A stretch of 64,000 bases of DNA, from the NCBI GenBank assembly GCA_020629635.1, contig JAHDCX010000013.1:62001-126000 (forward strand), given 5' to 3'. The DNA is from Acidimicrobiales bacterium. GTDB lineage: Bacteria; Actinomycetota; Acidimicrobiia; Acidimicrobiales; SHLQ01. Under the pieces are notes generated by a model. It was given only the letters and a program-made list of their open reading frames with translations. It was not told where the DNA came from and searched no databases. Positions within the stretch are counted from its first letter, which is position 1. Each line of letters opens with the position of its first letter. This document shows, one piece after another, positions 1 through 64,000 of the stretch. The translations under genes were made by a program, and so were the position numbers.

Positions 1-1431
1 AATCCCATCTCGGCATCATCGATGCTCATCACCGCGTACTTGTCGTCGATCGACCCCGTGCGCCACCCCCGCGTGTCATGGGATTTCGACGACGAGTCAC
101 CCGCCCGTGACGCACGCGGCGAAACGCCGCTCTCCGCAATGCCCCCCGAGATCGAGACCCACCTCGTGAATGCCGTCCTGACCAACGGCGCCCGGTACTA
201 CGTCGACCACGCGCACCCCGAGTATTCGACGCCCGAATGCGCCGACGCCCGCTCCGTGGTGGTCCACGACACGGCAGGCGAGGCGATCCTCGCCGACTCG
301 ATGGTCGCCGTCGATGCGATGCTCCCGCCGGGCCAGGAAATCGTCGTCTACAAGAACAATTGCGACGGCAAAGGAAACTCGTACGGGACTCATGAGAACT
401 ATCTCATGGACCGCTCGACGCCGTTCGGGAGGATCGTGCACCACGGCACGGCCCACCTCGTCACCCGTCAGATTTTCACCGGAGCGGGCAAGGTGGGCAC
501 GGAGATGCCCGGTCTGTCTCGGAACGAGGTCGACTTCCAACTCACGCAACGCGCCGACTTCTTCGAAGAAGAGGTCGGGCTCGAGACCACGCTGAAGCGG
601 CCGATCATCAACACGCGAGACGAGCCGCACGCCGACGCCCGAAAGTACCGGCGACTCCATGTCATCGCCGGCGACGCCAACATGAGCGAGTTTGCGACCT
701 ACCTGAAGGTCGGCACGACCGCGATCGTGCTCGGCATGATCGAGCACGATTCGATCAGTCGACGATGGATCTTCGCCGATCCGGTCCGAGCGATGCAGCA
801 GGTCAGCTTTGACGTGTCACTGAAACGCCCCATCGAGCTCGATGACGGCGGCCGAATCCATGCCGTCGATGTGCAGGAGGCCTTGGTCGACGACGCACGT
901 CGCCACATCGAACGCCACGGCACTGAAACGATTGGGGGTGAGGTGGCGCTCGACGTGTTGAACGAGTGGGAACAGACCCTCGACGCCCTCCGCCGTGACC
1001 CGATGGAACTCGCGGATCGCCTCGATTGGGTCGCCAAGTTCCGGCTGCTCGACGCCTACCGGCAACGCCACGGCCTGGACTGGTCGGATGCACGCATTCA
1101 GGCGATGGACATCCAGTATCACGATGTCCGCCCGGACCGGTCGCTGGCTCGTCGACTCAACCTGCGCCGCATCTCCTCCGATGACGAGGTCGAAAAGGCC
1201 AAGACGCATCCTCCCGAGGACACCCGGGCCTATTTCCGGGGCGAATGTCTGCGCCGATGGGGCGGCCAAGTCGTCGCCGCCAACTGGGACTCCATCGTCT
1301 TCGACGTGGGCACCGACCCGTTGCGTCGTATCCCCATGATGGAGCCGACGCGAGGGACGCGGGCCCACGTCGGTACCGTGTTGGACACGAGTGAGAACCC
1401 ACTGCAACTGCTCGAGAATCTGCGAAGCTGA
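1..1431 (+). CDS. dop: Dop, Pup deamidase/depupylase (5' end outside window)
   Basis: Dop deamidates the C-terminal Gln of Pup to Glu and can also strip Pup from tagged proteins. The frame is open from base 1. Its first residues (NPISASSM) match a segment that lies about 20-25 residues inside Dop proteins, so the true start is just upstream and the ATG at 22 is internal. Family blocks are visible: WDFDDESPARDARG, YYVDHAHPEYSTPE, KNNCDGKGNSYGTHENYL and [10 protein letters not shown]. The fold is the glutamine-synthetase-like one shared with PafA at 3917. It lies directly upstream of pup, the usual actinobacterial order. Identification is secure; only the N-terminus is missing. Confidence 0.96.
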   Translation, partial: NPISASSMLITAYLSSIDPVRHPRVSWDFDDESPARDARGETPLSAMPPEIETHLVNAVLTNGARYYVDHAHPEYSTPECADARSVVVHDTAGEAILADSMVAVDAMLPPGQEIVVYKNNCDGKGNSYGTHENYLMDRSTPFGRIVHHGTAHLVTRQIFTGAGKVGTEMPGLSRNEVDFQLTQRADFFEEEVGLETTLKRPIINTRDEPHADARKYRRLHVIAGDANMSEFATYLKVGTTAIVLGMIEHDSISRRWIFADPVRAMQQVSFDVSLKRPIELDDGGRIHAVDVQEALVDDARRHIERHGTETIGGEVALDVLNEWEQTLDALRRDPMELADRLDWVAKFRLLDAYRQRHGLDWSDARIQAMDIQYHDVRPDRSLARRLNLRRISSDDEVEKAKTHPPEDTRAYFRGECLRRWGGQVVAANWDSIVFDVGTDPLRRIPMMEPTRGTRAHVGTVLDTSENPLQLLENLRS

Positions 1432-1478
1432 CCACCGAGGTGCCCGAACCCTGGGCATCGAACCGCCAGGAGGAGACG

Positions 1479-1670
1479 ATGGCCGAACGTGAACAACGCC
1501 GCAAGGCTGCCCCGTCGGAGCAGGAAGAGGTCGAGGACCTTCCGGCGAGCAGCGAATCGGGCGAGAAGCTCAAGGCGGACATGGACGACCTCCTCGACGA
1601 GATCGACGAGGTCCTGGAGACCAACGCCGAGGACTTCGTGAAGAGCTACATCCAGAAGGGCGGCCAGTGA
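1479..1670 (+). CDS. pup: Pup, prokaryotic ubiquitin-like protein
   Basis: This 63-residue small protein modifier is attached to lysines of proteins destined for the proteasome. It is acidic, low in complexity and mostly disordered, with a helix-forming part DMDDLLDEIDEVLETNAEDF and the C-terminus YIQKGGQ. The terminal Gln means Dop must deamidate it before PafA can ligate it. The start is fixed by AGGAGG at 1468-1473, five bases before the ATG; an earlier in-frame start would add 13 unrelated residues. Its TGA overlaps the GTG of prcB, indicating translational coupling. Confidence 0.97.
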   Translation: MAEREQRRKAAPSEQEEVEDLPASSESGEKLKADMDDLLDEIDEVLETNAEDFVKSYIQKGGQ

Positions 1671-2467
1671 GTCTTCCGCAATTCCCCTCCATGGCAGACC
1701 CCGGGTCGGACTTCTCGGCCCTTCTGCGCAAGAGCGGGACCGAACCCTTCCCGGTCCCGGCGGCTCCGCAGTCTCCCGACACGATCACCCACGGCACGAC
1801 CTGTGTCGCGGTTCGATATGTCGACGGCGTCGTGATGGCGGGCGACCGCCGCGCAACCGCGGGCAACCTGATTTCGCATCGATCGATCGAGAAAGTGTTC
1901 CCGGCCGATCGGCACAGCGCCGTTGCCATTGCGGGCGCCGCAGGCCCTGCGGTCGAGATGGTGCGGTTGTTCCAACTCCAACTCGAGCACTACGAGAAGG
2001 TCGAGGGGTCGCCACTCAGCCTCGAAGGCAAGGCCAATCAGCTCGGTCAGATGCTTCGTTCGAACCTTCCTGCGGCGATGTCGGGTTTGGCGGTCGTCCC
2101 GATCTTCGCGGGATACGACCTCGCTCGCGAGACCGGCAGACTTTTTGAGTACGACATCACGGGTGGCCGGTACGAGGAGTCTGATTACGCGGCGACGGGG
2201 TCCGGTTCGCTGCATGCAGAGACCGTGATCAAGGTTGGGTATCGCCGGGACATGACCGCAGATGCCGCGGCGGATCTCCTTGCGGAGTCGTTGTTCCAGG
2301 CCGCGGATGCCGATTCGGCGACCGGCGGAGCCGACACGCTGCGCGGCATCTACCCAATCATGGTGACCATCGGCGCGGATGGTTTCTCGCGGCTCGACGA
2401 CGACGATGTCGCCGGACGATTCGCCGAGATCGCCAAACGATTCTCCGACAACCACCGGGAGGCCTAG
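1667..2467 (+). CDS. prcB: Proteasome beta subunit PrcB
   Basis: Catalytic beta subunit of the 20S proteasome, 266 residues. The first 43 residues are a propeptide removed by autocleavage. ITHGTTCVAVRY places the cleavage after Gly43 and makes Thr44 the N-terminal nucleophile. The conserved Asp/Arg region (VVMAGDRRATAGN) follows. The GTG start at 1667 overlaps the pup stop by two bases. The partner alpha subunit PrcA begins four bases after the stop, so both subunits come from one message and can assemble together. Confidence 0.97.
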   Translation: MSLPQFPSMADPGSDFSALLRKSGTEPFPVPAAPQSPDTITHGTTCVAVRYVDGVVMAGDRRATAGNLISHRSIEKVFPADRHSAVAIAGAAGPAVEMVRLFQLQLEHYEKVEGSPLSLEGKANQLGQMLRSNLPAAMSGLAVVPIFAGYDLARETGRLFEYDITGGRYEESDYAATGSGSLHAETVIKVGYRRDMTADAAADLLAESLFQAADADSATGGADTLRGIYPIMVTIGADGFSRLDDDDVAGRFAEIAKRFSDNHREA

Positions 2468-2470
2468 ATC

Positions 2471-3142
2471 ATGAGCATGCCGTTCTATGTCGCACCCGAA
2501 CAGATGATGAAGGATCGTGCGGACTACGCACGAAAGGGCATCGCACGGGGCCGGAGCCTGGTGGCGATGGCCTACGAGCACGGAATCTTCATCTGCGCCG
2601 AAAACCCGAGCGCGACGTTGCACAAGGTGTCGGAGATTTACGACCGCATCGCATTCGCCGGCGTCGGCAAGTACAACGAGTTCGATCAACTCCGCATCGC
2701 CGGGGTCCGCCATGCCGACCTCAAAGGCTTCACCTACAGCCGCGAAGATGTCGAAGCTCGAAGTCTGGCCAACAACTACGCCCAAATGCTCGGACAGACC
2801 TTCACCCACGAGATGAAGCCGATGGAGGTCGAGATTCTCGTTGCGGAGATCACCGACACCCCCGGGGAGGAACAGCTCTTCCACATCCTCTATGACGGCA
2901 CGGTGATGGACGAGCGTTCCTTCGTTGTCCTTGGCGGCGATGCAGAATCGATCCGTCAACGGGTCGTGGCCGGATTCTCGGACGGGCTCAGCGCATCCGC
3001 CGCGTTGGAGCTGGCCCGGACGGCGCTTGCTGGCGAGGAGCGGACTCTCGAGAACGCCGACCTCGAGGTGGCGATGTTGGATCGCACGAAGGGACGTCGC
3101 ACCTTCGTGCGAATTCCCGACGGCGATCTCAGCGGTCTCTGA
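2471..3142 (+). CDS. prcA: Proteasome alpha subunit PrcA
   Basis: Structural alpha subunit that forms the outer rings and gate of the 20S proteasome, 223 residues. The N-terminal segment FYVAPEQMMKDRADYARKGI is the alpha-specific H0 helix. The strands SLVAMAYEHGIFICAEN and YDRIAFAGVGKYNEF follow. As expected for an alpha subunit there is no N-terminal catalytic Thr. The next gene encodes a helix-turn-helix protein rather than pafA, which is unusual compared with the mycobacterial locus as I know it. Confidence 0.96.
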   Translation: MSMPFYVAPEQMMKDRADYARKGIARGRSLVAMAYEHGIFICAENPSATLHKVSEIYDRIAFAGVGKYNEFDQLRIAGVRHADLKGFTYSREDVEARSLANNYAQMLGQTFTHEMKPMEVEILVAEITDTPGEEQLFHILYDGTVMDERSFVVLGGDAESIRQRVVAGFSDGLSASAALELARTALAGEERTLENADLEVAMLDRTKGRRTFVRIPDGDLSGL

Positions 3143-3267
3143 GGCAACGCCACTGACGCAAGAGCGACATGAAGTCTGGGCCCTGCGGCCCAGCTCGGTC
3201 GGGTCGTTGGGATCATCCTGAGTCACAACGCTCAACGAAATGGGCCAAAGGGCCGACGCCCGGTCAC

Positions 3268-3867
3268 ATGCAGCATATTTCGGCGGTTCCGTCTTCTCCA
3301 GAAAGCAATGACGCAGCATTGCTGGCGGAAGCAGCAGCGACAGCCCGCAGCCTCGTCGGCTACTCGATCGACGGCGCGGCAGCCCTCCTCGGACTCCCCG
3401 GGCCCGTACTCGAAGACATCGAACGCGGCCGGTCCCCGCTGTCCGACGATCTGCGCGCTCGCCTCGAGGAGAGCTACGGCGTCAACCTGAACGATGTCGT
3501 ACGCAAACGCCCAGACTTCCACCCCCGCACACCAATGGCGTACGACGCCACCCGAGGGATCCTTCGGGTCGGCACGCTGGGAGTCCGGTTTCGACTTGGG
3601 CTCGATACCAACGACGATCTGCTTCGGGGGGTCAGCACCGCAATCCGTCGTCAACGTCGACTGCCACCGAGCGTTCCGTTGCGACTTCGGGCGGCCGACA
3701 TTCCGGTGCTTGCGAGCCTTCTCGACGTCGATGACCCCGAGCTCGACGAACGTGCACAGTTCTGGTTCGGCCAAGCCCCCGAAGCAGGCCAGAGCTTCCG
3801 GTCGGCGATGCGGATCGCCCGCGCCGCCTCGGAGTCGTCTGCCCGCGAGATGCCGCACGCCGCCTGA
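3268..3867 (+). CDS. Helix-turn-helix protein in the proteasome locus, function unknown
   Basis: A 199-residue protein. Around residues 20-75 it has an XRE/Cro-like helix-turn-helix: ARSLVGYSIDGAAALLGL, then a recognition-helix region ending LEDIERGRSPLSDDLRARL. The remainder (TRGILRVGTLGVRFRLGLD onward) is a small alpha/beta domain I do not recognise. The start is uncertain. ATG 3268 removes a 33-residue low-complexity extension; ATG 3169 is the alternative. It sits between prcA and pafA on the same strand, and pafA has its own promoter-like site just downstream. A regulator of the proteasome genes or a DNA-binding accessory factor is possible, but this is inference from position only. Confidence 0.75.
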   Translation: MQHISAVPSSPESNDAALLAEAAATARSLVGYSIDGAAALLGLPGPVLEDIERGRSPLSDDLRARLEESYGVNLNDVVRKRPDFHPRTPMAYDATRGILRVGTLGVRFRLGLDTNDDLLRGVSTAIRRQRRLPPSVPLRLRAADIPVLASLLDVDDPELDERAQFWFGQAPEAGQSFRSAMRIARAASESSAREMPHAA

Positions 3868-3882
3868 CCCGTCCCTGTGCCG

Positions 3883-3909
3883 TTGACCGAGCCCAGCGCT
3901 TGGTACGGT
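3883..3909 (+). promoter_or_regulatory. pafA promoter, probably leaderless
   Basis: TTGACC at 3883-3888 and TACGGT at 3904-3909 are separated by 15 bases. The -10 ends seven bases before the ATG at 3917, so transcription should begin at or next to that codon. This favours 3917 over the GTG at 3908 as the pafA start. Confidence 0.55.
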
Positions 3910-3916
3910 GGCGACG

Positions 3917-5275
3917 ATGCAACGACGGATCTTCGGGCTCGAGAACGAGTACGGCGTCACCTGCACGTTGGAGGGGCAGCGGCGATTGTCTCCCGATGAG
4001 GTGGCCCGCTACCTGTTTCGGCGTGTCGTCTCGTGGGGCCGATCGAGCAACGTCTTCTTGGCGAACGGCGCTCGCCTCTACCTCGACGTCGGCTCTCATC
4101 CCGAATACGCAACGCCAGAGTGCGACTCGGTCTACGACGTTGTGGTTCACGACAAGGCCGGTGAGCGCATCCTCGAGCAGCTCCTGGTCGGGGCGGAGCA
4201 GCGTCTCGTCGAAGAGGGCATCCGCGGCGACATCTACCTCTTCAAGAACAACACGGACTCTGCTGGCAACTCGTATGGCTGTCACGAGAACTACCTGACC
4301 AGTCGTCGAGACGACATCGGCAGTTACGGCGAGGTCCTCATTCCCTTTCTCGTGAGCCGCCAGATCTACGCGGGCGCGGGCAAGGTTCTCCAGACGGCGC
4401 GCGGCGCGATGTTCTGCGTCAGCCAACGCGCCGAGCACATCTGGGAAGGCGTATCGAGCGCCACGACGCGGTCGCGGCCGATCATCAACACCCGCGACGA
4501 ACCCCATGCCGATGCCGAGCGGTACCGCCGACTCCACGTGATCGTCGGCGACTCGAACATGAGCGAGTACACCTCGTTTCTCAAGGTCGGCTCCGCGGCG
4601 TTGCTCTTGCGGATGCTGGAGGAGCCAAGCGTCGTACTCCGGGACATGACCCTCGAGAATCCGATCCGGGCGATCCGGGAGATTTCCCATGATCTCACCT
4701 GCCGTCGGCGGGTTCGCCTTGCCAACGGACGTGAGGCCTCCGCCCTCGAAATCCAGAGCGAGTATCTCGAACGTGCGCTGCGATTTGCCGAGCATCACGA
4801 ACTGGACCCGCTCGAAAAGCAGGCGCTCCAGATGTGGGAGCACTGTCTGACCGCCATCGAGGACGACCCGCTCACGCTCGACCGCGAGGTGGACTGGGTC
4901 ATCAAGTACAAGCTGATGGAGGCCTACCGGGAGCGTCACGATGTGTCGCTGGCGGACCCGAGGGTGGCCTTGGTCGACCTCCAGTACCACGACATCCATC
5001 GTTCCCGCAGCTTGTTCTATCGAATGCAGCGCAAGGGACTCGTCGAACGCATCTGCGATGATCATGACATCGCGCACGCCGTGGAGCATCCCCCGCAGAC
5101 CACCCGCGCCCGTCTCCGTGGCGAGTTCATTCGCCGGGCGAAGGAACGCCGGCGAGACTTCACCGTCGACTGGGTCCACCTGAAGCTCAACGATCAGGCG
5201 CAGCGGACCGTGCTTTGCAAGGATCCGTTCCGCTCGCATGACGAACGCGTCGACAAGCTCATCGCGTCGCTGTAG
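3917..5275 (+). CDS. pafA: PafA, Pup--protein ligase
   Basis: PafA activates Pup-Glu with ATP as a phosphate anhydride and joins it to substrate lysines. It has 452 residues, the same as the mycobacterial enzyme as I recall it. The N-terminus [16 protein letters not shown] carries the metal-binding Glu9, and [15 protein letters not shown] carries the catalytic-base Asp57. The Pup- and nucleotide-binding blocks [19 protein letters not shown] and [16 protein letters not shown] parallel Dop at the left edge. The stop codon overlaps the GTG of pafB by one base. Confidence 0.97.
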
Positions 5276-6192
5276 TGAACAAGCTCGAACGGCTCCTCAA
5301 GCTCCTCGCCGTCCTTCTCGACACCGAACGACCGCTCACTGCGGAGGAGCTTCGGGGTCGCATCGGCGGCTATCCGGAGGCGCAGGCATCGTTTCGTCGG
5401 ACCTTCGAGCGGGACAAGGACGACCTACGGTCGCTCGGGATTCCGATCCGAGTCGAACCAGTCCGGACCGTCGAACCGCCGATCGACGGATATCGGGTCG
5501 ACCGCGAGGAGTACGCAGGCGCCGACCCCGGGCTCGAACCCGACGAGCTGGCGGCACTCCATGTCGCGTCTGCGTTGGTTCGATTGGATTCGGTCGGCGA
5601 CGAGGCCTTCTGGAAGCTCGGCGGGGTGGAGGGCGTCGACACTGACGCCGAGCAGGTATCCGCTGTGGCAACCCTCTCGACAGAAGGGTCGGCGGGGGAG
5701 CTTCATCACGCCGTGACCGAGCGCCGCCTCGCGACGTTCATGTACGGAGACGTGGAACGAGTTCTCGAACCCGCCCGGCTGTCCTTCGCCCGCGGCCATT
5801 GGTACGTTGCCGGTTTCGACCGGACACGCGACGCGGATCGAGTGTTCCGAGTCGATCGAATCGAGGGCTCCGTCGAGGTCGGCCCGCCGGACGCATTTGC
5901 CGCACGCGAAGCACGGGGACCGGTTCTGACCCGCACCTGGGAGATCGGCGATACGACGCCGGTGGCCGCGACGGTGCTCATCGACCCCGAACACGCCGCC
6001 TGGGCCCGTGCTGGGCTCGCCGCCGAAGACGTTCTCGAAACGACTCAGGACGGAGCGCTGGTCGTCCGTCTCGAGGTCTCCAATGAGGACGCATTCCGAG
6101 ACTGGGTTCTGGGCTTCGGTGGTGGGGCAGAGGTGCTGGATCCGCGGGAGCTTCGTCGGGCAATCCGAGAATGGGTGGAGGCGATCGGATGA
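5275..6192 (+). CDS. pafB: PafB, WYL-domain transcriptional regulator
   Basis: With PafC this forms the actinobacterial PafBC activator of the LexA-independent DNA-damage response. The 305 residues comprise an N-terminal winged helix-turn-helix (NKLERLLKLLAVLLDTERPL through SFRRTFERDKDDLRSLGIPI), a WYL domain near residues 140-205 (GHWYVAGFDRTRDADRVFRV) and a C-terminal WCX-type extension. The GTG start shares one base with the pafA stop. The next gene starts inside the stop codon (ATGA), so pafA, pafB and pafC are coupled. Confidence 0.94.
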   Translation: MNKLERLLKLLAVLLDTERPLTAEELRGRIGGYPEAQASFRRTFERDKDDLRSLGIPIRVEPVRTVEPPIDGYRVDREEYAGADPGLEPDELAALHVASALVRLDSVGDEAFWKLGGVEGVDTDAEQVSAVATLSTEGSAGELHHAVTERRLATFMYGDVERVLEPARLSFARGHWYVAGFDRTRDADRVFRVDRIEGSVEVGPPDAFAAREARGPVLTRTWEIGDTTPVAATVLIDPEHAAWARAGLAAEDVLETTQDGALVVRLEVSNEDAFRDWVLGFGGGAEVLDPRELRRAIREWVEAIG

Positions 6193-7142
6193 AGGTTCCG
6201 GCCACCGAACGACTCTCTCGACTCGTGGCGGCGATCCCGTGGATCGCCGCTCAGGACGGGGCTGCCCTCGACGACATCGCCGAACGCTTCGACTATCCGC
6301 GCGAGCTGCTGGTCTCGGACCTTCAGGACATCGTGTTCTACGTCGGTGTGCCGCCCTACACGCCCGACAGCCTCATCGACGTCCTGGTCGAGGACGAGCG
6401 GGTATGGATCGCTTACGCCGACTGGTTCGCCCGTCCGATGCGGCTCAGCCCGTCGGAGAGCCTGGCGCTGATCGCTGCCGGAGAGACTGCGCTGGCCTGG
6501 GAACAATCCGACAGCGACGACGAAACCGCTGGAGCACTGTTGCGCGGGCTGGCCAAGCTCCGATTGGCCGTCGGGGCGACCAACGACACGATCGATGTCC
6601 GAATCGGCGAGGGCACAGAGGCCACGCTGCGGGCACTGCGTCAGGCCGCCGAGAACGGGAAGTGCGCGGACATCGCGTACTACTCGTCGGGACGAGGCGC
6701 ACGAACCGAGCGACGAATCGAGCCGCTGCGCTTCTTCCTCGAACAAGGCAACTGGTACGTGGCTGCGTGGTGCCACCGGAGCGACGACGATCGGATCTTT
6801 CGGCTCGACCGAATCGAGTCCATCTCGGTCACCGAAGCAGACGCCTCGCACCGCAGCTCCGACGCCCCGTCCAACTTCGCGTTCGATTCGGCCACCGACG
6901 TGACCATCTCGTTCCCCGTGGCTCGCGCACGTATCCTCGATGGGCTCGCGGTCACGTCCTGGACCGAAACCGCTAGCGTCGCCACGGTGACGCTCCCTGC
7001 GAACTCTTCCCGGTGGCTGGAGCAACTCATGGTTCGCCTCGGCCCGGGTTCGTCGATCGTCGACCAGTCCGGGCTCGTGCCCCCGGCCGATCTGCGTGGC
7101 GCCGCTGCCCGAATCGCCGACCGACATTTGGACGCAAGTTGA
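6189..7142 (+). CDS. pafC: PafC, WYL-domain transcriptional regulator
   Basis: Partner of PafB, 317 residues. The N-terminal helix-turn-helix is LSRLVAAIPWIAAQDGAALD. The WYL domain carries EQGNWYVAAWCHRSDDDRIF. It aligns in layout with PafB and the two probably arose by duplication. The ATG at 6189 overlaps the pafB stop (ATGA); an in-frame ATG 18 bases earlier is less likely. Known PafBC activity responds to DNA damage, which fits the AlkB-like, SRAP and LigD-type genes elsewhere in the window, although I did not find a clear PafBC promoter motif here. Confidence 0.93.
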   Translation: MKVPATERLSRLVAAIPWIAAQDGAALDDIAERFDYPRELLVSDLQDIVFYVGVPPYTPDSLIDVLVEDERVWIAYADWFARPMRLSPSESLALIAAGETALAWEQSDSDDETAGALLRGLAKLRLAVGATNDTIDVRIGEGTEATLRALRQAAENGKCADIAYYSSGRGARTERRIEPLRFFLEQGNWYVAAWCHRSDDDRIFRLDRIESISVTEADASHRSSDAPSNFAFDSATDVTISFPVARARILDGLAVTSWTETASVATVTLPANSSRWLEQLMVRLGPGSSIVDQSGLVPPADLRGAAARIADRHLDAS

Positions 7143-7156
7143 GCGGGGAGATGCCG

Positions 7157-7882
7157 ATGCAGTCACGGATGGAGATGGAGGCGATTCTCGACGATCCGGC
7201 GCCGGCGTCCGACGACCTCGACTCGATCATGGCCGAAACCGACGCGACGACCGAAGGGTTCCGGAGCTCCGACATTCGTACGGTTCTCGAATGGCTCGCC
7301 GTGATCATTTCTGCGCTCGCGGTGGCGCTCCTGATCAAGCAATTCGTTCTCCAGGCGTTCGAGATCCCCTCGGCATCGATGGAACCCACCGTGAACGTGG
7401 ACGATCGAATTCTCGTGAACAAGGTCAGCTACCGTCTCCACGATGTGCGGCGGGGCGATCTCGTCGTGTTCGAGAAGCTCCCCGGCACCCCTGGGGACAC
7501 CAAAGACCTCATCAAACGTGCCATCGCCCTGCCCGGCGAAACGATCGAATTGCGTGACGACGGACGGCTGTGGATCTGGGGTCCGGGGGAGACTCCGGAC
7601 GACGCACTGCTGCTCGAAGAGCCGTACCTCGCCGAAGACGACCGATTCCTCGTCGCCCCTTCGGCGACGAGTGCCGTGACGTCGGATCTGTGGAACCCGG
7701 CGTGTGCGAACCAGCCCAGGACGCCGGGACGTTGCACCCTCCCCGACGGCCACTTCTTCATGATGGGCGACAACCGGAACCAATCAAGCGACTCCCGATT
7801 CTTCGGGCCGATCCCGCAGGAGAACATCATCGGGCGAGCCTTTCTGCGGATCTGGCCGATCGGGGACATCAGCACGCTCTGA
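7157..7882 (+). CDS. lepB: Signal peptidase I (first of two tandem copies)
   Basis: Membrane-bound serine protease that removes signal peptides from exported preproteins, 241 residues. One membrane segment spans residues 43-62 (VLEWLAVIISALAVALLIKQ). The nucleophile is Ser74 in PSASMEPT and the general-base Lys120 lies in LIKRAIALPGE. The C-terminal box MGDNRNQSSDSRFFGP is typical of the family. The start was chosen because GGGGAG at 7145-7150 is six bases from ATG 7157; ATG 7151 is possible but abuts the ribosome-binding site. A closely similar second copy follows 50 bases downstream. Confidence 0.93.
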   Translation: MQSRMEMEAILDDPAPASDDLDSIMAETDATTEGFRSSDIRTVLEWLAVIISALAVALLIKQFVLQAFEIPSASMEPTVNVDDRILVNKVSYRLHDVRRGDLVVFEKLPGTPGDTKDLIKRAIALPGETIELRDDGRLWIWGPGETPDDALLLEEPYLAEDDRFLVAPSATSAVTSDLWNPACANQPRTPGRCTLPDGHFFMMGDNRNQSSDSRFFGPIPQENIIGRAFLRIWPIGDISTL

Positions 7883-7932
7883 CGTTGCCATGGCCGAACC
7901 TTCCAGGCGGACCGAGTATTTTCGACGACACC

Positions 7933-9222
7933 GTGACTGACGCCCCGCCGCCCGATCAACGAGATCCCGAATGGGTCCGAGGTCTCGTGGCGCGCGCGCT
8001 GCTCGCCGCCGAGGACGAGCCGGCGAGTCCCACCGAGGACCCGTCCCCTGGACCTGCGGTCGCGCTGGCCGACCCGGTCGCCGCGAGCTCGGTGGTGGCG
8101 CCATCGCCGACAACCTCGACGATCGCCGACGCCTTGTTGGCAACCGGGGGCCCGACGACGACCAGCCAGGCGTCGCCGCCGGTGACCGAGCCGGTCTCTG
8201 AGCCCGAACTCCTTCGCCAGGATGCGGTACCGCCCACCCCTTCGATTCCTCAGCGAACCCCAGAGTTCGTCACCGAGACCCCTGCTCCTGTCGTCGAGCG
8301 CGACGTTGCCCCTCCCGTCGCTCCCGAGCCCGACCCGGTCCTTCCCGACGCCATCGCGTCCGAGCCGGACCCGGTCATTGTCGACACCGCCCCCACCACC
8401 CACGATCGCCTTCCCGAACAGCCAGATGACACCGACCGCACCGCTCCACCGGCCGAGCGGTGGTGGGCAAAGGGGGGCATCGCCAACCCGCCGATGCTCG
8501 ACACCCTGCTCGAATCCGACGTCGACCACATCGACGCCAACGACAACGAGCTACTCAACGACGCCGTCATGGTCGAAGAGGACGCGTCGACCACGGGGTA
8601 TCGAAGTTCGGACCTCCGCACGATCCTCGAGTGGCTGGCGGTGATCGTCAGCGCCCTCGTGGTCGCGCTCATCATCAAGGCGTTTGTACTCCAAGCCTTC
8701 TGGATCCCGAGCGAGTCGATGGAGACAACGGTCAACCGTGGCGACCGCATCCTGGTGAACAAGCTGAGCTACCGCTTGCATGACGTGCGCCGAGGCGATC
8801 TCGTCGTATTCGAGAAGCTCCCCGGAACCCCCGGAGACACGAAGGACCTGATCAAGCGGGCGATCGCCCTCCCCGGGGAGACGCTCGAAGTGCGCGCCGA
8901 CGGCCGCATCTGGATCTGGGGCCCGGGGGAGACACCCGACGACGCCCTTTTGCTCGACGAGCCGTACCTCGACCCCCAGAACTCCCTCTTCGCCGTGCCG
9001 TCGAGCAGTGATGCCTTGAGCACGGACATCTGGGACGAGAACTGCGTGAACCAGCCCCGAAACCCCGGGAGGTGCACGCTTGGCGACGACCAGTACTTCA
9101 TGATGGGCGACAACCGGAATCAGTCGAGCGACTCGCGATTCTTCGGACCCGTTCCCGACGAGAACATCATCGGCAGAGCCTTCTTCCGGATCTGGCCGCT
9201 GGGCGACATCAGCACGCTCTAG
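7933..9222 (+). CDS. lepB: Signal peptidase I with long disordered N-terminal extension (second copy)
   Basis: A 429-residue protein. Its last 210 residues are nearly the same as the preceding gene: membrane segment near 231-250, Ser262 in PSESMETT, Lys308 in LIKRAIALPGE, and the MGDNRNQSSDSRFFGP box. Residues 1-220 are rich in Pro, Ala, Thr, Asp and Glu and look disordered; they should lie on the cytoplasmic side. The start is inferred as GTG 7933, the first good start after the lepB1 stop in this frame; the open frame reaches back into lepB1 without coding meaning. Duplication followed by acquisition of the extension is the simplest history. Confidence 0.9.
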   Translation: MTDAPPPDQRDPEWVRGLVARALLAAEDEPASPTEDPSPGPAVALADPVAASSVVAPSPTTSTIADALLATGGPTTTSQASPPVTEPVSEPELLRQDAVPPTPSIPQRTPEFVTETPAPVVERDVAPPVAPEPDPVLPDAIASEPDPVIVDTAPTTHDRLPEQPDDTDRTAPPAERWWAKGGIANPPMLDTLLESDVDHIDANDNELLNDAVMVEEDASTTGYRSSDLRTILEWLAVIVSALVVALIIKAFVLQAFWIPSESMETTVNRGDRILVNKLSYRLHDVRRGDLVVFEKLPGTPGDTKDLIKRAIALPGETLEVRADGRIWIWGPGETPDDALLLDEPYLDPQNSLFAVPSSSDALSTDIWDENCVNQPRNPGRCTLGDDQYFMMGDNRNQSSDSRFFGPVPDENIIGRAFFRIWPLGDISTL

Positions 9223-9243
9223 GGGACTGCGTCGAGCCGGTAC

Positions 9244-9954
9244 TCAGACCGGTTCGGTGATGGCCTCCATCATCACGTCCACGTGGTCGCTGTAGACCCC
9301 GTCGAGGCCCATCCGGATGAGATTGTCGAGGATTCGTCGGTGTTGGGCGTCCCAGCCGAAGCACACCCGGTCGAACCGATGGAACAACGTGGCGAGCCCC
9401 CCGGTCCACTCTTGCTGGCGGAGGTTGACTGCGTCGATACCCACGCGTGCCAGATCTGCGGCACGCCGTTCGGGACCATGTTCCATGGTCTTGAGGGTCG
9501 TCGAGTCGACCAGGCGAACGTGGGCGTCCTGGCCCCGCCATTCGGCGAGCCACTCCCAGTTCGGATGGCAGAGCCACAGATGTGAGCGGGTGATCGGATC
9601 CAGTTCGCCCGCCCACGCCATCAGTGGCCCCATCGCCTCTGTCGTTTTGACGTCGATGGAGACGTCCGTTCCGTCCGGAACACGGTCGATCAGCTCAGGA
9701 AGCGTGATCCACGAGGCCGGCAGCTCGGACCGGTTCATCGACGAGATTCGTCGTCGCCGAAGCCCAATCGTGCCGTCATGGGTCAGGATCAAGGCGTTGT
9801 CGGCGGTGAGCCAGACATCGGACTCGATGCCCGTCGCCCCGAGTCGAATGGCCAGATCGAAGGCGTCGGCGGTGTTTTCTTCCGCGTGGGCCTTGGCTCC
9901 ACGGTGCGCGAAACCGATTGGCGTGTCGAGAAGGGACGGGAGACGCATGCCCAT
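9244..9954 (-). CDS. Glycerophosphodiester phosphodiesterase family protein
   Basis: Predicted cytosolic GDPD-fold enzyme, 236 residues, hydrolysing glycerophosphodiesters to an alcohol and glycerol 3-phosphate. Catalytic and metal residues are seen: His17-Arg18 in GFAHRGA, Glu26-Asn27-Thr in AEENTADAF, Glu44 and Asp46 in IESDVWLT, and His59 in ILTHDG. There is no signal peptide, unlike periplasmic GlpQ. It is convergent with lepB2. A CACAAT hexamer at 9961-9966 lies six bases before the start, with TTGCGT 17 bases further upstream, so the message may be leaderless. Confidence 0.9.
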   Translation of the reverse strand: MGMRLPSLLDTPIGFAHRGAKAHAEENTADAFDLAIRLGATGIESDVWLTADNALILTHDGTIGLRRRRISSMNRSELPASWITLPELIDRVPDGTDVSIDVKTTEAMGPLMAWAGELDPITRSHLWLCHPNWEWLAEWRGQDAHVRLVDSTTLKTMEHGPERRAADLARVGIDAVNLRQQEWTGGLATLFHRFDRVCFGWDAQHRRILDNLIRMGLDGVYSDHVDVMMEAITEPV

Positions 9955-10134
9955 GCCCGGATTGTGTCCCGGTCACGCCTCCAACGCAATGCCAGGACCA
10001 ATGGGTCCAACGGGGTGGCCGAGGTGAGCGAACCGGCCCAAGTCATCACGGTCGAAATAGGTCGTGGGGGCCTCAAGGGTGCCGACCCCAAGGCCGAACA
10101 ATCCCCTGTAACCACAGGGAGCGTGAAGCGGGAT
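9955..10134. promoter_or_regulatory. Divergent intergenic region with small hairpin
   Basis: This 180-bp gap separates the minus-strand GDPD gene from the plus-strand zinc-ribbon gene. A six-base-pair hairpin (CCCTGT 10104-10109, ACAGGG 10114-10119, loop AACC) lies 15 bases before the downstream ATG. There is no T-run after it, so it is not a normal terminator. No known riboswitch is recognisable. Confidence 0.3.
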
Positions 10135-10467
10135 ATGGCAACGATTCGAGCGAGCTGTCCAGATTGCGGAGACGTGGAACTCACCACGGACGACGTCAAG
10201 GTGCGAGTGTGCCTCGACGACGATCGTGGGGAGTATCGGTTCACGTGCCCCATCTGCACGATGGTCGTCGTCAAGCCGGCGGAGCATCGAACGATCGATC
10301 TCCTGGTGGCGTCGGGTGTGCACATGGATACATGGACGCTGCCGGCCGAACTGTTCGAGACCCGGACGGGTCGGCGTATCAGCCACGACGACATCTTGGA
10401 TTTCCATCGTCTGCTCGCAGACGAGGACGCGATCGCCGAAGCGCTCGCCTCGATCTCTGAGCGCTGA
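10135..10467 (+). CDS. Zinc-ribbon protein, function unknown
   Basis: A 110-residue protein with an N-terminal four-cysteine zinc ribbon: CPDC at residues 8-11 and CPIC at about 41-44. The second half is helical (LLVASGVHMDTWTLPAELFE, then SHDDILDFHRLLADEDAIAE). ATG 10135 was chosen because coding character starts there; AAGCGGGA just upstream is a weak ribosome-binding site. It ends 39 bases before tatB. It could be a nucleic-acid-binding or scaffold protein; I do not recognise the family. Confidence 0.75.
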   Translation: MATIRASCPDCGDVELTTDDVKVRVCLDDDRGEYRFTCPICTMVVVKPAEHRTIDLLVASGVHMDTWTLPAELFETRTGRRISHDDILDFHRLLADEDAIAEALASISER

Positions 10468-10494
10468 CGCCATCACCCATTGGGGTGTGAGCGG

Positions 10495-10500
10495 TAGGCT
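10495..10500 (+). promoter_or_regulatory. -10 element (TAGGCT) of leaderless tatB promoter
   Basis: TAGGCT ends six bases before the tatB ATG at 10507, with no room for a ribosome-binding site. The same hexamer and the same six-base gap occur before the genes at 30993, 32325 and (minus strand) 30970. Confidence 0.55.
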
Positions 10501-10506
10501 CGCTGC

Positions 10507-10947
10507 ATGCTCAACGTCGGAGGTGGGGAACTCCTCATCATCCTGCTCTTGGCGCTGATCGTCCTTGGTCCGACTCGGTTGCCCGAGGCGGCCCGAACGA
10601 TCGGAAAGGTCGTGTCCGAGGCGCGCAAGATCTCGCAGGGCTTTCAGCGAGAGTTCCGCGAAGCGATGGATGATCCCGTCGCCGCGGCGATGAAGGATCG
10701 TGACGACAACGCCGCGCTTCCACCGGTCGCCGATTCGGATCCGTTTCACGCTGCCGATTCGAGCGCGTCGATCGGCGTCGAACCTCCGGTGGCTGCAGAG
10801 GAAACTGCGACTGCGGATGCGCCAGTCGGTGAGTCATCCAACGAACCTGTACAGGCCACCTCCAGCGAGCCTGTAGAGGCCCTCGTCGAGCCGGAACCCG
10901 ACACCCCGGGGTTCGACGAGCCGCCTCCGATGCCGAGCGACCGATGA
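10507..10947 (+). CDS. tatB: Twin-arginine translocase TatA/TatB-type subunit
   Basis: Small Tat subunit for export of folded proteins, 146 residues. One N-terminal membrane helix (LLIILLLALIVLG), the hinge GPTRLPEAAR, then an amphipathic helix (TIGKVVSEARKISQGFQREF). The VLGPxRLP signature is closer to TatB than to TatA, although the mycobacterial gene at this position is called tatA. The C-terminal 80 residues are acidic and Pro/Ser/Ala-rich. Its last four bases overlap the start of tatC. Confidence 0.9.
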   Translation: MLNVGGGELLIILLLALIVLGPTRLPEAARTIGKVVSEARKISQGFQREFREAMDDPVAAAMKDRDDNAALPPVADSDPFHAADSSASIGVEPPVAAEETATADAPVGESSNEPVQATSSEPVEALVEPEPDTPGFDEPPPMPSDR

Positions 10948-11726
10948 CCGATCGGCCGATCGCCGCAACCGGCGAAATGACGCTGATCGAGCACCTCACC
11001 GAGCTGAGACAGCGCCTCATCAAGTGCGCGATGGCGATCGCCGTCGGCGCAGTCGTGTGCCTCGTCTTCTACAACCGAATCTTCGACGCGTTGGTCGACC
11101 CGTACTGCACTGCGCTCGACGAGCTCGACGTCGAGTCCGAACTGCTCACCGAGTGCGTCCTGGTCCTTCGTGAGCCGCTCGAAGGCTTCTCGCTGGTGCT
11201 CACGGTCGCCGGATACGGCGGACTCATGCTGGCGATTCCGGTCGTGCTGTGGCAGCTGTGGCAGTTCGTCGTGCCTGGGCTCTACCCCCACGAGAAACGT
11301 TGGGCGGTGCCGTTCGTCGTCGCGGGTGCGCTCCTGTTTCTGTTCGGGTCGGCCCTGGCCTACTGGAGCGTGCCACGGGCTCTTGGATTCTTGCTCGACG
11401 TCGCCGGCCCGAACGTCGCGCCATTCCTCGGCCCCGGGCCCTATCTCTCGTTCATCATCAAGATGCTCGTGGCCTTTGGTCTCGGTTTTCAGTTCCCGCT
11501 CATCTTGATCATGTTGCAGCTGATCGGGCTGGTCACCATCGACCAGCTCAGAGCTGGGCGCCGGTACGCGATCGTCGGCATTGTCGTGCTCGTCGCGGTG
11601 CTGACGCCATCGGGGGACCCGATCACCTTGATGGTCCTGTCGGTGCCGATGTACATCTTCTACGAGGCCGCCATCATCTTCGGCGCCGTGCGGAAACGGC
11701 GAGCCAAGGCGGCCGCAGCCGCCTGA
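10944..11726 (+). CDS. tatC: Twin-arginine translocase subunit TatC
   Basis: Six-helix membrane receptor of the Tat system, 260 residues, which recognises the twin-arginine signal. The cytoplasmic N-terminus MTLIEHLTELRQRLIKC is the conserved TatC entry segment. VPGLYPHEKRW with the following helix, and the FQFPLILIMLQLIGLV helix, are also typical. ATGA overlaps link it to tatB upstream and, by one base, to helY downstream, the same order as in mycobacteria. Confidence 0.96.
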   Translation: MTDRPIAATGEMTLIEHLTELRQRLIKCAMAIAVGAVVCLVFYNRIFDALVDPYCTALDELDVESELLTECVLVLREPLEGFSLVLTVAGYGGLMLAIPVVLWQLWQFVVPGLYPHEKRWAVPFVVAGALLFLFGSALAYWSVPRALGFLLDVAGPNVAPFLGPGPYLSFIIKMLVAFGLGFQFPLILIMLQLIGLVTIDQLRAGRRYAIVGIVVLVAVLTPSGDPITLMVLSVPMYIFYEAAIIFGAVRKRRAKAAAAA

Positions 11727-14215
11727 TGCCACCACAACGGCCCGGTGCGGACTTCGCCCTCGATCCTTTCCAACAGGAGTCGATGGCGCACCTCGACGAG
11801 GGGCGGTCGGTGGTCGTCTCCGCACCAACCGGCAGCGGGAAAACCCTCGTCGCCGAGCATGCACTCGCCGCAGCACTTCAGGGTGGGCGCCGGGGGGTTT
11901 ACACGACCCCGATCAAGGCGTTGTCAAACCAGAAGTTCCGGGACCTCGGAGAATGGGCGGGGGTGGACAACGTCGGGCTTCTGACCGGGGACAACTCGAT
12001 CAACGGAGACGCCGCCATCGTCGTGATGACCACCGAAGTCCTCCGCAACATGCTCTACTCCGAACCAGAGCGCCTGTCCGACACCGATGTCGTGGTCATG
12101 GACGAAGTCCACTACCTGCAGGACACGTTTCGGGGACCCGTTTGGGAAGAGGTGATCATTCACCTCCCGAGCCACATCCGTGTGGTCGCGCTGTCCGCGA
12201 CGGTCTCCAACGCAGACGAACTGGCCGCCTGGATCACCGAGGTCCATGGCCCGTGCCACGCCGTCACCGAGACCAAACGGCCGGTTCGGCTCCACAACAG
12301 CTTCATCGTCTCGGAGAAGTCAAGCGACCGCCTGCACGTCGTTCCGACGATGAAGAAGGGCCGACCCAATCCCGAAGGCCGTCGCTTCGATCCGAGTGAT
12401 CGGGACCGACGGCGACGTTCTCGTCATGCCCCTGCGCCAAAGCAGCGCCGACCGTGGCGAACGACCCGCCGAGTCGAGGTGGTCGCCGAGCTCGATCGAC
12501 GAGGCCTGCTGCCCGCGATCACGTTCATCTTCTCGCGCGCCGGTTGTGACGACGCCGTTCAGCAGCTTCGTAACTCCCATATCGACCTCACCTCTGACAA
12601 CGAGCGCACCCGAATCGATGCGATCGTGGAGCGTCGCACCGGACACCTCGACGACCGTGATCGGGTTGCGCTCGGCCATGCGGCGTGGGCTGCAGGACTC
12701 CGACGAGGTATCGCCGCTCACCACGCGGGGATGGTGCCCCTCTACAAGGAAACCGTCGAAGAACTCTTCATCCAGGGACTCCTGAAGTGCGTCTTCGCCA
12801 CAGAGACGTTGGCCCTCGGCATCAACATGCCGGCCCGAACGGTGATCATCGAGCGACTCACCAAGTTCACCGGTGAGCGCCACGAGTTGTTGACACCGAG
12901 CGATTTCACCCAGCTCACCGGGCGAGCGGGACGGCGTGGACTCGACGATGTCGGACATGCATGGGTGTTGTGGTCACCATTCACCACCTTCGACGACGTC
13001 TCGTCCCTCGCACGATCGACAGCGTTCGAGCTGCGATCAGCGTTTCGGCCGACCTACAACATGACCTGTCACCTGGTCGACCGATTCACCCGAAAGCACG
13101 CGCTCGAGCTCGTGAAAGACTCCTTTGGGCAGTTCCAAGCGGATCGGCTCGTGCTCGAACTCGAGGCTCGAGCCGACTCGTTGCGCCGCCAGCTCGGTGA
13201 ACCCGATGAGGCGACGTCCATCGACGTGGATCGTGGCGAGATCGAAAAAGCGCTCGGCTCCCTGAAGCCGGGCGACATCATCGATGCGTCTGGGCGCACC
13301 GTTGTCGTCCTCTCGTCCACCTGGCGTCGCCGAGAAGCCCGGGTGAAGGTCGTCGACCGGGATGGCGAGGAGCACCAGCTCGACGTGGAGGCGCTCTCCG
13401 ACGCACCGGTGGTCGTCGGCCAAGCGCGATTGCCCGAACCGTTCAACCCGACGAGCCGGTCGCACCAACACGACCTCGTCGGCCAGCTCCGGAACACCCG
13501 GCGTCGCTCGAAGGGCAAACGGAAGTCGCCGAACCGCCCGTCGGATCTGCAGCCCGCACCGTGGACCAACGAGCGGAACCGAAATGTCCGGCGGGAGCTG
13601 CGACGGATCGAGGCACGCATGGCCGAGCGAAAGGGCCGCCTCGACGAACGATTTGCTTCGGTCGTCGGACTGTTGACCGAGACCGGCTACATCCACGAAT
13701 GGACACTCACCGAACGCGGGACAGTCCTGCTCGGAACGTTCCACGAACTCGATCTGGTGCTGGTTCAATCGTTGCTCGCCGGCCATCTCGACGGGCAGGA
13801 CGCGCCCACGCTCGCCGGTCTCGTGTCGTGTTTCGTTCATGAGCCGCGGGGCCGCGACACCGACGATGAGCCGTGGTTTCCCTCCGAGAAAGCCCGCCTG
13901 GCCCACGAAGGAATCCAAGCGCACGCACGCGAGGTCCGGCGGCTCGAGTCCGCATACGGCCTCCCGGAGTGCCGCCTGCTGGATCCCGGGTTGGTTGGCG
14001 CCACCCACGGATGGGCAGCCGGAGGCGACCTCGGCGACATCCTGGCCGACGAAGACCTGTCTGGCGGCGATTTCGTTCGCACGATGAAGCAGGTGGTCGA
14101 CCTGTGTTCACAGATCGCCCGTGTCGCGCCGCTCGCCGACACCCGCAGGACCGCGCACCAGGCGGTCGAGCAGATCCAGCGCGGGATCGTCGACGAGCGC
14201 AGCACGGCGCCATGA
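11726..14215 (+). CDS. helY: HelY, Ski2/Mtr4-like DEVH-box RNA helicase
   Basis: Superfamily 2 helicase of 829 residues, the actinobacterial relative of Ski2 and Mtr4 exosome helicases. Walker A is APTGSGKT (33-40), motif Ib TPIKALSNQK, motif II DEVH (126-129), motif III LSAT, and motif VI QLTGRAGRRGLD. A basic insertion (residues about 215-260) and a long C-terminal DSHCT-like region follow. The ATG overlaps the tatC stop by one base; a much longer open frame upstream is only tatC read out of frame. Its role is probably RNA unwinding or decay; the substrate is unknown. Confidence 0.93.
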   Translation: MPPQRPGADFALDPFQQESMAHLDEGRSVVVSAPTGSGKTLVAEHALAAALQGGRRGVYTTPIKALSNQKFRDLGEWAGVDNVGLLTGDNSINGDAAIVVMTTEVLRNMLYSEPERLSDTDVVVMDEVHYLQDTFRGPVWEEVIIHLPSHIRVVALSATVSNADELAAWITEVHGPCHAVTETKRPVRLHNSFIVSEKSSDRLHVVPTMKKGRPNPEGRRFDPSDRDRRRRSRHAPAPKQRRPWRTTRRVEVVAELDRRGLLPAITFIFSRAGCDDAVQQLRNSHIDLTSDNERTRIDAIVERRTGHLDDRDRVALGHAAWAAGLRRGIAAHHAGMVPLYKETVEELFIQGLLKCVFATETLALGINMPARTVIIERLTKFTGERHELLTPSDFTQLTGRAGRRGLDDVGHAWVLWSPFTTFDDVSSLARSTAFELRSAFRPTYNMTCHLVDRFTRKHALELVKDSFGQFQADRLVLELEARADSLRRQLGEPDEATSIDVDRGEIEKALGSLKPGDIIDASGRTVVVLSSTWRRREARVKVVDRDGEEHQLDVEALSDAPVVVGQARLPEPFNPTSRSHQHDLVGQLRNTRRRSKGKRKSPNRPSDLQPAPWTNERNRNVRRELRRIEARMAERKGRLDERFASVVGLLTETGYIHEWTLTERGTVLLGTFHELDLVLVQSLLAGHLDGQDAPTLAGLVSCFVHEPRGRDTDDEPWFPSEKARLAHEGIQAHAREVRRLESAYGLPECRLLDPGLVGATHGWAAGGDLGDILADEDLSGGDFVRTMKQVVDLCSQIARVAPLADTRRTAHQAVEQIQRGIVDERSTAP

Positions 14216-14835
14216 CGATCGAGCGGGGGAGTGATTGGGGTCGACGGGCTACCTTCGACCCAACCCTGCCCGTCGTGGGATCCGACGCCGAGTTCGCGGC
14301 GTTGTTCGAGATCGACGGCACGGGAACGGTGACGGGCCCCGAACTCGCCGCCGTCACGATGGGCGACCTCTCTCGCACCCTCGGAAGCTCCCGCCAGGAT
14401 CTATCCATCATTCAGGGACCGACGGCGGTGACGGCGCTCCCAATCGATCTGGGGGTGATCACCGATGCACGGGGCGACCGGCAGCTCTTCGTGGCCTCCG
14501 TCGTCGTCCGGCGACCGCTCTGGGGCGCTGGCAGCACCGTTGCCTGCAACGTCCCATTCGTCGGGGACTGGAATCTCGCACCGCGCGCCCATCCCAACGA
14601 CGGCGCGCTCGACATCGTCGTGTCCGAGCTCTCGTTCGGCGACCGCATGAAGGCTCGATCACGCCTCCCAACCGGCTCGCACGTGCCGCATCCGGACCTT
14701 CGAATACGACGGGCGGCGGCGGCATCGATCGACGTGCCGGCGCGGGCTCGTGTGTTCGTCGACGGGGTGTCTCGCCCGCTCTCCGGCCCACTCCAGGTGA
14801 CGGTCGTTCCCGATGCAACCGCGGTGGCCGTCTGA
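14212..14835 (+). CDS. Stand-alone lipid/diacylglycerol-kinase C-terminal-like domain protein
   Basis: A 207-residue protein resembling the C-terminal beta-sandwich half of YegS/DgkB lipid kinases. Visible signatures are FVGDWNLAPRAHPNDGALDIVV, a close match to the family block around an APxAxPxDGxLDV core, and VFVDGVSRPLSGPLQVTVVP, matching the DGEPxxxPxxxxVxP ending. The N-terminal catalytic half with the GGDGT motif is absent, so kinase activity is unlikely. ATGA overlap with helY couples the two genes. It could bind lipid or regulate a kinase encoded elsewhere. Confidence 0.7.
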   Translation: MTIERGSDWGRRATFDPTLPVVGSDAEFAALFEIDGTGTVTGPELAAVTMGDLSRTLGSSRQDLSIIQGPTAVTALPIDLGVITDARGDRQLFVASVVVRRPLWGAGSTVACNVPFVGDWNLAPRAHPNDGALDIVVSELSFGDRMKARSRLPTGSHVPHPDLRIRRAAAASIDVPARARVFVDGVSRPLSGPLQVTVVPDATAVAV

Positions 14836-14839
14836 CACG

Positions 14840-14845
14840 TATCGT
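14840..14845 (+). promoter_or_regulatory. -10 element (TATCGT) before the ThyX-like gene
   Basis: The hexamer ends eight bases before the GTG at 14854 and lies five bases after the preceding stop codon, suggesting a separate, nearly leaderless transcript. Confidence 0.4.
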
Positions 14846-14853
14846 GTGGGCCC

Positions 14854-16464
14854 GTGACGCCCTACGACGCCGAGTCCTTCACCCCCGAAGAAGCCGACGT
14901 CCTTCGGCGGTACTTCACGAACCTCGACCAGCCGGTCTTCGCACTGGTCAACCTGCCAGAGGTCGTGAAAGGCGCGCTCTTTGCTCGGTACAGCCGATCA
15001 CCGAAGAGCCTTCGGCGGCTCTTCCTGGACGAGTTCGTTCAGGATCTCGACGTCAGCGGCGACGAATCGATCGATGCAACGGTTGGGCTTCGGCGGGCCG
15101 AGGAACTCTACGACCGTGTCTTCTTCCAATACGGCGACGACTCCGTCGCACAGCTCGGCGGCATTCATCTCGCCTGTGAGCAGGCCTCGAACGTGTTGAC
15201 CAAGGTCCTCGAGTGGGGACGCCTGATGTCCTATCTCGAGCAGTCCACTCGTTACATCCGTTACGACGAGCGCCTCGGTGGCCGATACCGCTTCTATCGC
15301 GATGCCGACATCTTGAACTCCGTGCATGGCACCCGATACGTCGGCGAACTCGACCGGATGTTCGACGTGTACTCGGGACTGATCGATCCCATGGAACGGC
15401 ATCATCGTGAGCGCACGCCCAAGACCGATGCTGACGCCGACATTGCCTACAAGATGGCGATCCGGGCGAAGGCCCTCGATTCGATTCGGGGACTGCTTCC
15501 GGCGGCGTCGTTGTCGAATGTCGGGATCTACGGCACGGGGCAGGCGTACGAGGCGTTGCTGTTGCGAATGCGCGCCAGTCCACTTCCCGAAGCGCGGGCC
15601 TACAGCGATCTCATTCTCCATGAACTGCGGAAAGTGATCCCGTCGTTCCTCAAGCGCGTGGATCTACCCGACCGCGGTGAACGGACAAGCGCCTACCTAC
15701 GCGACAACAACGACGCCATGGCGGCTATCGCCGACCGCCTCCTGACCGACGCGCCCTCACCGGAGCCGGGCCCGGAGGTCGATCTCGTCGACTTCGACCC
15801 GGACGCCGAGGTGAAGCTCGTCACGGCGATGCTGTACCCGTTGTCCTCGCTCGGCGAGCGGGAACTCGTCCGACAGGTCCAGGCGATGACCACCGACGAG
15901 CGCATGACGGTGATGCGGACCTATGTGGGGGAGCGGTCGAACCGTCGCCACAAGCCCGGTCGAGCCCTCGAACGCGTCGACTACCGCTTTGACGTGCTCG
16001 GCGACTACGGAGCGTTCCGTGACCTCCAGCGCCACCGAATGATGACCATCGAATGGCAGCCGCTCTCGACCCGCCACGGATTCGTGATGCCCGACTCGGT
16101 TGTCGAAGCTGGCCACGAACACGCCTTTGAGGACGTGATGGCTCGATCCGCTGCACTCTACGAGTCGCTGATTGACGACTTCCCCGCACAGGCGCCCTAC
16201 GCGGTGGCGCTCGGCTATCGGGTCCGGTACTCGATGCAGATGAATGCGCGTGCAGCGATGCACATGCTCGAGCTCCGATCTGCTCCGCAGGGGCACGAGG
16301 CGTACCGAAGTGTCGCCCAGCAAATGCATGTCCAGATCGCCGAACGTGCGGGGCATCGCGTCGTTGCCGAGATGATGCGCTTCGTCGACCACACCGGCGG
16401 CGATGGGCTGGAGCGCCTTGCCGCAGAGAACACGATCGCACAACGGCGGTCCACCACCAGCTGA
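14854..16464 (+). CDS. thyX: Double-domain FAD-dependent thymidylate synthase (ThyX) family protein
   Basis: A 536-residue protein about twice the length of normal ThyX, with two ThyX-like halves. The N-terminal half has LMSYLEQSTRYIRY (124-137), matching the S-x-x-(E/Q)-Q-S-x-R-Y nucleotide-binding loop, but the preceding RHR is reduced to EWGR (120-123). The C-terminal half has an intact RHR at 393-395 (LQRHRMMTIEWQPLSTRHGF), with two extra residues before the conserved Ser405. ThyX normally makes dTMP from dUMP with methylene-tetrahydrofolate, FAD and NADPH. Whether this protein does so is open. GTG start supported by the -10 element at 14840. Confidence 0.85.
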   Translation: MTPYDAESFTPEEADVLRRYFTNLDQPVFALVNLPEVVKGALFARYSRSPKSLRRLFLDEFVQDLDVSGDESIDATVGLRRAEELYDRVFFQYGDDSVAQLGGIHLACEQASNVLTKVLEWGRLMSYLEQSTRYIRYDERLGGRYRFYRDADILNSVHGTRYVGELDRMFDVYSGLIDPMERHHRERTPKTDADADIAYKMAIRAKALDSIRGLLPAASLSNVGIYGTGQAYEALLLRMRASPLPEARAYSDLILHELRKVIPSFLKRVDLPDRGERTSAYLRDNNDAMAAIADRLLTDAPSPEPGPEVDLVDFDPDAEVKLVTAMLYPLSSLGERELVRQVQAMTTDERMTVMRTYVGERSNRRHKPGRALERVDYRFDVLGDYGAFRDLQRHRMMTIEWQPLSTRHGFVMPDSVVEAGHEHAFEDVMARSAALYESLIDDFPAQAPYAVALGYRVRYSMQMNARAAMHMLELRSAPQGHEAYRSVAQQMHVQIAERAGHRVVAEMMRFVDHTGGDGLERLAAENTIAQRRSTTS

Positions 16465-16513
16465 GGTCCGGGCAAAAAATCTCGGGAGGCGGTGTGTCTC
16501 GCGATTTTGCGCC

Positions 16514-16519
16514 TATATT
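16514..16519 (+). promoter_or_regulatory. Candidate -10 element (TATATT)
   Basis: TATATT stands out in GC-rich DNA 34 bases before the ATG of the acidic protein gene, with GAGGA at 16546-16550 serving as ribosome-binding site. No convincing -35 is visible at 16-18 bases upstream. Confidence 0.4.
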
Positions 16520-16553
16520 CCCGGAGGACCCAGACACCTGAACCCGAGGAACA

Positions 16554-17027
16554 ATGTCTGACGAAGAAATCGACGACGACCTCGAACTCGACGAAGACGA
16601 GCTCGACGAAGACGACATCGACGAAGACGACATCGACGAAGACGAGCTCGATCCCGATCTCGACGGCGAGGACGACGACCTGCCGATCGGCGACGGCGAT
16701 CTCGACGACGACCTCGACGATGACGAGGACGAAGACGAAGACGAAGACGGCGCCGCACCCACCAAGCGGCCGTCTGCCAATGACGATGACGATGAGGAAG
16801 ACGACGACGACGTTGAGGCCGACCTCGACGCAATCCTGCGGGATCGTCTTGTCGCCGGAGACGATGAGGACGAAGACGAGGACGAGGACGCTCCTGCGCC
16901 CCCTCCAGCTGCCGGAAGCGACGTCGCCGCCAAGAGCGATGACGAGCGAACCTGTGAATCCTGTTGGCTGATCAAGCCTCTCGTGCAGTTCCCCGACGAC
17001 GGCGTCATCTGCGTCGACTGCAGCTGA
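16554..17027 (+). CDS. Highly acidic protein with C-terminal zinc ribbon (DUF4193-like)
   Basis: A 157-residue protein; most of residues 1-130 are Asp and Glu in short repeats (ELDEDELDEDDIDEDDIDED and similar). The last 25 residues form a four-cysteine zinc ribbon: CESC and, after 14 residues, CVDC. The layout, an acidic low-complexity front with VEADLDAILRDRL and a terminal ribbon, resembles the actinobacterial DUF4193 family. The ribosome-binding site is GAGGA, three bases before the ATG. It may interact with RNA polymerase or nucleic-acid-binding proteins; no function is established from sequence. Confidence 0.8.
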   Translation: MSDEEIDDDLELDEDELDEDDIDEDDIDEDELDPDLDGEDDDLPIGDGDLDDDLDDDEDEDEDEDGAAPTKRPSANDDDDEEDDDDVEADLDAILRDRLVAGDDEDEDEDEDAPAPPPAAGSDVAAKSDDERTCESCWLIKPLVQFPDDGVICVDCS

Positions 17028-17063
17028 GCGCCAATCGGACCACGGACCGGATCCGTCGACCGG

Positions 17064-17069
17064 TACCCT
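17064..17069 (+). promoter_or_regulatory. -10 element (TACCCT), leaderless
   Basis: The hexamer ends six bases before the ATG at 17076; no Shine-Dalgarno sequence is present. Confidence 0.45.
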
Positions 17070-17075
17070 CCTGAC

Positions 17076-17561
17076 ATGTCCGAAGACACCTCGAATCCCA
17101 CTGATCAGCTTGTCGAGTTGTTCGTGTATGCGCCGGTCGGGCTGGCGCTCGAAGCCGTCGACAACTTCCCGAAGTTCGTCGAACGGGGGCGATCCCAGGT
17201 CACGATTGGGCGTTTCCTCGCAAGAACGGCGGCAAAGCGAGGGGGAGCCTCGATCGAGGCTGTCGCCGATCGTGTGGTGAACGACGCGGCCCAGGTCGTC
17301 GTCGATCTGTTCGGCATCGACCTTCGGGTCGATGGTGACGCAGAGCCCACCGTGCAGCCAACGGCGGACGCAACGATCGTCGCCATCGACGACGCCGAGC
17401 TCCCGATTCCCGAATACGACTCTCAGGCGGCTGCCCAGATCGTCAAGCTCCTCCCGCAGCTCGATCCAGCAGAGCTTCGCACCATTGCCGAACATGAGCG
17501 GACGGGTCGGGCGAGGGTGACCATCCTGCGCAAAGTCGAGCAGCTGCTCGACGACGCCTGA
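17076..17561 (+). CDS. Conserved-looking hypothetical protein
   Basis: A 161-residue soluble protein without signal peptide. The N-terminal helical part (LVELFVYAPVGLALEAVDNF) is followed by an acidic linker. The C-terminal module IPEYDSQAAAQIVKLLPQLDPAELRTIAEHERTGRARVTILRKVEQL resembles a short helical motif I associate with actinobacterial hypothetical proteins, including lipid-droplet-associated ones. That link is weak. It has its own leaderless-type promoter and is followed nine bases later by an acetyltransferase gene. Confidence 0.7.
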   Translation: MSEDTSNPTDQLVELFVYAPVGLALEAVDNFPKFVERGRSQVTIGRFLARTAAKRGGASIEAVADRVVNDAAQVVVDLFGIDLRVDGDAEPTVQPTADATIVAIDDAELPIPEYDSQAAAQIVKLLPQLDPAELRTIAEHERTGRARVTILRKVEQLLDDA

Positions 17562-17570
17562 GCGAGCCAC

Positions 17571-18053
17571 GTGGAGACGATTCGGATCGGCGTCCGCCCT
17601 GCGGAGAAGGACGACCTCGACGTCCTGCTCGCGATGCACGATTCCGCAGATGCTGCGATTCGAGATGAACGCGGCGGTGATCTGGACATCGCCACCCACT
17701 GGGACACCGCGATGTCATCGCGGCGGGCCTGGTACGAAGCTCAGATCGACGGCTCAACCCCGGTCTGCGTCGGAACGATCGATGACGTGGTCGTCGGCTG
17801 CATCGTGGTCGACCGCCTGTCCACGACGCTGGGCGACGTCGCTCGTGTCCAGCACCTCTGGGTGGAGCCGGCCATGCGCGGTGTCGGCGTGGGGGCATCG
17901 CTGATGCGACATGCCGTGGTGTTTGCGAAGGACGAGGGCTGTGTCGGCATCGATGCCCGGGCGCTGCCAGGAGACCGCAACACCAAGAACTTCTTCGAGA
18001 GCTTCGGCCTTGTGGCCCGAAGCCTCGTCGTCCATCAGCGCTTCGACGCCTGA
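17571..18053 (+). CDS. GNAT-family N-acetyltransferase
   Basis: A 160-residue cytosolic enzyme that should transfer acetyl from acetyl-CoA to an unidentified amine. The acetyl-CoA-binding motif A is VQHLWVEPAMRGVGVGASLM, with the pattern V-x-P-x-x-R-G-x-G-V-G. Motif B is near DARALPGDRNTKNFFESFGL. GTG start. It probably shares a transcript with the preceding hypothetical gene and is convergent with the RGD-rich protein gene. Confidence 0.88.
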   Translation: METIRIGVRPAEKDDLDVLLAMHDSADAAIRDERGGDLDIATHWDTAMSSRRAWYEAQIDGSTPVCVGTIDDVVVGCIVVDRLSTTLGDVARVQHLWVEPAMRGVGVGASLMRHAVVFAKDEGCVGIDARALPGDRNTKNFFESFGLVARSLVVHQRFDA

Positions 18054-18084
18054 GCGACGCCAGCGACCGTGAGGCCGCCGGCGT

Positions 18085-19311
18085 TCAGCCGTTTGCGGGT
18101 GCGTCGAAGAGTTTCGCGATGTCCGGCACTCGCTTCGACACTTTGCGAATCGTCGTCCGGAGCTCGTCGGTGACCTTGGCGGGAAGCCCTTCCGGAGTCA
18201 CCTGAGAACGCACAGGAGAGAACGCAACCGCATCAACGACGGTCGCCCAACGCTCCGGCGACGTTTCCGACGTCATCGACGCGTTGGCTGCCGCGGTCAG
18301 CTTCTGCTGGAGGTCGGCGGGAAGCGGTGCACCGGCCTTGGGCGGGCGGGACGATTGCCGGAGGGCCCGAACCGTCCGACCTTCCCGCAGGAGCTCGTTG
18401 AGCTCGTTGAGCCAGTTGGTGTGCTCGGCGTCGACCCGAGCAGTCACCGCGGTCTTCAGTTGCTCGGCGAGTTCTCGACTCTCCTCGTCCTTGGCCCCAT
18501 TCTCTGCGGCGACGACGACTTTCCGCAGATCCCGAATGTCGACCTCGTCGATGCCGGCCATCGCCGCCTCCGCGTTGTCGCGCCATTCGGCGCTCCGAAG
18601 ACGTGGGAGCAGCCGCTCGCCGACCGCTTCGAGCATCTTCGGCGGAATCTCGGGTTGACCGGATTGCTTCGCCGTCGCGTTCTGGGCCTCGATGACTTGC
18701 CGGAGGCCCGGCACGCCGTCGCGCAAGACGACCTTTGCGAGTGGCTGCTGGATCTCCGGAATCTCGGCGAGTACCGCATCACGATGGACACGACGCGCCC
18801 GCAGTCGCTTCGGCTTTGGCCGCGCTGGCGCGGGCGGGCGTTCGCGACGGCGGTCATTTCGGCCTCGACCGTCGCGGCCTCCACGCTCGTTGCGTGGGCG
18901 ACGGTCTCGTCCGTCTCGATCGCCGCGGCCTCCGCGGTCACCTCGACCTCCACGATCGCCTCGACCTCCACGATCGCCTCGATCACCGCGGCCTCGACGG
19001 CCATCCCGGTCACCGCGGCGTCCTCGCTTCTCGACGAGTTGTGTCGTGACCCCACCTTCGCCTCGTCCCGATCCCAGGACCTCGAGGGTCTCCGGCCGGG
19101 CCTTCTTCGTTTTCGGTGGCAACACGGCGGTGATGAACACCCCGTCGACCGCGAACTCGGCCTCGGCGCGCACGACGTCGCCGACGCTCGCTCCTTCGTA
19201 CAACAGTGATCCGTCCAGCTCGCCCTTCGGCTGCTTGGCGCCGGCGGCACGCCACGTGTAGCTGCCGTCTTCTCGCTTGCTGGTGAGCTCGACCTCGAGG
19301 CGTCTCGACAT
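18085..19311 (-). CDS. RGD/RGG-repeat protein, candidate RNA-binding
   Basis: A 408-residue protein in three parts. Residues 1-92 form a beta-rich module (SLLYEGASVGDVVRAEAEFA) that could be an OB-like fold. Residues 96-159 are an Arg/Gly/Asp repeat tract built of RGD, RGG and GRG units. Residues 175-408 are helical (PLAKVVLRDGVPGLRQVIEA and further helices). Arg-Gly tracts often bind RNA or drive condensation. ATG 19311 follows a TAGCGT -10 element by seven bases. I do not recognise the family. Confidence 0.78.
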   Translation of the reverse strand: MSRRLEVELTSKREDGSYTWRAAGAKQPKGELDGSLLYEGASVGDVVRAEAEFAVDGVFITAVLPPKTKKARPETLEVLGSGRGEGGVTTQLVEKRGRRGDRDGRRGRGDRGDRGGRGDRGGRGDRGGRGDRDGRDRRPRNERGGRDGRGRNDRRRERPPAPARPKPKRLRARRVHRDAVLAEIPEIQQPLAKVVLRDGVPGLRQVIEAQNATAKQSGQPEIPPKMLEAVGERLLPRLRSAEWRDNAEAAMAGIDEVDIRDLRKVVVAAENGAKDEESRELAEQLKTAVTARVDAEHTNWLNELNELLREGRTVRALRQSSRPPKAGAPLPADLQQKLTAAANASMTSETSPERWATVVDAVAFSPVRSQVTPEGLPAKVTDELRTTIRKVSKRVPDIAKLFDAPANG

Positions 19312-19482
19312 GGCCACCACGCTAGCGGTCGACGGCGAGCACCCCGAAACTCGGAGACCAGCGGTGGACAACGTTGTGGGCAACGTCGGGCGATCTGGGG
19401 AAATCCGGCCGTACATGTTCACAACCCTGGGGATTTCGGGTTTTGGGTTGACGCCCGTTTCGTCGTCGGCAAAGGTGCTCTC

Positions 19483-19806
19483 AGCCGCACGGAACGAAGC
19501 GGGACAACGAGACCGACGGAGCTCGAGACCGAACGCAGGAAACTGCAGCAGGGATCGGGACAACGGAGGGACCGGAATCCCAGGGATGACCGAGCGGTGA
19601 GGACACGGTCCTCGGAGGCGTGACGCTTGCGTCAAACCTCCGGCCCGAAAAGGAACTGCCCCGCCAGACCTCGGTCCAGCGGGGCAGTGATAACACGTCG
19701 AAAGAAACGGTACTGCCGGGACGATCGACACGGGTGGACCCTGACCGAACGTGAGGCCCCTGCGGAATCGGCTCCGGCTGAGACCGCAGGGGCCTCCATC
19801 TTTTTT
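19483..19806 (+). ncRNA. Candidate small RNA ending at a strong terminator
   Basis: A plus-strand terminator at 19753-19806 has no gene in front of it: the gene to the left runs away on the other strand and the gene to the right starts after it. Something non-coding must therefore be transcribed into it, or the terminator blocks stray transcripts. Stems within the region are 6 bp (19599-19604 with 19608-19613) and 10 bp (ACTGCCCCGC at 19655-19664 with GCGGGGCAGT at 19679-19688). The 5' end is guessed from the TTGACG/AAAGGT promoter. It does not match my knowledge of RNase P RNA, tmRNA, SRP RNA or 6S RNA. Confidence 0.4.
19753..19806 (+). terminator. Strong intrinsic terminator
   Basis: A perfect 13-bp stem (GAGGCCCCTGCGG at 19753-19765 paired with CCGCAGGGGCCTC at 19784-19796), an 18-base loop, then six T at 19801-19806. 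The T-run is only on the plus-strand side, which sets the direction. Confidence 0.85.
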
Positions 19807-19816
19807 GATCCGGACC

Positions 19817-19822
19817 TAGCAT
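19817..19822 (+). promoter_or_regulatory. -10 element (TAGCAT), leaderless
   Basis: The hexamer lies seven bases before the ATG at 19830 and directly follows the terminator, so the S4 gene is insulated from upstream transcription. Confidence 0.45.
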
Positions 19823-19829
19823 TCCGGCC

Positions 19830-20222
19830 ATGACCGACCGAGTCCGCGTCGACGTATGGCTCTGGGCTATTCGGGTGTTCAAGACCCGCACCGCCGCCAC
19901 GGATGCGTGCCGCCAGGGCGCCGTGCGCGTGAACGACGTGGTCGCCAAGCCTGCTCGGACCATCGAGGTCGGTGATGCGGTGTCGCTTCGGCGACGCGGC
20001 CACACGCACGCCTTCGCCGTCGAGGGAGTCAGCACTCGCCGAGTGGGCGCCGCAGCCGCCGCCGAACTCTTCACCGACCACAACCCGGCTCCACCGAGAA
20101 CGAGAAACACGCTCAACGACGCCGTCGTTGGTAACCGCGATCCCGGCTCTGGACGCCCAACCAAGAGGGACCGCCGCGACCTGGACCGCCTCCGTGGAAG
20201 GAACACCCGCCGTGACGATTGA
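19830..20222 (+). CDS. S4-domain RNA-binding protein (Hsp15-like)
   Basis: A 130-residue protein. The N-terminal S4 fold is clear: VRVDVWLWAIRVFKTRTAAT, then ACRQGAVRVNDVVAKPARTI and VGDAVSLRRRG. The C-terminal tail is basic (RPTKRDRRDLDRLRGRNTRR). Hsp15 (HslR) relatives bind stalled 50S subunits carrying nascent chains, a plausible but untested role here. The end overlaps the GTG of the next gene by 11 bases. Confidence 0.88.
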   Translation: MTDRVRVDVWLWAIRVFKTRTAATDACRQGAVRVNDVVAKPARTIEVGDAVSLRRRGHTHAFAVEGVSTRRVGAAAAAELFTDHNPAPPRTRNTLNDAVVGNRDPGSGRPTKRDRRDLDRLRGRNTRRDD

Positions 20223-20607
20223 CCCCGCCTCGCCGTCGGAGGCGATTCGAACCTTCTTTGCCGAACGCCATCTCGCGACCTTGACCGTCCGGCGCGTGGA
20301 CGGCCGTCCGCACGTGACGCCAGTCGGGTTCACCTACGAACCCGAGCGTCAGCTCGCTCGGGTGATCACCTGGGAGACCTCCTGGAAGGCCCGCCACGTG
20401 GCCCGGGAGCCCGGCATGCACGTGGCGATCTCGACCGTCGATGGCGGCCGCTGGGCGACGCTCTACGGACGAGCGACGGTGACCGCAGACGCAGACGCCG
20501 TCGCCGAAGCCGTCCGCCGATACGCCGATCGGTACCGACAGCCCAAGGAACGACCGGATCGGGTGGTGATCGAAGTCGCCGTCGAGGAAATCTTGGGGCG
20601 GGCATGA
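20212..20607 (+). CDS. PPOX-class, probably F420-dependent, flavin-fold oxidoreductase
   Basis: A 131-residue split-barrel protein. The strands LATLTVRRVDGRPHVTPVGF and ARVITWETSWKARHVAREPG, and the ending DRVVIEVAVEEILGR, fit the pyridoxamine-phosphate-oxidase-like family that in actinobacteria often uses cofactor F420. The substrate cannot be read from sequence. GTG 20212 is chosen because the family motif begins soon after it; the longer open frame upstream is the S4 gene in another frame. Its stop overlaps the next start (ATGA). Confidence 0.82.
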   Translation: MTIDPASPSEAIRTFFAERHLATLTVRRVDGRPHVTPVGFTYEPERQLARVITWETSWKARHVAREPGMHVAISTVDGGRWATLYGRATVTADADAVAEAVRRYADRYRQPKERPDRVVIEVAVEEILGRA

Positions 20608-21095
20608 GCACACTGTCGGCGACCCGTACGACGACGACCGCGAGCTCGCCCGAGATCGTGTTCGACCTCCTTCGGCAGATGGGATACGGACGAGCCGGGT
20701 GGTACAGCTACGACTGGATCGACAATCTCGGGCGCCGGAGCGCCGACCATCTCGATCCCGAGTGGTACGTCCACGGGACCGACGACCACATGCCGGGCGG
20801 CCCGATCGACTTCGATGTCGTCGAATTCGACCGTCCGCATCGGATCGCCATCGCGGTCAAGCGAACCACCGGACCGTGGTCGGTCGATTTCACGCTCTCG
20901 TGGGCACTCTTATTGCTTTCCGGCCCGAGGGCAGAGACACAGATCTCGAGTACCGCGAGAATCGAGGTGTCCGGGCCCGGTGGTTCGCTGCTAACGAGTG
21001 GGCTCCTGTGGGGCGACGGAGTGATGGTTCGCCGTCAGTTGCGAGGCCTGGCAGACCGAGCGGCGGCATTGCACGCGGAGATCACACGCCGGTGA
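20604..21095 (+). CDS. SRPBCC-family (START-like) protein
   Basis: A 163-residue protein of the polyketide-cyclase/START-like superfamily, whose members bind hydrophobic ligands in a helix-grip cavity. GYGRAGWYSYDWIDNLGRRS is a characteristic block of one SRPBCC subgroup, and a C-terminal long helix (RRQLRGLADRAAALHAEI) closes the fold. Coupled to the PPOX gene by ATGA overlap. The ligand is unknown. Confidence 0.75.
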   Translation: MSTLSATRTTTTASSPEIVFDLLRQMGYGRAGWYSYDWIDNLGRRSADHLDPEWYVHGTDDHMPGGPIDFDVVEFDRPHRIAIAVKRTTGPWSVDFTLSWALLLLSGPRAETQISSTARIEVSGPGGSLLTSGLLWGDGVMVRRQLRGLADRAAALHAEITRR

Positions 21096-21114
21096 GATGG
21101 GGGAGCGGCGCCGC

Positions 21115-21120
21115 TACTCT
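21115..21120 (+). promoter_or_regulatory. -10 element (TACTCT), leaderless
   Basis: The hexamer ends six bases before the ATG at 21127; no ribosome-binding site can fit between. Confidence 0.45.
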
Positions 21121-21126
21121 CGCGCC

Positions 21127-21867
21127 ATGACCGCCGACGACGGGACCTCGAACACCGGTCTCTACCGACACCCGTATCCGAGCCCCGAACTCGCCGCCCG
21201 ACACGCTTTCGTAGAGCTCGAGCACGACCGCCTCAGCACCGAGGAGATGGCCGCCCGGTGCACGGCCTTTCGAGAAACCCTCGATCGTCGTCGCTCGGTT
21301 CGGATGTTCTCCGACGAACCGATCCCGGCTGACATCATCGAGACCGCCATCATGGCCGCATCATCCGCACCGTCAGGCGCGCATCGTCAGCCGTGGCGAT
21401 TCGTGATGACGAACGACCCGGACCTGAAGCGACGCATCCGTCTCGCGGCGGAAGAGGAGGAGCGGACCAACTATCTCGAGAACCGGATGAACGATGAGTG
21501 GCAGGAGGCCCTCGCCCCGTTGGGAACCGATCACCACAAGGAGTTCCTCGAGATCGCACCGTGGATCGTCGTCTTGTTCGAGGAACGGTTCGGGGTTGCC
21601 AACGACGGGTCGAAGATCCCGAACTACTACGTCAAGGAGAGTTGTGGGATCGCCGCCGGGTTTTTCATCGCCGCCCTGCACATGGCGGGGTTGTGCACGC
21701 TCACGCACACGCCGACCCCGATGCGTTTCCTGAACGAGGTGCTCGAGCGGCCCGACAACGAGCGGCCATTCGTACTGTTTCCGGTGGGCCGACCGCTCAG
21801 CGGCACGCAAGTGCCGGACATTCGACGAAAGCGGTCCGATGAAGTGATCGTGCGTCGCGGAGCATGA
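21127..21867 (+). CDS. Nitroreductase-family FMN oxidoreductase
   Basis: A 246-residue flavoenzyme. RRRSVRMFSDEPIP and SSAPSGAHRQPWRFVMTND are the FMN-phosphate-binding and dimer-interface blocks of the nitroreductase fold. The long middle segment, and YVKESCGIAAGFFIAALHMA with TLTHTPTPMRFLNEVL, resemble the iodotyrosine-deiodinase branch more than classic NfsB. The substrate is undetermined. An in-frame start at 21097 is less likely given the -10 element at 21115. Confidence 0.88.
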   Translation: MTADDGTSNTGLYRHPYPSPELAARHAFVELEHDRLSTEEMAARCTAFRETLDRRRSVRMFSDEPIPADIIETAIMAASSAPSGAHRQPWRFVMTNDPDLKRRIRLAAEEEERTNYLENRMNDEWQEALAPLGTDHHKEFLEIAPWIVVLFEERFGVANDGSKIPNYYVKESCGIAAGFFIAALHMAGLCTLTHTPTPMRFLNEVLERPDNERPFVLFPVGRPLSGTQVPDIRRKRSDEVIVRRGA

Positions 21868-21946
21868 CAGTCGATATCTGGTTCATCCTCGCCACGAACA
21901 TGCCGATGAGTCGGGCATGCAGCGGTCAGCGATTCAGGTGGTCAAG

Positions 21947-22168
21947 ATGCGCCTTGGCGATCTCCAGACCGGCGACGTCGTGAACAAGCACCCGGACGAG
22001 TCCAAAGGCTGGTTCATCGTCAAGGGTCTTCAGAAACTCCCGAACGGTGGCCTGTCGGTCGAAGCGATGAACCCGAAGGACAGCATCAACGGCCAGCCGC
22101 AAGATCTCGTGGGCGTACAGATCCGCTACGCGATCGAGATGCCCGCTGGACCAGCGAAAGCCGCCTGA
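21947..22168 (+). CDS. Small hypothetical protein
   Basis: A 73-residue beta-rich protein (MRLGDLQTGDVVNKHPDESK, then GLSVEAMNPKDSINGQPQDL). AGGTGG at 21936-21941, five bases before the ATG, supports this start over ATG 21917. The family is not recognised. It is convergent with the flavoprotein gene. Confidence 0.65.
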   Translation: MRLGDLQTGDVVNKHPDESKGWFIVKGLQKLPNGGLSVEAMNPKDSINGQPQDLVGVQIRYAIEMPAGPAKAA

Positions 22169-22190
22169 ACGACAGAGCGCCTGCGTGCGG

Positions 22191-23402
22191 TCAGTCGCCT
22201 GTCCGTGACAGCTCAGAAGCCACAGCGGCGCGGCCTACGGCGTGCGCCGTGCTGAAGCACGCCTGAAGGAGATAACCGCCCGTCGGCGCCTCCCAGTCGA
22301 GCATTTCGCCAACGACGTGCACGCCGGGCAGCGACTCCAGCTCGAAGCCCGGGCCGATCTCTGTCCAGGCAACACCTCCCGCCGAAGAAATGGCACGGTC
22401 AATGGCCGACATCGACGTGACCGTGATCGGCACCGCCTTCGCGAGCTGTGCGAGCTCGAACGGATCCTTGGGCAACTGGTTCGCTGTGGCTTCGCGCATG
22501 AGCGACGCTCCGACAGCGGGGATACCGGCACGGCGAAGCCATTTCGTCGCGGTGTCACCCGACCTCCGCCGGTCAGTGAGACGTGCGGTGAGCGCTCGGA
22601 TGTCGAGGTCGGGCATCAGGTCGATCTGGACGCTGACCGAACCCTTCGTGAGCGCCTCCCGAATCCGACGCGACTGGGCGTAGATCGGACCGCCTTCGAG
22701 CCCGGCGCGCGTGACGACCGGGTCGCCGCGGACCTCTTGGTCCTCGACGATGACGGCGGCGTTCTTGATCGGCACGCCGGAGAAGCGGTCAGACATCACT
22801 CCGGACCATTCAACGTCAACACCACAGTTGGCTGGCTGGAAGGCTTCGACCCGGACGCCGCGGTCGGTCAGCAGCGTCCGCCACGACCCGTCACCGCCGA
22901 CACGCGGCCAGCTCGGTCCACCGAGCGCAAGAATGGTCCGATCGACCCGAACCGACACCGGCTGCGACGGCGTCGCGAACTGCAGCGCCTCATCGTCGCC
23001 CCAGCCAATCCAGCGGTGCTGAGGCTCGAAGCGCACGGCCAGGCCCTCCAGCCGCCGCAGCCACGAACGCAGCAACGGAACCGCCCGGAATTCGTTAGGG
23101 AACACCCGTCCGCTCGTACCGACGAACGTCTCGTGGCCGAGTCCCGCGCACCAGGCGCGAAGATCGTCGGGGGAGAAGGCTCGAATGGCCGACTCGAGAT
23201 GCGGGCGTTCGGGCCCGTATCGATCGAGGAAGACGTCGATTGGTTCGCTGTGGGTCAGGTTGAGACCGCCTCGTCCTGCCAGCACGAACTTCCGTGCCGG
23301 CGAACGATGCTGATCGAACACGACCACGTCGTGGCCCGCACCTGCGGCAACCTCGGCGGCCATCAGACCAGCAGGACCCGCTCCAACGACCGCAACGCGC
23401 AC
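22191..23402 (-). CDS. HI0933/BaiN-like flavoprotein (NAD(P)/FAD-dependent oxidoreductase)
   Basis: A 403-residue FAD protein. The N-terminal dinucleotide-binding motif is VAVVGAGPAGLMAAEVAAGA. ARKFVLAGRGGLNLTHSEP is the signature segment of the HI0933/TIGR03862 family, and DWEAPTGGYLLQACFSTAHA is the C-terminal FAD site. No partner or substrate is evident. The start is GTG 23402, with TAGCCT six bases upstream at 23409-23414 implying a leaderless transcript. Confidence 0.88.
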   Translation of the reverse strand: MRVAVVGAGPAGLMAAEVAAGAGHDVVVFDQHRSPARKFVLAGRGGLNLTHSEPIDVFLDRYGPERPHLESAIRAFSPDDLRAWCAGLGHETFVGTSGRVFPNEFRAVPLLRSWLRRLEGLAVRFEPQHRWIGWGDDEALQFATPSQPVSVRVDRTILALGGPSWPRVGGDGSWRTLLTDRGVRVEAFQPANCGVDVEWSGVMSDRFSGVPIKNAAVIVEDQEVRGDPVVTRAGLEGGPIYAQSRRIREALTKGSVSVQIDLMPDLDIRALTARLTDRRRSGDTATKWLRRAGIPAVGASLMREATANQLPKDPFELAQLAKAVPITVTSMSAIDRAISSAGGVAWTEIGPGFELESLPGVHVVGEMLDWEAPTGGYLLQACFSTAHAVGRAAVASELSRTGD

Positions 23403-23408
23403 GAAGTG

Positions 23409-23414
23409 AGGCTA
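23409..23414 (-). promoter_or_regulatory. -10 element (TAGCCT), leaderless
   Basis: Six bases before the GTG at 23402, read on the minus strand. Confidence 0.45.
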
Positions 23415-23443
23415 CTTCCGGGAAGGTCAGTCCTTCGGTGCTC

Positions 23444-23959
23444 TCAAAAAGGAAAGCTCAGTGCAGCCAATGCGCACGAGAACACCGCAAGGAGAAAGAT
23501 GTTTGTCTCCAACGGAGATGAGTTCTCCGTTGGCGTTTCCTTCCCAGCCCGAAAGCCTCCGATCAACCAGCCAGCGAAGACGAGCGTGCATAGGCAAATC
23601 CAAATCGCCGAGAGAGTCTGGATCAACGACGGCGCTTCGTTCCGAAGTTCGACGGCAAGCAGCGCGACGAAGCCCAATCCGAGGCCGGAGTTCACGAACG
23701 CGGCAATCGCGAACCTTCGCATCCTCATGAATCGGTCCTCAGCCCGGTCCGCCGATCGCTCGAGCCGCCGGATGGTGTCCGGACCGCCAAAGCCAGAAAA
23801 GCGTCGATGGAAGCGAGCTGCCGACCGTTGATACGCAGCCTCCTGAAGCGCCGTCGAGCTCACAACGAACAGCGCGGCTGCGACGATCGCGTGCACCGCC
23901 ATAAACATCAGCAACACGTTCACACCCAGATTTCTCGGCAGCCTTGTTCGTCGTCTCAA
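23444..23959 (-). CDS. Hypothetical membrane protein
   Basis: A protein of up to 171 residues with four predicted membrane segments: VLLMFMAVHAIVAAALFVVS, FAIAAFVNSGLGLGFVALLA, LSAIWICLCTLVFAGWLIGG and NIFLLAVFSCALAALSFPF. A charged Arg-rich loop separates the first two. The start is uncertain: TTG 23959 or the GTG at 23923. The DNA immediately upstream (about 24040-24070) is strikingly AT-rich for this window. Function unknown. Confidence 0.65.
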   Translation of the reverse strand: MRRRTRLPRNLGVNVLLMFMAVHAIVAAALFVVSSTALQEAAYQRSAARFHRRFSGFGGPDTIRRLERSADRAEDRFMRMRRFAIAAFVNSGLGLGFVALLAVELRNEAPSLIQTLSAIWICLCTLVFAGWLIGGFRAGKETPTENSSPLETNIFLLAVFSCALAALSFPF

Positions 23960-24071
23960 CGATCTTCGACGTCACCGAGTAACGCCTGTCCGTGACGAGG
24001 CGCGTTCGGTTCCAGTCTTTCAGCTGAGCCGAAGACTTGGACAGTACTTTACATAACGTATATTTCCGGCG

Positions 24072-24524
24072 TTAGGTGCCGTTTTCTCCATCACGGGGTT
24101 CGCTATCGGCGACCCACTCCACGACCGTCGCCCGGTCCAACGCCCCCGCAGCCGCTGCGCCGTAGATTGCGGCCAAGCCGCCAGCAAGGTCGTCGTCGAA
24201 GAATCGGACCACGACGACCGCCACGTCGACGAGTTCACGCTGCACGATCTCATCGAGGATCGCTCGTTCGGCCGGACCAGCGTCAACGTGGCCTCCGTGT
24301 CGTTCCGACGGCGGACTGCCGAGGCGCCAGGCGAAGCCATGTCCACGCGCCTCGGGATACCTCGAGAGCACCGATGCGATCACGCGTCGAGCGTCGGACA
24401 CATCGACGATCGGTGATGCGACGGCGGACACTCCATAGCCCATCCGAAGCTCGGCGCTGAACGTCGATGGACAAGACACGGTCCATCTCATATTCGCCCG
24501 GCCACTCGACGTGTCCTTCGTCAT
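24072..24524 (-). CDS. Divergent YigZ/UPF0029-like protein
   Basis: A 150-residue protein resembling the N-terminal domain of YigZ/IMPACT proteins: PEARGHGFAWRLG, AERAILDEIVQRELVDVAVV and GLAAIYGAAAAGALDRATV line up with the intact YigZ at 25098. The usual GEPxGTAGxPI motif is missing, and the FGGxxLGxGGL motif is changed to FDDDLAGGLA. The ATG overlaps the stop of the upstream lipoprotein gene (ATGA), which fixes the start. It may be a decayed paralogue or have a new role. Confidence 0.7.
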   Translation of the reverse strand: MTKDTSSGRANMRWTVSCPSTFSAELRMGYGVSAVASPIVDVSDARRVIASVLSRYPEARGHGFAWRLGSPPSERHGGHVDAGPAERAILDEIVQRELVDVAVVVVRFFDDDLAGGLAAIYGAAAAGALDRATVVEWVADSEPRDGENGT

Positions 24525-24859
24525 CGGCCCCAGGAGGTGCTCTCCGCCGCGATACCTCCGATTTCGATGAAGCACGGCACGTGGAGTTCGGCTGGGACCT
24601 CACGCCCCGTCTTCACCCACCACGGAGCACCCGCGCCATCGACGAGAACCTGGGCTCCGCCAGGATCGAAGCCCTCTCGTTCCAGGCAACCTTCGTAGTG
24701 CTCACCGAGATCTTCGGCCGTCGCGTCGACCGGCAGATTCGGGTCAACAAGCGGAGCGTCAACAGCTAGGCGATCCGTACAACCACTGAGCCCCGCCAAC
24801 GCAAGAACGACAAACAACCCCCGACGAAGTTCGAGCGTGGCGGTCGTGCCCATTTCCAT
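24521..24859 (-). CDS. Small predicted lipoprotein
   Basis: A 112-residue protein with signal LRRGLFVVLALAGLSGC; LSGC is a lipobox, so it should be lipidated and exposed outside the membrane. The mature part is acidic and has the pattern EHYEGCLEREGF, with two further cysteines (CLERE and PCFIEI). The start is ATG 24859 or 24853. Coupled to the YigZ-like gene by ATGA overlap, an odd pairing of an exported and a cytosolic protein. Confidence 0.72.
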   Translation of the reverse strand: MEMGTTATLELRRGLFVVLALAGLSGCTDRLAVDAPLVDPNLPVDATAEDLGEHYEGCLEREGFDPGGAQVLVDGAGAPWWVKTGREVPAELHVPCFIEIGGIAAESTSWGR

Positions 24860-24965
24860 ACGGTATGCGAGGAGCTCATCTCTTCGCGTCGGACGTCAGC
24901 CCTGGTCTCCGATGTCTGCGTCGTAGGAGCAGAAGACCGCGCTATCGACCAGCCATGCGAGCACT

Positions 24966-25019
24966 CCCTGATGGAAATAGCCCTCCGCAGTCCCCTGATG
25001 GAAATAGCCCTCCGCAGTC
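24966..25019. repeat. Perfect 27-bp tandem duplication
   Basis: Two head-to-tail copies (24966-24992 and 24993-25019) of a unit that begins CCCTGATGGAAATAGCC and ends CGCAGTC. The unit is nine codons long, but no convincing gene crosses it. It lies in the 238-bp gap between the lipoprotein and yigZ genes, which otherwise shows nothing I can identify. Confidence 0.9.
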
Positions 25020-25097
25020 GAGAGGTCAGGTACTCGACGGCTTCGGCTGGGAGCGACGAAAGCGGAAGTTCATTGGCTGCCATGAAGGGCCTCTCGT

Positions 25098-25688
25098 CTA
25101 TTCGACCACCAGGGCGCGGCCCGCCGTGGCGTTCGCGAGGCGTTCGACAAATTGCGCCAACTCCTCCTCGACCACGGACACGCGACAATGTACCGAGTCC
25201 CCCCAGCGCGTCTCGATCTCCGCAGCCCCAAATGCCCGAATGACCTGTTCGACGGCCGCAGTGTCGGCAAGATCGTGTTCGATGACGATGTCCACGAGCG
25301 GATGCCAGGGCGTCACGCGGGCCGCATCGAGTGCCGCCGCTGCAGCACCGCCGTAGGCCCGCACCAGTCCCCCAACGCCGAGCTTCGTGCCACCGAACCA
25401 TCTCGTCACGACGACGGCGACGCCCACAAGATCACGCCCGACGAGCTGCGCGAGGATTGGCCTACCGGCAGACCCGGCGGGCTCACCATCGTCGCCTGCG
25501 CGGTCGATCGCGGGCCGGGCGAAACGCCACGCCCAACAATGGTGATTCGCCTCCGGAGACGCTGCCGCAGTGTCCGCAAGAAGCAACCTCGCTGCCCCCT
25601 CATCAGCGACAGGCGCCGCCAGCGCTCGGAAACGAGATCCTTTGATCGGGTCGGTGTCGACGCACACCGACGCCTCGATCGTGTTCAC
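25098..25688 (-). CDS. yigZ: YigZ/IMPACT-family protein
   Basis: A 196-residue protein of the UPF0029 family. The conserved N-terminal domain is intact: KGSRFRALAAPV, then DDGEPAGSAGRPILAQLVGR, VVVTRWFGGTKLGVGGLVRA and YGGAAAAALDAARV. A C-terminal EF-G-V-like domain follows. Eukaryotic IMPACT relatives modulate Gcn2; the bacterial function is not settled. The GTG start overlaps the stop of the helD gene (GTGA), so it is translated from the same message. Confidence 0.88.
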   Translation of the reverse strand: MNTIEASVCVDTDPIKGSRFRALAAPVADEGAARLLLADTAAASPEANHHCWAWRFARPAIDRAGDDGEPAGSAGRPILAQLVGRDLVGVAVVVTRWFGGTKLGVGGLVRAYGGAAAAALDAARVTPWHPLVDIVIEHDLADTAAVEQVIRAFGAAEIETRWGDSVHCRVSVVEEELAQFVERLANATAGRALVVE

Positions 25689-27319
25689 GACACGATCACC
25701 AGCTCATGTGCCGCACGAGACGCCGCCAAATAGAGATCCTTCGCGTCCATTCCGACACCATCGACCACGACGGCGTCGTACTCGACACCTTTGTGGATCT
25801 CGACTTCGCCGGGTCGGATGACCGCCACGTTTTCCCATCGAGCCCTCAGGTCATCCTGTGCACGCGAGACCTCGGTGGCCGTGGCCACGGGTCTCCCCGT
25901 CGGTCGAATTCCGACGAGCTCGACGGCATCCAAACCGGTCTTCTCTGCGTGCGCGTTGAGCCAGTCCGCGATCTCGGCCGACATCCGATAGGCGGTCCCC
26001 ATCTGGGTCGGCTCAACGCCGAGGGTCGCAGCCGCCACTCGGAGCCCAAGCCCGTGTCGATGGGTGCGTTGCGCATCGTCGCCCACGAGGGTCAGGCCCT
26101 TTGCCCGACGCTGGACCGCTCGGAGCCGAAGCAGCGACATGTCCTGTGCTTCGTCCACGATCACGTGGCTGAACTTCTGCTGTAGGCCCTGAAAGGTCGC
26201 CCGAACTTCGTCGGCGAGGGCACCTCCGCCACGTTTTGCCGCTGCGGCCAGGACTGGAGCGTCCGCCGAATCGACGCCCAACCCGATGAGGGTCTTTGGG
26301 TTTGAGAGCTTGGCGAGTGCCTGCTTGGCGGTCATCGACGGCCACACCGTCTTTGCTGCATTGCTGATCTCGGCAGGCTTGCAGTCATGGGCCCGGGCAA
26401 GCGACTCGACGAACACCCGGCGACGGTCCTGCCACGGCAGCGACCGAGCGCGGAGACGATCGATGGTGGCGACGACTTCGTCTTCGGGGATCGTTCGCAC
26501 CGGGCCGAGCGGCACAGGCCCCGGCCGGTACAGGCTCTCCGCAAACGCCTCGACGATCTCGACCCATCGGGGGTCCTCGGCCGCATCATCGGCTTCGCCG
26601 AAGAGTCGATCGAATGTCGTCTGTTCGATCCGCGCTTCGCCCAGCGTCGGAAGTACTGCTGCGACGAAGCGCAGAAACGCATCGCTCGGACCGACCACCA
26701 GAATCTTGTCCGCCGTCAGCCGCCGATCGTTGTAGACCAGCCATGCCGCTCGGTGCAGGCCGACGACCGTCTTGCCCGTGCCCGGACCTCCCCTGAGCAC
26801 GAGCGTGTCGTCCGGGTCGAGCCGAACCAGATCGTCCTGTTCGGCTTGGAGTGTGGCCACAGCGGCGCGCATCTCGCTCCCCCGGCTGCGATGCAGCTCG
26901 GCCATGAGCGGCGACGAGCCGGTCACTTCCCCAGAGGAGAATTCCTCGACGTAGAGGTCGTCGATGCACCCGACGTACGAGACGCGCCGGGCGAGCCCGA
27001 GGTCATCGCCCAACCGTGCCTGGTAGAAGCCACGAGCAAACGGTGCACGCCAATCGACAACGAGTTGCTCTCCCCCGCTGTCGATGCCGTAGAGCCCGAC
27101 GCGCCACGCCAGATCGTCATCGATCCGGCCGAAAACGACGAGATCGTTCTGGAGCTTCTCGACCGTCCCGCGCACAACGGCCGACATGTACTCATCAGCC
27201 AGCGCATCAGCGCCACTGCCCCTGAAACCCGCCAACGACTCGAGCTTGTCGTCAACCGCACGGCGGGCGCGATCCAGCGCCTGGAGCTCAGCCGTCAGGT
27301 CGACACCGTTGTTCGCCAT
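25685..27319 (-). CDS. helD: Short HelD-like superfamily 1 helicase
   Basis: A UvrD-like ATPase of 544 residues, compact compared with actinobacterial HelD at roughly 700-750 as I recall. The N-terminal 60 residues are a predicted coiled coil (DRARRAVDDKLESL), matching the HelD arm that enters the RNA polymerase secondary channel. Then YVDW-type segment QLVVDWRAPFARGFYQARLG, Walker A GGPGTGKT (177-184), the HelD-typical ILVVGPSDAFLRFVAAVLPTLGE-like block, and motif II VDEAQDMS. Known HelD proteins release stalled RNA polymerase. ATG 27319 is preceded by GAGG. Confidence 0.83.
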   Translation of the reverse strand: MANNGVDLTAELQALDRARRAVDDKLESLAGFRGSGADALADEYMSAVVRGTVEKLQNDLVVFGRIDDDLAWRVGLYGIDSGGEQLVVDWRAPFARGFYQARLGDDLGLARRVSYVGCIDDLYVEEFSSGEVTGSSPLMAELHRSRGSEMRAAVATLQAEQDDLVRLDPDDTLVLRGGPGTGKTVVGLHRAAWLVYNDRRLTADKILVVGPSDAFLRFVAAVLPTLGEARIEQTTFDRLFGEADDAAEDPRWVEIVEAFAESLYRPGPVPLGPVRTIPEDEVVATIDRLRARSLPWQDRRRVFVESLARAHDCKPAEISNAAKTVWPSMTAKQALAKLSNPKTLIGLGVDSADAPVLAAAAKRGGGALADEVRATFQGLQQKFSHVIVDEAQDMSLLRLRAVQRRAKGLTLVGDDAQRTHRHGLGLRVAAATLGVEPTQMGTAYRMSAEIADWLNAHAEKTGLDAVELVGIRPTGRPVATATEVSRAQDDLRARWENVAVIRPGEVEIHKGVEYDAVVVDGVGMDAKDLYLAASRAAHELVIVS

Positions 27320-27419
27320 GTCCTCAGCCCAACCGCCGCCGATCCACGTGGCCGGCGCAATCGAGTCGGTCAACCTACCGCCGATCGCACCCAGAGCGAG
27401 CCATTCGAGCCTTCGCTGG

Positions 27420-27953
27420 CTACTCGTCCCCCTCATGGAGGAGCTGGGGCCAAACCGTACAGCTTTGTTGCACTCCGGCAGTTGTCACCGCCAGCTCCGT
27501 TCCGTCGTCGGCGACGAATGTGCCGGTTGCCATACCGAACTCCGCAAGCTCGTCCGTCTCGATGAATGTCCCTGCGATGTCCGTCGTTCCCCACCACTTC
27601 ATTGGCACCTCAGCCGCGACGCCTTCGCGGAACGTGCCGAGGGCCCACCGCGTGTCGTCTGCCCAGACGACGGCGCCATTCATGCATCTCGGGTGGACAA
27701 AGAGTCGAGTCTCACCCGGAACGGCTGCTGCCAGCCGTTGCCGGAATTCGAGGTCGGGTTCGATGGTCGTCGTCGCGATTCCCAAGGCCGTTTCGGAGGT
27801 AGGAGCCGATGTCGCGGGAGTCGTGTCGAACGGGACGACGCTGGCAGATGCTGGCGCATCGCGATCGGAGGCAGCGGAGTCGCCGCCCAATGTCGACGAA
27901 CGACAAGCTGCACCAGAGATCGCAATAGCCCAGATCAGAAAGCCGAACTTCAC
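27420..27953 (-). CDS. Predicted lipoprotein, function unknown
   Basis: A 177-residue protein. Signal MKFGFLIWAIAISGAAC ends in the lipobox SGAAC. A Ser/Thr/Ala linker of about 45 residues precedes a compact domain (ALGTFREGVAAEVPMKWWGT, FIETDELAEFGMATGTFVAD) with two cysteines that could pair. GTG start. It lies 100 bases upstream of helD on the same strand; a shared transcript is possible. Confidence 0.72.
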   Translation of the reverse strand: MKFGFLIWAIAISGAACRSSTLGGDSAASDRDAPASASVVPFDTTPATSAPTSETALGIATTTIEPDLEFRQRLAAAVPGETRLFVHPRCMNGAVVWADDTRWALGTFREGVAAEVPMKWWGTTDIAGTFIETDELAEFGMATGTFVADDGTELAVTTAGVQQSCTVWPQLLHEGDE

Positions 27954-27995
27954 GAGTCGTTGGTGCGCGAACAGGCTTCCAGCGGGGAAATCGCC

Positions 27996-28376
27996 TTACT
28001 CCGAGTCGTCGGCCTTTGACGGAAGAAGCGACGTCAAGGCGTCAACGGTGCGGCGAAGCTCCTTCACCGGTTCGATCGAGCCGATGTCGCCGCTCAGGAC
28101 CTTGCCGGTGTTGTCCCGGAACTGCGTCTCGAGCTCTCGAGCCGTGCCATCGAGCGACCGTACCAGCGGCGCAACCCCAGACGCCTCGGCATGGGAGACG
28201 AGTACCTCGATTGCCGTGGTCGCGCTTTCGAGGCGTTGCGTGACCGACCGCAGATCGGTGATCGCCGTCCGAAGGTCCGACAGGGTCTGCGGAAGTCGGA
28301 TGGCCTCCTCGGTGAGACCGCTTCGCCACTCGTTGAGCTGCTGCAGCTGCTTCTTGAAACTGTCGCCATCAGCCAT
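27996..28376 (-). CDS. Coiled-coil protein, function unknown
   Basis: A 126-residue, almost wholly helical protein with heptad-like spacing (FKKQLQQLNEWRSGLTEEAI, LSDLRTAITDLRSVTQRLES, then PVKELRRTVDALTSLLP). No signal or membrane segment. The start is supported by AAGGAG close before the ATG, with TAGCGT further upstream as a possible -10. A structural or storage-granule-associated (phasin-like) role is conceivable but unsupported. Confidence 0.72.
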   Translation of the reverse strand: MADGDSFKKQLQQLNEWRSGLTEEAIRLPQTLSDLRTAITDLRSVTQRLESATTAIEVLVSHAEASGVAPLVRSLDGTARELETQFRDNTGKVLSGDIGSIEPVKELRRTVDALTSLLPSKADDSE

Positions 28377-28515
28377 CGGGGCTCCTTCGGATCGTTGCGT
28401 TCTCCCGAAACGCTACCGACCCGAGCTGCGACATTCGACACATCCGTGGAACCAAACGTCGATCCCGTGCGTCCTATCACCGAGCGGCGGGACATCGCCC
28501 GTGAGGAGCAATGCA

Positions 28516-28620
28516 ATGTTGGTACATGTTCGAGGCGCCGTGATCCTGATGGTCTGCGCACTCGCCACCTCGTGGCTCGCCGATCGATTCCTCGATTCGT
28601 TGTCGTCGGTCGGTTCGTAG
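28516..28620 (+). CDS. Candidate 34-residue membrane peptide
   Basis: ATG 28516 opens a 34-codon frame ending TAG at 28618-28620. The peptide has one hydrophobic stretch (GAVILMVCALATSWLA) followed by an amphipathic end. GAGGAG at 28503-28508 is seven bases upstream, one of the better ribosome-binding sites in the window. A competing ATG at 28511 gives only ten codons. It lies in the 289-bp gap between two divergent genes. Small size makes chance occurrence possible. Confidence 0.35.
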   Translation: MLVHVRGAVILMVCALATSWLADRFLDSLSSVGS

Positions 28621-28665
28621 CTCGGCCGACTGGGAGTTCCGAGATTCTCACGGCAACATCGGGGG

Positions 28666-29205
28666 ATGCTGAGAGCCGGAGACCTTCTCCTCGCCTCCCC
28701 TGGGATGCATGACAGCATCTTCGACCGAACGATCATCCACGTCTTCGACCACGGCCCACACGGGTCGATGGGACTCGTCCTCAACCGGCCGACGCCAATC
28801 ACGGTCAGCGCGGCGCTCCCTCAGTTCGCCGAGCTCGCCCAACCCGACCTCCTCTACGTCGGAGGCCCGGTCGAAGAGGGAACGGCCCTCGTCCTCGTCG
28901 AGCCCGTCGACCCCGCTACCGACACGCTCCACCATCTCCACAACGGGGTTGGGCTGCTCGATCTGAGCGAAGAGGCACCGCTGGACGGCATTCAACGACT
29001 TCGGGTCTACACGGGCTACACCGGATGGGGCCCGGGCCAACTCGACGCAGAGATGGAGCGCGGCGCCTGGATCACCGCACCGTGCGAACCCGACGACATC
29101 TGGACACGTGACCGTGGCGAACAGGCGTGGGCGACCGTGTTGCGTCGCCAAGGCGGCCTCACGAGCTTTCTCCGCGACTACCCCGACCAACCCTGGCTCA
29201 ACTGA
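28666..29205 (+). CDS. yqgE: YqgE/AlgH (UPF0301) family protein
   Basis: A 179-residue protein with the family blocks GDLLLASPGMHDSIFDRTII, HGSMGLVLNRPTP, LLYVGGPVEEGTALVLVEP and VYTGYTGWGPGQLDAEMERG, ending in a Trp-rich tail. The fold is known from structures but the biochemical role is not. CAACAT six bases before the ATG may be a -10 element. Convergent with the lipoprotein gene, leaving nine bases between them. Confidence 0.93.
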   Translation: MLRAGDLLLASPGMHDSIFDRTIIHVFDHGPHGSMGLVLNRPTPITVSAALPQFAELAQPDLLYVGGPVEEGTALVLVEPVDPATDTLHHLHNGVGLLDLSEEAPLDGIQRLRVYTGYTGWGPGQLDAEMERGAWITAPCEPDDIWTRDRGEQAWATVLRRQGGLTSFLRDYPDQPWLN

Positions 29206-29214
29206 CCTACGCGG

Positions 29215-29988
29215 TCATTCGGCGTCGATCAGCTCGAGAAGCACCGTCCGCAGCTCACCCAAGTCGGTCGTGCGTGCGTCCCGAAGCTCGCGGTCGCCGA
29301 GCGGTTCGGGGAGCGTGACCACAACCGATTGGCTCGGGTTGCCCGGGCAGGTCTGCGCGTCCCCCTCGGGGAGGCGACTGTTGAGTTCGATGAGGACGGC
29401 GTCGGCCGTCATCGACACGTTCGGCGGGTTGAGTCGATCTCCCATCGGTTGACCGCTGGCGCAGCCCTGCTCGGTCGCGAGGAGCGTCACTTCGGTCGAC
29501 GATGCGTCGGGAGCCGGGCCTGCCGGATCCAGGACCCACTCGACCGTTCCGCTCGCGTCGTCTGGCTCGAGCATGAGGGCGCAACTTCCGGGAATCCCTG
29601 CCCCACTCCATCGCCAGAGCCCGTCCTCCCACGAGGCGGACATGAACGCGAGGTGTGGGGCCGCAGCGTCGCCCGGATGGACGAGTTGCACCCGATCTTC
29701 GGGAACGACCTCGAGTACCCGCCAGTTCTGTTGCGGCCAGCCGGCTTCGCCCTCCCCGCCCGTCAGGAACGACGCGATCGCGTCGGCGACCTCGGGCACG
29801 TCGCTGTCCTCGATCAGCGGAGGCGCCGTATCGAGCGCCGATGCCGGGAAGAACGGACCGAATTCGCATCCGATCCGTGTCTCCTCGCCCGACGCCGCAG
29901 CATCTTCGGCGCTCGTCTCGACGGCATCGCCGCGTGCGCACGCGGCCAGAGCCCAACCACACACGAACATCGCCAAGATCCGCCTCAT
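29215..29988 (-). CDS. Predicted lipoprotein, function unknown
   Basis: A 257-residue protein with signal MRRILAMFVCGWALAAC; LAAC is the lipobox. The mature protein contains four cysteines (near CEFGPFF, GSCALM, QGCASG and TCPGN) that could form two disulfides, and a beta-rich middle (APHLAFMSASWEDGLWRWSG). TACGGT at 29995-30000 lies six bases before the ATG, implying a leaderless message. Confidence 0.75.
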   Translation of the reverse strand: MRRILAMFVCGWALAACARGDAVETSAEDAAASGEETRIGCEFGPFFPASALDTAPPLIEDSDVPEVADAIASFLTGGEGEAGWPQQNWRVLEVVPEDRVQLVHPGDAAAPHLAFMSASWEDGLWRWSGAGIPGSCALMLEPDDASGTVEWVLDPAGPAPDASSTEVTLLATEQGCASGQPMGDRLNPPNVSMTADAVLIELNSRLPEGDAQTCPGNPSQSVVVTLPEPLGDRELRDARTTDLGELRTVLLELIDAE

Positions 29989-30016
29989 GAAGCAACCGTA
30001 GACGCGGCTGCGCTGC

Positions 30017-30970
30017 TCAGTCCTTCAGGTTGATGTCCCAGAGCACCTGCTGCAGTGCGGCGTCTGCGGTGATCGGCGCAAACCGTTGCGGAGTCTCTGG
30101 ACTGATGCAGGTGACGACCGGCTGCAACACCGTCCACCCGGTCGGGTGGCAGAACTGCACCATCGAGATGCGCTCACCGGGGTTGTCCGGGTCGGCGACC
30201 ACCCGATGGATTCCGCTGGGAATCGTGCCGTTGGTGACTCGCTCGAGCATGAGTCCGGTGTTGATGATCATGTGACCGTCCGGCGGCAGCGCATCGATCC
30301 AGCCGTCGGCCGTCTCGACCTGGAGCCCCTTGGCGGTCGCCCGCGGCAGCGCGGTGATGAGATTGATGTCGGCGTGGGCGTCCGCCCACACGTGGTCGCC
30401 GCTGGGCGCGTCGGCCATCGACGGATACCGGATCGCACGACTCAGCGTGGGTCCGTCCTGCGTCATCTCGTCGAAGAAGTGCTCGTCGCAGCCGATCCCG
30501 ACGGCGATGACCCGCAAGAACCGCCGTTGAATGTCCATCAACCGCCGGTGGAAGTCGAAGAGCGCCTCACGGATGCCGGGCACGGTCTGCTCCGGCAGCA
30601 CCTGATCGGTGTACTGGTAGGGGAACGCCCGGCGCAGAGGATGCGCCTCGTCGATCTCGAGCTTCCAGTTGAGCATCTCCTTCCAGTCCGGAAGTTCGGC
30701 GCCCGCCGCCGTCTCGACCAGCAAGCCCGTATAGCCGGTCTGGCCGAAGGTGCCCGGCGCGTGGCTCTTCTGCTTCTCCACGGTCGGGGCGGCGAAGAAC
30801 TCGGCGAGCTTGCCGTACACGTCGTCGACCATGCCATCGGACAGGTCGTGCGCCGTGTAAACGAAGCCATTGGTGAGGCTTCGCATGACGCCGTCGACGA
30901 CTGCCGCACGTTCGCTGGCGGTGCCGTCTTCGAATCGGAGCAAGTCGACATCGAGAATCGGGTCGGTCAC
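30017..30970 (-). CDS. 2-oxoglutarate/Fe(II) oxygenase, isopenicillin N synthase-like
   Basis: A 317-residue non-haem iron oxygenase. The facial triad is His199 and Asp201 (WADAHADINLIT) and His255 (IPSGIHRVV); the 2-oxoglutarate-binding RxS is Arg267-Ser269 (GERISMVQF). The N-terminal DIOX_N-type domain (NGFVYTAHDLSDGMVDDVYG) fits the IPNS/plant-dioxygenase superfamily. The substrate is unknown. GTG start 30970, with TAGGCT six bases upstream. It is divergent from the enoyl reductase gene, with only 22 bases between the two start codons. Confidence 0.88.
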   Translation of the reverse strand: MTDPILDVDLLRFEDGTASERAAVVDGVMRSLTNGFVYTAHDLSDGMVDDVYGKLAEFFAAPTVEKQKSHAPGTFGQTGYTGLLVETAAGAELPDWKEMLNWKLEIDEAHPLRRAFPYQYTDQVLPEQTVPGIREALFDFHRRLMDIQRRFLRVIAVGIGCDEHFFDEMTQDGPTLSRAIRYPSMADAPSGDHVWADAHADINLITALPRATAKGLQVETADGWIDALPPDGHMIINTGLMLERVTNGTIPSGIHRVVADPDNPGERISMVQFCHPTGWTVLQPVVTCISPETPQRFAPITADAALQQVLWDINLKD

Positions 30971-30976
30971 GTCCGA

Positions 30977-30986
30977 AGCCTAGGCT
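30977..30986. promoter_or_regulatory. Palindromic AGCCTAGGCT carrying -10 boxes for both directions
   Basis: A perfect 10-bp palindrome. TAGGCT on the plus strand (30981-30986) is six bases from ATG 30993; TAGGCT on the minus strand (30977-30982) is six bases from GTG 30970. The two hexamers share two bases, so RNA polymerase cannot open both promoters at once. Confidence 0.6.
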
Positions 30987-30992
30987 CAGGCC

Positions 30993-32240
30993 ATGAGCGC
31001 CACCAGCGATTCCCCCGACCCTCTCTCTCGCGACCTCGACATCGTGATCTTCGGTGCCACGAGTTTCGTTGGCGAACTGATGTGTCGCGCCATGGTCGAC
31101 CGGCACGGCACAAACGGCGAGCTGCGCTGGGCGATCGCCGGCCGCAACGAGCTCAAGCTGAACAAGGTGGCCGGCGACACCGGCGCCGACGTGGAGAAGA
31201 TCGTCGTCGACGCGCAGGACCGTAGCGGACTCGACGCCATGGCCGCCCGAGCCCGCGTCATCGTCTCGACGGTCGGCCCGTACGCGCTGTACGGAAACGA
31301 CCTCGTGGCCGCCTGTGCCGCAGCCGGAACCGACTACTGCGATCTCAGCGGTGAGCCGCAGTGGATGCGCCGCATGATCGCCGATCACGAATCGGAGGCC
31401 CACACGTCTGGTGCCCGGATCGTGCACGCCTGCGGGTTCGACTCGATCCCCTCCGATCTCGGCGTCCATCACCTCCAACAGGCGGCGATTGAGCGATTCG
31501 GCGAGCCATGCACGTCAGTCTCGATGCGGGTCAAGGCGATGAAGGGCTCGGCGTCGGGCGGCACGCTCGCGTCGATGCTCAACGTGGTCGACGAGACGAA
31601 GGCCGATCCCGGACTCCGCAAGGTCCTCGCCAACCCGTACGCCCTCGCCCCTGAGGGCATGCAGTCTGGCGTGCGCCAGAAGAACCTGAATGGCCCCGCT
31701 CGAGACGACGTGACAGGCGCATGGATCACACCGTTCGTGATGGCGGCGATCAACACCCGCATCGTCCACCGCTCACACGCCCTCCTCGGCCAACCGTGGG
31801 GCTCGGAGTTCCGTTACGACGAGGCGATGGTGGCCGGAGATGGGCCGGTCGGTGCAGCCAAGGCGGCGGCCGTCGCTGGCGGCCTCGGCGCCTTCATGGC
31901 CGCAACCACGGTCGGTCCGCTCCGAGGCCTGCTCGAGGATCGGGTGCTCCCCAAGCCGGGTGAAGGCCCCTCCCCTGAGGCCCAGGCGGCCGGCTTCTTC
32001 TCCCTGCGCTTCCATGGCTCGACCGCCGGCGGCGACACGCTGACCACCAAGGTCACTGGAGACCGCGATCCCGGATACGGCTCGACCGCCAAGATGCTCA
32101 CGTCCGCGGCCACCACACTTCTCCACACCGACCCCGCAGACGTGCCCGGAGGATTCTGGACGCCGTCGACGTCGATGGGCGATCGGCTGCTCGAAGATCT
32201 CGTCGAGCACGCCGGGCTGACCTTCGAGATCGACGGCTGA
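30993..32240 (+). CDS. Trans-acting enoyl reductase / saccharopine-dehydrogenase-like protein
   Basis: A 415-residue NAD(P)-binding protein. The Rossmann start is DIVIFGATSFVGELMCRAMV, followed by LRWAIAGRNELKLNKV and VIVSTVGPYALYGNDLVAAC, then YCDLSGEPQWMRRMI and HACGFDSIPSDLGVHHL. These blocks match the family that includes the mycobacterial trans-acting enoyl reductase of phthiocerol lipid synthesis. The actual substrate here is unknown. It shares a palindromic promoter with the 2OG oxygenase gene. Confidence 0.87.
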   Translation: MSATSDSPDPLSRDLDIVIFGATSFVGELMCRAMVDRHGTNGELRWAIAGRNELKLNKVAGDTGADVEKIVVDAQDRSGLDAMAARARVIVSTVGPYALYGNDLVAACAAAGTDYCDLSGEPQWMRRMIADHESEAHTSGARIVHACGFDSIPSDLGVHHLQQAAIERFGEPCTSVSMRVKAMKGSASGGTLASMLNVVDETKADPGLRKVLANPYALAPEGMQSGVRQKNLNGPARDDVTGAWITPFVMAAINTRIVHRSHALLGQPWGSEFRYDEAMVAGDGPVGAAKAAAVAGGLGAFMAATTVGPLRGLLEDRVLPKPGEGPSPEAQAAGFFSLRFHGSTAGGDTLTTKVTGDRDPGYGSTAKMLTSAATTLLHTDPADVPGGFWTPSTSMGDRLLEDLVEHAGLTFEIDG

Positions 32241-32288
32241 CCGAACAACACGAAGACCCGACAACCTCAGGAACAACACAACTGACAC

Positions 32289-32302
32289 CGAACACATGTT
32301 CG
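32289..32302. promoter_or_regulatory. LexA-binding site (SOS box)
   Basis: CGAAC-ACAT-GTTCG matches the Gram-positive and actinobacterial LexA consensus CGAAC-N4-GTTCG. The palindrome extends to CCGAACA-CA-TGTTCGG (32288-32303). It occupies the -35 region of the promoter whose -10 is TAGGCT at 32313-32318, so LexA binding would block RNA polymerase. Confidence 0.8.
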
Positions 32303-32312
32303 GGTCATCGTG

Positions 32313-32318
32313 TAGGCT
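32313..32318 (+). promoter_or_regulatory. -10 element (TAGGCT) of the AlkB-like gene
   Basis: Six bases before the ATG at 32325, with the LexA site ending 10 bases upstream of it. Confidence 0.6.
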
Positions 32319-32324
32319 CGGGGC

Positions 32325-32951
32325 ATGCCTCCCGCGCCGCTCACCCTCTTCGGGGTCGCTGAGCAGGCGGTTCGACCGCTCCACGACACCATCATCCGCA
32401 CCCAACTCGACCCGTGCTGTTGGGTCGACCACTCCCCTGGCTTCGTCGACGGCGCCGACACGCTGCTCGCCGACCTCGAGGAACGCATGTCGTGGCATCG
32501 CGGGCGCCGACTGATGTACGGAACATGGTTCGACGAACCCCGCCTCACCGCCACCACCTATGCACTCGACACCATCCCTCCACCGGTCATCGACGACGCC
32601 CGAATTGCCCTCACCGACCACTACGGCCGCGCATTCGCCGGCCTGTTCTGCAACCGCTACGTCGATGGAGCCGACAGCGTCGCATGGCACGCAGACCGGA
32701 TCGGGCGCACTGAGGTGGATCCGCTCGTCGCCATCATCAGCCTTGGCGGGCCTCGAACCTTCGCGATGCGACCAATGGGCGGGGGCAACGCTCACCGATG
32801 GATGCTCCACAGCGGCGATCTGCTGGTGATGGGCGGCGCCACCCAGCACCACTGGGAACACTCGGTCCCCAAGACCCGTCAGGCGCCACCCCGCATGAGC
32901 GTCACGATGCGCGCCGGAGGGCCACCGCTGCCCGGTCGCGAGCTGCGCTGA
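32325..32951 (+). CDS. alkB: AlkB-like 2OG/Fe(II) dioxygenase (nucleic-acid demethylase)
   Basis: A 208-residue protein of the AlkB family, whose members oxidatively remove alkyl groups from DNA or RNA bases. Iron ligands are His122 and Asp124 (VAWHADRIG) and His179 (QHHWEHSVPK); the 2-oxoglutarate-binding arginines are Arg190 and Arg196 (PRMSVTMRAGG). FCNRYVDGADSVAWHAD and FAMRPMGGGNAHRWMLHSGD are typical blocks. The upstream LexA site makes it a likely member of the SOS regulon. Convergent with yihY, with no gap. Confidence 0.92.
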   Translation: MPPAPLTLFGVAEQAVRPLHDTIIRTQLDPCCWVDHSPGFVDGADTLLADLEERMSWHRGRRLMYGTWFDEPRLTATTYALDTIPPPVIDDARIALTDHYGRAFAGLFCNRYVDGADSVAWHADRIGRTEVDPLVAIISLGGPRTFAMRPMGGGNAHRWMLHSGDLLVMGGATQHHWEHSVPKTRQAPPRMSVTMRAGGPPLPGRELR

Positions 32952-33881
32952 TCAGACAGCAGGTTCGTTGACCGGGACCTCACGTCGCAGCCCAGCCCCC
33001 ACACGCGCATCACCAACTCGCCGCTTGGCCCGGATCGAGTCGACCAACGCTCCAATGAGAATGCCGAGCGAGACAAGCTGGAACCACAGCAAGACCACCA
33101 CGATCGTCGCGAGCGCACCGTAGGTCTCCCCATAGGTGCCGAAGTTCTCGACGAAGACCCCGAAGCCCCAGCTCAGCAACACGAACAGGACGGTCCCGAT
33201 GATCGCTCCAACGCTGATCAACGGCTTCTTGCCCCCCGATACGAGCTCGAACGTGGAGCGTTCTTCGGCGGCGGGCCCAATCCGGTACAGGACCGACAAA
33301 CCGAGCGCCATCAGCGCAGCCAACCCCACGAAACGGCCGATCGTGATCAGGACGGACAGCGCTCCCGAGCCGGTCCAATCCTCGAGCAGCGCCGGGACCA
33401 CCGACATCGCAAACACCATGGCTCCGAGCAACACGATGGCGCCCAGAAGAAGGCCGATGGCGATGACCCGCTTCAGTACGAAGTTGCGGTTCTCTTCGCG
33501 ATCGAAGACCACGTTGAGCGCCGACATGAGATTGCCGACCGCGCCAGACGCGCTGAAGACCGCCAGCAACGCACCGATGACGGCGGTGGCACCTGCGCCG
33601 CTCGAACTGGCGATGCTCTCGATCTGACCGACGAAGAACTCCCTCGTCTCTTCGGGCGAGGCCTCGAGCGCGCTGTTGGCCTCTTCGACCAGATCGTCGG
33701 TGTCGGCGACCAGCCCAACGATCGACACGGTCGCCGCGATCGCGGGGATCATCGCCAGAAACGCGAAGAACGCGATGGCTGCGGCGAAGATCGGCAGGTA
33801 CTTCGACGAGATGCCCTTGCTGAGTTCTTTCATGAATGGGACGGGAGCGTCGAGCTCCTCGCCGCCTCGCTTCTTGGCCAT
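32952..33881 (-). CDS. YihY/BrkB-type inner-membrane protein
   Basis: A 309-residue integral membrane protein with about six helices, including FAAAIAFFAFLAMIPAIAAT, VIAIGLLLGAIVLLGAMVFA and TIVVVLLWFQLVSLGILIGA. The polar start YLPIFAAAIAFFAF and the VFSASGAVGNLMSALNVVFD motif fit the YihY (formerly mis-called RNase BN) family, possibly involved in transport. GAGGTGACC before ATG 33881 is the ribosome-binding site; a longer upstream reading is the nucleotidase gene in another frame. Confidence 0.88.
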   Translation of the reverse strand: MAKKRGGEELDAPVPFMKELSKGISSKYLPIFAAAIAFFAFLAMIPAIAATVSIVGLVADTDDLVEEANSALEASPEETREFFVGQIESIASSSGAGATAVIGALLAVFSASGAVGNLMSALNVVFDREENRNFVLKRVIAIGLLLGAIVLLGAMVFAMSVVPALLEDWTGSGALSVLITIGRFVGLAALMALGLSVLYRIGPAAEERSTFELVSGGKKPLISVGAIIGTVLFVLLSWGFGVFVENFGTYGETYGALATIVVVLLWFQLVSLGILIGALVDSIRAKRRVGDARVGAGLRREVPVNEPAV

Positions 33882-33908
33882 GGTCACCTCGTGCGATGTC
33901 TGCGGGAC

Positions 33909-33914
33909 TACCGT
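33909..33914 (+). promoter_or_regulatory. -10 element (TACCGT)
   Basis: Eight bases before GTG 33923 but only two before GTG 33917, so it favours 33923 as start. Confidence 0.35.
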
Positions 33915-33922
33915 CTGTGGCC

Positions 33923-34567
33923 GTGGAACCCTTCGTGTTCGGTGTCGACCTCGACGGTGTGTGCGGCGATTACACCACCGCGTTTCGCACCATTGTGGCC
34001 CAGGAGCTCGACGTATCCGAGAATGAGCTGCCGCTCGAACGTTCGTGGGACTTTCGAGAATGGAACCTCGAACGCGCCGGCGGCTTCGAGCGGTTGCATG
34101 CGCTCGCCGTGTCCGGGCGAGGCCTCTTCGCCGATATGCCGCCAATCGAAGGGGTCGCTGACGCCTTGTGGCGGCTCTCCGATGCCGGCATCCACATCCG
34201 GATCATCACGCATCGGCTCTATGTCAACTGGGGACACGCCTCTGCGGTCGCCGACACGGTCACCTGGCTCGACACCAACCGCATCCCGTATCGAGACATC
34301 TGCTTTCTCGGCAAGAAGCCCGACGTTGGCGCCCACGTCTACATCGACGACGGGCCACACAACATCGTCCAGCTGCGCGCCGCCGGCCACGAGGCGATCG
34401 TCTTCGATCAGCCGTACAACCGAGACCTCGACGGCCCGCGGGTCGCCGACTGGGCAGAGCTCGAAACGATGGTGATGGCGCTGGCCACCGAATGGTTGGG
34501 CGCGACCCAACCGCAGCTGCCCGGCGTCGACGCCGGCGCAGATCGACTCGACCGCAAACGCAGCTGA
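33923..34567 (+). CDS. 5'-nucleotidase, C type (5'(3')-deoxyribonucleotidase-like HAD)
   Basis: A 214-residue HAD-superfamily protein. The nucleophile motif is FGVDLDGVCGDYTT (DxDGV), motif II is the Thr in RIITHRLYV, and GAHVYIDDGPHNIVQLRAAG supplies the acidic motif IV. DGPHNI is typical of the NT5C branch. It probably dephosphorylates nucleoside monophosphates. GTG 33923 is preferred; GTG 33917 is possible. Confidence 0.78.
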   Translation: MEPFVFGVDLDGVCGDYTTAFRTIVAQELDVSENELPLERSWDFREWNLERAGGFERLHALAVSGRGLFADMPPIEGVADALWRLSDAGIHIRIITHRLYVNWGHASAVADTVTWLDTNRIPYRDICFLGKKPDVGAHVYIDDGPHNIVQLRAAGHEAIVFDQPYNRDLDGPRVADWAELETMVMALATEWLGATQPQLPGVDAGADRLDRKRS

Positions 34568-34580
34568 GCCGCTCCGTCCG

Positions 34581-35414
34581 TCAGTCTCGTGCGGCCAGCT
34601 TCTCGCGGGCCGGGTCGAGGTCGTGGGGGTTGGTCACGCCGATCCATTCCTCGCTCGACTGCGGAACGAGCACCGTGAGTTCGCCAGCGGCGCGCAGTTG
34701 ATCGACCACGTCGGGCAACAGGTACTCGGTCTTCTCGGTGTCGGCGTTCTCGGCGTAGAAGGTCTCCCAGCCTGCGGCCAGGTGAGCAAACAAGCTGTTC
34801 GGGAAGGCGAACATGTTCATCGAGACCATCGTGTCCTCGGCGTATTCGCCGACCGGATCGTCCGAGCGAATCACCCCGTCGTCGCTGCGGGCGATGCCGT
34901 GGGTTTCGGTGATCGAGTCGAGGACACCGTCGGTGACCGCGCAGACGCCGCGTGAGACCGCCCCCTCGCTCGGCAGGGTCTTCGCCATCTCGAACGACAC
35001 CAGTGCCGCCGTTGTGGCGTCGCCACCAGAGATCGCCTCGGCCGCGATGCGATACGAATCCGGGCCGTAATAGTCGTCCGCGTTGACCACGATGAACGGT
35101 GTATTCACCGCATCGGCCGCCGAAAGCACGGCGTGCGCCGTGCCCCACGGCTTCGCACGGGAAGGGCCGAGGTCGTCCTGACGAACCAGCTCGAAGCCGT
35201 CGAGCGAGCCGTACTGCCCGCGCAGATGGGCGGCCACGTCGTCCTCGATGTCCGATCGGATGATCAGCACCACCTTCGTGCACCCCGCCGCTCGGGCGTC
35301 CTTGATCGCAAAGTCGAGGAACGCCTCGCCGTTCGGCCCGACCTCCACGAGTTGCTTCGTCCCCCCGAAGCGACTCCCGAGACCAGCTGCCATGACCAGA
35401 AGTGTCAGATCCAT
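34581..35414 (-). CDS. Nucleotidyltransferase-family (sugar-1-phosphate NTP transferase) protein
   Basis: A 277-residue protein of the NTP-transferase fold. The N-terminal nucleotide-binding loop is VMAAGLGSRFGGTKQLVEVG. The substrate and metal segments follow: PFIVVNADDYYGPDSYRIAA and MVSMNMFAFPNSLF. Known relatives make NDP-sugars. There is no adjacent glycosyltransferase to indicate the sugar. The gene starts at ATG 35414 and is divergent from the HAD gene. Confidence 0.85.
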   Translation of the reverse strand: MDLTLLVMAAGLGSRFGGTKQLVEVGPNGEAFLDFAIKDARAAGCTKVVLIIRSDIEDDVAAHLRGQYGSLDGFELVRQDDLGPSRAKPWGTAHAVLSAADAVNTPFIVVNADDYYGPDSYRIAAEAISGGDATTAALVSFEMAKTLPSEGAVSRGVCAVTDGVLDSITETHGIARSDDGVIRSDDPVGEYAEDTMVSMNMFAFPNSLFAHLAAGWETFYAENADTEKTEYLLPDVVDQLRAAGELTVLVPQSSEEWIGVTNPHDLDPAREKLAARD

Positions 35415-35495
35415 GCTCTGTTTGTAGCGGAGTCCACGCCACCGTCGGTGACAATCGCGATGGATGTTCGGTCCAGCCGGTACATTCGCCCATCG

Positions 35496-36323
35496 ATGAC
35501 GGTCAGCGCAGTGGTCACCGACCTCGATGGAACCTTCTGGTCGAGGTCGATGCGCGTGCATCCGGCGACGCACGATGCGGTTGGCCAACTGGACCGAGCC
35601 GGCATTCCCCTCGTGATCGCGACCGGGCGCCGCGCGTTGGGTGCGCTCAGCGGCCTGACGCCAGAGGGCTTCGGCGGGCGGCCCGGGATCTTCATGAACG
35701 GAGCCCTGGCCCGCGATCGCAGCGACGGCGAGTCGTTTCTGGTCGAGACGATCGACGCACCCGCCGTCGACTCGATGATGGACCTCTTCGCTGCGGCAGG
35801 GCTGGAGCCCATGGTGTACGTCGACCACCCACAAGCCGATCTTCTCGCCGGCCCTCAGCCCGCAGCGGGTGCCGCCTACCTCGCCGGCGCGGCCGGTGTG
35901 GCCTCGTACGACAGCGAGGTCGCGTTTCGCCGGGCAGTTCGAGACGCTCCCGTGATCGGGCTCGGCGCATTCGGCTTTCCCGAGGCACAACTGGCGCCCA
36001 TCGCAGCGGCGATCGACGAGGCCGAGCTCGCCACGGCGATCATCAGCCCGGCGATCTTCGAGGACGCCTTCGGTCTGATGATCCAGGGTCGCGCGGTCGA
36101 CAAATGGACCGGGATCGTCGCCTGGTGCGAGCGCCACGACATCGACCCTGCGGCCATCGCTGCGCTCGGCGACGGGATGAACGACCTCGACATGTTGACC
36201 AACGCCGGAGTGGCGATCGCTCCCACCAACAGCGTCGACGCGATTCTCGATGCCGCCGATCACCACATCGAGCCAAACGAGGACGGCGGTTGGTCGCAGC
36301 TCGGAGACCTGCTCGGCCTGTAG
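35496..36323 (+). CDS. Cof-type HAD-IIB phosphatase
   Basis: A 275-residue HAD phosphatase: VVTDLDGTFWSR (motif I), VIATGRRALGAL (motif II), Lys in GRAVDKWTG (motif III) and LGDGMNDLDMLTNAGVAIAP (motif IV). The C2B cap sits in the middle. Cof-type enzymes dephosphorylate sugar phosphates or vitamin precursors. The ATG is nine bases after TACATT (35481-35486), a possible -10. Confidence 0.9.
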   Translation: MTVSAVVTDLDGTFWSRSMRVHPATHDAVGQLDRAGIPLVIATGRRALGALSGLTPEGFGGRPGIFMNGALARDRSDGESFLVETIDAPAVDSMMDLFAAAGLEPMVYVDHPQADLLAGPQPAAGAAYLAGAAGVASYDSEVAFRRAVRDAPVIGLGAFGFPEAQLAPIAAAIDEAELATAIISPAIFEDAFGLMIQGRAVDKWTGIVAWCERHDIDPAAIAALGDGMNDLDMLTNAGVAIAPTNSVDAILDAADHHIEPNEDGGWSQLGDLLGL

Positions 36324-36326
36324 GGT
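36321..36326 (+). promoter_or_regulatory. -10 element (TAGGGT), leaderless
   Basis: Overlaps the stop codon of the HAD gene (TAG 36321-36323) and ends seven bases before ATG 36334. Confidence 0.4.
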
Positions 36327-36333
36327 CCCGAAC

Positions 36334-37212
36334 ATGTCACGCATCGGGTTCATCGGGCTCGGCGTCATGGGGTATCCCATGGCCGGCCACCTCGTCTCTG
36401 CCGGCCACGACGTCTGCGTCCACAACCGAACGACCAGCGTCGCCGAACGCTTCGTCGCAGAGCACCCGGGCGCCGAGATGGCCTCGACACCGGCTGGGGC
36501 CAGCGAGGGCGCCGACATCGTGTTTCTCATCGTGGGCAACGACGACTCCGTGCGAGCCGTCGCCATGGGCGATGACGGCGCGCTCGCGACCATGCCCGAC
36601 GGTTCCGTCCTCGTCGACCACACAACCGCATCGGCCGATGTGGCGCTCGAACTCGGCGAGGCGGCGTCCGCCAAGAACATCTCCGTGATCGACGCACCCG
36701 TATCCGGTGGCGAATCGGGCGCACAGAACGGTGCGCTGACCATCATGTGCGGGGGCGACGACGCGGCCTTCGCCACGGTCGAGCCCGTCATGGCCGCCTA
36801 CTCGGGCACCCGCACGCTCATCGGTGGGCTCGGCTCAGGCCAGCGAACCAAGATGGTGAATCAGATCGCAATCGCCGGTCTGCTCCAAGGCCTCTCCGAA
36901 GCCCTCACGCTCGGCATCGCCGGGGGCCTCGACATGGACAAAGTGCTCGCAACCATCTCCAACGGGGCCGCAGGCTCGTGGCAGATGTCGAACCGCGGCC
37001 ACACGATGGTCGCCGATGCGTTCGACTTCGGGTTCGCCATCGAGTGGATGATCAAGGACCTCGGCATCGCCTTGGATGAAGCTCGACGCCTCGGGATCGA
37101 GACACCCGTCGCGGACCTCGTCGCTGGCTACTACGACGAGCTCAACGAGGCCGGGGAATCTCGTTCGGACACGTCGGTGTTGATTCGTCGACTGCGTCAA
37201 CCGAACGGATAA
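36334..37212 (+). CDS. NAD(P)-dependent beta-hydroxyacid dehydrogenase (3-hydroxyisobutyrate dehydrogenase family)
   Basis: A 292-residue oxidoreductase. The N-terminal dinucleotide fold is IGFIGLGVMGYPMAGHLVSA. Substrate-binding DAPVSGGESGAQNGALTIM and the catalytic Lys in GSGQRTKMVNQIAIAGLLQG are both present. The family reduces or oxidises small beta-hydroxyacids; the substrate here is not determined. The stop lies four bases before mycothione reductase, so the two are probably co-transcribed. Confidence 0.9.
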   Translation: MSRIGFIGLGVMGYPMAGHLVSAGHDVCVHNRTTSVAERFVAEHPGAEMASTPAGASEGADIVFLIVGNDDSVRAVAMGDDGALATMPDGSVLVDHTTASADVALELGEAASAKNISVIDAPVSGGESGAQNGALTIMCGGDDAAFATVEPVMAAYSGTRTLIGGLGSGQRTKMVNQIAIAGLLQGLSEALTLGIAGGLDMDKVLATISNGAAGSWQMSNRGHTMVADAFDFGFAIEWMIKDLGIALDEARRLGIETPVADLVAGYYDELNEAGESRSDTSVLIRRLRQPNG

Positions 37213-37216
37213 CACG

Positions 37217-38602
37217 ATGGAACACTTCGACCTGCTGATCATCGGGACGGGTTCGGGCAACTCGATCCTCGGCCCTCAACACGAACACCTCAAGGTGGCC
37301 TTGGTCGAACGAGACGCCTTCGGCGGCACCTGCCTGAATCGGGGATGCATCCCGTCCAAAATGTTCGTCTACCCGGCAGAGCTCGCCGAACTCGCCGCCC
37401 ACGTCGGGCCGCGTCTCGGCGTCGACACGACCATGCAGGGGGTCGACTGGCCGGGCATCCGAGATCGCGTGTTCGGGCGCATCGACCCGATCGCCGAAGG
37501 CGGCGAACGATGGCGAACGGGCGATGAGCAGCCACACGTCACCGTCTTTAAGGGCTCCGGACGCTTCACGGGCGACAAGACCCTGACCATCGATCTGCTC
37601 GACGGGAGCAAGACCACGATCACGGCGGAGACGATCATCCTCGCCGCCGGCGCCAGAGTCGCTGTGCCCGATGCGATCGCCAGCTCCGGCACCCCGTTCC
37701 ACACCTCGGACACGATCATGCGGGTCGACTCGATCCCCGACCGCCTCGTCGTGATCGGCGGCGGCTACATCGGCGCCGAGCTCGGCAACGTGTTCGGCTC
37801 GTTCGGTTCGGACGTCACGATTCTCACGAGAGGCAAGACACTCCTCACACGAGAAGACCCCGACATCAGCGAGCGTTTCACCGCCGCGTACGCAAACAAG
37901 TACACGATCACCACCGGCGTCTCTGCGATCAACCGCTACCGCGCCGAAGGCGACGAATACGTCCTCGACGTGACCACCGACGACGGCCCGGCAACGGTGC
38001 GGGCCGACGCAGTGCTCGTTGCCGTCGGACGCATCCCGAACGGAGACGAGCTGAACGTCGAAGCCACGGGAGTTGCGCTCGATGAGCGCGGCTACGTCAT
38101 CACCGACGAATACCTCCGCACCGGCGCCGAGGGGATCTGGGCGCTCGGCGACATCACCAACCCCGCACAGCTCAAACACACCGCAAACGCCGAAGCCCGA
38201 ATCGTTGCTCACAACCTCGACAACCCTGACGCGCTCCGCGCAGTCGATCGCTCGATCACCCCGCACGCAGTCTTCGGCCACCCTCAGGTCGCCGCCGTCG
38301 GACTGACCGAGGCGCAAGCCATCGAGGCAGGCCACGACGTCGTCGCGACCGTGCGCTCCTATGGCGACGCCGCGTACGGCTGGGCGATGGAAGACACGTC
38401 GAGCGTCGTGAAGCTCGTCGCCGACAACACGACGCGTCAGCTGCTCGGCGCCCACATCGTCGGCCCGCAGGCGTCAACCCTGATCCAACAACTGATTCAG
38501 GGCATGACGTTCGGGCAGACCGTGGACGAGATGGCCCGCGACCAGCTGTACATCCATCCGGCCCTCACCGAGGTCGTCGAACAGGCGCTGCTCGAGCTCT
38601 GA
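37217..38602 (+). CDS. mtr: Mycothione reductase
   Basis: A 461-residue pyridine-nucleotide disulfide reductase that regenerates mycothiol from its disulfide. FAD motif LLIIGTGSGNSI with Gly-Ser-Gly-Asn-Ser is characteristic of mycothione reductase and differs from the GxGxxG-Ala of lipoamide dehydrogenase. The redox disulfide is GGTCLNRGCIPSK, the NAD(P)H site is VIGGGYIGAELGNVFGSFG, and the C-terminal His-Glu couple is in YIHPALTEVVEQALL. It indicates that this organism uses mycothiol. Confidence 0.92.
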   Translation: MEHFDLLIIGTGSGNSILGPQHEHLKVALVERDAFGGTCLNRGCIPSKMFVYPAELAELAAHVGPRLGVDTTMQGVDWPGIRDRVFGRIDPIAEGGERWRTGDEQPHVTVFKGSGRFTGDKTLTIDLLDGSKTTITAETIILAAGARVAVPDAIASSGTPFHTSDTIMRVDSIPDRLVVIGGGYIGAELGNVFGSFGSDVTILTRGKTLLTREDPDISERFTAAYANKYTITTGVSAINRYRAEGDEYVLDVTTDDGPATVRADAVLVAVGRIPNGDELNVEATGVALDERGYVITDEYLRTGAEGIWALGDITNPAQLKHTANAEARIVAHNLDNPDALRAVDRSITPHAVFGHPQVAAVGLTEAQAIEAGHDVVATVRSYGDAAYGWAMEDTSSVVKLVADNTTRQLLGAHIVGPQASTLIQQLIQGMTFGQTVDEMARDQLYIHPALTEVVEQALLEL

Positions 38603-38603
38603 A

Positions 38604-39224
38604 ATGACGATCGCCGCCCTCATCTTGGCCGGTGGGAACGGCGCGCGTTTCGGGGCCGCCAAACAGTTCGAACGACTCGACGGCGAACGACTGATCGATC
38701 GAGTCGTCAACGTCGCCCGCGACGCCTGCGACGACATCACCCTGGTGCTGCCCGCGGGCATCGCGTGGGATGGACCCGACGTGGACCGACTCGTTGTTGG
38801 CGGAGCGACACACGCCGATTCGACCCGTCGTGGAGCCGTGGCGATCCCCGCCCACGACGACCTGCTCATTTGGGGGCCGAGCCATCCGCTCGCCCAGGGG
38901 TCGTTGATCCACGAACTGCGTCGTGTCCGCGCCGCACACGACGCCGACGCCGCGGTACCGGTGCGACCAATCGTCGACGTTGTCGCGGCGATCGATGACG
39001 GAACGTTCGCCATCGAACCGACCAAAGGGACCCATACGGTCCAATATCCCTACGTCGTACGACGGTCGACGTTTCAGCGCGGGCTCGAAACCGCCGATGC
39101 GTTTCGAGAAGAGCTCGAGGTCATCGAGGCAGCTGGCGGCTCAGTCGTCACGATTGAGGGACCAGCGACCAACATTCACATCACGACGCCCGCCGATCTC
39201 ACGATCGCCGAGCGACTTTGCTGA
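38604..39224 (+). CDS. IspD/TarI-like cytidylyltransferase with altered active site
   Basis: A 206-residue protein resembling IspD. The nucleotide loop ALILAGGNGARFGAAKQF and the ending NIHITTPADLTIAERL match the family well. However, the segment that normally reads VHDAARP and supplies the metal-binding Asp is here LIWGPSHPLAQGSL. IspD normally makes CDP-methylerythritol in the MEP pathway. With that Asp gone, activity or specificity may differ. It begins one base after the mycothione reductase stop. Confidence 0.75.
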   Translation: MTIAALILAGGNGARFGAAKQFERLDGERLIDRVVNVARDACDDITLVLPAGIAWDGPDVDRLVVGGATHADSTRRGAVAIPAHDDLLIWGPSHPLAQGSLIHELRRVRAAHDADAAVPVRPIVDVVAAIDDGTFAIEPTKGTHTVQYPYVVRRSTFQRGLETADAFREELEVIEAAGGSVVTIEGPATNIHITTPADLTIAERLC

Positions 39225-39376
39225 TCCTCCACCGTCAGCTCGGATCGCCTCGTACTCCCGTCGAGGCGGCCGCGAATCGGCCAAAAGTCCTATTCGAGGC
39301 CGGGTGAAACGACCGACATCCCAATGGACGGCCGCGTAGGCACGCGGGCACGACCGATTAGTGGGATCAACCGAAC

Positions 39377-42040
39377 ATGGCAGGAACGAAACTTCGCGGG
39401 AAGGCGAGCAATCCCGCAGCGCCGCTCGTCAAAGCGGGATCATCAATTCGTCGACGCATTCAGAACCGCGTCGTTCCGCTCGTCCTCATTCCGATGCTTC
39501 TCCTTGCCGGGGCGACGGTCGCGGCGGTTCTCTTCTTCGAACGACAAACGACTGCCGCCGTGGACGACACCGAGTCGCTGCTCACCGAACAGGTGGTCGA
39601 GGGTGCGGTCACCCGAACGTCCGCGCGTGGCTCGCGAGAGGTCGGCGAGTGGGTGGACGGTTGGATCCAGACGGCGGAGGCCCTCGGTCAGCGCTCCGAC
39701 GTCCGACTTCGAATCGCGGACGCAGCTGCCTCACTCCGCGAGGCGGGAGTCACTGAAGAGACTCCACGCCAGCAGGCGCTCGACACCATCGGCAACCGCC
39801 TCTACGCGAGTACAGGTGCGCTTGTCGCGATCCAGGGAACGGTCGCAGAAGACGACGTCATTCCAGAGATCACCTTCATCTCTCGGGACGGCTATCGGCT
39901 CGGCTCGACCAAACGCGAGAGTGCGATCGACTACAGCAACGAGATCTGGTTCAACGACGCCATGGAGAACGGCGTGCATGTGCGTTCCTTCGTCATCGAG
40001 GGCGAGATCCCGGCGTCGCTCGAGGTCACCGTCCGTCCGAGCAGCTCGTCGGTTGGCGAGGTCGGTGCGATTCGGATGCTCATTCCGCTCACCCCGCTTC
40101 TCGACATCGTCGACGACCTGTCCTTCGACGACGACGTCAACGTCGTGCTCATCGACCGAGAGAGTTCCGTGCTCCTCGCCGACACAGTGAACGACAACAG
40201 CGAAGAGTTTCTCTACAACATGGCGACCTTGGCCGGTGGCCGATCGGGCGCCAACCTCGAGCTCTTGCAGGAAGGCACGTTCACGGATGCGCTGAACCTC
40301 ACCAGCGCACGACCGATCGAAACGAGCGTCGGACCCGCCCAGGTCAACTGGCTCATCCAGACTCAGCAGCCGATCGAACGTGCAACGCAGTCGCTCGAGA
40401 CCATCCGTGACGTGCAGGACGAGCTCTCCGAGAGTCGCCGGCTCTTCGTGTTCGCCATCGGCGGCCTGCTCCTCCTGTCGCTCATCGTCGCATTGCTCGC
40501 CATCCGGGCGCTCGCGAATCGCATCACCGCCCCGCTCCAGCAACTGTCCTCTCAAGCCCGCCACGCCGCCGACGAGGGCATTCCCTCGGTCGTCGAAGCG
40601 GCGCAGTCCTCTGCAGATGTCCTTCCGGAGCTCGATCCCTTCGAGGTGGAGAGCAACGACGAGATCGCGCTGCTGGCGGACTCGCTGAACACGATGCAGG
40701 ACGCGGCGACCGACCTCGCTGCCGGTCAGGTGCGACTTCGTCGACAGAATGTCGCCCGGACCTTCGTGTCGCTCGGTCGACGGAACCAGAACCTGCTAAA
40801 CCGCCAGCTCGAATTCATCGACGAACTCGAGGAACAGGAGTCTGACCCGGAGACCCTCGAGAACCTGTTCAGGCTCGACCACCTCGCGACACGCATGCGA
40901 CGCAATGCAGAGAACCTCCTCGTGCTCGCCGGTGAGCAGACGCCACGTAAATGGTCTCGACCGATTGCCGTGCGAGACGTGGTTCGAGCCGCAGCGTCGG
41001 AGATCGCCGATTACACGCGAGTGCAGCTCGGCGACATCGAGCCAGCAACCGTGTCCGGCAACGTCGCCACTGACCTCTCTCACCTCTTGGCCGAGCTACT
41101 CGAGAACGCCGGTAACTTCTCGCCCCCGTCGACGAACATCGAGGTGCTCGGCCAAAAGACCGCAACGCACTACCGCATGGCCATTGTCGACCAGGGCATC
41201 GGTCTCGACACCGAAGCGCTCGAGCAGGCGAACGACCGTCTCCAGAACCCGGTGGACTTCGCCGACGCCCCGTCGGCGTATCTCGGCCTGTTCGTGGTCG
41301 GCCATCTGTCCCGAGAACTCGGCATCACCGTCCGGTTGGCCAACGCCGACCCGACCGGTGAAGGGCGCCGAAGCGGCACCATCGCGTTCGTCGACATGCC
41401 CGTCGGCCTCCTCACCGACGCCGAGGCGACACCGGTCGAAGCAGGCAGCCGTCGCGCCGTCACCGACGCCGCCCGTGTTGAGCAGCGCTCATCTGCTCCC
41501 GCACCGACACCTGCACCAGAGACTGCCCCGGCCGCCGCATCGGCGCCGACCGTTCCGCCCACTCCCGTGCAAGCCCCACCGTCGACGGAAACCACCGCGG
41601 CGGGCTTCCCCAAGCGCGCCCGACGTGGCGAAGAGGCTCCCGTTGCTCCGGCCGAGCCCGCTCCAGCTCCGACGCCAGCAGCCGAGCTCACGACGGCTGG
41701 ATTCCCAAAGCGGCGCTCGAGCAACGCACCATCGCCGACATCGGTGAGCCCAGCGCCGGCCCCGGCGCCGACACCGCCGTCCGATCACGGCGGCGCCGCT
41801 CCACGGAGGGACGCTGCCGACGTCTCGTCCTCGCTCCGTAGCTTCCGTGAAGCGGTGGCGCGCGGACGTGCCGAGGCCGAGCAAGAAGGCGCGACAGGCG
41901 CCCTGCACGCCATCCAGCCTCCGCAGACCGCCGCCCCCGCTCCCGAGCCCGCACCGGCCTCAACTCCGCTCCAACCCCCGCCGATCACTCCGGCACCCGA
42001 AACCCCGATCACCGCTGACACTCCTGGAGGCACCCAATGA
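39377..42040 (+). CDS. cvnA: CvnA, conservon sensor histidine-kinase-like protein
   Basis: An 887-residue membrane protein heading a conservon. Order: TM1 (about 33-54), an extracellular dCache-like sensor domain (55-354), TM2 (about 356-376, GLLLLSLIVALLAIRALA), HAMP, a dimerisation helix with LFRLDHLATRMRRNAENLLV, and an HATPase domain with LLAELLENAGNFSPPST and VDQGIGLD. The last 230 residues are Pro/Ala-rich and contain AGFPKR twice (TTAAGFPKR, LTTAGFPKR). Conservon kinases control development and metabolism in Streptomyces; the signal here is unknown. Confidence 0.92.
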   Translation: MAGTKLRGKASNPAAPLVKAGSSIRRRIQNRVVPLVLIPMLLLAGATVAAVLFFERQTTAAVDDTESLLTEQVVEGAVTRTSARGSREVGEWVDGWIQTAEALGQRSDVRLRIADAAASLREAGVTEETPRQQALDTIGNRLYASTGALVAIQGTVAEDDVIPEITFISRDGYRLGSTKRESAIDYSNEIWFNDAMENGVHVRSFVIEGEIPASLEVTVRPSSSSVGEVGAIRMLIPLTPLLDIVDDLSFDDDVNVVLIDRESSVLLADTVNDNSEEFLYNMATLAGGRSGANLELLQEGTFTDALNLTSARPIETSVGPAQVNWLIQTQQPIERATQSLETIRDVQDELSESRRLFVFAIGGLLLLSLIVALLAIRALANRITAPLQQLSSQARHAADEGIPSVVEAAQSSADVLPELDPFEVESNDEIALLADSLNTMQDAATDLAAGQVRLRRQNVARTFVSLGRRNQNLLNRQLEFIDELEEQESDPETLENLFRLDHLATRMRRNAENLLVLAGEQTPRKWSRPIAVRDVVRAAASEIADYTRVQLGDIEPATVSGNVATDLSHLLAELLENAGNFSPPSTNIEVLGQKTATHYRMAIVDQGIGLDTEALEQANDRLQNPVDFADAPSAYLGLFVVGHLSRELGITVRLANADPTGEGRRSGTIAFVDMPVGLLTDAEATPVEAGSRRAVTDAARVEQRSSAPAPTPAPETAPAAASAPTVPPTPVQAPPSTETTAAGFPKRARRGEEAPVAPAEPAPAPTPAAELTTAGFPKRRSSNAPSPTSVSPAPAPAPTPPSDHGGAAPRRDAADVSSSLRSFREAVARGRAEAEQEGATGALHAIQPPQTAAPAPEPAPASTPLQPPPITPAPETPITADTPGGTQ

Positions 42041-42456
42041 CCATTTCGAACGAAGCGCAGAACTTCGCCTGGCTGTTGTCCCGGTTCTCCCAGGACACCG
42101 CGGGTGTCCGAGAAGCGGTCGCGGTTTCGGCCGACGGCCTGCTGCTTGCGTCCTCCGCAGGCATCGACACCTCTGGGGTCGACCAGTTCGCCGCAATCGC
42201 TGCCGGATTGACGAGCCTCACTCGCGGCGCAGCGGACTGCCTCGGTTGCGGCGTGGTCGATCAGGTGGTGGTCGAGATGTCCGGAGGCAACCTGTTCGTG
42301 ATGTCAATGGGACACGGCGCCTCGCTCGCAGTGCTGTGTCACCCGGGCGCCGACGTGGCGCAGGTCGCCTACGAGATGACCCTGCTGGCCGAACGCGCCG
42401 GATCCGCCCTGTCGCCTGAACTGATCAGCGAGCTGAAGAACGTCCTGACCGTCTGA
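42037..42456 (+). CDS. cvnB: CvnB, roadblock/LC7-domain protein
   Basis: A 139-residue single roadblock/LC7 domain, similar to MglB-type GTPase regulators: NFAWLLSRFSQDTAGVREAV, then AVSADGLLLASSAGID and GGNLFVMSMGHGASLAVLCH. It probably acts on the GTPase CvnD. ATGA overlap with cvnA. Confidence 0.94.
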   Translation: MTISNEAQNFAWLLSRFSQDTAGVREAVAVSADGLLLASSAGIDTSGVDQFAAIAAGLTSLTRGAADCLGCGVVDQVVVEMSGGNLFVMSMGHGASLAVLCHPGADVAQVAYEMTLLAERAGSALSPELISELKNVLTV

Positions 42457-42478
42457 ACAACCCGATTTGAGGCTTCTC

Positions 42479-42838
42479 ATGGGATTCGACGACTCCCCAG
42501 ACACGATCATCGAGGACGGGCCGATGGCTCGCCCCTATCAATTGACCGGCGGGCGAACCCGCTCGGAGGCGGGCGACCTCGCCGTCGAAGCAATGGTGAG
42601 CACCCCGGACGGCGCGAGCGTTCCCGCCGACAATGAGCTCGCAGCGATCTTTGAGCTCTGCAACGACACCCCGAACTCGATCGCCGAGATCTCGGCCAAG
42701 CGTTCGATCCCGCTCGGTGTCGCACGCGTCCTCGTGGCCGATCTTTGGGGCGCCGGCTATCTCGAACTGCTCGAGACCACCCGATCCGACGACATTGCAA
42801 TTGTGAGGAGGTTGCTCGATGGCATCCGCAACCGCTGA
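42479..42838 (+). CDS. cvnC: CvnC, DUF742 protein
   Basis: A 119-residue DUF742 protein: RPYQLTGGRTRSEAGDLAVE is the signature near the N-terminus, followed by a winged-helix-like part (LCNDTPNSIAEISAKRSIPL). The usual third member of conservons, probably an adaptor. ATG 42479 is chosen over an upstream TTG. It overlaps cvnD by 20 bases. Confidence 0.93.
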   Translation: MGFDDSPDTIIEDGPMARPYQLTGGRTRSEAGDLAVEAMVSTPDGASVPADNELAAIFELCNDTPNSIAEISAKRSIPLGVARVLVADLWGAGYLELLETTRSDDIAIVRRLLDGIRNR

Positions 42839-43484
42839 TACTCCCCGTCCCGTCTCCGCGAAGGTCGTCGTCTCCGGCGGCTTCGGAGTCGGCAAAACCA
42901 CCTTCGTCGGTGCCGTCTCGGAGATCCCCCCGCTGCGCACCGAGGCGAAGATGACCTCGGCTGCCAAGGAGGTCGACGATGGCACACTCGTGCAGGACAA
43001 GACCGCCACAACGGTCGCCATGGACTTTGGCAAGATCACCGTCGAGCAGGGACTCGTGCTCTACGTCTTCGGTACGCCCGGCCAGGACCGTTTCGGCTTC
43101 ATGTGGAATGACATCACCGAGGGAGCGCTCGGGGCGTTGATCCTCGTCGACACTCGCCGCCTCGATGAATGCTTCACCGCAATCAACTATTTCGAAGAAC
43201 GCAACGTGCCCTTCGTCGTCGCGTTGAACCAGTTCGAAGGGGCACCCGCGCATCGCGAGGAGGACATCCGCGAGGCGCTGGACCTCCCGGCAGACATTCC
43301 GATTGTGCGCACCGACGCCCGGAACCAGGACACGGCGCTGAGCACGCTCGTCGAGTTGCTCACCCACATCCTTCACACGCTCTCTCAGGCCCCTCAACCC
43401 GCCCCAGAATCCGAGGCTCCGACGGTCACCGCGGACATGCGAGCACGGGCGAGCGCCGCTCTCGCTGCCGAGCGTTCCGCCTGA
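42819..43484 (+). CDS. cvnD: CvnD, conservon GTP-binding protein
   Basis: A 221-residue Ras/Arf-like small GTPase: P-loop [27 protein letters not shown] (switch I region), [16 protein letters not shown] (switch II; Thr-Pro-Gly-Gln replaces DxxG), and NQFEG in place of NKxD. These deviations are normal for conservon GTPases. No cvnE-type cytochrome P450 follows; the next gene is aroC. Confidence 0.93.
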
Positions 43485-43522
43485 GCCACATCGCCACATC
43501 CCCTCCTTCGGTCGCAGGCCGA

Positions 43523-43528
43523 TAGCCT
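43523..43528 (+). promoter_or_regulatory. -10 element (TAGCCT) before aroC
   Basis: Eight bases before the GTG at 43537; no ribosome-binding site seen. Confidence 0.4.
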
Positions 43529-43536
43529 CCGACGCC

Positions 43537-44640
43537 GTGGGCAACGTCTTCGGAGAGCAGTTTCGAATCGCCACCTGGGGGGAATCCCACGGTGGCGGCG
43601 TGGGCGTCGTGATTGACGGCTGCCCGGCGCGGACGCCCATCGACCTCGACCAAATCCAACACGAGCTGGATCGCCGGCGACCGGGACAGAGCCGGCTCGT
43701 CACCCAACGCGACGAACACGACCGGGTGGAGATTCTTTCGGGCGTCGTCGACAGTCGAGCGAGCGGCGCACCAATCGCCATGTTGGTCAGGAACAAGGAC
43801 GCCCGATCGGGCGCGTACGACCACCTGCGTGACCTCTACCGCCCGTCACACGCCGACTTCACCTACGACGCAAAGTACGGAATCCGCTCAATTGCCGGGG
43901 GCGGGCGCTCCTCGGCTCGCGAAACGATTGGCCGCGTGGCTGGCGGTGCAGTTGCCATGAGCGTCCTCAAGCACCTCAGCGAGGCGTTGACGCTCCCGGT
44001 TCCCGAGATCGTTTCGTGGGTGGACTCGGTGATCGACATCGAGGCCGAGGTCGACGAGACCAGAGTTGCCCGCGCCGATGTCGAGTCGCATGACACTCGG
44101 TGTCCGGATCCCGATGCTGCGGCTCGGATGACCGAAGCGATCGAAAACGCTCGCCGCGACGGTGACTCGCTTGGCGGGACGGTCCGCGCCGTCGTGCGCA
44201 ACATGCCCACTGGTTGGGGCGAACCGGTCTTCGATCGGCTCGAGGCGGACCTGGCCAAGGCGATGCTCAGCCTGCCAGCAACAAAGGGCTTCGAAATCGG
44301 TAGTGGATTCGCCGGGAGTCGGATGACCGGACGGGCCCACAACGATCCGTTCATCCCGTCGGCCGACGGTCCAGTCACTGCGACAAATCACTCCGGCGGG
44401 GTGCAGGGCGGGATCTCGAACGGAGCCGACCTCCGCTTTCGGGTGGCCTTCAAACCAACGGCAACGATCTCCTCGCCCCAGCAGACGGTGACGACCGACG
44501 GCACGGCAACGACGCTTGCAGCAAAGGGTCGACACGATCCGTGTGTGCTTCCTCGAGCGGTGCCGATGGTCGACGCGATGGTCGCGCTCGTCCTCGTCGA
44601 CCACCAACTCCGACAGCTCCCGAACACGCTTCTCCCCTGA
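43537..44640 (+). CDS. aroC: Chorismate synthase
   Basis: Last enzyme of the shikimate pathway, converting EPSP to chorismate with reduced FMN as catalyst, 367 residues. The family signatures are [60 protein letters not shown] and [11 protein letters not shown]. aroA-cmk and tyrA of the same pathway lie at 60-63 kb. GTG start. Confidence 0.97.
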
Positions 44641-44677
44641 CCGACGACGCTTCGGCGCCGTCCAAGCGACGCCGTGG

Positions 44678-45502
44678 TCAGTTGCCGGACGCGCTGAAGT
44701 GTTGCCAGTCCTTGGCGGACGACCAGTCGCCTCCCCATCCCCAGCCGATGTCGACAAAGGCCCGAACAACGATGTCGTCGGGATAGATGCCTCCCGTCGC
44801 TTCGACCGAGCGGTCAGCGAATGCCGCTCCTTCTGGCGGAAGAATCGTGTCGCCCTTGACGTACGGATTCACGAGCGGGTTGATGTCGATCGCTTGACCG
44901 AGCGCATGGTTCGACCAGACCCCTGGCCGCCAGGCGACCTCTCGGCAGTTGAAGGCAGAGGTGTTGTTGGCGGCCATGGATGCGTTGTCGTCGCCACCGT
45001 AGACATCGACGATCTCCATCCGCTGGATCGGGAATCGTGCGTCGTACAACCGCCCAAAGGCGGCGGCGACGTCTTCGGCGTGCGCCGCGCTGACGACGAG
45101 CTCACCCTCTTGAATGTCCCCGTCGTAGTTCCAGTGCGGCATCGTGATCAGCGCGAGGTCCGTGAGCTCGACGGGACAGCCCGGCCGCCAGGACTGTGAG
45201 AGCCGATCGGCAAACGACGCGTCGAGACGGACGATCTGCGCTGCGAAGTCCGGCGATTGGGGCACGGTGCTCGATGTCGATGTCGTCGTACTCGATGTCG
45301 ACGACGTGGACGACGTCGTGCTCGATGTCGAGGTCGTGGATGTCGAGGTCGTGGATGTCGTCGTGCTCGATGTCGATGTCGAGGTCGTCGTGCTCGATGA
45401 CGTCGTGCTCGATGGCGCCGCGGCGTCAGGGGCACTGGCAATCTCGCCAGCGCACGCGACCGTCAGGATCAGCGCGACGATGCCGAGCCGATGGCGGCGC
45501 AA
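44678..45502 (-). CDS. M15-family D-Ala-D-Ala carboxypeptidase-like lipoprotein
   Basis: A 274-residue exported zinc peptidase. The signal ends at the lipobox TVAC. A tract of about 50 residues made only of Ser and Thr forms a linker to the outside. The catalytic domain has the M15 motif SNHALGQAIDIN (SxHxxGxAxD) and a second histidine site DWQHFSASGN. It probably trims peptidoglycan peptides. Its start is only four bases from the merR stop, so it may be co-transcribed with that regulator. Confidence 0.88.
   Translation of the reverse strand: MRRHRLGIVALILTVACAGEIASAPDAAAPSSTTSSSTTTSTSTSSTTTSTTSTSTTSTSSTTSSTSSTSSTTTSTSSTVPQSPDFAAQIVRLDASFADRLSQSWRPGCPVELTDLALITMPHWNYDGDIQEGELVVSAAHAEDVAAAFGRLYDARFPIQRMEIVDVYGGDDNASMAANNTSAFNCREVAWRPGVWSNHALGQAIDINPLVNPYVKGDTILPPEGAAFADRSVEATGGIYPDDIVVRAFVDIGWGWGGDWSSAKDWQHFSASGN
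45268..45415. repeat. Degenerate TCG/GAT/GTC simple-sequence tract
   Basis: About 150 bp of near-repeating units such as TCGATGTCGATGTCGTCG, coding on the minus strand for the Ser/Thr-only linker of the M15 lipoprotein. Such a tract is prone to length change by slippage in steps of whole codons. Confidence 0.75.
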
Positions 45503-45506
45503 TTGC

Positions 45507-45959
45507 TCAGATCGCTTCGGCGTTCATGGGCGCCACCCGCTGCGACGCAGGCACGAACTCCACGATGGCGGCATCGAGTTCGTCCTTGACCCCGGACAGC
45601 GGGAGCACGTTGAGCACACCCTGGCCGTTCTGCAAGAGATCGATGATCTCCTCGCCGCTGCGGACGAGCACGGCTCGCCCATTGCTGACGACGAGATTGG
45701 CCGTCGAGACGTTCTCTCCCAGATTGTCCTGGAGGTACTCAAAGACTTCTCGCACCTGCTCCAGGCGGATACCGGCATCCAGCAGGTTCTTCACCACCTT
45801 CAGCTCGAGTAGGTCTCGATACGAGTAGCTGCGACGCGAACCGCTGCCAGCGGCCTCGGCGAGCGAAGGTCGAATCAGGTCGGTTCGTGCCCAGTAATCG
45901 AGTTGCCGGTAGGTGATGCCGACAATCTCGGCCGCACGCTTGCCGCTGTATCCGTCCAT
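45507..45959 (-). CDS. MerR-family transcriptional regulator (Rv1828-like)
   Basis: A 150-residue regulator. The winged helix-turn-helix is GKRAAEIVGITYRQLDYWAR followed by SRRSYSYRDLLELKVVKNLL. The C-terminal part is a beta-rich dimer or effector domain (VVSNGRAVLVRSGEEIIDLL). Together with the neighbouring DUF151, garA and gcvH genes it matches the mycobacterial Rv1826-Rv1829 group. GGAGAGGA precedes the ATG. Confidence 0.9.
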   Translation of the reverse strand: MDGYSGKRAAEIVGITYRQLDYWARTDLIRPSLAEAAGSGSRRSYSYRDLLELKVVKNLLDAGIRLEQVREVFEYLQDNLGENVSTANLVVSNGRAVLVRSGEEIIDLLQNGQGVLNVLPLSGVKDELDAAIVEFVPASQRVAPMNAEAI

Positions 45960-46047
45960 GTTTTCGTCCTCTCCCCACGGACGACCGAGTTGCTCGACCG
46001 GTCCCGCGCCTCGTTGCGAACCTCTTCGATGGAATTACGCAGGTGAA

Positions 46048-46076
46048 AGCTTAGGAAAGGCGCGATGCCGGGTCAA
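46048..46076 (-). promoter_or_regulatory. Canonical promoter of merR with about 80-base leader
   Basis: On the minus strand TTGACC (46071-46076) and TAAGCT (46048-46053) are exactly 17 bases apart. The -35 lies inside the inverted repeat GGGTC-AAC-GACCC (46070-46082), a possible operator. Transcription should begin near 46041. Confidence 0.6.
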
Positions 46077-46094
46077 CGACCCTCCGCGCGATCA

Positions 46095-46113
46095 CTCGCG
46101 CGTTGCGCGCGAG
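46095..46113 (-). terminator. GC-rich hairpin after the DUF151 gene
   Basis: CTCGCGC (46095-46101) and GCGCGAG (46107-46113) form a 7-bp stem with a five-base loop, seven bases after the DUF151 stop codon. No T-run follows, so it is at best a weak or Rho-assisted terminator. Confidence 0.35.
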
Positions 46114-46119
46114 ACAGAC

Positions 46120-46620
46120 TCAGGCGAAGTCCTCGGGGTTGACGTCGTTGATGAAGTCTCGAAACTCCTCGACGACGTCCTCCGCCTCGGATTCGATTTC
46201 CTCGTCATCGCCGTCATCGACAAATCCGGCCTCATCGAGCACGCCTGACTCGGCGAAAACAGGGACGTCAAGGCGCACCGCAAGAGCGATGGCATCTGAC
46301 GGTCGCGCCGAAATGACCTTGACGTCCTGCGGGCCACGGGTGTGAAGCTCGGCGAAGAAGGTCTTCTCCCGCAGCTCGGTGATCACGACCCGCTCGATTC
46401 GGACCGACATCGACTCGATCATCTCGGCGAAGAGATCGTGGGTCATGGGACGTGGTGGCTCCACGCCCTCCTGGGCCATCGCAATCGCCGTCGCCTCAGG
46501 ACCGCCGATGAAGATTGGGAGCATCAACGGACCCGTCGACTCGTCGGTCGAACGGAGGAGAACGATCGGCGTGTTGCTCGGGAGTTCGACGCGCACGCCG
46601 ACGACATCCATGGGAATCAT
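46120..46620 (-). CDS. Bifunctional nuclease (DUF151) family protein
   Basis: A 166-residue protein with the DUF151 core: LRSTDESTGPLMLPIFIGGP, EATAIAMAQEGVEPPRPMTH, DLFAEMIESMSVRIERVVIT and ISARPSDAIALAVRLDVPVF. A few relatives were reported to cut DNA and RNA. The acidic C-terminal tail (DDGDDEEIESEAEDVVEE) is extra. The ATG overlaps the garA stop (ATGA) and is preceded by GGAGG. Confidence 0.92.
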   Translation of the reverse strand: MIPMDVVGVRVELPSNTPIVLLRSTDESTGPLMLPIFIGGPEATAIAMAQEGVEPPRPMTHDLFAEMIESMSVRIERVVITELREKTFFAELHTRGPQDVKVISARPSDAIALAVRLDVPVFAESGVLDEAGFVDDGDDEEIESEAEDVVEEFRDFINDVNPEDFA

Positions 46621-47111
46621 GACTCACCTCCGGCGCCCGTGCCGTGGAAGAAGCGCAGCTTGAAGCGCCCGATTTGCAGCTCGTCGCCGTCAACAAGCAG
46701 TGCATCTTCGATGAGCTGACGGTTCACGTAGGTGCCGTTGAGCGACCCGACATCGCGTGCGCGGTACACCCCATCTGCGCTCAAGATCTCGACATGGCGG
46801 CGAGAGACGGTGACGTCATCGAGAAAGATGTCCGATTCGGGATGCCGTCCCGCGGTCACGACCGAAGAATCGAGCGCGTACCGAGAGCCGCCCTTCGGAC
46901 CGTTGTCGACCACGAGAATGCCGATCTGTTCGTCAAAGATCTCCCGATCGCCTCGGTGGTCGTCGGTCTGTTCTGCGCGGACGACGGGGATCGATGCCGT
47001 GGGTTCGTCAGGATCCGCACCAATCCGTTCCCCACACGAGCTGCAGAAATTCGCATGGGCCTCGTTCCGGTGGCCGCACGCCATACAGGTGCGTTCGAGG
47101 TCGCCGCTCAT
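46617..47111 (-). CDS. garA: GarA-like FHA-domain protein with N-terminal zinc ribbon
   Basis: A 164-residue protein. The C-terminal FHA domain, which binds phosphothreonine, is clear: TAGRHPESDIFLDDVTVSRR and DVGSLNGTYVNRQLIEDAL. In mycobacteria GarA switches 2-oxoglutarate metabolism when phosphorylated on an N-terminal ETT motif. Here that region is replaced by a zinc ribbon (Cys9, Cys12, Cys23, Cys26), and I see no ETT motif. ATGA overlaps join it to gcvH upstream and DUF151 downstream. Confidence 0.88.
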   Translation of the reverse strand: MSGDLERTCMACGHRNEAHANFCSSCGERIGADPDEPTASIPVVRAEQTDDHRGDREIFDEQIGILVVDNGPKGGSRYALDSSVVTAGRHPESDIFLDDVTVSRRHVEILSADGVYRARDVGSLNGTYVNRQLIEDALLVDGDELQIGRFKLRFFHGTGAGGES

Positions 47112-47497
47112 GAACCCGTCAACTTCGTGTATGCCTCTGCGCCGAGCAGACTGTCGAGCGCGAGCGGATCAGCGACGACGATCTCGCAGAGCCACCCCTC
47201 CCCGTAGGGATCATCGTTGAGCCGGCCGGGGGACGCGTCGAGGCCCTCGTTCACCGCGGTCACCTCGCCGGAGATCGGCGCATAGACGTCGCTCACGGAC
47301 TTCGTCGATTCGACCTCGCCCATCGACGAACCGGCCACGACTGCGGTTCCCGTTGACGGGAGTTCGACAAAGACCACGTCGCCGAGCGCATCTTGGGCGT
47401 AGTCGGTGATTCCGATTCGAACGGTGAGCGGATCGTTGGACACGACTCGGACCCACTCGTGGTCGTCGGTGTACCCAAGATCGCCTGGAACCTGCAT
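47108..47497 (-). CDS. gcvH: Glycine cleavage system H protein
   Basis: A 129-residue lipoyl carrier that shuttles aminomethyl between the P and T proteins. The lipoylated Lys is in GEVESTKSVSDVYAPISGE. The ends GYTDDHEWVRVV and YGEGWLCEIVVAD are typical. The other glycine-cleavage genes are not in this window. TAGGCT at 47505-47510 is seven bases before the ATG, giving this three-gene operon a leaderless start. Confidence 0.95.
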   Translation of the reverse strand: MQVPGDLGYTDDHEWVRVVSNDPLTVRIGITDYAQDALGDVVFVELPSTGTAVVAGSSMGEVESTKSVSDVYAPISGEVTAVNEGLDASPGRLNDDPYGEGWLCEIVVADPLALDSLLGAEAYTKLTGS

Positions 47498-47504
47498 GAC
47501 CCTG

Positions 47505-47510
47505 AGCCTA
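47505..47510 (-). promoter_or_regulatory. -10 element (TAGGCT), leaderless gcvH operon
   Basis: Minus-strand hexamer ending seven bases before the gcvH ATG at 47497. Confidence 0.45.
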
Positions 47511-47529
47511 CTGCCCGCTCGGAGAGGCG

Positions 47530-48114
47530 TCAGCTGCGCGCCGCGAACGCGGCGCGCGCCGGCGACACGTATGCGCCTGCCGCGTACCACGAAATCACCA
47601 GCCCAGGGATGCCACAGATCCAACCGAGCGCGGTGAGGATGTCCGCTCCCGACACGTCTGCAGCTCCGCCCAACAGCAGCGGATAGGCGAACATCAACAG
47701 AAACGTGCCGGTCTTTCCCCACCACGACACATCGAATCGCGGCGCGCCAAGCAGACCGAGCGCAACCGCGGCAAGCGACACCAGCCCTTCTCGGACGAGA
47801 GTGGCGATCGCGAACCACGATGGCACGGAGCCATCAACCCACGTCGCGATCACGGCGGTGAGCATCATCAGTCGATCCGCCGCGGGATCGAGGATCTTTC
47901 CGAGCTCCGAGACCTGGTTGAACCGCCGAGCGAACCACCCGTCCACCCAATCGGTGGCCCCCAGGCATGCGAGCAGCAACGCCGCTCCGAAGCGGTCGTC
48001 GCGCGAAAACAACAGCCACACGAACAGCGGCACGCACAGGAGGCGGCCGAATGAGAACGCATTCGGAATCGTGAAGGGCCGCCACGGAGGACGTTCGCCG
48101 GCTTCGCTCACCAC
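47530..48114 (-). CDS. pgsA: CDP-alcohol phosphatidyltransferase (PgsA-like)
   Basis: A 194-residue membrane enzyme that joins a CDP-diacylglycerol to an alcohol phosphate such as glycerol 3-phosphate. The catalytic motif D-x2-DG-x2-AR-x8-G-x3-D-x3-D is present as TDWVDGWFARRFNQVSELGK followed by ILDPAADR. About five membrane helices. GTG start at 48114 with TAGCAT six bases upstream. Which phospholipid it makes is not certain. Confidence 0.9.
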   Translation of the reverse strand: MVSEAGERPPWRPFTIPNAFSFGRLLCVPLFVWLLFSRDDRFGAALLLACLGATDWVDGWFARRFNQVSELGKILDPAADRLMMLTAVIATWVDGSVPSWFAIATLVREGLVSLAAVALGLLGAPRFDVSWWGKTGTFLLMFAYPLLLGGAADVSGADILTALGWICGIPGLVISWYAAGAYVSPARAAFAARS

Positions 48115-48120
48115 GAGTCG

Positions 48121-48134
48121 ATGCTAGCTAGGGT
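48121..48134. promoter_or_regulatory. Back-to-back -10 boxes for pgsA and the HIT gene
   Basis: TAGCAT on the minus strand (48121-48126) is six bases from the pgsA GTG. TAGGGT on the plus strand (48129-48134) is six bases from the HIT ATG. The boxes are two bases apart, so the promoters exclude each other, and each -35 region lies inside the opposite gene. Confidence 0.55.
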
Positions 48135-48140
48135 GCGCGA

Positions 48141-48566
48141 ATGGCCTCCATCTTCAGCAGAATCATCTCGGGGGACATTCCGTCCCGCATGCTTTGGGAG
48201 GACGACACTTGCGTGTCCTTCCTCGATGTCCGTCCCCTGTCATCGGGCCACGCCTTGGTCGTTCCACGCCTCGAGGTCGACCAGTGGGTCGACCTCCCCT
48301 CGGCCACTGCCACACACCTGATGGGCGTTGCACACGCCGTCGGCACTGCGCAGCGCGCGGTCTTCGACCCGCCGCGTATCGGCTTGATGATTGCCGGATT
48401 CGAGGTACCTCACACCCATGTGCACGTGCTTCCGATTGCGTCGATGGCCGATCTCGATTTCACCAACGCAAACGGTTCGCCCGACCCGACCGCTCTCGAT
48501 CAGCAGCTCGTCGACCTTCGGGCCGCGCTCGCGTCAGCAGGTCACGATTCGGTTTCGACGCGATAG
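48141..48566 (+). CDS. HIT-family nucleotide hydrolase/transferase
   Basis: A 141-residue HIT protein: FSRIISGDIPSRMLWEDDTC at the N-terminus and the histidine triad HTHVHVLP near residue 92. Family members hydrolyse dinucleoside polyphosphates or nucleoside phosphoramidates. The 3' end overlaps the convergent DUF2079 gene by 25 bases. Confidence 0.92.
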   Translation: MASIFSRIISGDIPSRMLWEDDTCVSFLDVRPLSSGHALVVPRLEVDQWVDLPSATATHLMGVAHAVGTAQRAVFDPPRIGLMIAGFEVPHTHVHVLPIASMADLDFTNANGSPDPTALDQQLVDLRAALASAGHDSVSTR

Positions 48567-50050
48567 ACGCGGATCGTCCCGAACTGCTCCGTTGCCCGAA
48601 AGCCCTGTGCGGCGGCGGCTTGATCGAACGTGGAGCGCCCGAGCTCGCTCCACGCCGCATCCGCTTCGTCGATGAGCAGCACGTCGACCTCGAAGATCGG
48701 ATTGCGGGTGTAGAACACCGGCTGTCCAGCGTCGAGCTCGACCAACTCGACCCGCTCGGCGAGAACTGGCAACGCCCGTTCGAACGCGGCCACGGACAGT
48801 TCGGCGTCGACAGAGTCCGCTGCGGCGATGACGTCGGCGTCGTTCGTCGACCGTGCACCCCAGCTCCACGGCTCGTTGTAGAGGCTGCTCCCGGCCGCGA
48901 ACAGAAAGAACGCCATGCTGGCAAAGAGCACGCCGCCGAGCAGGCGGCCGTTGACGAAGACCCTCTGCACGCTTCGCCGACCCACGGTCCACAAGGCGAA
49001 CGCCGTGGCAATCGGCAAGAACGCCAACGCTGCGACGTCTTGCTGAGGCGTACCGAACGCTCCTGGCGGAATCGCCGCCACGAACCCGAACGCCCCGAAC
49101 AGCACGAGCGGAAGTTGAAAGCGAAGGCGCAGGACGGGCAGGAACAGCCACGGGGCGAAGAGCAGAATGAGTCGTTCGAAGTTGTCTTGGGCCACGAAGT
49201 CGCCGAGGACCTGAAGCGGGTTGGTCAGCATGCCCCAGAGCACAGACACTGGACCGTCGCCGTACTCCTCGAATGCGTCTGCGTAGACAAACTCGCCGCC
49301 GGCAAGGTCGGCTTGAAAGACGAGAAGCGCCAACACCGCCCATAGCGCGCCGAAGCCCGCGGTGATCCGCCCGGCACGTTGTTGGCCGTCGACCGCCAGG
49401 AGCGCCCCGAGTCCGATCACGACAAGCCCGAGGTCGGAGCGCGTCGCCAGGCTGAACGCAACCGCAAGACCAAACCGCAGCCATTGCTCGCGTTGGCTGC
49501 TGAGATAGGCCCACATCAGCGCCGGGAGCGCCAGCGTTTCTGGGTGGAACTCCGCAAGATTCAGGTTGTGGAGCTGAGGCTGGAAGCCGTACGCGATCGA
49601 GATGGTCAGGGCGGTTTCGACGCCGAGCTCGAGCACCGTGCGCGCAATTCGCCACAACGGAACGACGCCGAGCGCCAGCGCAGCTGATTGCAGGAGCAGG
49701 AGAAGGGGTGCGCCGGGCACGAACCTCGACAGCTGCGCGATCGGCCACATGATGATCGAGAACTGCCCTTCGAAGATCGACCGGCCCGTGATCGACACGA
49801 GTGGCTCGCGTCCTTCGGTCAGCAACCACATGCCCTGGGTCCAGGCTGCGAACTCCGCGCCGAGCTCGAGGGATCGCCACCGAGCAAGCGCGAGTCCAGC
49901 AAACCCGATGAACAGCACGGCGGCGAGCACCCACGGGATGGCGCGGTCCGGTCCGCTTCCCTCGAGCTTGGCCTGCCATCGAAGGACCCGATGGTTGAGC
50001 GAACGCCGGAGATCCGACTGCGGACCGAGTGCCGGGAAGACCGTACTCAC
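48542..50050 (-). CDS. DUF2079 multi-pass membrane protein
   Basis: A 502-residue protein with about ten membrane segments (for example AIPWVLAAVLFIGFAGLALA and LLLLLQSAALALGVVPLWRI) and conserved DUF2079 stretches DLGLVVIGLGALLAV and FAAWTQGMWLLTEGREPLVS. The fold is probably of the GT-C glycosyltransferase type, which would place it in cell-envelope glycan synthesis, but the acceptor is unknown. GTG start. Confidence 0.82.
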   Translation of the reverse strand: MSTVFPALGPQSDLRRSLNHRVLRWQAKLEGSGPDRAIPWVLAAVLFIGFAGLALARWRSLELGAEFAAWTQGMWLLTEGREPLVSITGRSIFEGQFSIIMWPIAQLSRFVPGAPLLLLLQSAALALGVVPLWRIARTVLELGVETALTISIAYGFQPQLHNLNLAEFHPETLALPALMWAYLSSQREQWLRFGLAVAFSLATRSDLGLVVIGLGALLAVDGQQRAGRITAGFGALWAVLALLVFQADLAGGEFVYADAFEEYGDGPVSVLWGMLTNPLQVLGDFVAQDNFERLILLFAPWLFLPVLRLRFQLPLVLFGAFGFVAAIPPGAFGTPQQDVAALAFLPIATAFALWTVGRRSVQRVFVNGRLLGGVLFASMAFFLFAAGSSLYNEPWSWGARSTNDADVIAAADSVDAELSVAAFERALPVLAERVELVELDAGQPVFYTRNPIFEVDVLLIDEADAAWSELGRSTFDQAAAAQGFRATEQFGTIRVYRVETES

Positions 50051-50062
50051 GACGTCACTTCG

Positions 50063-50752
50063 TCACGCGGAGACGGGGTCGAGCAGCGTCGCATCGTTGT
50101 TTCGCACGTTGTTCACGCGATCCGAGACCGGCCGGGTGACCAGAAGCCCATCTGGAGCCGGAACGAGCAGACGCTGGAGGTCTTCGGTGTCGTGGTTCGC
50201 CGGATCGAGCCATTGGTCCCAGTTCTGCGGGGCGAGCAGCACCGGCATGCGGTCGTGGATCGGCTCCATGGTCGAGTTCGCCGATGTCGTGATGATCGTG
50301 AATGTCTGGAACTCGCGGTGCGCTTCGGCGTCGGTCCATCGTTCCCACAAACCGGCGAAGGCGAGCGGGTCTTCGTCGCCGCGGTGAATGTACATCGGCT
50401 GCTTCGAGCCGTCCTCGTGACGCTGCCATTCGTAGAAGCCATCCGCGGTCACGATGCACCGCCGACGGGCAAAGGCGGACCGGAAGCTGTTCTTCGTGGC
50501 CACCGTCTCGGCCCGGGCATTGATCATCTTCGACCCGATGCGAAGATCTTTGGCCCAACGCGGCACGAGTCCCCAGCGCAAGCCATCGAGACGCCGTCGT
50601 TCGTCGCGGACGCGGACTACCGGCACGTCTCGAGTCGGCGCCACGTTGAAGTCAGGCTCGTCGAGCGCTCCGTCGTCGGTCCCCGGCGCTTCTGCCCCGA
50701 AGTAGGACGCCAGCGCATCGGTCGGCGTCGTGCTTGCGAATCGGCCACACAT
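50063..50752 (-). CDS. SRAP (YedK/HMCES)-family abasic-site-binding protein
   Basis: A 229-residue protein that in known members covalently traps abasic sites in single-stranded DNA through its N-terminal cysteine. Cys2 (MCGRFAS) becomes the N-terminus after Met removal. FNVAPTRDVPVVR, KMINARAETVATKNSF, CIVTADGFYEWQR and HDRMPVLLAP carry the other active-site residues. No LexA site is visible; TAGCAT (50762-50767) nine bases upstream may be its -10. Confidence 0.94.
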   Translation of the reverse strand: MCGRFASTTPTDALASYFGAEAPGTDDGALDEPDFNVAPTRDVPVVRVRDERRRLDGLRWGLVPRWAKDLRIGSKMINARAETVATKNSFRSAFARRRCIVTADGFYEWQRHEDGSKQPMYIHRGDEDPLAFAGLWERWTDAEAHREFQTFTIITTSANSTMEPIHDRMPVLLAPQNWDQWLDPANHDTEDLQRLLVPAPDGLLVTRPVSDRVNNVRNNDATLLDPVSA

Positions 50753-50764
50753 CGAAGCCGGATG

Positions 50765-51700
50765 CTACAGGAACACGACCACGACATCGGCACGATCGAT
50801 GAGCTCGCAGGCGCCAGCCACTCCGGCACGGCCCCCATCGACCGTGTCGCCAGGCAGTCCGGTCATCTCTGTCAGATGAGAAGCCGAGAGATCGGACACA
50901 TCGAGCACGCCGCGCTCCGACACTGCGCCGCCGGGCCGATCAATCCGAACTCGAAGTTCGGCCGGTTCGACCACCGGCCGTTCCGGCCCGCGATCAGGGA
51001 TCGGCCACAGTTCGAGCGCGACGAGGTCCTCACCGAGACAGGCCACCCGATCTCCGGTCACGGAGAGGTCGTCGGGGCAGCTCGTTCCGTGCTGAGCGAG
51101 ATCGATCGGCCGGAGATCGCTCGTCACGATCGTGGCGGCCACACAGGCCTCATCAACGTCGATCGGGACGACCACGTGCAGCCGCTGTCCCCATTGCATC
51201 AGTGCAAACGGAACAGGAGCGTCGAGCGCACCCGTTCGCGCCAGTGTGCCGGACGCATCAATGGCGTAACGCTCATCGACCGCGCCAACGGCCAACGCTG
51301 CGGCCTGCGGGCCGGTCGCATAGGTGCGCGGTTCGCGTGTCGAGCGCGCCACGATGTCGAGCGCAGCGATCGGCGTTTCGGACGCTGGCTCGACGGCGTC
51401 GTCACGGTTCTGGATGACGAAGACGGCCGCACCCGCCAGCACGAGCACAATCAATCCGACGACGACCCATTGCGGCCGTAGGCGCCGCCCGAGCTCCTTG
51501 GAGACGGCATCAGCGTCGGAGGACCCGACATCGCGATCAGGAATCGACGTCGTCAGCCGTTGCTCGGCGTCATCGCTCACGTCGCTGGACGACCAGGCGT
51601 CCTCGAACGCATCACGCGCAGAATCGCCGAACCCGATCAGGTCCGACTCGGTACCCTCGAGAAGGGGTGCCTCGGTCTCGGCGCGTCGACGGAAGCGCAT
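50765..51700 (-). CDS. Single-pass membrane protein, function unknown
   Basis: A 311-residue protein. A charged cytoplasmic N-terminal region of about 75 residues, one membrane helix (WVVVGLIVLVLAGAAVFVIQ) and an extracytoplasmic beta-rich domain follow. The ATG is seven bases after TACCGT (51708-51713). Its stop codon overlaps the -10 of the SRAP gene. Topology suggests an envelope sensor or anti-sigma-like protein, but no family is recognised. Confidence 0.72.
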   Translation of the reverse strand: MRFRRRAETEAPLLEGTESDLIGFGDSARDAFEDAWSSSDVSDDAEQRLTTSIPDRDVGSSDADAVSKELGRRLRPQWVVVGLIVLVLAGAAVFVIQNRDDAVEPASETPIAALDIVARSTREPRTYATGPQAAALAVGAVDERYAIDASGTLARTGALDAPVPFALMQWGQRLHVVVPIDVDEACVAATIVTSDLRPIDLAQHGTSCPDDLSVTGDRVACLGEDLVALELWPIPDRGPERPVVEPAELRVRIDRPGGAVSERGVLDVSDLSASHLTEMTGLPGDTVDGGRAGVAGACELIDRADVVVVFL

Positions 51701-51767
51701 CGGCCCAACGGTACCCGCAGCACCGGTGCGGCCCGCCGCGCGGCTTTGCGACGTAGAGTTTTCGTTC

Positions 51768-53135
51768 GTGCGCATCCCCCGCTCCCCTCTCGCCGCGGCC
51801 TTCGTCGTCGCAGCGCTGATCTCGCCGATCATCCCCGTCGCCGCGCAGGACGACATTCCTTCGCTGGCCCCAGCAATCGGGCCGTGGCTCGGTGCACCGC
51901 GCGGCACCATCACCCAGCTCGCCGCCTTGGAGGGCGAGATCGTCGTCGACTTCACGGTGTCGGATCGCGACTCGGCGACTCGGATTGACTACGAAATCCT
52001 CGTGGACGGACGTCGAGCGGCGTCGGGCCGCACCCTGCGTCCCGATGAGGTCGGCGAGGCGGTCGGGGTGACCCGGTCCCTCCAACTCACCCCCGGCCTC
52101 CACGAGATCTGTATTCGGCTCGAGGATCGCCGGCTCGGCACCCGAACCGTCGACTGCCAACGCGGCACCACCGCTCCTCCCGATCGGGTGACGAGCTCGC
52201 TCGCCGACGGCGCCACCGGGGCCGTCGTTGCCCCAAGCGGGGTCGTCGTCCCGGTGACGGGCGGGACGCCCGGCGACTGGCGCATCACGACCCCGTGCGG
52301 CGCACCGGCGACGTTGAGTGCTGGTTCTTTCGTACCGCGCGCCCGCGTGGTCATCGATCCCGGCCACGGGGGCTCCGAATCCGGGGCATGGGGCCAGGGC
52401 ATCATCGAAAAGGACCTCAACCTCGTCGTGTCGAACCTTCTCGTCGAAGAGCTTCGATCGCTCGGCATCACGGCGGAACTGACCCGGACGGCCGACTATC
52501 GCGTGCCGATTCGGACTCGTGCAGACATCGCGACGGCGTTGGCCCCCGATGTGTTCATCTCGGTGCACCACAACGGAGGAGCGCGTCGAGCTTCCTCACG
52601 ACCCGGTACCGAGGTCTTCTACGCCAACGGTTCAGCCGAGTCGGAACGCCTGGCCCGAATCATGTACGAAGACATGGTCGACGCGCTTGACGACTTCGAT
52701 GTCGCCTGGGTCTCGACGGTCAACGAGGGCGCATCGGTGCGCCTCCGCGACGACGGCATGGACCTCTACGGGATCCACCGATTCTCTCCAGACGTGAACT
52801 CGATCATCACCGAGTTCGTGTACTTGTCGAACCCGCCCGAGGCCGCCCTGATGCTACGACCAGGCATGGCGCAGCTCGAAGCCGAAGTCATCGTCGATGC
52901 GCTGCTTCGCTGGTGGTGGACCGATGACGCAGGAACGAGTCTCGGCCGCCGCTTCACCGACTCGTCGAGCACGGGAACCGGAGGCTTCGATGGCTGCACG
53001 GATCCTTCACTGACGAACCCCGCGTCCCTGAGTATCGGCCGGGCTCAACGTCTCGTCGAAGACCTCACCGCCGAACCAGAAGCCTTCGTTCTGCTTCCCG
53101 CGCTCTACCTGGGCACCGACCCGGACCTCGGCTGA
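51768..53135 (+). CDS. N-acetylmuramoyl-L-alanine amidase (Amidase_3)
   Basis: A 455-residue exported cell-wall hydrolase that cuts the bond between MurNAc and the stem peptide. A signal peptide occupies residues 1-26 (ALISPIIPVAA then cleavage). The N-terminal domain is beta-rich (about 27-190). The zinc site of the catalytic domain is His200 (VVIDPGHGG), Glu214 (IIEKDLN) and His267 (SVHHNG), with catalytic Glu349 (SIITEFVYLSN). GTG start eight bases after TAGAGT (51754-51759). Confidence 0.9.
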   Translation: MRIPRSPLAAAFVVAALISPIIPVAAQDDIPSLAPAIGPWLGAPRGTITQLAALEGEIVVDFTVSDRDSATRIDYEILVDGRRAASGRTLRPDEVGEAVGVTRSLQLTPGLHEICIRLEDRRLGTRTVDCQRGTTAPPDRVTSSLADGATGAVVAPSGVVVPVTGGTPGDWRITTPCGAPATLSAGSFVPRARVVIDPGHGGSESGAWGQGIIEKDLNLVVSNLLVEELRSLGITAELTRTADYRVPIRTRADIATALAPDVFISVHHNGGARRASSRPGTEVFYANGSAESERLARIMYEDMVDALDDFDVAWVSTVNEGASVRLRDDGMDLYGIHRFSPDVNSIITEFVYLSNPPEAALMLRPGMAQLEAEVIVDALLRWWWTDDAGTSLGRRFTDSSSTGTGGFDGCTDPSLTNPASLSIGRAQRLVEDLTAEPEAFVLLPALYLGTDPDLG

Positions 53136-54128
53136 TCAGGGCCCGTCTTTGCGCGCACGGGACGGCGCGACCCGGGGTGGTTCGTGCGGCATCTTCGGAT
53201 ACACGGGAGGCCAGGGTGCATCGCCGATCCGTTCGAGCCCATCGCGCCACTCGTCGATCAATTCACCGATGTCTTGGGGCGACTCGTACATGTCGCGCCA
53301 GGCGTCACCGCGTGATCGAAGGCGTTCTGGCACCGTCAGCACCGTGAGCGAGTTCGGATCGAGCGAATCGATCTCCTCCCACTCCACCGGTGTCGAGACC
53401 TGCGCCCCAACCCGGGGGCGGATGGTCCAGGCGCCGAACACGGTCTTGTGCGGCGCATTCTGGTTGAAGTCCACGAAGACTCGGCTGCCGCGCTCTTCCT
53501 TCCACCAACGGTCAGTGCAGAGTTCCGGATGTGCTGCGGCGAGCCGGCGGGCGACCGTGACTGCAGCTCCTCGGACCGCATAGGAATCGAGTCCGCCCGT
53601 CGTCGGGACGTACACGTGGAGGCCCTTGCTCCCGCTCGACTTCACCCACGAACTGATCCCCGACGCCGCCAGCAGCTCCCTCGTTGCGTGCGCGGCCTCG
53701 ACGATCTGGGACCAGCCAACACCGGGGCCCGGGTCGAGATCGATCCTCAACTCGTCGACGTCGGCGCCCGGCACCCGGAACGGCCACGCGTGCAGCACAA
53801 AGGCGCCTTGATTGGCGGCCCACACCAGGTGCGCCTCGTCGGCGAGGACCAGGGCTCGAGACGGCGTCCCGTTCACCGTCTCGACGGTCGTCGTCTGGAT
53901 CCAGTCCGGTGCAGAATCGGGGATGCGCTTCTGAAAGAAGTTGTTCCCTCCGACACCGCCTGGAAAGCGCTGCAGGAGCACTGGTCGACGGCCCAAGGTT
54001 CGAAGCAACGCCGGCGCAACCTCGCCGAAGTAGTCGATCACATCGAGCTTCGTGATCCCGATCTTCGGAAAGTAGACCTTGTCGGGAGACGTGATCTTCA
54101 CCGAGCGACCGGCGATCTCGCGGATCAT
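53136..54128 (-). CDS. Stand-alone LigD-type polymerase domain (PolDom)
   Basis: A 330-residue archaeo-eukaryotic-primase-like polymerase, the part of LigD used in non-homologous end joining. Metal-binding Asp130 and Asp132 are in ELRIDLDPG, and SSWVKSSGSKGLHVYVPTTG is the nucleotide-binding block. There is no ligase or nuclease domain, and neither Ku nor a ligase gene is in the window. It ends one base after the convergent amidase gene. Confidence 0.9.
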   Translation of the reverse strand: MIREIAGRSVKITSPDKVYFPKIGITKLDVIDYFGEVAPALLRTLGRRPVLLQRFPGGVGGNNFFQKRIPDSAPDWIQTTTVETVNGTPSRALVLADEAHLVWAANQGAFVLHAWPFRVPGADVDELRIDLDPGPGVGWSQIVEAAHATRELLAASGISSWVKSSGSKGLHVYVPTTGGLDSYAVRGAAVTVARRLAAAHPELCTDRWWKEERGSRVFVDFNQNAPHKTVFGAWTIRPRVGAQVSTPVEWEEIDSLDPNSLTVLTVPERLRSRGDAWRDMYESPQDIGELIDEWRDGLERIGDAPWPPVYPKMPHEPPRVAPSRARKDGP

Positions 54129-54146
54129 GCCGGTGCCTTTCGGTGG

Positions 54147-54224
54147 TGGTCGGGCTGAGAGGATTTGAACCTCCGACCTTCGGTCCCCCAGACCGACGCG
54201 CTAACCAAGCTGCGCCACAGCCCG
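54147..54224 (-). tRNA. tRNA-Pro, anticodon GGG
   Basis: On the minus strand a complete cloverleaf can be drawn: acceptor CGGGCTG pairs with CAGCCCG, D arm GCGC/GCGC, anticodon arm TCGGT-CTGGGGG-ACCGA, T arm GGAGG-TTCAAAT-CCTCT. The anticodon GGG after T33 reads proline CCC/CCT. Discriminator A and the CCA end are encoded (54147-54150). Confidence 0.97.
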
Positions 54225-54288
54225 TAAGGCGCCTCACTGTAGTGCCTCCGCGGCCACATCCCACTCGAATCTGGCGGCGCTGCGAGGA

Positions 54289-54513
54289 TCAGCCGAGCAG
54301 CCACGCAATCCCGTCGATCAGGCGCCACAGCAGGTATGCCGCCAGGGCGACAACGACGATCCAGAAATGCCACGGCGCCGATTCGCCGACGGCTCGGGCT
54401 TCGACCGCCACGTCCTCATGAGCGGCAACGAAGGTTCCACACGTCGCGCACGTACCGTCACCTCCGAGCGAGTTCGGGCTGCGGTACTCGCTGCACGCAT
54501 CACACCACGGCAC
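54289..54513 (-). CDS. Small zinc-ribbon membrane protein
   Basis: A 74-residue protein. Four cysteines form a zinc ribbon (CDAC near residue 4, CATC near 22). A single C-terminal membrane helix follows (FWIVVVALAAYLLWRLIDGI). GTG start, seven bases after the SpoIIE phosphatase gene's stop, so probably its transcriptional partner. Function unknown. Confidence 0.72.
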   Translation of the reverse strand: MPWCDACSEYRSPNSLGGDGTCATCGTFVAAHEDVAVEARAVGESAPWHFWIVVVALAAYLLWRLIDGIAWLLG

Positions 54514-54519
54514 CCGGGC

Positions 54520-55605
54520 TCAGCTCCGGCGCACGGCCAAGATGGCGACGTCGTCTTCGATCACGCCGTTTGCGAAATCTCTTGCCTCTTCGAGCAACCC
54601 CTTCACGAGCACATCGGGCGAGGCCCCAGGGTCTCGTCGAATGGCCATGGCAATGCGCTCCTCACCGAACAGTTCGTCGCCCTCACGGGCCTCGGCGAGC
54701 CCGTCGGTGTACAACAGCACGAAGTCGTCGAGCGACAGTGGGATCTCCTTGCTGAAGTAGGTCGCTTTTGGATCGAGCATGAGCAACGGGCCGGTCGCAC
54801 GAAGCGGACGGACCTCTCGGTCGTGCCACAGCCACCCGGCGGGGTGTCCCGCCGAGGCGTACCGCAACGTGCCGGCTTCGGTGTCGAAGACCACGACGAT
54901 CATCGAGATGAACTCTTCGCCACGGTCCATCTCGGCGAGCTGCTGGTTGAGCTCCTCGAGCGCCTGTGCGGGATCGCGGAACTGTCGGAGGAACACCCGG
55001 AGCAGGTACTTGGCCTGAAAGGCCGTGATGGAGGACTCGATTCCGTGACCTGCCACATCGCCAATCACCGCGGCGATTCGCTTCGGACCGACTCGGTAAA
55101 CATCGAAGAAGTCGCCCGCCATCAGCCCCGAACCCGCTTCGTACACCCGGCCGACTTCGAATCCACTCACGTCTGGCAGCGCGTCGGGCGCCAACCGCGA
55201 AGCCCATGCTTTCGGAGCGAAATCCTCCTGCTCCAGCGCCTCTTCGGCGCGTCGCTCGAGGAAGAAACGCTGTCGGCTGAGACGCGCCTCCTGGACCGCT
55301 CCCCTCGACCAGTAGATCGACACGAGCGCCGGAACGGCAGCAGCAGCAAAGACCATGGCCACCTGGTGGTCCTCGGTGAACGCCGTTGCGAAGGCAGCGA
55401 CCGACAGGATCGTGTAGAGGATCGCCGAGTGCGCCTCTTTGCGAAACGCGGATCGAGCCAGACTGAACGCAGACGCTTCCTGTGCGTTCTCCGGGTCGTG
55501 CTCGAGATTGCCGAGGAATCGACGACGATACCGGGCCGAGCGGGCCCAGCTGAGGGCCGCCACGACACACACGATGCCGAGGCCGATGAGGACCACGGTC
55601 TTCAT
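54520..55605 (-). CDS. SpoIIE/RsbU-type PP2C serine phosphatase
   Basis: A 361-residue membrane phosphatase. One N-terminal and two further hydrophobic segments (near 4-20 and 62-100) anchor it. The PP2C core shows metal sites in LMAGDFFDVYRV and AAVIGDVAGHGIESSITAFQ, and YTDGLAEAREGDELFGEERI and EDDVAILAVR at the end. Such enzymes usually dephosphorylate anti-anti-sigma factors. No sigma or anti-sigma gene is nearby. TAGCCT (55613-55618) is seven bases before the ATG. Confidence 0.9.
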   Translation of the reverse strand: MKTVVLIGLGIVCVVAALSWARSARYRRRFLGNLEHDPENAQEASAFSLARSAFRKEAHSAILYTILSVAAFATAFTEDHQVAMVFAAAAVPALVSIYWSRGAVQEARLSRQRFFLERRAEEALEQEDFAPKAWASRLAPDALPDVSGFEVGRVYEAGSGLMAGDFFDVYRVGPKRIAAVIGDVAGHGIESSITAFQAKYLLRVFLRQFRDPAQALEELNQQLAEMDRGEEFISMIVVVFDTEAGTLRYASAGHPAGWLWHDREVRPLRATGPLLMLDPKATYFSKEIPLSLDDFVLLYTDGLAEAREGDELFGEERIAMAIRRDPGASPDVLVKGLLEEARDFANGVIEDDVAILAVRRS

Positions 55606-55620
55606 GGTCCCAAGGCTAGC

Positions 55621-56934
55621 TCAGGACGTCTCGGATCGACGACGAACCCGCAGCTTGATCGGCGTATTGCCCAAATCGAAGTCCTCGCGGAGGCGTCGCT
55701 CCAAGAAGCGCAGATACGTCCTCGGGAGCTCCTTGTTCGCGAAGAGCGTGAAGGTGGGCGGGTCCGTCGCCCCCTGCGTTGCGTACAGGACTCTCCCCCC
55801 GTCGGGCGCTGGCTGGGCCACTTGCGCGGCCCGAATCGACTGATTCACCTTGCGGGTCGGAATGCGAGTCGAGTAGTCGGTGATGGCATCTTCGAGCGCT
55901 GGCCAGAGCTTCTGGACGCTCTTGCCGGTCAGGGCGCTGATGCGCAGCACGGGCGACTCCCCGATGAAATGCAGCTTGCGCTCGAGCGTGACCATTGCGT
56001 CGCGGCGAGCCTCGGCATCGAGCAACTCCCACTTGTTCAGCAGCACGACGATCGGGCACCCCGCTGCATCGACACGTTCGGCGAGCCGCTGATCCTGGGC
56101 CGTCACTCCGACCGTTGCGTCGATGACGAGCAGGGCGACGTCGGATTCGTCGACGGCGCGAAGCGCCCGAACGAGGGAGTAGTACTCGGTCTCCTCGTCG
56201 ACTCGAGCCTTTCGTCGCATACCCGCGGTGTCCACGAAACGAATCGGGCCTCCGGGAGTCTCGACGATCGTGTCGATCGCATCGCGGGTGGTCCCGGGTC
56301 GGTCGTGCACGACCGACCGGTCCTCTCCGATGAGACGGTTGAACAGCGTCGACTTTCCGACATTCGGTCGACCGACGATCGAGACCGAGAAGATCCGTTC
56401 CTCCGCCGGCTCGTCGACGACGAGCTCGGGAGCATCCGGCAGGACCTCGATGATCCGGTCGAGCAGGTCGGCTGCTCCGAGACCGTGCAGCGCGCTGACG
56501 GCCATCGGCTCGCCGAGCCCGAGGCTCATCAGATCCCAGATCTGATGCTCCTGCTTCTCGGAGTCGGTCTTGTTGGCGACGAGGAAGACCGGGTTGTCGA
56601 TTCGGCGCACCAGATCCGCGACGAGTTGGTCATCGGTCGTCACGCCCACCGACGCGTCGGCGACCATGAGCACCACATCGGCCTCTCGGATGGCACGCTC
56701 GCTCTGCCGCGACACCTTCGCGTCGAGCGCATCGCCGTCGGAGTCCGCCATCCAACCGCCGGTGTCGATGATCGTGAACTCGCGTCCCTGCCACTCGGCA
56801 ACGAGTTCCTTTCGGTCACGCGTGACGCCAGGGCGCTCCTCGACGATCGCCTCACGGCGTCCGAGGAATCGATTCACCAGCGTGGATTTGCCGACGTTGG
56901 GTCGGCCCACGATTGCAACGGTGGGAAGCGTCAC
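55621..56934 (-). CDS. der: Der/EngA, double-G-domain ribosome-assembly GTPase
   Basis: A 437-residue GTPase needed for 50S subunit maturation. Two consecutive G domains are visible: first P-loop GRPNVGKSTLVNRF with DTGGW and NKTD, second GRPNVGKSTLFNRL with DTAGMRRKARVDEETEYYS and NKWEL, then the KH-like domain ending IKLRVRRRS. The GTG start overlaps the DUF512 stop (GTGA). Confidence 0.96.
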   Translation of the reverse strand: MTLPTVAIVGRPNVGKSTLVNRFLGRREAIVEERPGVTRDRKELVAEWQGREFTIIDTGGWMADSDGDALDAKVSRQSERAIREADVVLMVADASVGVTTDDQLVADLVRRIDNPVFLVANKTDSEKQEHQIWDLMSLGLGEPMAVSALHGLGAADLLDRIIEVLPDAPELVVDEPAEERIFSVSIVGRPNVGKSTLFNRLIGEDRSVVHDRPGTTRDAIDTIVETPGGPIRFVDTAGMRRKARVDEETEYYSLVRALRAVDESDVALLVIDATVGVTAQDQRLAERVDAAGCPIVVLLNKWELLDAEARRDAMVTLERKLHFIGESPVLRISALTGKSVQKLWPALEDAITDYSTRIPTRKVNQSIRAAQVAQPAPDGGRVLYATQGATDPPTFTLFANKELPRTYLRFLERRLREDFDLGNTPIKLRVRRRSETS

Positions 56935-58334
56935 GGCAGTCGTCCAGTCTCGAGGGCGGCGCGTAGGGCGCCTCCGTCGGTTGGGATGATCTCGACAGGC
57001 CGGGGAAGATCCTCCGGCCGGGTGCCGTCGAGGAAGACCCCTCGGTTGAGGCACACGTCGGGCAACAAATATCGATGTCCCATCGGCTCCGTGGCGAGGG
57101 TCCGAGCGAGGTCTTCACCGACCATCAGGCCGGTCACGGCGACATTGCCACCGAAGAACTCGTTCTTCACGGGGATCAACCGCACGTCGGGGCGTCCCAG
57201 CTCGGTCACGAGCGGCTCCAGAACCGCTGCGCCCAGCTCTCCCGTCAGGATGCCGATTGGTGCGTTCTTGCGTGGCCGTATCGCAAGCGTGCCCGACGAC
57301 CCCGGAGAGCGAACCTGACGAGGGGCACGGTAGGCCTCAGCCGGGCCAGCGTCGACCCATGAGAAGAACCCCTCGTGTGGGCCGGTCGTCGTCGAGGCGA
57401 CCCCCGAGAACTCGTCTTCGAACAGACGCGCCATTCCCACGCCGTCCTCGTACATCGGCACCTCGCCGTAACTTTCTCGCGGCGGAAGTTCGGTCCCGGC
57501 GGCCAGGTGGTACTCGTCTGACGCATGCACCACCGCAGAGCCGGTCAGCTCGACGAACACCTGTTGCCAGCGAGCAACGATCGAACAGACGGCGGCCGCT
57601 TCGTCAGCCGTGTGCGCCCGCATTCGTGTTTCGGTCGAGTACTTCGAGACGCCGAGCGGCACCACACTGACCGTTGCGATCTCGCGGTACTGATCAATGA
57701 TCGTCGCAAGCGTTTCGTCGAGGACCGCCCCGTCGTTGACTCCTGGACACACGACGATCTGACCATGCACGACCACTCCTGCGTCAAGCAGGGCCCGGAG
57801 CCATCGCAAACTCGATGCGCCACGCCGGTTGCGGAGCATCTCGGCTCGGACGTCTGGCGACGTCGCATGAATCGACACGTTGAGCGGGCTCAGTCCCTCG
57901 GTGATCACGCGCTCCAGATCTGCTTCGGTGAACCGCGTCAGCGTCGTGTAATTGCCGTAGAGGAAGGACAGCCGGTAGTCGTCGTCCTTCAGGTACAGAC
58001 TCTTCCGGAGATTTGGAGGAAGCTGGTAGATGAAGCAGAACTCGCAGTGGTTGTCGCACGTCCGGACCTCGTCGAACAACGCCGAATGGACGTCGAGTCC
58101 CAACGGTTCGCCGAGCGGCTTGTCGATGTCGACGGAGAACGTCAGTCCATCGCGCCGGACCTCGAGTTCAAAGCTGTTGGTGTCGACCAACATTTGCCAT
58201 TCGAGGATGTCGCGAGGCCGGACGCCATCGATCGAGGCCACCTCGTCTCCGACGAGCACGCCAGCCGTCGCGGCATGACCATCGGGGTCGATCGAGACGA
58301 CCCGCGGCAACGCATCGATCGCGCCTGGTTCCAT
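56931..58334 (-). CDS. DUF512 radical-SAM-like protein with PDZ domain
   Basis: A 467-residue protein. Residues 1-65 are a PDZ-like domain (AGVLVGDEVASIDGVRPRDI). A CxxxCxxC cluster motif follows in RTCDNHCEFCFIYQLPPNLR, then LSFLYGNYTTLTRFTEADLE and the C-terminal DUF512 part. The family is widespread, usually next to der as here, but its reaction is not established. TAGGGT (58341-58346) is six bases before the ATG. Confidence 0.9.
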   Translation of the reverse strand: MEPGAIDALPRVVSIDPDGHAATAGVLVGDEVASIDGVRPRDILEWQMLVDTNSFELEVRRDGLTFSVDIDKPLGEPLGLDVHSALFDEVRTCDNHCEFCFIYQLPPNLRKSLYLKDDDYRLSFLYGNYTTLTRFTEADLERVITEGLSPLNVSIHATSPDVRAEMLRNRRGASSLRWLRALLDAGVVVHGQIVVCPGVNDGAVLDETLATIIDQYREIATVSVVPLGVSKYSTETRMRAHTADEAAAVCSIVARWQQVFVELTGSAVVHASDEYHLAAGTELPPRESYGEVPMYEDGVGMARLFEDEFSGVASTTTGPHEGFFSWVDAGPAEAYRAPRQVRSPGSSGTLAIRPRKNAPIGILTGELGAAVLEPLVTELGRPDVRLIPVKNEFFGGNVAVTGLMVGEDLARTLATEPMGHRYLLPDVCLNRGVFLDGTRPEDLPRPVEIIPTDGGALRAALETGRLP

Positions 58335-58411
58335 ACGACAACCCTACGGCCACCCGCTGCAGGCCAGCGTCCGAAGGGCCGAGCAGGCCTCCCGCTCTTC
58401 GGCCGGAGCAA

Positions 58412-58417
58412 TACACT
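58412..58417 (+). promoter_or_regulatory. -10 element (TACACT), leaderless ispH
   Basis: Six bases before the ispH ATG at 58424. Confidence 0.45.
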
Positions 58418-58423
58418 CGAGCC

Positions 58424-59458
58424 ATGGCCGTCGACCAGGTCCTGCTCGCCGCTCCCCGGGGTTTCTGCGCCGGCGTGGAAATGGCAATCAAGGCGCTTGC
58501 CGCAATGGTACGGGCCTTCGAGCCACCGGTGTACTGCTACCACGAGATCGTGCACAACCGCCTGGTCGTCCGACGCTTCGAGGACATGGGCGTCATCTTC
58601 GTCGATGACATCGCCGAAGTCCCCCCAGGTGCGCCGATCATGTTGTCCGCTCACGGCTCTGCGCCCGAGGTGGTGGATGCCGCCCGTTCGACTGGCGGCT
58701 ACGTCGTCGATGCCGTGTGTCCCCTCGTCACCAAGGTGCATCACGAGGTCAAGGTCCGGGCCGGCAAGGGATACCAGATCGTCTACATCGGACACGACGG
58801 CCACGAGGAAGCGGTCGGCACGATGGCGGTCGCCCCCGACGCCATTCATCGCGTCGAATCCGTCGACGAGGTCCAGGCCCTCGGCGAGCTCGACGGACCG
58901 GTCGCGCTCCTCGCCCAGACCACGCTCTCGCATCGCGACTGGTCTGAAGTGCAGGACGCGGCACTGGATCGCTGGCCAGACATGTGGACGCCCGGTCGCA
59001 GCGACCTCTGCTTCGCGACCACCAACCGTCAGGGAGCCCTCACCGAGATTGCTCCGCGGTGCGACGCCATGGTCGTGATTGGATCGTCGAACTCCTCCAA
59101 CACGATGGCGCTCGCTCGGCTCGCAACCGAGTCCGGTTGCGGCCGCGTACTTCGGGTCAACACCGCGGATGAGCTCCCCGACGACCTCGACGGCGTCGTT
59201 GGGGTCACTGCGGGAGCCTCGGCGAGCGAAGAGCTCGTCGAGTCCGTGATCGCCCGCCTCGCGCCGTCCAACGGCGTCAGCGAAGTTCGGATCACCGAGG
59301 AGGACGAGTACTTCCCGCCACCCCGGAACCTTCGAGACCTCCTGACCGCGCTCGACGCCGCATCCGCGCTGACGCTCGGTTCCCCCCGAGACCAGGTACC
59401 GAACACGGGTGACCGCCAACTCGGTGCCAGCGAAGTGCTGCGCCTACTCGGGAGCTGA
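58424..59458 (+). CDS. ispH: IspH, 4-hydroxy-3-methylbut-2-enyl diphosphate reductase
   Basis: Last enzyme of the MEP isoprenoid pathway, 344 residues, making IPP and DMAPP. The three iron-sulfur cysteines are Cys15 (PRGFCAGVEMA), the Cys in VDAVCPLVTKVH and the Cys in DLCFATTNRQGAL. SSNSSNTMALARLA and GVTAGASASEELVE are the diphosphate-binding blocks. The 3' end overlaps the convergent plsC gene by 15 bases. Confidence 0.96.
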   Translation: MAVDQVLLAAPRGFCAGVEMAIKALAAMVRAFEPPVYCYHEIVHNRLVVRRFEDMGVIFVDDIAEVPPGAPIMLSAHGSAPEVVDAARSTGGYVVDAVCPLVTKVHHEVKVRAGKGYQIVYIGHDGHEEAVGTMAVAPDAIHRVESVDEVQALGELDGPVALLAQTTLSHRDWSEVQDAALDRWPDMWTPGRSDLCFATTNRQGALTEIAPRCDAMVVIGSSNSSNTMALARLATESGCGRVLRVNTADELPDDLDGVVGVTAGASASEELVESVIARLAPSNGVSEVRITEEDEYFPPPRNLRDLLTALDAASALTLGSPRDQVPNTGDRQLGASEVLRLLGS

Positions 59459-60193
59459 TGCTCCCCCGGAGCCGAGCGCCCGGGTCTCGTAGCCGCCGGC
59501 CTCGAGCGCTTCGTCGAAGAGCGTCTGCAAACGACTTCGGAGCAGTTCGGTGTGGGCCTTGACAGCCTTGCGAGAGACGCGGCCACGCTCGTTCGGGGTC
59601 GGCGGCGGTATCGGCTCGCCGATGATGAACACGAGCTTCTTCGGGAAGACGAACTTTCGACCGACGGGCATTGCGTACTCCGTCCCACCGATCCCAACCG
59701 GGACGATCGGACACTGTTGGCGCCCGGACAGGAAGCTCGGTCCGTCGAACATGTTCTCTTCGAGCACCTCGAGACCGCTGCGTCGTGTGCCCTCGGGGAA
59801 CATGACGAGGGTCTCGCCTCGTTCGAGAATCGTCTCCGCAATGCGGAGTGCCCCTCGGTCTGCGCTCTCCCGCTCGACGGGAAACCCACCGAGCATCGTG
59901 AGAAACCACGCCCCCGCACGGTTGAACTTCCAGAGTGAGTCCTTGCCCATGAAGCGGATCGGTGCAGTGCGGATCACGGGGAGCAGCGGCGTGTCGAGGT
60001 TGGACCGGTGGACGGGAGAGACGATGAAGGCACCGCTGGTCGGCAGATTCTCTCGGCCGTGAACTTCGTAGCGGAACCACAGCTTCGCGAGGCTTGTCAT
60101 GACCACCCGCGCAACGCCCCAACACGCTCGCTGTGTGCGAGTCAGAACTTGGCCGTCGACGAGCGAGGCATCGTGGTGCTCAGGAGCCGTCAT
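59444..60193 (-). CDS. plsC: 1-acylglycerol-3-phosphate acyltransferase family (PlsC)
   Basis: A 249-residue acyltransferase that should acylate lysophosphatidate to phosphatidate at the membrane. The catalytic HxxxxD motif is VHRSNLDTPLL; FPEGTRRSGLEVL is the glycerol-phosphate-binding motif, and IVPVGIGGTE is motif IV. The ATG overlaps the aroA-cmk stop (ATGA), so an earlier in-frame ATG is unlikely. Confidence 0.92.
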   Translation of the reverse strand: MTAPEHHDASLVDGQVLTRTQRACWGVARVVMTSLAKLWFRYEVHGRENLPTSGAFIVSPVHRSNLDTPLLPVIRTAPIRFMGKDSLWKFNRAGAWFLTMLGGFPVERESADRGALRIAETILERGETLVMFPEGTRRSGLEVLEENMFDGPSFLSGRQQCPIVPVGIGGTEYAMPVGRKFVFPKKLVFIIGEPIPPPTPNERGRVSRKAVKAHTELLRSRLQTLFDEALEAGGYETRALGSGGASAPE

Positions 60194-62118
60194 CGGCCTC
60201 GAGCGCTCGTTGCGCTGATCCACAGCTCGCTGATCCGGGAGATCACGGCATCGACCGGCATCCCGGTCGAATCAACGAGGGTCGCGTCGTTCGCTTGCAC
60301 GAGCGGATCGTGTTCCCGGGTCGAATCGATCCGATCACGTTCGGCGATTCGCTGCATCATGTCGGCGAGATCAACATCGCCGCTCTCGCTCGCTCGGCGT
60401 CGAGCCCGCTCTTCGACGGTGGCGGTCAAGAAGACCTTGCACGCCGCGTCAGGAAAGATCGCGGTGCCGATGTCTCGCCCTTCGATCACTGCGGCTCCAC
60501 GTCGGCGTGCCCACTCGCGCTGCTGCTCGGCAAGTACCGCCCGCACCCCCGAGATGGCCGCGACCGGCGAGACCGCCGAGGTGACCTCTGGCGTACGGAT
60601 GTCGGCGGTGACGTCTTCGCCGTCGACGATGACTCGCCCCGCCCCGACACGAATGTCACTGCGTTCCGCCGCGGACGTGACTGCGGTGGTGTTGTCGATC
60701 GACACACCGGTTCGGAGCACTGCGAGCGCAACGGATCGGTACATCGCTCCCGTATCGAGGTGGGGAAGGTGGAGTGCATCGGCGACCGCAGCCGCGACCG
60801 TGGATTTGCCGCTCCCTGCAGGGCCGTCGATCGCCAGGACGAGTGGCTCGGAGCGGGTCTCGGACCGGAACTGATCGAGCATCGCCCAGAAGCCAGGGAA
60901 CGTCTTGTCGACACAATCCGGATCGTTCACGACGACCCCCGGCTCGACCAAGCCGAGCAGCGCAAGCGACATCGCCATCCGATGATCTTCGTAGGTGTCC
61001 ACGGCTGCGTGGCGATGTTCCCCACCGACGACGGAGAATCCATCGTCGTCGATCGTTGCCTCGATGCCGAGCCGCTGCAGCTCGGTCACGGCGGCGGCAA
61101 CACGATCGCTCTCCTTCGTCGTTCGGATGAAGCCGATGCCGGTGGCAGAGCTCCGACCATCTGCTCGGGCGGCGAGCGCGGCGAAGGTCGGCGCCGTGTC
61201 GCTCATGTCCCCGAGGTCGACGGTCGCCGGGCGCAACATTCCGCTGCCTCGGACCTCGATCCGGTCCTCGTCGACCCAGACACGGGCACCCATCGAGCGG
61301 ATGACTTCGGCGAATCCGACGTCCCCCTGGGACGAGTTCGAGCCGATCCCCTCGACCACGACCCGTCCGCCGACGATGGCTGCTGCGGCCAGCGGATAGG
61401 TCGCCGTGGAGGCATCCGGCTCGACGCGGTGGGTGCAGGCGACATAGTTCCCTGGCTCCACGCGATAGCCGTTGTCGAGCCGCTCGACGGCAATGCCGAA
61501 CGCCGCCATCGCATCGATCGTGAGATCGATGTACGGCTGAGAGACGGACCGGCCTCTCAGCGAGAGGACGAGTCCGCTCGGCAACGTCGGCGCGATCATC
61601 AAGAGCGCAGAAACGAACTGACTCGAGACGGAGGCGTCGATCTCCACACGGCTCGTGCCGTCGAATCCGCCGTCGACGACGATCGGGATCGTGTCCGAAT
61701 CGAGCGTCACACCGAGCGAACGCAATGCTGCGGTGAGCGGATCCATGGGCCGACCACGCATTTGCTCGTGGGCATCGAGGGTGCCCGAACCCGCAGCGGC
61801 GACGAGCGGCAGAATGAATCGTGCGGTCGTTCCCGACATGCGAGCGTCGATCGGTTGAAGGGGCGGGCGAGGCTGGCCACCGGTTCCTGTCACTTCGACG
61901 ACGTCCCCATCGCGGGTGACCGTCGCACCGAGCGCACGGACGGCGCCGATCATGGCGTCGACGTCGTCAGCCTTTCCGATGCCCCGAAGCACACTCGTCC
62001 CGTGAGCAAGGGCGGCGATCGGAAGCACCCGATTGACGATGCTCTTCGACCCGGGGAGTACCACGACGCTGTCGAGCGTGCCCTCGATCGGCTCCACGTG
62101 GCGTGCCTCGATCGTCAC
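60190..62118 (-). CDS. aroA-cmk: Fused EPSP synthase and cytidylate kinase
   Basis: A 642-residue bifunctional protein. Residues 1-416 are AroA, which joins PEP to shikimate 3-phosphate: LPGSKSIVNR (21-30), DARMSGTTARFILPL, QMRGRPMDPL and TKESDR. Residues about 426-642 are CMP kinase: Walker A DGPAGSGKST (431-440), HLDTGAMYRSVALAVL, EGRDIGTAIFPDA and the Arg-rich lid RRASESGDVD. The joint is only about ten residues. GTG start overlaps the tyrA stop (GTGA). Frame and spacing make a sequencing-error fusion unlikely, since a separate cmk start is not visible. Confidence 0.94.
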   Translation of the reverse strand: MTIEARHVEPIEGTLDSVVVLPGSKSIVNRVLPIAALAHGTSVLRGIGKADDVDAMIGAVRALGATVTRDGDVVEVTGTGGQPRPPLQPIDARMSGTTARFILPLVAAAGSGTLDAHEQMRGRPMDPLTAALRSLGVTLDSDTIPIVVDGGFDGTSRVEIDASVSSQFVSALLMIAPTLPSGLVLSLRGRSVSQPYIDLTIDAMAAFGIAVERLDNGYRVEPGNYVACTHRVEPDASTATYPLAAAAIVGGRVVVEGIGSNSSQGDVGFAEVIRSMGARVWVDEDRIEVRGSGMLRPATVDLGDMSDTAPTFAALAARADGRSSATGIGFIRTTKESDRVAAAVTELQRLGIEATIDDDGFSVVGGEHRHAAVDTYEDHRMAMSLALLGLVEPGVVVNDPDCVDKTFPGFWAMLDQFRSETRSEPLVLAIDGPAGSGKSTVAAAVADALHLPHLDTGAMYRSVALAVLRTGVSIDNTTAVTSAAERSDIRVGAGRVIVDGEDVTADIRTPEVTSAVSPVAAISGVRAVLAEQQREWARRRGAAVIEGRDIGTAIFPDAACKVFLTATVEERARRRASESGDVDLADMMQRIAERDRIDSTREHDPLVQANDATLVDSTGMPVDAVISRISELWISATSARGR

Positions 62119-63194
62119 GACAGTTCCCGGGTCGAGGGGCGGTACCCGCGGGCGAGCAGTCCACCCCGAAGAATATCGGCATGGTCACGGCCGACCAGCA
62201 GGACAAGCACGCCGGTGGGACCTTCTGCCGAGTGGGCGATTTCGAGGTCGTAGATGTTCACGTCGAGTTCGGCGGCAAGGCCGGTGACTGCGGCGAGTTC
62301 GCCTTGTTGATCTTTCACCCGAACCCGCACCTCAGACAGATGATCCGGAAGCGCCGATGCGGTCGGGAGGTTGGCCCGGGCGTCCCGGGCTGACTGCAGC
62401 CGAGCATGGATTTCTGTGTCGGCATGGCGCTCGATCGCGCCACGGACCTTGCCGAGCTCGTCGATCACCTGATCGAGTGCGTCGAGGATCGCCGCATCGT
62501 TCTGGATGCAGATCGACGGCCAGATCGCAGGAGAACCCGACGCAATCCGCGTCATGTCACGAAATCCGCCGGCCGCCAAACGGAGCATCGCAAGGTGCTC
62601 GTCGGACCGCTCCCCCGCGATGTTCATGAGCGTCGCGGCCACCAGATGGGGAACGTGCGAAACCATCGCCACCATCCGATCGTGTGCCGCCGGCGACAAC
62701 GTGACCGGATCCGCGCCAAGCGAACTCACGAGTTCGTGTGCCACCGCGAACGACTCATCAGACGTCGACGCTGCGGGCGTGATGACCCACGACGCACCCC
62801 GAAAGAGTTCGGCTCGTGCGCCACTCAGCCCGGATTGTTCCGAACCGGCCATCGGGTGTGTCGGCACGAAACGGGGGTCCTGCACGGTCGACGCGATCTG
62901 AGCCTTGACCGAGCCGGTGTCGATGACCACGCCGTCGGTCTCTGTCAGCGCCCGTTGAACAGCATCCACGATGTGGTCCGCGGGCGTGGCGACGATCGTG
63001 AGGACCGAGTCACGCTCGGCACCGCACCGAGTGATCACGCCTCGATCTCGAGCCGACGCGACGATGTCGGGATCGACATCGTCGCCCCAGACGTCGTATC
63101 CCAGCTCTCGAAGGGCAAGTGCGATCGAGCCACCGATCAGGCCGAGCCCGATCACTCCCACGGTCGGGCGCCCGGCGCCCCCAGCACTCGACAT
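62115..63194 (-). CDS. tyrA: Prephenate dehydrogenase with C-terminal ACT domain
   Basis: A 359-residue enzyme for tyrosine synthesis. NAD-binding VGVIGLGLIGGSIALALREL, then VIDTGSVKAQIA, THPMAGSEQSGLSGA and AHDRMVAMVSHVPHLVAATL. The last 75 residues (LSEVRVRVKDQQGELAAVTG) form an ACT domain, suggesting feedback control by an amino acid. TAGGCT (63203-63208) is eight bases before the ATG. Confidence 0.93.
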   Translation of the reverse strand: MSSAGGAGRPTVGVIGLGLIGGSIALALRELGYDVWGDDVDPDIVASARDRGVITRCGAERDSVLTIVATPADHIVDAVQRALTETDGVVIDTGSVKAQIASTVQDPRFVPTHPMAGSEQSGLSGARAELFRGASWVITPAASTSDESFAVAHELVSSLGADPVTLSPAAHDRMVAMVSHVPHLVAATLMNIAGERSDEHLAMLRLAAGGFRDMTRIASGSPAIWPSICIQNDAAILDALDQVIDELGKVRGAIERHADTEIHARLQSARDARANLPTASALPDHLSEVRVRVKDQQGELAAVTGLAAELDVNIYDLEIAHSAEGPTGVLVLLVGRDHADILRGGLLARGYRPSTRELS

Positions 63195-63202
63195 CGGCGA
63201 CG

Positions 63203-63208
63203 AGCCTA
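63203..63208 (-). promoter_or_regulatory. -10 element (TAGGCT) before tyrA
   Basis: Minus-strand hexamer overlapping the stop codon of the upstream pseudouridine synthase gene and ending eight bases before the tyrA ATG. Confidence 0.4.
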
Positions 63209-63931
63209 GCGATCCGGGGTTGCGCTGCGTTCGAGCTGATCAAGCTCCGCCGGATCGAGGTCTCGCCACTCCCCTGGGGCGAGCTGACGGTCAGTAAACG
63301 ACCCGATCCGGACTCGTACCAGCCGCGTGACGGGATGTCCGATCGCATCGCACATTCGCCGAACCTGCCGGTTGCGTCCCTCATGAATCGTGATGCGAAG
63401 CAGACCCGGCGAAGGTGACGAAACTTTCGCCGGCGCCGTCATCCCATCGTCGAGTTCGATGCCGTCGCGCAGTGACCGAACCGCGAGGCGGGACGGATTT
63501 CCGTCCACGGATGCGAGATACTCCTTTTCGACGCCGTGGCTCGGATGCGTCAACCGATGGGCCAGGGCGCCGTCATTCGTCAACAGAATCAAGCCTTCGG
63601 TGTCTGCGTCCAACCGACCCACCGGGTAGAGCCGCTCCGCGACGTCCACGAGATCGACGACCGTTTGACGCCCATGAGTGTCTTGGGCGGTCGAGATCAC
63701 GCCAACCGGCTTGTTGAGCACGACCGTTCGCCGGGTCGGATCGATGTGGGCGATCACGCCGTCGACGCGGACGACGTCAGATTCTGGGTCGACCCGTCGG
63801 CCGAGTTCCGCAACCTCGTCGTTGACGGTCACCCGCCCGTCAGCGATCAAGTCCTCGCAAACTCGACGTGATCCGACACCCGCATGGGCGAGAACCTTCT
63901 GGAGGCGTTGCCCGGCCGGAAGATCCGTCAT
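63206..63931 (-). CDS. rluB: RsuA/RluB-family rRNA pseudouridine synthase
   Basis: A 241-residue enzyme converting specific rRNA uridines to pseudouridine. An N-terminal S4 domain (RLQKVLAHAGVGSRRVCEDL) is followed by the catalytic domain with the Asp in VGRLDADTEGLILLTNDG and the closing RNRQVRRMCDAIGHPVTRLV. RluB, RluE and RsuA cannot be told apart reliably from sequence alone; the short form and position favour RluB. Confidence 0.9.
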   Translation of the reverse strand: MTDLPAGQRLQKVLAHAGVGSRRVCEDLIADGRVTVNDEVAELGRRVDPESDVVRVDGVIAHIDPTRRTVVLNKPVGVISTAQDTHGRQTVVDLVDVAERLYPVGRLDADTEGLILLTNDGALAHRLTHPSHGVEKEYLASVDGNPSRLAVRSLRDGIELDDGMTAPAKVSSPSPGLLRITIHEGRNRQVRRMCDAIGHPVTRLVRVRIGSFTDRQLAPGEWRDLDPAELDQLERSATPDR

Positions 63932-63934
63932 TGG

Positions 63935-64000
63935 TCAGTCGCGGAGGTCGATGACGTCGTCGTCGGGCCTCTCGGGCGCCGACTCGACGACATCTGTGGG
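63935..64000 (-). CDS. C-terminal end of a gene that continues beyond the window
   Basis: The minus strand has an open frame from the window edge to TGA at 63935-63937, giving an acidic tail ending DDDVIDLRD. It stops three bases before the pseudouridine synthase gene. scpB commonly precedes rluB, so this may be the ScpB tail, but 21 residues are too few to tell. Confidence 0.45.
   Translation of the reverse strand, partial: PTDVVESAPERPDDDVIDLRD

Follow-up and report, generated by a model that had tools for sequence, protein, structure and literature searches.

What is encoded in an intergenic stretch that lies between two diverging genes and carries a strong T-tailed terminator of its own? 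This question is raised by a locus in the window, by which we mean the whole 64-kb stretch of DNA that was analysed, part of contig C19 of a 4.45-Mb draft genome. The first-pass annotation had read the locus as an undescribed conserved RNA, listing a terminator, hairpins, a palindrome and a promoter candidate; every one of these elements is found in the sequence. The relatives with the same feature are recorded as metagenome-assembled genomes of Acidimicrobiales or Acidimicrobiia, and most of the genomes compared are metagenome assembled. The features of the locus are as follows.

18088 to 19311, minus strand: flanking gene, family not recognised.
19312 to 19829: intergenic stretch between the minus-strand gene and the plus-strand S4-domain gene.
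19363 to 19383, minus strand: two DnaA-box-like 9-mers, TTGTCCACC (19363 to 19371) and TTGCCCACA (19375 to 19383).
19395 to 19442, plus strand: degenerate members of the same array, CTGGGGAAATCC (19395) and TTCACAACCCTGGGGATTTCGGG up to 19440.
19448 to 19476, plus strand: sigma-70-type promoter, TTGACG, 17 bp, AAAGGT, with the RNA start inferred at about 19483.
19483 to 19806, plus strand: predicted non-coding RNA of about 324 nt (about 320 to 720 nt in relatives).
19607 to 19611, plus strand: GGUCC, 5' strand of a long-range closing helix with 19733 to 19740.
19614 to 19641, plus strand: variable hairpin holding the palindrome TGACGC-TT-GCGTCA, sequence not conserved.
19655 to 19688, plus strand: conserved hairpin C, ACTGCCCCGC...GCGGGGCAGT.
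19697 to 19729, plus strand: conserved hairpin D, GUCGA...CGG-UACUG-CCG...UCGAC.
19733 to 19740, plus strand: nearly invariant GGUGGAYC motif, 3' strand of the long-range helix, GGUGGACC in the window.
19753 to 19806, plus strand: Rho-independent terminator, with the fold and T tail kept in relatives and the stem sequence differing.
19830 to 20222, plus strand: S4-domain gene, resembling Hsp15.

The two flanking genes diverge, as had been reported, and the claim that this is the sole strong T-tailed terminator in 64 kb also stands. In a hairpin-plus-T-run scan of both strands of the window, its GC-rich 44-nt hairpin (19753 to 19796, followed by TTTTTT at 19801 to 19806) ranks first at −38.2 kcal/mol, the next-best T-tailed hairpin reaching −25.7 kcal/mol. 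The TTGACG-N17-AAAGGT promoter candidate is conserved in relatives, with TTGAC[CG] and then nAnnnT at 16 to 18 bp in nearly all loci, and in nearly every locus this promoter and a T-tailed terminator frame an RNA of 320 to 720 nt. An automated promoter scan, which does not allow this -10 element, found no promoter there. Most genus relatives furthermore carry a CRP-like palindrome, TGTGA-N6-TCACA (TGTGACTAACTTCACA), where the window copy has TGTGGGCAACGTCGGG, so that in these relatives the site may additionally be used by a regulator of the cAMP-receptor type; in L082, L074, L005, L081 and L087, the array about 75 to 90 bp before the -35 element holds such a palindrome.

The plus strand of 19483 to 19806 folds at −160 kcal/mol (z = −6.2), with none of 100 shuffles as good. 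The minus strand folds well too (z = −5.3), so that fold energy alone does not set the strand, which is instead set by the promoter, the T tail and the comparative data. The parts conserved among relatives are the promoter, hairpins C and D, the GGUGGACC strand and the terminator fold. The 10-bp hairpin proposed earlier corresponds to hairpin C; on the minus strand this hairpin is followed by a T-rich stretch and scores as terminator-like for minus-strand transcription. The palindrome that had been singled out is present at 19621 to 19634, but its sequence, TGACGCTTGCGTCA, is not kept in relatives, and on the aligned sequences the TGACGCTTGCGTCA palindrome is one version of a variable hairpin. 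In hairpin D, CGG/CCG is replaced in relatives by CAG/CUG and GGC/GCC, compensatory changes around a UAC/UAAC loop that is nearly invariant.

With respect to the long-range helix, GGUGGAYC can form as many as 8 bp with a GRYYCRCC-like element far from it, usually 60 to 180 nt from the 5' end, which changes in step in many relatives (GGUCCGCC, GGUUCGCC, GAUCCGCC, AAUUCACC, GAUUCGCC, GGGUCCAC and similar variants). Compared with shuffled 5' sequence, the best duplex has a mean rank of 0.35 rather than 0.5 across 37 related sequences, and only about one-quarter of single sequences reach 0.05 or better. Some members, the window included, have a weak or split helix, which in the window is shared with a second segment near 19642 to 19646. 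These values support the helix without proving it, and less firmly than hairpins C and D. In the fold models, the RNA core is most likely a multibranched domain closed by this helix, and the variable 5' part most likely accounts for the range of RNA lengths. In L077, L080 and L104, small hairpins of nearly identical sequence (CCUUCGGGYCGGC or GGGCAACCGG units) recur many times in the 5' part, a pattern that looks like expansion by duplication.

The first-pass annotation had pointed to compensatory changes among relatives as a check, and six families of the order show such changes. When the 3' domains of genus members were aligned by MAFFT without guidance, the alignment folded to the same hairpins and had 11 pairs with double-sided changes, most of them in the terminator, where the stem sequence has been replaced and the fold kept. 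In a 38-locus alignment, 94.6% of cells pair (69.4% after shuffling; reached by 0 of 500), double-sided compensatory cells number 169 (51.5 in shuffles; 0 of 500 as high) and the covariation score is 0.581 (0.163 shuffled; reached by 0 of 500); of the covariation measures, all but one lie above the whole set of 500 shuffles, the exception being reached by 1 of 500. Sliding the partner by 1 to 3 columns as a control loses most of the signal. A7 and A9 are alignments fitted to the structure, and in helix 1 some covariation stems from register shifts; helices 3 and 4 (hairpin D) are nearly gap-free, yet show U-A, C-G, A-U and G-C exchanges.

The conserved motifs bear on one alternative, a base-pairing regulatory small RNA with its seeds in the hairpin D loop, the GGUGGAYC strand or purine-rich loops. 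The near invariance of GGUGGAYC and of the hairpin D loop would suit such seeds, but GGUGGAYC lies in an intramolecular helix in most predicted folds, and we consider this reading unlikely, if the strongest of the competitors.

Homologs of the locus are confined, as far as our searches reach, to one order. A BLAST search with the intergenic region finds it in 9 of 10 genus relatives; the segment before the promoter and the 3' domain both contain conserved blocks. Covariance model R1 describes 102 nt of the 3' domain without the terminator; it recovers the two divergent genus members on which it was not trained (G003 and G004) and finds homologs in family f18 with E values down to 1e-12, its opposite-strand matches coming mostly from the self-complementary hairpin C. 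Model R2, built from 24 loci, adds homologs in families f7, f24 and f3. With model R3, built from 38 loci, 42 of the order's 397 genomes have a homolog, and six families (f1, f3, f7, f18, f24 and f46) are convincingly represented; a weak match in a seventh, f20, is doubtful. The RNA domain is single copy in matching genomes, except for G990 with two copies (G990:C98:17226-17331 and G990:C45:33855-33958). A pattern search at the DNA level, covering 84,980 species by one genome each, gave 19 stretches, 17 of them in this group. Pattern matches in Sphingomonas (L078) and Ignavibacteriae (L088) are attributed to chance and have no promoter or terminator of this type, as are weak, apparently coding model matches (L052, L054, L055 and L111), which also lack them. 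Only about one-tenth of the genomes of the order match, which means either a patchy family or one whose divergence outpaces the model; because the large searches used strict filters, the real frequency is probably higher.

The RNA does not fall into a described family. As the earlier proposal had anticipated, the region and 20 homologs match no Rfam family at gathering score. Sub-threshold matches (E <= 10) to Ms_IGR-8, BjrC68 and ctRNA_pGA1 rest on the terminator stem and are judged to be due to chance, and a hammerhead match on the minus strand of 19440 to 19475, which scores 15.4 bits against a threshold of 34, was rejected. RNase P RNA (RF00010) has no match at the locus, the genome's copy being on contig C3. 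A CsrA sponge of the CsrB/RsmY type was rejected, with CsrA not found in the genome and GGA counts within the range of dinucleotide shuffles. 6S RNA (RF00013) has no covariance match genome-wide at E <= 1, nor in the region at E <= 10. Together with the structure kept through compensatory changes in six families, this bears out the reading of an undescribed conserved RNA, and we regard the feature as real, and as a new RNA family, with near certainty.

Its closest counterparts in kind are polymerase-binding RNAs. Like 6S RNA, it is a stand-alone structured RNA gene, with a polymerase target that is here proposed by analogy, but it is about twice as long and lacks the long hairpin with a single central bubble. 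Ms1 RNA (MTS2823, scr3559) is likewise actinobacterial, free-standing, structured and of similar length, whereas it adjoins a HAD hydrolase gene; the RNA described here has other neighbours, a multibranched consensus and a DnaA-box-like array, of which the excerpts drawn on from the Ms1 literature make no mention. CoRP RNA of Corynebacterium is also long (about 500 nt), lineage specific and present where 6S and Ms1 are not recognised; it belongs to another order and has a tRNA neighbourhood absent here. Other Actinobacteria were found to carry Ms1, or CoRP where Ms1 is missing, and it was proposed that such a polymerase-binding RNA can escape homology searches (PMC9130861, PMC11077062).

Could the RNA then be a diverged Ms1 or 6S homolog, moved to a new locus and past sequence recognition? 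Its length is comparable with those of Ms1 (about 300 nt) and CoRP, the genome has no 6S match, and the authors of a RIP-seq study propose one abundant RNA-polymerase-binding RNA per species (PMC11077062). Ms1 itself was rejected by synteny: the RNA is on C19, and contig C28 carries the best HAD-IB match, immediately followed by another gene. The Ms1-type hydrolase gene there (G000 C28 3988-4587; L091) lies beside an apparent ssd-type gene with no intergenic room for an RNA, which would fit relocation. Against this stand the absence of any Rfam 6S or actinobacterial small-RNA family at threshold, the different neighbours, a consensus that is not one long hairpin with a central bubble, and the lack of R2 matches outside the order among 396 genomes of the phylum, a result to be read knowing that the divergence of Ms1 itself is too rapid for searches of this kind (PMC9130861). 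On balance, we find such descent rather improbable.

The most informative feature of the locus is one that the first-pass annotation had left out, a DnaA-box-like array. DnaA is the protein that starts chromosome replication, and the reverse complement of the array box is the DnaA box, TTRTCCAC. Upstream of the -35 element, same-orientation boxes (GGTGGAYAAC or CTGGGGA) follow one another in fixed 11-bp steps, at about −106, −95, −84, −73, −51, −31 and −19 from the -35 in 37 loci. Within one mismatch of KGTGGAYAA, 97 boxes are found in the 37 upstream regions of 130 bp, compared with 2.6 predicted from the rest of the same loci. The array of the window is eroded, with only two boxes within one mismatch; these (TTGTCCACC and TTGCCCACA) lie 3 bp apart, the layout of a 'double DnaA box', and the strongly conserved block at 19395 to 19442 follows, with the consensus GGAYAACCCTGGGGATT. 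Boxes are not enriched across the whole window (20 found, 22.5 expected), which marks the cluster as local. In this genome, the dnaA-dnaN region holds TGTGGATAAGTTGTGGACCAA with the same 11-bp step. In E. coli, DnaA binds in vivo, and prefers, box pairs 2 or 3 bp apart (PMC11317965), and by that rule a cluster at 2- to 3-bp spacing is present upstream of the promoter. Judging from these sequences, a DnaA-linked promoter is likely. An origin of replication was rejected, as the locus is not beside dnaA/dnaN and the window has no change in GC skew.

The array resembles E. coli double DnaA boxes, datA/DARS and the DnaA regions of B. subtilis in its same-orientation 9-mers spaced 2 to 3 bp apart. 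As in DnaA-controlled promoters and those clusters, it lies far from dnaA, which is on another contig in this genome and distant from the locus in four single-contig genomes. It differs in belonging, in several families, to the promoter of a structured RNA, and its boxes are putative DnaA-binding sites. The distance from dnaA, and the better conservation of the array than of the 5' half of the RNA, would suit a locus whose functional element is the DNA, a site of DnaA titration or reactivation in the manner of datA, DARS or the B. subtilis clusters, with the RNA secondary. Compensatory helix changes, the fixed distance between the -35 and -10 elements and the conserved terminator nevertheless show selection on the transcript, so that we hold a purely DNA-based function to be quite improbable.

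Neighbouring genes vary among families and even inside the genus, while promoter, RNA and terminator persist; nine genus members keep the promoter and the 3' domain, with the adjoining S4 protein at only about 50% identity or gone. The RNA gene is thus free-standing, framed by a conserved promoter and terminator while its neighbours change, which argues for action in trans. The same observations largely refute a 5' leader or riboswitch of the downstream Hsp15-like gene, which we consider very improbable: the RNA does sit shortly before that gene and on its strand in most members of the genus, but the strong terminator ends it before the gene, and in G003, G004 and other families synteny is lost and another gene lies downstream. 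A small protein gene is barely credible, since the short reading frames found in most copies differ in frame, position and sequence, with no conserved open reading frame across RNA copies and none at all in L049, and since variation follows base pairing. Elsewhere in the window, 14854 to 16464 encodes a 536-aa protein with two stretches matching Thy1 (the flavin-dependent thymidylate synthase family), much longer than the usual ThyX, and 16554 to 17027 encodes a 157-aa protein with very long Asp/Glu runs and then a Cys-containing tail.

The reading that we prefer is therefore a free-standing, structured, trans-acting RNA with its own promoter and terminator, the promoter being under DnaA control, to which we assign a probability of roughly 60%. 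Comparison among relatives establishes the predicted structure, promoter and terminator, the single copy in nearly every genome with the RNA and the independence from neighbours. Positions 19483 to 19806 of the plus strand would encode a structured non-coding RNA of about 324 nt, running from its own sigma-70-type promoter to its own terminator. The phasing of the array strongly suggests that DnaA would bind it cooperatively, activating or repressing the promoter, and synthesis of the RNA would thereby be coupled to DnaA activity and hence to replication or growth state. The RNA may act in trans within an RNA-protein complex. RNA polymerase, sequestered or stored, is a tentative first guess at its target, because 6S, Ms1 and CoRP are the nearest functional analogy among abundant actinobacterial RNAs of this size; a second guess is base pairing with mRNAs. 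Similarly speculative is the fullest form of the proposal, a single-copy structured RNA across the order that is switched by a cooperative DnaA filament and directly links replication initiation to a global regulator, such as RNA polymerase availability. The literature that we searched yielded no RNA of such a DnaA-switched kind.

With these results, an actinobacterial order that has been little studied gains an undescribed RNA family, in a genome where no 6S gene is recognised and the Ms1 site is closed. At this locus, putative control of a non-coding RNA by the replication initiator can furthermore be tested directly. If it is true that the RNA binds RNA polymerase, replication state and transcription capacity would be joined in one locus.
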